Positions 1 through 14,503 of a stretch of DNA of 14,503 nt are shown here, one piece after another; within the stretch, counting starts at the first letter, position 1, and every line of letters begins with the position of its first letter. The stretch covers positions 1-14,503 of the forward strand of contig DEUO01000135.1 in the NCBI GenBank assembly GCA_002362595.1. Reading direction: 5' to 3'. Made by a program: the position numbers and the translations under genes. Source of the DNA: Caryophanales bacterium UBA3260 (GTDB taxonomy: Bacteria; Bacillota_I; Bacilli_A; RF39; UBA660). The notes under the pieces were generated by a model. It saw nothing but the letters and a program-made list of their open reading frames with translations. It ran no database searches and was not told where the DNA came from.

Positions 1-168
1 TTTGCTTTAAATAATGAAAATACTAAGATATCTTTAGGTATTAATTCACGTATTAAGTTACTTGGAGATACTTATATAGGTTCTTTAATAAATGAGGATG
101 CTACTAATAGTAATATAGATTTAAATGGATATAATTTATATGTTAATGGTACTTTATTTTTAAAATAA
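1..168 (+). CDS. 3' end of an unidentified gene (partial)
   Basis: Frame 1 is open from the first base to a TAA at 166-168, giving 55 visible residues ending in ..GTLFLK. The segment is rich in Asn, Leu, Ile and Tyr in an alternating pattern (for example NLYVNGTLFLK) that suggests beta-strand, repeat-like structure such as the tail of a surface or extracellular protein. The start and most of the gene lie outside the window, so no family can be assigned. A terminator hairpin follows directly, which supports this being a real gene end. The structural reading is inference only. Confidence 0.55.
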   Translation, partial: FALNNENTKISLGINSRIKLLGDTYIGSLINEDATNSNIDLNGYNLYVNGTLFLK

Positions 169-178
169 ATGTTTATTT

Positions 179-206
179 AAAAGATACTTATGTGTATCTT
201 TTTTGA
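179..206 (+). terminator. Rho-independent terminator after the partial gene
   Basis: AAAAGATAC (179-187) pairs with GTATCTTTT (194-202) around a 6-nt loop and runs into a T tract. It lies 11 nt after the stop of the leftmost gene and just before the promoter of the next operon. Confidence 0.75.
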
Positions 207-231
207 TTACTTAATATATTTATGATAAAAT
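203..231 (+). promoter_or_regulatory. Sigma-A-type promoter of the 257-2577 operon
   Basis: TTGATT (203-208), a 17-bp spacer and TAAAAT (226-231) with an upstream TG (223-224) make a good extended -10 promoter. The Shine-Dalgarno GAGGTG (245-250) and the ATG at 257 follow at normal distances. The -35 overlaps the T tract of the preceding terminator. Confidence 0.6.
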
Positions 232-256
232 TTAGTAGTGATTATGAGGTGTTTCT

Positions 257-1090
257 ATGGAAAGATATCGTGAAATAGAAAAAAGTATTATAAAGAAATT
301 CCGTAAAGAGATATGGTCTAAATTTGTTAAAGCAATAAAAGATTATAAACTTATTAATGAAAATGATAAGATAATGGTATGTATTAGCGGAGGTAAGGAT
401 TCCTTTTTGCTCGCTAAATGTATACAAGAATTAGAACGTCATGGAGTTATTCCTTTTAAAGCTTGTTATGTAGTTATGAATCCGGGATATAATGAAAAAA
501 ACTTAGAATATATAAAGAGTAATGCTTTATTACTTAATATACCGATAGAAATATTTGATACTGATATATTTGCAGTATCTTGCAAATTAAATGAAGATAA
601 TCCTTGTTATATGTGTGCTAGAATGAGAAGAGGTCATTTATATAATAAAGCTAAAGAGTTAGGATGTAATAAGATAGCATTAGGTCATCATTTTGATGAT
701 GTAATAGAGACAACACTTCTATCAATGTTTTATGGGGCGGAAGTAAAGACAATGATGCCTAAATTATATAGTGATAATTTTCTCGGTATAGAATTAATAA
801 GGCCTTTATATTTAGTAAAAGAAAAAAATATTATGGCATGGAGAGATTATAATAATTTAAGCTTTTTAAATTGTGCTTGTAAGTTTACAGAAAAATCATC
901 TATTGATGAAAATTTAAGTAAAAGAAAAGAAATGAAGAATTTAATAAATGAATTAAGAGAGAAAAACAAAGATATAGATCATAATATATTTAAGGCTTTA
1001 GATAATGTAAATATGAATTGTATATTAGGTTATCATAAAGACTCAGAAAGACATTCATTCTTAGATGATTATGATAAAGAGGTAAAATAA
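257..1090 (+). CDS. TtcA-like PP-loop ATPase, probable tRNA 2-thiolation enzyme
   Basis: The 277-residue product is an N-type ATP pyrophosphatase of the TtcA/TtuA group. It has the PP-loop SGGKDS (44-49), a C-x-x-C pair (C117, C120, in CYMCARMRRG), the GHHFDD motif (143-148) and further cysteines at C206/C208 (NCACKF). In TtcA, three such cysteines hold an iron-sulfur cluster used to thiolate cytidine-32 of tRNA after the base is adenylated by ATP. The exact tRNA position modified here is not visible; TtcA versus a related PP-loop thiolase is inferred. Length is close to the family norm. GAGGTG upstream supports the ATG at 257. It is the first gene of a compact operon: the next gene starts directly after its stop codon. 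Cytosolic. Confidence 0.8.
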   Translation: MERYREIEKSIIKKFRKEIWSKFVKAIKDYKLINENDKIMVCISGGKDSFLLAKCIQELERHGVIPFKACYVVMNPGYNEKNLEYIKSNALLLNIPIEIFDTDIFAVSCKLNEDNPCYMCARMRRGHLYNKAKELGCNKIALGHHFDDVIETTLLSMFYGAEVKTMMPKLYSDNFLGIELIRPLYLVKEKNIMAWRDYNNLSFLNCACKFTEKSSIDENLSKRKEMKNLINELREKNKDIDHNIFKALDNVNMNCILGYHKDSERHSFLDDYDKEVK

Positions 1091-1684
1091 ATGAGAATAG
1101 GAATAGATATAGATGATACTACATTAATAACAGTTAAATCGATGATTAAATATGCTGATAAATATGATATAGAAGATTTAGGACATAAAGGAACTAATAA
1201 TAATTTAGGGATGATAAAAGATAGATATTATTTAAAAGTATTATATGGCTGGGATGATGAAACTAAGTTTTCTTTCTTTCATAAATATTATAAGAATGTA
1301 TTAGAAGAATGCGTGCCTTTTACTAATTCACCTGATATAATAAGAAAGTTAAAGAATGAGGGGAATGAAATTTATTTTATTACGGCACGTTTAACAAATA
1401 TTAAAGATTGTAATGTAGAAGATATTACTAAAAAGACATTTAATAAATATGGTATTATATATGACAAATTAATTGTTAATGCAAAGGATAAGCTACAATA
1501 TTGTTTAGATAATAAAATAGATATATTTATAGAAGATAGTTATGAAACGTGTAAAGAATTAAAAAAACATGGTATAAAGACTATTTTAGTTACAACTAAG
1601 ATGAATGAAAATATTAAAGATGATGATATTATTAGAGTAAGTGATTGGGATGAAATATATAAAATAGTAAGTGAGTTGAAGTAA
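1091..1684 (+). CDS. HAD-superfamily phosphatase, 5'-nucleotidase (NT5C)-like
   Basis: The 197-residue protein carries the haloacid dehalogenase motifs in order: motif I DIDDT (6-10; nucleophile D6 and acid/base D8), motif II in FITAR (96-100, T98), a lysine near 132-134 for motif III and the acidic motif IV FIEDS (146-150). The short cap after motif I and the overall length resemble the NT5C/YqfW-type nucleotidase-like proteins of Firmicutes. The likely reaction is phosphate-monoester hydrolysis, perhaps of a nucleotide, but the substrate cannot be read from sequence. It begins directly after the TtcA-like stop and its own TAA overlaps the next ATG by one base (TAATG at 1682-1686), so the three genes should be co-transcribed and translationally coupled. 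Confidence 0.75.
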   Translation: MRIGIDIDDTTLITVKSMIKYADKYDIEDLGHKGTNNNLGMIKDRYYLKVLYGWDDETKFSFFHKYYKNVLEECVPFTNSPDIIRKLKNEGNEIYFITARLTNIKDCNVEDITKKTFNKYGIIYDKLIVNAKDKLQYCLDNKIDIFIEDSYETCKELKKHGIKTILVTTKMNENIKDDDIIRVSDWDEIYKIVSELK

Positions 1685-2577
1685 TGATACCAGAATATTT
1701 AAAGAATAAATTAATAGGAGAATATGGAAAAGAATTATTTGCTGATATAACTAATAGTTATAGAAGTATAAGAAAAACAACATTAAGAGTTAATACTTTA
1801 AAGAGTAGTATAGATGAAATAAAAGAGATATTAGATAGTAATAATATTTCATTTAGAGAGGTGGAATGGAGTAATTTTTCTTTAATTTTAGATAACGCTT
1901 GTGAGGAAGATATTAGGAGATTGGATATATATAAAGAGGGTAAGATATATTTACAGAGTCTTTCTTCACAATTGCCACCATTATTTGTTAATCCGCAGGC
2001 AGGTGAGTTAATACTTGATATGACTGCTGCTCCAGGAGGAAAGACAACTGAAATGGCAGCACTTGCTGATAATGAAGTGCTTATTACGGCGATAGAAAAA
2101 AATAAAAAGAGATATGAAAGATTAAAATATAATATTGAACATTTAGGAGCCAAGAAGATTTCAGTTTTAAATGTTGATGCAAGAAACTTAGATGAATACT
2201 TTATGTTTGATAAAATACTATTAGATGCACCATGTAGTGGATCTGGAACTTTAAATATTAAAACAATTAATGATTTTAGTGAAGAGTTAGTAAATAGATT
2301 AGTAATTGTACAGAAAGACTTAATAAATGAAGCGTTAAAGCATTTAAAAGTAAATGGAGATTTAATTTATTCAACCTGTAGTATTTTAAAAGAAGAGAAT
2401 GAACAAATAATAAAAGAGATATTAAGTATGCATAAAGATATTGAACTTATTCCTTTAGATATATCTATGTTTAGCAATATTCCTATCTTACCAGTAGAAA
2501 TAGATAGTGCTTTATGTGTGAAACCTACTGATATTTATGAAGGATTCTTTGTAGTTAAAATAAGAAAGATAAAATAA
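1684..2577 (+). CDS. RNA cytosine-5 methyltransferase, NOL1/NOP2/Sun (RsmB/RsmF-like) family
   Basis: The 297-residue protein has the full SAM-dependent m5C methyltransferase core: the SAM-binding motif TAAPGGKT (114-121), DAPCSGSG (181-188, C184 of motif IV) and STCS (230-233, C232 of motif VI). In this family one cysteine forms the covalent adduct with C6 of the target cytosine and the other assists release. An RNA-binding N-terminal part (about 1-90) is present, but the NusB-like extension of true RsmB and the C-terminal PUA-like part of long RsmF proteins are missing, so the substrate (16S rRNA is most likely) is not certain. It is the last gene of the operon, overlaps the HAD gene by one base, and stops inside a terminator hairpin. 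Confidence 0.85.
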   Translation: MIPEYLKNKLIGEYGKELFADITNSYRSIRKTTLRVNTLKSSIDEIKEILDSNNISFREVEWSNFSLILDNACEEDIRRLDIYKEGKIYLQSLSSQLPPLFVNPQAGELILDMTAAPGGKTTEMAALADNEVLITAIEKNKKRYERLKYNIEHLGAKKISVLNVDARNLDEYFMFDKILLDAPCSGSGTLNIKTINDFSEELVNRLVIVQKDLINEALKHLKVNGDLIYSTCSILKEENEQIIKEILSMHKDIELIPLDISMFSNIPILPVEIDSALCVKPTDIYEGFFVVKIRKIK

Positions 2578-2608
2578 AAATCTTAAGAATTTTTTTCTTA
2601 AGATTTTT
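2576..2608. terminator. Bidirectional terminator between convergent methyltransferase gene and mraY
   Basis: A near-perfect 14-bp stem (2576-2589 with 2595-2608), core TCTTAAGA, around a T5 loop. A-rich and T-rich flanks let it work on both strands. It overlaps the last bases of both convergent genes. Confidence 0.8.
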
Positions 2609-3600
2609 TATAACCATACGCCATATGTTATAGCAGCCATTGCTAGAAGTAAACCTACAACATAGAAAACTTTTACGATAGTTGCTTCTGGCCAACCTAG
2701 TTGTTCAAAATGGTGATGTAGGGGAGCCATTAAAAATATTTTCTTTTTAAAATATATAATTGATATTAATTGAATTAATGATGATAGTGCTTCGACTGCA
2801 AAGACGCCACCAACTAATGCTAGTGATAATTCATGTTTAGTTAATATTGCAGTAGCGGCAAGAGCACCACCTAAAGCAAGGCTTCCTGTATCTCCCATAA
2901 ATACTTTTGCAGGATAAGTATTAAATAGTAAGAAACCTAATAAAGTACCAACAAGGACGAAACAGAAAATTCCAACTTCTTGATTTCCTTCCATCCATGT
3001 TGCATTCCATGCAAGCATTCCATATGCTAAAAAAGCAATAGCTGATAAGCCGCCAGCCAGTCCATCTAAGCCATCTGTAATATTAACAGCATTAGAAGTG
3101 CCGACAAGTAAGAATAAAATAAATAAACCATAGAACCAACGTAAATCAATATTTATACCTAAACTAGATATTTCTAAAGTAGGAGAACCACCATTTGTAA
3201 TATAAATATAGAAGAAAGCTAAAGCGATAGCCATTTGACATAACAATTTAAAACTAATACTTAATCCTTTATTATTATGAAATTTAATCTTTATATAATC
3301 ATCTAATAATCCTAATAAACCATAACTGGCAAAGACAATTAAGATAATTATTAAATTATAAGATAAATCAATACTTCCTTTAAACTTTAATAATAGTAAA
3401 GTAAGTATAGTTGGCAGGATAAATATTAAACCACCTAATGTTGGTGTTCCATTCTTAGCTAGATGTCTTTCACCAATAGTAGTACTAACATTTTGACCAA
3501 ATTTAAATTTCTTTAATAATGGTATGAGGATTAATCCAGCTATAATAGAGAGGATGAAACCTAACATCATAGCCATAGCTGCTTTTGCTAGAACAAGCAT
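2608..3600 (-). CDS. mraY: Phospho-N-acetylmuramoyl-pentapeptide transferase (lipid I synthase)
   Basis: The 330-residue polytopic membrane enzyme transfers phospho-MurNAc-pentapeptide from UDP to undecaprenyl phosphate, making lipid I at the inner face of the membrane. Hallmarks are GTPTLGG (51-57), the aspartate pair in LLDDYIK (D100, D101), NITDGLDG (173-180), the MGDTGS loop and the C-terminal APLHHHFE. About ten hydrophobic segments and the length match MraY. AGAGGTG precedes the ATG at 3598-3600. It lies downstream of the interrupted PBP gene on the same strand, the order seen in dcw-type clusters (spoVD/ftsI before mraY). If the PBP transcript is blocked by the inserted element, mraY needs its own promoter; a candidate lies just upstream. 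Confidence 0.97.
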   Translation of the reverse strand: MLVLAKAAMAMMLGFILSIIAGLILIPLLKKFKFGQNVSTTIGERHLAKNGTPTLGGLIFILPTILTLLLLKFKGSIDLSYNLIIILIVFASYGLLGLLDDYIKIKFHNNKGLSISFKLLCQMAIALAFFYIYITNGGSPTLEISSLGINIDLRWFYGLFILFLLVGTSNAVNITDGLDGLAGGLSAIAFLAYGMLAWNATWMEGNQEVGIFCFVLVGTLLGFLLFNTYPAKVFMGDTGSLALGGALAATAILTKHELSLALVGGVFAVEALSSLIQLISIIYFKKKIFLMAPLHHHFEQLGWPEATIVKVFYVVGLLLAMAAITYGVWL

Positions 3601-3622
3601 AGAAACACCTCTTTCTTATATG

Positions 3623-3628
3623 ATTATA
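3623..3628 (-). promoter_or_regulatory. Candidate -10 element for mraY
   Basis: On the minus strand TATAAT lies 23 bases upstream of the mraY start, so a transcript from it would have a very short leader but still include the AGAGGTG site. No convincing -35 sits 16-18 bp upstream, so this is tentative. It matters because the PBP-mraY transcript is broken by the element. Confidence 0.3.
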
Positions 3629-3741
3629 CTACAAAACGGTGATGATATTAGATAGTAATAGATAACAATTTACATTACTTATACAGGAAAATAGTAATTT
3701 ATTTATATTTTAATACTAAATAATAATATTTAGATATTTAT

Positions 3742-4605
3742 TTAACCTAACATTATCTTTATAGTAGAATTTTCTTTTATATATTCTCCTTCTTTAGGTT
3801 CTTGATAGATAATAGTATCTCCAGTACCACTATATTCTATTTGAAAACCTTTTAGAATAGATAATGCTTCTTTTTTAGTATATCCTAATGCATTAGGACA
3901 TTTTACATATTTAGTATCTAACCAAGTATATTCTCTTGGAGTTACTTCTTTACTTGGTTTTAAGTCTTTTATACTTATAATATCTTTCATTATGTTTTTA
4001 GCTATTGGAGCAGATACAGTACCACCATATTGAGTTATTCCTTTAGGATAGTCTACGGCGACATATACTACATATTCTGGTTTGTCTGCAGGAAGAAAGC
4101 CCATGAAACTTAATATATAGTTTCCACTCATATATACACCATTATTTACTTTTTGAGCTGTTCCAGTTTTACCACCTACACGATAGTTTTCTATGTATGC
4201 ATTTTTTCCTGTACCTGATGATACAACACTTTCTAAGGTGAATCTTACCATTTCTGATGTTTCTTTACTAATAACATCTCTTACTTTATGAGGTGATTTA
4301 GACATTATTATATTGTTCGTCTCTGGTTCTGTAAGATATTTTACAATGTAAGGAGTATATAATGTACCACCATTTATTGCAGCAGAGACACCTGTTACTT
4401 GTTGAATAGGAGTAACACTTATTCCTTGACCGAAAGAGATAGTTGCTTGTTCTACAGGACCGATATTTTCTTTTTTGAACATGATACCATGAGATTCACC
4501 ATTTAGATCAATTCCAGTTTTTTCTGTAAATCCAAAATCTTTAACATATTTGTATAATCGATCTGTACCTAGTTTTTGGCCCATTACTACAAAGCCAGGG
4601 TTCAT
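3742..4605 (-). pseudogene. C-terminal half of interrupted penicillin-binding protein (KTG motif and PASTA domain)
   Basis: The 287-codon reading frame is the downstream half of a class B PBP transpeptidase of FtsI/SpoVD type. It begins NPGFVVMGQKLG, the sequence that normally follows the SxN motif, and contains GGKTGTAQ (K146-T-G148 of the fragment), a YGGTVSAP segment and one C-terminal PASTA domain (about 229-287). The SxxK and SxN motifs and the membrane anchor are missing; they are encoded at 11573-12616. The apparent ATG at 4603-4605 belongs to the element arm and has no ribosome binding site, and an in-frame TAA lies 8 codons upstream of it, so this half is probably not translated by itself. 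Genomic sequence is 3742-4602. Joined precisely to the other half it gives 634 residues with KTG at about 493. A single PASTA domain and the neighbouring mraY favour a SpoVD-like identity, but FtsI is possible. Confidence 0.9.
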
Positions 4606-4629
4606 TCTGGTCGATACGAGAACATTTTA
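4601..4629 (+). repeat. Left attachment junction: core TT plus 27-nt element arm
   Basis: The core TT (4601-4602) follows PBP-coding DNA. The arm 4603-4629 ends in AGAACATTTTA (4619-4629) and matches the inverted right arm at 20-21 of 27 positions, including this identical 11-mer and ATTCT/CTTCT next to the core. Both arms have equal length and spacing from the core, as expected for P and P' half-sites bound by serine integrases. Confidence 0.8.
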
Positions 4630-4682
4630 TTAGTTATTATTTTTTGTATAATATTTTTTCTATATATTTAAACTAAACTAAT

Positions 4683-4717
4683 AGTCGATTTAAAAGGCTT
4701 AGCTTGAGTAGTATAAT
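4683..4717 (+). promoter_or_regulatory. Promoter and candidate operator of the regulator gene
   Basis: TATAAT at 4712-4717 is a consensus -10; the -35 position (about 4689-4694, TTTAAA) is weak. The motif AGTCGATT (4683-4690) overlaps that -35. The same motif, in a slightly longer shared context (TAAYAGTCGATTKA), recurs at 5356-5363, 20 bp before the -10 of the amidase gene versus 21 bp here. This placement fits an XRE-family repressor that controls itself and its neighbour. Confidence 0.45.
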
Positions 4718-4742
4718 TGTATTACAGAAGAGGAGATTATTT

Positions 4743-5345
4743 ATGGATAATCAGAAATTTGGAAAGTTAATTACAAAATTAAGAAAAGAAAAAGGTTTAA
4801 CTCAAAAGGAACTTGCAGAAAAATTATATGTTACAGATAAAGCAGTTAGCAAATGGGAAAGAGGATTGAGTTTTCCAGATATAGAGTTGTTATTACCAAT
4901 AGCTGATTTATTTTCAATTTCAGTTTTAGAATTACTTAAAGGTGAAAGAAATACAGATATTAAATTAGATAATAATTTAAATGAAAATGAAATTGTAATT
5001 GAAACATTAAAAAATTCAAAAAATATAATTAAAAGTAAATTTATGATTCCGAAATGGATAAAAGTTATACTATGTATTATTTTTATTTGGATTTCTTTTT
5101 ACATGGTTGATTATATTTGTGTTAGTAAATATTTTTCTGAGCCTATATTTTCAATTTCAATTAATTCTAATAAAGTACAAAATGGTGATGCTGATTATAT
5201 TGAAAAAAATTATGTTGGACTTGGTTATAGTTTTTATACAAGAGGTCAAATAGATGAAGAAAAAAGTAAATATGTTATTCATTATGGGGAGATAAAAATA
5301 ATAAATATTAAAGTAAAAGATTTTTTTAAAGGCGTTACACAGTAA
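4743..5345 (+). CDS. Membrane-anchored XRE-family transcriptional regulator
   Basis: The 200-residue protein starts at the ATG at 4743, supported by AGGAG at 4731-4735; a longer reading from a TTG at 4704 would begin upstream of the -10 box and is rejected. Residues 6-62 form a Cro/CI-type helix-turn-helix (KLRKEKGLTQKELAEKL, then AVSKWERG at 34-41 as recognition region). One transmembrane helix follows at about 104-122, then an outside tail of about 78 residues. That tail (VDYIC at 122-126, PIF at 134-136, YVGLGY at 157-162) resembles the three small membrane proteins encoded at 8956, 10830 and 11168. The likely role is one-component sensing at the membrane and control of element genes, starting with itself and the amidase. 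The ligand is unknown. Confidence 0.8.
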   Translation: MDNQKFGKLITKLRKEKGLTQKELAEKLYVTDKAVSKWERGLSFPDIELLLPIADLFSISVLELLKGERNTDIKLDNNLNENEIVIETLKNSKNIIKSKFMIPKWIKVILCIIFIWISFYMVDYICVSKYFSEPIFSISINSNKVQNGDADYIEKNYVGLGYSFYTRGQIDEEKSKYVIHYGEIKIINIKVKDFFKGVTQ

Positions 5346-5355
5346 CTCTACTAAC

Positions 5356-5389
5356 AGTCGATTGATTTTATTTCTTACTCTATTATATT
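5356..5389 (+). promoter_or_regulatory. Promoter and candidate operator of the amidase gene
   Basis: TTGATT (5362-5367), a 16-bp spacer and TATATT (5384-5389) form a plausible promoter starting 11 nt after the regulator stop. AGTCGATT (5356-5363) overlaps the -35, matching the arrangement before the regulator gene. Confidence 0.45.
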
Positions 5390-5413
5390 CTTAAATTATA
5401 AAGGAGTTATTCT

Positions 5414-5464
5414 ATGAAAAAGCGATGGTTATATTTATTAGTGAAAAAAAATTATACAAATTGA
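5414..5464 (+). CDS. Possible 16-residue leader ORF before the amidase gene
   Basis: ATG at 5414 follows a strong AAAGGAG at a good distance and encodes MKKRWLYLLVKKNYTN before a TGA at 5462-5464. That stop overlaps the GAAAGGA ribosome site of the amidase gene, whose ATG is at 5479, so translation of the two could be coupled. It may be a leader peptide or the remnant of a small membrane protein gene. Nothing in the peptide identifies a function, and its expression is unproven. Confidence 0.35.
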   Translation: MKKRWLYLLVKKNYTN

Positions 5465-5478
5465 AAGGATGATAAAAA

Positions 5479-6621
5479 ATGAAAAAAGGTATATTATTTT
5501 TAGGTATTATGTGTACTTTAATTAGTAGTACTGGCTTAATCAATCAAGTTAACGCATTAGGAAATACATCTGATATAATAAAAGCAGAATCAAAAAAGGA
5601 TTATAAAGAGTATTGTAATTCATTATTATTAGATGGATTAGGAAATGTTAAAAGAAATGAAGTAATTTTAATAAACGGAGTTGAAAATCCATTGTATTGT
5701 ACATTTGAAAACAAAACAGATTCTTTGCAAAAAATACAAAATAAAGTTCCAAAAATATTGGCGACTATTGCTAAGAGATATTCTTTGGAACCAATAAATG
5801 AATATAATTGGCAATCTTATAAGGATGGAATGTTTATGTTATTAGAAGAAACAGAAGAATTTGGAGAGAGAAGTGAAGAATTCAGAATATTGGCAGCATT
5901 TTTTGATGTATATGAGGATTATGATAAGAATCAAGAAATCTTAGATCTTGTAAATAAAATCAATTTAAAACAAAAAAGTTTTAATGAAAATGCAAATGAT
6001 GGTATTGAGTTAGGCATGTTATTACCATATTATGCACCACTATCAAAGAATGCAAGTAGAATTGTTTCAAAAACATCAATGGCAAAAAAGATACATGTTC
6101 CTTCTGCCGTTACATATGCAACAAATCATGCGACAAATCCGAATAAAGCTGCGTATTACTATTTTTCCAGAGGGGATTGCACTAACTTTACGTCTCAGAT
6201 TCTAGAAGCTACTGGTGTTCAACAGGCTGTATATGATAGTGAATATTCTGGTTGGTGGCATAAAGTTACTAACACAGGTTTTTTAGGCTCAAAAGAACAT
6301 AAGCATTCACGTTCTTGGACAATGGCAGATACATTTGCAAGATATATGGGAGTAGGATATTCAACAACAAATCATGAATCATTTTCGTCTAATTTACAAG
6401 CAGGTGATTTTATTGCATTGGATAAGACAAATAATGGAAGTTGGGATCACATGGGGTTTGTGACTGAAACTGGTGGTGGTGTGTGTACCAGTACTGGTAA
6501 TTTTATTAATTATAGAGTTGCGCAGCATACAAAGAATTATCATGAATGGTTAACTTCTGATAAAAATGGATGGGAACTAGCCGGAGCAGATGGTGGAAAA
6601 TACGCTCGAGTTAGAAGATAA
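5479..6621 (+). CDS. Secreted protein with C-terminal amidase domain (Amidase_6 type)
   Basis: The 380-residue protein has a signal peptide (1 to about 26, ending VNA), a variable region of about 180 residues, and a C-terminal papain-like amidase domain at about 205-378. That domain has the nucleophile C234 in RGDCTNFTSQ and the catalytic histidine H324 in SWDHMGFV. These motifs match the putative amidase domain (Pfam Amidase_6) found in secreted Firmicute proteins, thought to cut amide bonds in peptides or cell-wall stem peptides; the true substrate is unknown. GAAAGGATGAT precedes the ATG. It lies directly after the membrane regulator, has its own promoter with the shared motif, and is the first cargo gene of the element. 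An exported enzyme that acts on the wall or on neighbouring cells is the simplest inference. Confidence 0.8.
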   Translation: MKKGILFLGIMCTLISSTGLINQVNALGNTSDIIKAESKKDYKEYCNSLLLDGLGNVKRNEVILINGVENPLYCTFENKTDSLQKIQNKVPKILATIAKRYSLEPINEYNWQSYKDGMFMLLEETEEFGERSEEFRILAAFFDVYEDYDKNQEILDLVNKINLKQKSFNENANDGIELGMLLPYYAPLSKNASRIVSKTSMAKKIHVPSAVTYATNHATNPNKAAYYYFSRGDCTNFTSQILEATGVQQAVYDSEYSGWWHKVTNTGFLGSKEHKHSRSWTMADTFARYMGVGYSTTNHESFSSNLQAGDFIALDKTNNGSWDHMGFVTETGGGVCTSTGNFINYRVAQHTKNYHEWLTSDKNGWELAGADGGKYARVRR

Positions 6622-6940
6622 TATTTTGTTAATTATTGGTATTTAGTATTGTATTATAAATGTCTAAGGAATACTTTATAAATATAAAGTAAAATTTAAT
6701 TTTTTATAATAGAAATGGTATTAAATTTATTTAACAAAATATAAAATTAATTATTTTATATATAATGTTGAAGTTTTTATCTAAAAATTTGATTTACAAG
6801 CAGACTAGAAATACTTTGCTTTTTATATTGCTAAATATAAGTTAATTAAATTCATTATAATTCAGTTTTAGTAATTAATTATTGCGTTCTATTTTTAAAA
6901 AAATTGCATATATTTCAAGCAAGAATATAGGAGGATTTTA
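6622..6940 (+). other. 319-bp intergenic region: weak hairpin, possible decayed att site, promoter of recombinase unit
   Basis: No gene is seen. TACTTTATA/TATAAAGTA (6672-6680 and 6683-6691) can form an all-AU hairpin, a weak terminator candidate because its T tract begins about 10 nt later. 6761-6789 matches the right element arm plus TT at 18 of 29 positions and may be an old attachment site. TAGAAATACTTT (6806-6817) and a following TTATATTG also occur in the 8801 repeat. TATAAT at 6856-6861 is a -10 candidate for the recombinase pair, without a good -35. AGGAGG at 6929-6934 serves the next gene. Confidence 0.4.
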
Positions 6941-7156
6941 ATGCTTAGAAATGAAGAAAATTTGGAATATAAATTTAGTACTAAAAAAATGCCTTTAGAG
7001 TATAAATTGTTAGAATGGAGACTAATTATAAATAGAGAATTATATGAAGAGAAAGTTATTGAACTTGATGTGTTTAGTGAAATGGAAAAAAGTATTTTAG
7101 GAAGGTTAACAAAGATAAGAAATGATTATAATAACAGGATAGCTGAGGATTGTTAA
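6941..7156 (+). CDS. Small charged protein preceding the recombinase (unknown; accessory or directionality-factor candidate)
   Basis: A 71-residue soluble, strongly charged and probably helical protein with no recognised domain. A strong AGGAGG (6929-6934) supports the ATG at 6941. Its TAA overlaps the recombinase ATG by one base (TAATG, 7154-7158), so the two are almost certainly co-translated. Small ORFs upstream of large serine recombinases in Firmicute elements are common and some act as accessory factors, including recombination directionality factors that allow excision. No motif here proves that role. The central segment (about 30-60) has the look of short helical hairpin domains seen in other small element proteins, but this is only an impression. 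Confidence 0.7.
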   Translation: MLRNEENLEYKFSTKKMPLEYKLLEWRLIINRELYEEKVIELDVFSEMEKSILGRLTKIRNDYNNRIAEDC

Positions 7157-8760
7157 TGGATATAAAAAAAGCAAGGGTAGATTTAAGATTAGGGAAGACT
7201 ATTTATGATATGCCTCTAAAAGTAGCTTATTATGCTAGGGTTTCTACAGATAAAGATGATCAATTAAATTCATTAGAAAATCAACAAAATTATTTTGAAG
7301 AAATGATAAGAGAAAATAAAAATTGGATTTTTGTTGGTGGGTATATAGATGAAGGAATTAGTGGAACAGCTGTAAAAAATAGAATAGAATTTCTTAATAT
7401 GATCGAAGCATCATCTGCTGGTAAAATTGATTTGATACTAACAAAAGAAATATCTAGATTTTCAAGAAATACAGTTGATAGTATTAAATATACTGAATAT
7501 TTATTAAAGCAAGGGACGATTGTTTATTTTATATCAGATAATCTTAATACTATAGGGGAAGATGCAGAGTTTAGATTAACCATAATGTCTAGCTTAGCAC
7601 AAGATGAGGTTAGAAAGTTATCTGAAAGAGTAAAGTTTGGAATAAACAGAATGATTAAGGATAGAAAACTTATAGGTGGAAATCTAACTGGATATTATAA
7701 AAAGGACGGAAAATATGAGATAAATGAAAAAGAAGCACCACTTATAAGGTATCTATTTGAAACTTATGCAACTGGAAAGGTTGGATTTAAAAAGATAGGA
7801 GAAGAACTTGCTAAAATGGGATATCTTAATTCTAAAGGTGAACCATATTCACAGACAAGTATGGCGAAATTTTTAACTAATCCCAGATATAAAGGATATT
7901 ATACAGCAAGACTTACTGAAGTTGAGGATTATAAAACTCATAAGAAAAAGAAAGTTGATAAGGTAAATCAAATAATAGAAAAAGATGATAGAATTCCTGC
8001 TATTGTTTCAGAAGAATTATGGGATAAAGCAAATGCCTTACATGAAAAGAGAAAAAAACTTCCTTCAAGACACATTCTTAATCAACAAGAATTTATAGAA
8101 AAATCAAAATATACTTGTAAAATAAGATGTATGCATTGTGGAGCTATATATATTAGAAATGGTGGTAGCAATAGACAAAGTAATCCTACTTGGAGTTGTA
8201 AAACTTATAAAGTATCAGGAAAAAAGTATTGTGAGTCTCCGATAATAAAAGAAAGTTATTTAGATAAGGTTATGATTGGAATAATTGATGAATTTATTAG
8301 CAATAAAAAGAACTATCTTGATAATGTTATAAGCGAGTACAAGAATATTATTGAACGAAATTGTGAAAAGAAAAGTAGAGAAGATTATTATAGAGAAATA
8401 GATATTTTAAATAAACAAAAAGATAAACTATTAGATCTAAGTCTTAAAGGTATGATTAGTGATACAGAGTTTAAAAAAAGAAATGACAATTTTAATAGTC
8501 AAATCTTTGAAATAGAAAATAAAATCAAAAGTATTAAAAACAAAGATGAAGAAATGAAAATACTAGAGGATAAATTAAAAGAACTAAGTAATGTATTAAC
8601 TAAAAAGGTTAATGTAAAAGAAGAATTAGCTCAGCTTATAAATATCCTTGTAGAAAGAATAGAAATAACTAAAATAAATAATGATAGAAAACATTTGAAA
8701 ATGGCTGTATATTTTAATTTTAATACAGATATAATTGATATGGAATTAGATATACATTAA
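7156..8760 (+). CDS. Large serine recombinase (integrase/excisionase of the element)
   Basis: The 534-residue protein has the full large-serine-recombinase layout. The catalytic resolvase domain (about 21-165) has nucleophile S30 in YYARVSTDK, the conserved DEGISGT (65-71) and the arginine-rich ISRFSRN (99-105). The recombinase domain follows at about 170-300, then a zinc ribbon with C325-x-x-C328, C348 and C359, then a coiled coil at about 395-490. These enzymes cut attP and attB with a 2-bp stagger and join them without homology or replication; excision needs a partner factor. The ATG at 7156 is chosen over the TTG at 7150 because it overlaps the previous stop and follows GAGG. No disabling change is visible. 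The gene ends two bases before an attachment-like sequence, the usual position for attP. Confidence 0.95.
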   Translation: MDIKKARVDLRLGKTIYDMPLKVAYYARVSTDKDDQLNSLENQQNYFEEMIRENKNWIFVGGYIDEGISGTAVKNRIEFLNMIEASSAGKIDLILTKEISRFSRNTVDSIKYTEYLLKQGTIVYFISDNLNTIGEDAEFRLTIMSSLAQDEVRKLSERVKFGINRMIKDRKLIGGNLTGYYKKDGKYEINEKEAPLIRYLFETYATGKVGFKKIGEELAKMGYLNSKGEPYSQTSMAKFLTNPRYKGYYTARLTEVEDYKTHKKKKVDKVNQIIEKDDRIPAIVSEELWDKANALHEKRKKLPSRHILNQQEFIEKSKYTCKIRCMHCGAIYIRNGGSNRQSNPTWSCKTYKVSGKKYCESPIIKESYLDKVMIGIIDEFISNKKNYLDNVISEYKNIIERNCEKKSREDYYREIDILNKQKDKLLDLSLKGMISDTEFKKRNDNFNSQIFEIENKIKSIKNKDEEMKILEDKLKELSNVLTKKVNVKEELAQLINILVERIEITKINNDRKHLKMAVYFNFNTDIIDMELDIH

Positions 8761-8762
8761 TT

Positions 8763-8818
8763 TAGAATGTTCTTGTGTTAATTATGATATTTATTCTAAT
8801 TTATATAGAAATACTTTA
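8763..8818 (+). repeat. Internal attP-like sequence after the recombinase gene
   Basis: 8763-8789 matches the right element arm (11544-11570) at 21 of 27 positions, including 14 consecutive bases AATGTTCTTGTGTT. It is followed by TT (8790-8791) at exactly the core position. The next 27 bases (8792-8818) match the left arm at 17 of 27, including ATTCT beside the core and TTTA at the far end. Arm-core-arm in the same orientation as the element ends fits a decayed P'-P site from stacked integrations. Confidence 0.6.
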
Positions 8819-8913
8819 TCGATGATTATATTGAATGTTATTAAGTTATATGATATATTTTAATTGTAAGAATACTTGAATTATATGTGCATCTTATTAT
8901 TTATTAAAAAGTG
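8801..8913 (+). repeat. Direct repeat copy 1: promoter region of the first small membrane protein
   Basis: This about 113-bp segment recurs with small differences at 9374-9481. It includes a promoter TTGAAT (8831-8836), 17-bp spacer, TATATT (8854-8859), identical in layout in both copies, and a shared leader ending in an A-rich stretch before GTG. Each copy begins within an attachment-like sequence. Confidence 0.7.
8831..8859 (+). promoter_or_regulatory. Promoter of the 8956 small membrane protein gene
   Basis: TTGAAT at 8831-8836 and TATATT at 8854-8859 are 17 bp apart. The leader to the GTG start is about 90 nt. Both boxes and the spacing are preserved in the second copy at 9398-9426. Confidence 0.5.
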
Positions 8914-8955
8914 CTGTTTTTATCCTGATACTAGGTTATAAAAGGAAGTGTAGTT

Positions 8956-9282
8956 GTGAAAAAGAAGATGTCTTCGAATACAAAAAAGAAGTCTAAAAAG
9001 AAAATAATTTTAACTATAGTTTTATCGCTGATATTAATTTGGACAGTGTGTTTTTGTACAGATTGGTATTGTATGAAAAGAAATAATAAGCCTGTATTTA
9101 TTGTTTATAATACCTATTGTTGGGATGGAGGAACTACTATTTATTATGGCATTGGTTATAAATGGATAAAGTATCATGTACTTCCTTCTTCAGCACGAGG
9201 TAATACCGATTTTCAATATTGTGAAGGGATTGCTTTAAAACCATGGTTTGCTGATGATTTTGCAGGATTTGAGTGCGAGTGA
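8956..9282 (+). CDS. Small membrane protein, paralogue A
   Basis: The 108-residue protein has a Lys-rich cytoplasmic start (1-16), one transmembrane helix (about 17-34) and an outside domain of about 70 residues with DWYC (36-39), KPVF, DGGT (57-60), YYGIGYKWIKY (63-73) and an acidic tail WFADDFAGFECE. The DGGT..YYGxGYKxIKY pattern occurs in small exported or membrane proteins of clostridia and relatives that have no known function. The GTG start is chosen because AAAGGAAGTG precedes it at the same distance as before the ATG of paralogue C. It is the sole gene between its own promoter and a terminator. Paralogues B and C lie at 10830 and 11168. It may protect against, anchor or sense the element's secreted products; this is inference. 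Confidence 0.8.
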   Translation: MKKKMSSNTKKKSKKKIILTIVLSLILIWTVCFCTDWYCMKRNNKPVFIVYNTYCWDGGTTIYYGIGYKWIKYHVLPSSARGNTDFQYCEGIALKPWFADDFAGFECE

Positions 9283-9289
9283 AAGGAAG

Positions 9290-9313
9290 ACTATACAATT
9301 TTGTATAGTTTTT
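9290..9313 (+). terminator. Terminator after paralogue A
   Basis: ACTATACAA (9290-9298) pairs with TTGTATAGT (9301-9309) and runs into TTTTT. The same 20-nt hairpin ends the last gene of the element at 11498-11517. Confidence 0.8.
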
Positions 9314-9336
9314 CTATGAAATTAGATACACATTTA

Positions 9337-9391
9337 TTGTAAGGTATTGCGATGGTTATAATATTCATTTTAATTATATAGAAAAGCTTTA
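9337..9391 (+). repeat. Second, more decayed attP-like sequence
   Basis: The stretch from the terminator hairpin to TT at 9364-9365 can be aligned with the right end of the element (terminator to core at 11571-11572) with small gaps: both read TTTTT, TATGRAA/GTAGATA, then an arm. The arm itself matches at only about 15 of 27 positions. After the TT comes CATT and, 13 bases on, ATATAGAAAAGCTTTA, which corresponds to the left-arm-like half at 8792-8818. Taken alone it would be weak; the matching terminator and the adjoining direct repeat make it credible. Confidence 0.45.
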
Positions 9392-9481
9392 ATAATATTG
9401 AATGTTATTAAGTTATATGTTATATTTTAATTGTAAGAATACTTGGGTATATGTGCATCTTATTTTTTATTAAAAAAAGTG
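9374..9481 (+). repeat. Direct repeat copy 2 with promoter, upstream of the peptidase operon
   Basis: Near copy of 8801-8913, with two identical stretches of more than 20 bases. TTGAAT (9398-9403), 17 bp, TATATT (9421-9426) keeps the promoter, so paralogue A and the peptidase unit probably share the same control. Confidence 0.7.
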
Positions 9482-9640
9482 TTATTTTTTGATATTAATT
9501 GTAAATATATTAATAAAATCGTGAAATGGAGGTGGAATCTTTACTTTTGATAAATATATTTATGTTAATAATATATAGGAAGGATTAATTAACCTATAAA
9601 GATTTATTTAATTTTTATAGATTGATTATATAAGGAAAAT

Positions 9641-10870
9641 ATGAAAAAGAAAATTTTTTCAATAATTTTAGTTTTATTTGTGGCATTTATTATTTTTTCA
9701 GATAAGGTGTGTGCTTGGTATGCACCAAGTGGCAACAACACTGCTCTTGTTGTTGGAGCGAGTTATAGTGATGGCAGAAATTCAGCAGAACACTCAAATA
9801 ATACATATTCTACATATCAATCAATGGGATTGACTTCAAAGAAATTTTTTAATCCAGCTATTGGAGACCTTAAAGGTAAACATTTTCCAGCTGTTTCTTA
9901 TTTAGAAAGTGGTATTATATATTTTAGTGGTCATGGAAATAATCATAATATGAATTATAATACTTTCGATATATCAGATTGTTCACATAATGGTGATAAT
10001 TATATCGGCATTGGTTCTTATAATAATAGTAAAACTGCTTTTATAGAATATGCGGGATGTAAAACAGCAGAAGGATCAAGTAATATTACTGAATATTCGC
10101 AATATGTTGGAGTTAATATTACTATGGGGTGGACTACAGATTTATATGAAGACTCGTTTAAAAATTGGAACAAAAGATTTAACAATAAAATAAAAGATAA
10201 GGCGACATCTGTTGACTCTGCAGCTAAATCAGCTAGTAATTATATTTATGTTCATAATGAAGTAAAAAATTATAAAGTATATGGGTATGGTGATACTAAT
10301 CCTTGGTATTGGATTTATGGAAATAGCAGTTCTAAAAGTAAATCACAAACTGGGCAAGTGTATAATAATGGTTATAATTTAGAGAGTAAAAATGGTAAAT
10401 CTTTTTATTTATTAGATAATCAAGAAGAATTAGATACAAAAGTTGATAATTTTATTAATAATGAAATTGGCTCTTCTTTTAATAGAGATAATTATAAGCT
10501 AGAAATAAACGGAAATGATGTTAAATATTTTGATTATGTTTTATATTATGATGATATAAGAACTAATTTAGGATATACTGTTTCTGTAGATAAAACTGGG
10601 ATAACTAAATTATATGATAATATGAATGGTTTAGAAGAAAAAGATGCTTTAAATACTATTTCTAACGTTTCTGGTAGATATAATAAAATAGATAAAATTT
10701 CATATAGAGCTAAAATAATAAATGAAAATCGTAATAAAAAAGAAATAAAGAATATAAGTGACGAAATAAAATTCTATGATTTTGAATCATCTAAACCTTA
10801 TTATATTTTTAATGTAAGGAGTGTTATTGATGATGCAGAGGCATACTACGGATACCAAAAAGAAGTCTAA
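9641..10870 (+). CDS. Secreted caspase-fold-like (clan CD) cysteine peptidase, putative
   Basis: The 409-residue protein has a signal peptide (1 to about 25, VCA then WYAPS). TALVVGASYSDG (34-45) resembles the first strand of caspase-like folds. IIYFSGHGN (92-100) holds the expected catalytic H98, and FIEYAGCKTAEG (134-145) the expected nucleophile C140. The hydrophobic strand, then His-Gly, then a second strand ending in Cys is the pattern of clan CD peptidases (caspase, clostripain, gingipain, CHAT). The later part (about 240-409) has no recognised domain. Its substrate is unknown. TAAGGA precedes the ATG. The last 41 bases overlap the start of paralogue B, and that overlap contains DNA alike to the 5' ends of the small-protein genes, so the original C-terminus may have been replaced by a fusion or rearrangement. 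Confidence 0.65.
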   Translation: MKKKIFSIILVLFVAFIIFSDKVCAWYAPSGNNTALVVGASYSDGRNSAEHSNNTYSTYQSMGLTSKKFFNPAIGDLKGKHFPAVSYLESGIIYFSGHGNNHNMNYNTFDISDCSHNGDNYIGIGSYNNSKTAFIEYAGCKTAEGSSNITEYSQYVGVNITMGWTTDLYEDSFKNWNKRFNNKIKDKATSVDSAAKSASNYIYVHNEVKNYKVYGYGDTNPWYWIYGNSSSKSKSQTGQVYNNGYNLESKNGKSFYLLDNQEELDTKVDNFINNEIGSSFNRDNYKLEINGNDVKYFDYVLYYDDIRTNLGYTVSVDKTGITKLYDNMNGLEEKDALNTISNVSGRYNKIDKISYRAKIINENRNKKEIKNISDEIKFYDFESSKPYYIFNVRSVIDDAEAYYGYQKEV

Positions 10871-11153
10871 AAAGAAAATAATATTAATTATAGTTTTGTC
10901 ATTAATATTTATTTGGACAGTGTGTTTTTGTACCGATTGGTATTGCATGAAAAATAATAATAATCCCGTATTTGTTGTTTATAAGGATTGGTATTTTGAC
11001 GGAGGAACTATTGTTTATTACGGTGTTGGGTACAAATGGATTAAATATCACCGAATTCCTTCATCTTCAATAGGTTATTCTTCACCATTCTGTGATGGGA
11101 TTGCATTAAAGCCATGGTTTGCTGATGATTTTGCGGGATTTGAGTGCGAGTAA
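10830..11153 (+). CDS. Small membrane protein, paralogue B
   Basis: This about 107-residue paralogue of the 8956 and 11168 products has a Lys-rich start (KKKSKKK), one transmembrane helix with IILIIVLSLIFIW, then DWYCM, NPVF, DGGT, YYGVGYKWIKYH and the tail WFADDFAGFECE. The reading frame extends up to a GTG at 10821, but that codon lies inside the ribosome site AAGGAGTG (10816-10823). The ATG at 10830 (or the next, 10833) is therefore preferred. It begins inside the peptidase gene and should be co-translated with it. Compared with paralogues A and C the first residues differ (MMQRHTTDT instead of M..MSSNT), as expected if this end was remodelled by the overlap. Function unknown. Confidence 0.8.
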   Translation: MMQRHTTDTKKKSKKKIILIIVLSLIFIWTVCFCTDWYCMKNNNNPVFVVYKDWYFDGGTIVYYGVGYKWIKYHRIPSSSIGYSSPFCDGIALKPWFADDFAGFECE

Positions 11154-11167
11154 AAGGAAGTGAGTTT

Positions 11168-11491
11168 ATGAAAAATGAGATGTCTTCGAATACTAAAAAG
11201 AGGTCTAAAAAGAAAATAATATTAATTATAGTTTTGTCATTAATATTTATTTGGATGATATGCTTTTGTGTTGATTGGTATTGTATGAAAAAGAATGATA
11301 AACCTGCATTTGTTTTTTTAGATAACTATTATTTGGACACAGGAACTATTGTTTATTATAGTCTTGGTTATAAATGGATTAAGTATCATGCATTTCCTTC
11401 GTCCTCAAAAGATTATTCTTCGTCATTTTGTGATGGGATTGCAGTAAAACCATTGTTTGTTGATGACTTTGCAGGTTCCGAGTGCGAGTAA
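11168..11491 (+). CDS. Small membrane protein, paralogue C
   Basis: The third paralogue has 107 residues: MKNEMSSNTKKRSKKK, one transmembrane helix, then VDWYCM, KPAF, DTGT in place of DGGT, YYSLGYKWIKYH and the tail LFVDDFAGSECE. It is the most changed copy (YYSLGY for YYGxGY; PLFVDD for PWFADD), so it may have a different partner. The ATG at 11168 follows AAAAGGAAGTGAG; a longer frame from 11144 has no ribosome site and overlaps paralogue B. Only 14 bases separate it from paralogue B, and it is followed by the element's last terminator. Recent tandem duplication is likely because the 5' halves of B and C are nearly identical in DNA. Function unknown. Confidence 0.8.
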   Translation: MKNEMSSNTKKRSKKKIILIIVLSLIFIWMICFCVDWYCMKKNDKPAFVFLDNYYLDTGTIVYYSLGYKWIKYHAFPSSSKDYSSSFCDGIAVKPLFVDDFAGSECE

Positions 11492-11495
11492 AAAG

Positions 11496-11521
11496 AAACT
11501 ATACAATTTTGTATAGTTTTT
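11496..11521. terminator. Bidirectional terminator at the right end of the element
   Basis: ACTATACAA (11498-11506) and TTGTATAGT (11509-11517) form a compact hairpin followed by TTTTT on the plus strand and by TTTCTTTTT on the minus strand. It can end both the cargo transcript and the PBP transcript that enters the element from the right. Confidence 0.75.
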
Positions 11522-11542
11522 ATATGGAAGTAGATATTAAAT

Positions 11543-12616
11543 TTAAAATGTTCTTGTGTTGACTAGAAGATTACAGGAGTTTTCAACGACATTTAGAAAT
11601 GTTTCGTTACCATGACCGCCACTTTTCCAACATTTAATACGAGAACCATCGACATTAATACTACCACCATCATAGTAATGATCTTCAAATAAATTAATAG
11701 TTTTTTCTTCTAAAGAAGCAGCTAGAGTAATTATTTTAAAAGTTGAACCTGGTTCATAATTTTTCCATATTGGTAAATTACGATTGATAGTATTTGTATC
11801 GTAATCTTGATAATTATTAGAATCAAAAGTAGGACGAGATGCCATAGCTAGTATTTCTCCAGTATTAGGATCCATAACAATTGATAGAGAAGATTCAGGA
11901 GAATATTTAGTATCAGCATTTTTTAATTCTTTTTCAACGGATAGTTGAATATCAATGTCAATTGTTAGATAGATATCTATGCCATTTTGAGATTTTTCAT
12001 ATACTTCGTTTGTTTTTAGACGATTCCCTTTACCATCAGATGTATATTTTATTGAACCATTTTTACCAGTTAGATATTTGTCGTATTTTAATTCCAGTCC
12101 AGATAATCCTTGATTATCTATACCAACATATCCTAAAACATGTGATAGTACATCACCATATGGATAATATCTTTTTGATTCTTTCATAAGATAGAGGCCA
12201 TCTATATTAAGTTCTTCTATTTTATCAGCGATAGAACTATCTAGTTGTCTTCCTTCAGGATTAACTTTTTCTAAGGAAGTTCTTTTTGTTAAATGTTTGT
12301 AGATATTATCATAGTTACAGTTTAGTATATCACTTAGTTTTTTTGCTGTTGTTTCTTTGTCTTTTATTTGGTTAGGTACAACATATAGAGTAGTAGTTGT
12401 AATATTAGTAGCTAGTATTTTACCATTACGGTCATAGATACGGCCACGATCAGCTGTTATAGGTAGATTTCTTTGCCATAAGTTTTCTGCTAGTTTATTT
12501 AATTTGTTATAGTTAAATACTTGTATATAGAATATACGGATTATGATGATAATAAAAAGGATTATTATGCATGTGAAGAGAAATTTAATACGAAATTGTT
12601 TGTCTTTTATAAACAT
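11543..12616 (-). pseudogene. N-terminal half of interrupted penicillin-binding protein (anchor, dimerisation domain, SxxK and SxN)
   Basis: This 357-codon frame starts at the ATG at 12614-12616 with a cytoplasmic tail and membrane anchor (about 11-31). The PBP dimerisation domain follows, with RGRIYDRNG (57-65), and then the first part of the transpeptidase domain with the nucleophile S291 in STFK (291-294) and the SxN motif S347-C-N349. After N349 the frame runs into the element arm, adds LLVNTRTF and stops. KTG and the PASTA domain are encoded at 3742-4602. Class B PBPs need all three motifs to crosslink peptidoglycan, so this fragment should be inactive, though it could still be made and inserted in the membrane. 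The start context GGTGA is only moderate. Excision would give N349 followed by P of the other half. Confidence 0.9.
11544..11572 (+). repeat. Right attachment junction: 27-nt element arm plus core TT
   Basis: The arm 11544-11570 is the imperfect inverse of 4603-4629, beginning TAAAATGTTCT and ending next to TT (11571-11572). The PBP codons for ..ENSC lie just beyond. The arm also supplies the eight non-native codons and stop (LLVNTRTF) that end the N-terminal PBP reading frame. Confidence 0.8.
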
Positions 12617-12670
12617 TATTTTTCACCATTATATATTATGTTTATTTTTTTAGAAAAATTATAAATATGA

Positions 12671-12679
12671 TGGTATAAT
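12671..12679 (+). promoter_or_regulatory. Extended -10 promoter of the DUF1846 gene
   Basis: TGGTATAAT (12671-12679) is an extended -10 with consensus TATAAT at 12674-12679 and no clear -35. It lies in the 100-bp divergent gap shared with the PBP gene, 37 bp upstream of the DUF1846 start. Confidence 0.5.
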
Positions 12680-12716
12680 ATTAATATGGTAAAAAAGGTA
12701 AAGGGAGAGTGAAGTT

Positions 12717-14195
12717 ATGGAAAAAGGTTTTGATAACCAAAAGTATGTTAAGATTCAAAGCAAGAAGATTAGAGAAAGATTTAAATTGTTTGATCGTCTT
12801 TATTTGGAAATAGGTGGTAAGTTGTTTGATGATAGCCATGCAGCACGTGTATTACCTGGATTCTTAAACGATGCTAAGATAAGTATGTTTAAGGAATTAA
12901 AGAAAGATTTAGAAATTATTTTTTGTATTAATGCAGGAGATATTGAACGTAATAAAATTCGTGGTGAATATGGTATCTCTTATGATAATGAGTTGATTAA
13001 ATTGATTAATCAATCTAGAAAAATGGGATTTTTAGTTAATTCAGTTGTCGTTACTTTATATGATAATCAAGTTAGTGTAGATAAGTTTATTAAGAAGTTA
13101 GAGAGAAATGGAATTAAAACTTATATACATAGATTTACTAAAGGATATCCGACAGATGTAGATACGATTGTTAGTGATGAGGGATATGGTGCTAATTCAT
13201 ATATTGAGACAACTAAGCCACTTGTTTTAGTTAATGCTCCAGGGCCTGGTAGCGGAAAGCTTGCGACTTGTTTGTCACAGATTTATCATGAACACAAAAG
13301 AGGAGTAAATGCTGGATATGCTAAGTTTGAAACTTTCCCAGTATGGAATTTACCACTTAAGCATCCTGTTAATCTGGCTTATGAAGCAGCTACTGCTGAT
13401 TTAAAAGATGTAAATATGATAGATCCATTCCATTTAGAAGCTTATAAGGAGACAGCTATAAATTATAATAGAGATGTTGAGATGTTTCCGGTATTAAAAA
13501 GCATTTTATATGCTTCTACTGGTAAAGATATATATAAGTCTCCAACTGATATGGGAGTTAATATGGTTGGTAATTGTATTAAAGATAATAAGATTGTTGA
13601 AGATGCTTCTAAGAAAGAAATAGTAAGACGTTATTATAATGAAGCAAATAATTATAGATTAGGTTTAACAGATATTGATACAGTTAAGAAAGTTAAATTA
13701 TTAATGAACGAGTTACAAATAGATGAAAATTATTTGGATGTTGTTAAGCCTGCTTTAGATAAGAGTAAGAAGGAGAATAAACCGGTTATTGCTCTTAAGT
13801 TATCGAAGAAGAAAATTATTACTGGTAAGCAGACTGATATATTGTCTCCAGCTTGTTCTTTAGTATTAAATGCTATTAAGGAAGTATCTAAGATACCTGA
13901 TGATATTAAGCTGTTATCACCTAATGTTTTAGAACCGATGTTAAATTTAAAGAGAAGTTTAGGAAGTTCTTCTGAAAGATTATCTTTAACTGAAGTACTA
14001 ACTGCTTTAAGTATATGTTCAACTACTAATCCTATGGCAGAGAAGGCTTTAAGCAATTTAGATAAGTTAAAGGATTGCGAAGCACATGCAACGTATATGG
14101 TTGATAGCAGTGATAAGAAATTCTTAAAAAAATTACATATTAATTTAACTTGTGAACCAGAATTTATCTCTGATGAAAAATTAGAAATAGAGTAA
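12717..14195 (+). CDS. DUF1846 family protein
   Basis: The 492-residue protein matches the DUF1846 family, conserved soluble proteins of about 490-500 residues in Firmicutes and some other bacteria. Visible markers are the N-terminal LEIGGKLFDDSHAARVLPG (about 30-48), INAGDIERNKIRGEYGISYD (about 82-101) and a glycine-rich NAPGPGSGKLATCLSQ segment (about 172-187) that resembles a nucleotide-binding loop. A role is not established as far as I know; the P-loop-like segment suggests nucleotide binding. AAGGGAG (12701-12707) supports the ATG at 12717. The gene is divergent from the PBP gene, is followed by its own terminator, and shows no sign of transfer; it marks the intact chromosomal flank of the element. 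Confidence 0.88.
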   Translation: MEKGFDNQKYVKIQSKKIRERFKLFDRLYLEIGGKLFDDSHAARVLPGFLNDAKISMFKELKKDLEIIFCINAGDIERNKIRGEYGISYDNELIKLINQSRKMGFLVNSVVVTLYDNQVSVDKFIKKLERNGIKTYIHRFTKGYPTDVDTIVSDEGYGANSYIETTKPLVLVNAPGPGSGKLATCLSQIYHEHKRGVNAGYAKFETFPVWNLPLKHPVNLAYEAATADLKDVNMIDPFHLEAYKETAINYNRDVEMFPVLKSILYASTGKDIYKSPTDMGVNMVGNCIKDNKIVEDASKKEIVRRYYNEANNYRLGLTDIDTVKKVKLLMNELQIDENYLDVVKPALDKSKKENKPVIALKLSKKKIITGKQTDILSPACSLVLNAIKEVSKIPDDIKLLSPNVLEPMLNLKRSLGSSSERLSLTEVLTALSICSTTNPMAEKALSNLDKLKDCEAHATYMVDSSDKKFLKKLHINLTCEPEFISDEKLEIE

Positions 14196-14222
14196 AAAAA
14201 GATGATTTAATTCATCTTTTTT
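14196..14222 (+). terminator. Terminator after the DUF1846 gene
   Basis: AAAAAGATGA (14196-14205) pairs with TCATCTTTTT (14212-14221) around a TTTAAT loop, directly after the stop codon. Confidence 0.8.
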
Positions 14223-14247
14223 ATATTTATCTTTTATAGTAAAATCA

Positions 14248-14277
14248 TTGATTTAGAAAGACAATATATGTTATACT
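14248..14277 (+). promoter_or_regulatory. Promoter of the gene starting at 14364
   Basis: TTGATT (14248-14253), 18 bp, TATACT (14272-14277) preceded by TGT gives an extended -10 promoter. The leader to the ATG is about 80 nt with no strong hairpin seen. Confidence 0.5.
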
Positions 14278-14363
14278 TGTTTATAGTAGAATAATAATAA
14301 TACTTTAATAATAATTCTACTTATATATGCTATCTATTAAAACTATTTAGGAGGAATTCTATA

Positions 14364-14503
14364 ATGAAGAAAAACTATATTAAGTTGTATATGTTAGAGA
14401 TTATATTACTTGTTTTTTTGATTCTAAATAGTTTTGTATCAAGTGTATTAAGTAAGTATAATTTAGTTATATGTTTAATATTATTGTTAATATTATTTAA
14501 AAA
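14364..14503 (+). CDS. Start of an unidentified membrane protein (partial)
   Basis: ATG at 14364 follows AGGAGG (14349-14354), and 46 complete codons are visible to the window edge. The sequence opens MKKNYIKLYMLEIILLVFLI and contains two very hydrophobic segments (about 10-28 and 34-45), so this is the N-terminus of an integral membrane protein. No family can be named from this much. It has its own promoter and is separated from the DUF1846 gene by a terminator. Confidence 0.7.
   Translation, partial: MKKNYIKLYMLEIILLVFLILNSFVSSVLSKYNLVICLILLLILFK

Follow-up and report, generated by a model that had tools for sequence, protein, structure and literature searches.

The spoVD gene in the window, the whole 14,503-nucleotide stretch of DNA that was analysed, is divided at the codon of its active-site SxN motif by an element that encodes a large serine recombinase (LSR), and spoVD is broken at the same few positions in dozens of species of one uncultured gut family of Bacilli. 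The window's element is probably one of those that interrupt sporulation genes in the manner of skin, here in a new target gene, and it would leave in the mother cell.

The split gene and its element

The sequence-only reading had described a SpoVD-like penicillin-binding protein (PBP) gene that was cut at its active site and that precise excision would rebuild, and each part of this description was borne out (Table 1). The 5' part of 348 codons encodes the membrane anchor, the dimerisation domain, SxxK and the SxN motif as far as S-C, where it ends; the 3' part of 286 codons starts with N-P-G and continues with KTG and PASTA. The break divides the Pfam Transpeptidase domain, with profile positions 4-105 on the N part and 104-299 on the C part, and the two halves reach 364 and 341 bits against neighbouring sections of the NCBIfam SpoVD profile TIGR02214, whose full-length cut-off is 688. 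Joining the flanks at the in-frame AA core gives VVENSCNPGFVV, with the frame and the SxN motif restored in a gene of 634 codons. Because three whole relatives exceed the SpoVD cut-off (713, 719 and 715 bits), the target gene is spoVD. A two-subunit split protein was also considered and was ruled out, since SxxK and KTG sit on different pieces and the C piece, as read from the sequence, has no membrane start.

Table 1. Features of the window, in nucleotide positions.
Feature	Position	Strand	Remarks
mraY	2608..3600	-	Downstream neighbour of spoVD; tblastn partner in relatives; name from sequence reading
spoVD 3' part	3742..4602	-	Pfam Transpeptidase 104-299 and PASTA; NCBIfam SpoVD positions 346-635
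attR	4575..4628	-	Core AA 4601-4602; element-side arm pairs with attL arm, 20/26
Intervening element	4603..11572		6,970 bp, one AA core copy included; in-frame core search
HTH_3 regulator	4740..5345	+	Pfam
Amidase_6 protein	5479..6621	+	Cargo; Pfam
71-aa ORF	6941..7156	+	Overlaps LSR start; candidate directionality factor; no Pfam match
LSR, 536 aa	7150..8760	+	Pfam Resolvase, Recombinase, Zn_ribbon_recom; antisense to spoVD
Short repeated ORF	8956..9282	+	Cargo; repeat family D1
409-aa ORF	9641..10870	+	Cargo; without family
Short repeated ORF	10821..11153		Cargo; repeat family D1
Short repeated ORF	11144..11491		Cargo; repeat family D1
attL	11545..11598	-	Core AA 11571-11572
spoVD 5' part	11573..12616	-	Pfam PBP_dimer and Transpeptidase; NCBIfam SpoVD positions 4-344

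The ends of the element form an inverted repeat exactly around the AA core, with 20 of 26 positions paired; the next best in-frame core reaches 7, and random 26-mers, for all elements tested, give 7.5 +/- 2.35. The dyad around AA thus exceeds chance. The LSR has all three recombinase domains; a dead recombinase had been named as a sign against excision, and the LSR frame is open. By eye, 18 of the 21 LSRs of spoVD elements are preceded by a short ORF comparable to the 71-aa one, and by its position this small ORF is the likeliest candidate for a directionality factor.

The 409-aa ORF has no Pfam family, comparison with solved structures gave it nothing better than E 0.1, and the cargo received no defence-system assignment apart from an HTH resemblance and one marginal match. 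Phage structural genes did not appear above the Pfam cut-off among the five first-tested or the further element ORFs, and against the SCCmec recombinases CcrB and CcrC the window LSR scores 131 and 118 bits, below the 900-bit cut-off. In searches of mobile DNA, 14 pattern matches to the window LSR in IMG/VR included no relative, two attP patterns representing the excised form had no match in viral contigs, and all 346 phage records with LSR matches were below 60% identity, the best of them (43%, 7.1 kb) being without a spoVD piece. Plasmids gave four short matches, covering 1-4% of the element.

The N part was searched for in species genomes, which gave 26 loci, all from uncultured bacteria whose genome titles name Bacilli, Bacillales, Erysipelotrichaceae, Firmicutes or Tenericutes. 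An intact homologue had been named as a point to check in related genomes, and the gene is whole in 18 of these loci, broken in seven (L011, L014, L020, L022, L024, L025 and L026) and cut by the contig in one; mraY follows spoVD in 17 of the 18 unbroken relatives (tblastn). Other PBPs, which had been suggested as possible substitutes, were mostly long unbroken frames in 15 related genomes, and a paralogous class-B PBP of at least 699 aa was present in 21 of 22 rows, the exception being one of 552 aa that starts 615 bases into its contig. Bin G004 has both an intact and a split SpoVD, besides eight PBP matches, and appears to be a mixture.

Four sites in one gene and the recombinases that use them

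To see how widespread the interruption is, 291 genomes were examined from the uncultured gut family of Bacilli to which genome G001 (which holds locus L001) belongs. SpoVD was over the cut-off in 149 of them, and about 159 were taken as having an approximately full-length gene, namely all except 132 with a best E above about 1e-195. These 132 were searched with residues 1-347 and 348-634 (C-part limits 1e-40 and 1e-53), and the N part was found in 77. A sequence-checked break at one of four fixed positions is present in 66 of the 291 genomes: at site A within SxxK (TF-K; 12 genomes), at site B, that of the window, within SxN (SC-N; 31 genomes), at site C (PI-QQ; 22 genomes) and at site D (FGQG; one genome). 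The remaining N parts comprise ten that are contig-cut or ambiguous and one that is unbroken (G229). No N part was found in 55 of the 132, through loss or incomplete bins, and spoVD may therefore have been lost in some. Break status was decided by sequence; the A or C ends of L022, L024, L040, L041, L120 and L138 were counted as broken, and L139 (site B) together with L046 and L051 (site A), which have substitutions only, were not.

Where both ends could be read, the core is AA at sites A and B and CA at site C, and the joins give TFK (A), SCNPGF (B) and PIQQ or PIQ (C). The mean dyad over 21 rows is 15.6 of 26 against the same random expectation of 7.5 +/- 2.35, a mean that is biased upward because cores were chosen for the best dyad among motif matches and that includes the mispaired L129 (site D), whose true shared block is GGGCAAGGT. 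Two B elements (L043 and L156) have dyads of just 5/26.

More than one element appears to be present in 17 of the 66 split genomes. In 16 the C part begins at a later site (B then C or D in ten, A then C in six), an assignment that rests on match positions and was sequence-checked in part, and G265 has A and B breaks. Two elements could be read on one contig in L026 (A and B) and in L046 (B and C), and in G251 and G071 breaks at A, B and C leave spoVD in four pieces, on two and three contigs respectively.

All of these genomes are drafts and bin G004 looks mixed, which would fit an assembly or binning artefact. Such an origin is nevertheless so improbable that it was rejected, because many genomes have both element ends on a single contig; in addition, the same codons are hit in many assemblies and the LSR phylogeny follows the target site. 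A tree of 43 LSRs places all 22 that come from spoVD elements in a single clade (SH-aLRT 100), in which A, B and C each occupy one side of a branch and D adjoins B; outside it lie further LSRs of two genomes, among them those next to spoIVA and to a LysM amidase gene. In a tree of 75 LSRs, from which near-identical sequences and five long-branch rows had been removed beforehand, each group again lies on one side of a branch: B (23 LSRs; support 84), C (8; 100), A (5; 100) and dacB (7; 99). For this tree, labels were set by hand according to the adjoining piece or the position on the contig for L171 (as B) and, replacing earlier labels, for L160, L162, L164, L170 and L181; one LSR of an unplaced locus falls beside B.

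The dacB group consists of related LSRs that split dacB, a D,D-carboxypeptidase gene beside spmA/spmB-like genes, and the spoVD and dacB LSRs are joined with a support of 92, although this tree does not resolve the spoVD LSRs as a group that leaves out dacB. In the neighbouring sister group of 13, some LSRs lie next to an SsuA-like transporter gene (by eye; of two pieces tested against NCBIfam, one had a match, below cut-off), and the wider LSR group is therefore not confined to spore genes. Within the family, 25 of the best 30 LSR loci adjoin a spoVD piece; among the other five, a spoVD N part occurs on the same contig in L166, L171 and L185, dacB is the neighbour in L181, and L169 is cut off by the end of its contig. 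An order-level draw yielded 27 new genomes with an LSR match, and all 14 loci examined adjoin a spoVD piece. A class-level draw found such an LSR in 21 of 395 genomes, 20 of which were already in the family sample; the flank of the one new locus, L244, holds no spoVD piece. A search with a site-C LSR gave two loci; read by eye, L228 has a piece resembling a D,D-carboxypeptidase after its LSR.

Upkeep of the halves and competing explanations

The split halves stay open and conserved. Frame damage in either half had been named as a sign against excision, and the first 293-296 codons are free of stops in the 16 split N parts that were compared. Only the closest pairs were used for dN/dS because many pairs are near dS saturation, and L043, being out of register, was left out; two split site-B copies differ by dN 0.058 and dS 0.72 (dN/dS 0.08), and a C-split copy differs from an intact one by dN 0.011 and dS 0.60. 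SpoIVA exceeds its cut-off in 76 of 80 genomes and SigK does so in two of three tested, and SigE- and SigG-type proteins, sampled in four genomes, are best matches that remain below strict cut-offs. A sigmaE-like motif occurs upstream of spoVD at 17 of 31 loci, which are related and not independent, against 2.05 in shuffles (maximum 6); 14 of the 17 lie at -41 to -45, the usual place, where the window spoVD has none.

These observations bear on the rival explanation that lineages abandoning sporulation had their spoVD inactivated by a genomic parasite, with no regulated excision. Such plain disruption would agree with the fact that excision was not observed and with the other genes, including a transporter gene, that related LSRs target. 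It is unlikely, however, given halves that are open and conserved at the low dN/dS of the split-split pair, cores that are precise and in frame, and the retention of SpoIVA, of spore sigma factors and of the LSRs.

In Bacillus subtilis, spoVD is under sigmaE control and has a role in the cortex. In these gut bacteria the gene is probably needed only during spore making. As a skin-type element, the window element would have entered when its LSR joined attP to an attB at the SxN codon of spoVD, and the split would be harmless in growth because spoVD would not be needed then. In the mother cell, the LSR and the directionality factor would remove the element at the AA core and so rebuild spoVD for cortex synthesis, and the forespore would retain the element. 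A mother-cell gene would then offer safe harbour, since what the mother cell loses does not pass to descendants. Several results speak against this reading: no excised junction turned up, the window spoVD has no sigmaE-like motif at the usual place, two B elements have poor dyads, a sister LSR group lies next to a transporter gene, and 55 genomes gave no N part.

Switching without such a programme, by random exit and re-entry in growing cells so that only some cells can sporulate, is likewise unlikely. In its favour, and against the skin-type reading, the LSRs show no enrichment of a sigma motif in front of them (7 of 21, with 5.6 in shuffles). Several contigs also stop about 250 bases or less from a junction, which a mixed population could produce; contigs end for other reasons too, however, and the targets are enriched for the expected mother-cell genes spoVD, dacB and spoIVA. 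Beyond the skin-type reading of the single element, the balance tips slightly towards a broader proposal, in which one LSR group would have specialised on mother-cell PBP genes, moving among the four spoVD sites and the SxxK codon of dacB, sporulation in this family would be gated by one to several obligatory excisions, and "absent" spore genes would in part be just interrupted.

Comparison with known intervening elements

Field et al. 2024 (PMC10868615) describe spoVD as reduced or absent in the order RF39, and interruption may explain part of this scarcity if the present genomes belong to RF39. If true, this bears on the prediction of sporulation from MAGs, where split spore genes could read as absent. 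The system also offers a way to study how a recombinase shifts its target within a single gene and what would make mother-cell genes a safe place for such elements.

The targets of intervening elements named in the accessible portions of the literature are sigK, spsM, spoVFB, gerE and yabG, with vrin as a further element, and the corresponding portion of the survey of LSR targets in isolate genomes by Durrant et al. 2022 names no spore PBP. Among titles and abstract openings in the open-licence literature, none described an excisable element that divides spoVD, dacB or spoIVA, dacB not having been sought by name.

The skin element in sigK of B. subtilis and C. difficile is excised by a serine recombinase, which rebuilds a mother-cell sporulation gene (PMC4191935, PMC10747680, PMC5595907), as is proposed here for spoVD. 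It differs in its target gene and its prophage-like content; here there are four sites in one gene, with up to three elements at once. The gin element in gerE of B. cereus ATCC10987 is similar in its non-phage content and its LSR and has a small factor, GirX, to which the 71-aa ORF may correspond, but it is 28.6 kb long, has three recombinases and occupies another gene (PMC5595907). ICEBs1 in spoVD is also a mobile element in that gene, but it is reported as a laboratory secondary insertion whose excision was undetectable (PMC3715440). The elements yin (yabG), vfbin (spoVFB), SPbeta (spsM) and vrin also lie in sporulation genes, and differ in being reported, in the passages at hand, as single cases from cultured strains. 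The intervening elements in those passages are scattered cases; those described here interrupt one gene at four fixed positions, and at least 66 of the 291 genomes carry such a break.

Split spoIVA and dacB

The spoIVA gene is broken at a common place, around positions 120-128 of the ATPase, in 8 of 80 genomes, and among the loci read a large serine recombinase (LSR) adjoins the split gene in two of these eight. Both spoIVA halves are present at locus L091, with the rejoining point near TPW. In seven genomes the break site is the SxxK motif of dacB, where the inserted elements carry LSRs related to those of the spoVD elements; the two halves of dacB lie on a single contig in two of the seven. 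The name dacB was given by eye to a D,D-carboxypeptidase gene preceding spmA/spmB-like genes, and its product is a carboxypeptidase by NCBIfam at scores under the cut-offs.

Loci and features of the split genes and the window element
Feature	Locus or genome	Positions	Strand	Remark
Split spoIVA	L091, L080, L090; G247, G017, G282, G061, G268, G236			
Split dacB	L208 (positions and strand as given), with L188	6459-6701	reverse	
Split dacB	L209 with L192			
Split dacB	L187, L189-L191, L197			
SsuA-like gene, apparent split	L193-L196, L198, L199, L201, L202		opposite	mostly by eye
Related LSR and D,D-carboxypeptidase-like piece	L228 (IMG/VR contig)	2439-4422		
LSR	window	7150-8760		
409-aa cargo ORF	window	9641-10870		

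Recombinases and cargo

The window LSR runs opposite in direction to spoVD, as do those of L160 and L170, and the remaining 21 spoVD-element LSRs of the compared set are co-directional with spoVD. The 409-aa cargo ORF begins in a signal-like manner and contains the pattern SGHG...GC; by eye its sequence looks caspase/gingipain-like, an assignment supported by none of the libraries searched. G009 (1.3 Mb) and G014 (1.6 Mb) have 15 LSR-domain matches apiece; each of the remaining 13 genomes has 0-4.

Further genes beside LSRs

LysM/Amidase_3 genes adjoining LSRs in G009 and G014 (L079, L092, L095) look interrupted within the amidase domain, and an SsuA-like ABC substrate-binding protein gene looks split by a separate LSR group. 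The D,D-carboxypeptidase-like piece of L228 immediately follows a related LSR and is perhaps split near its SxN motif.
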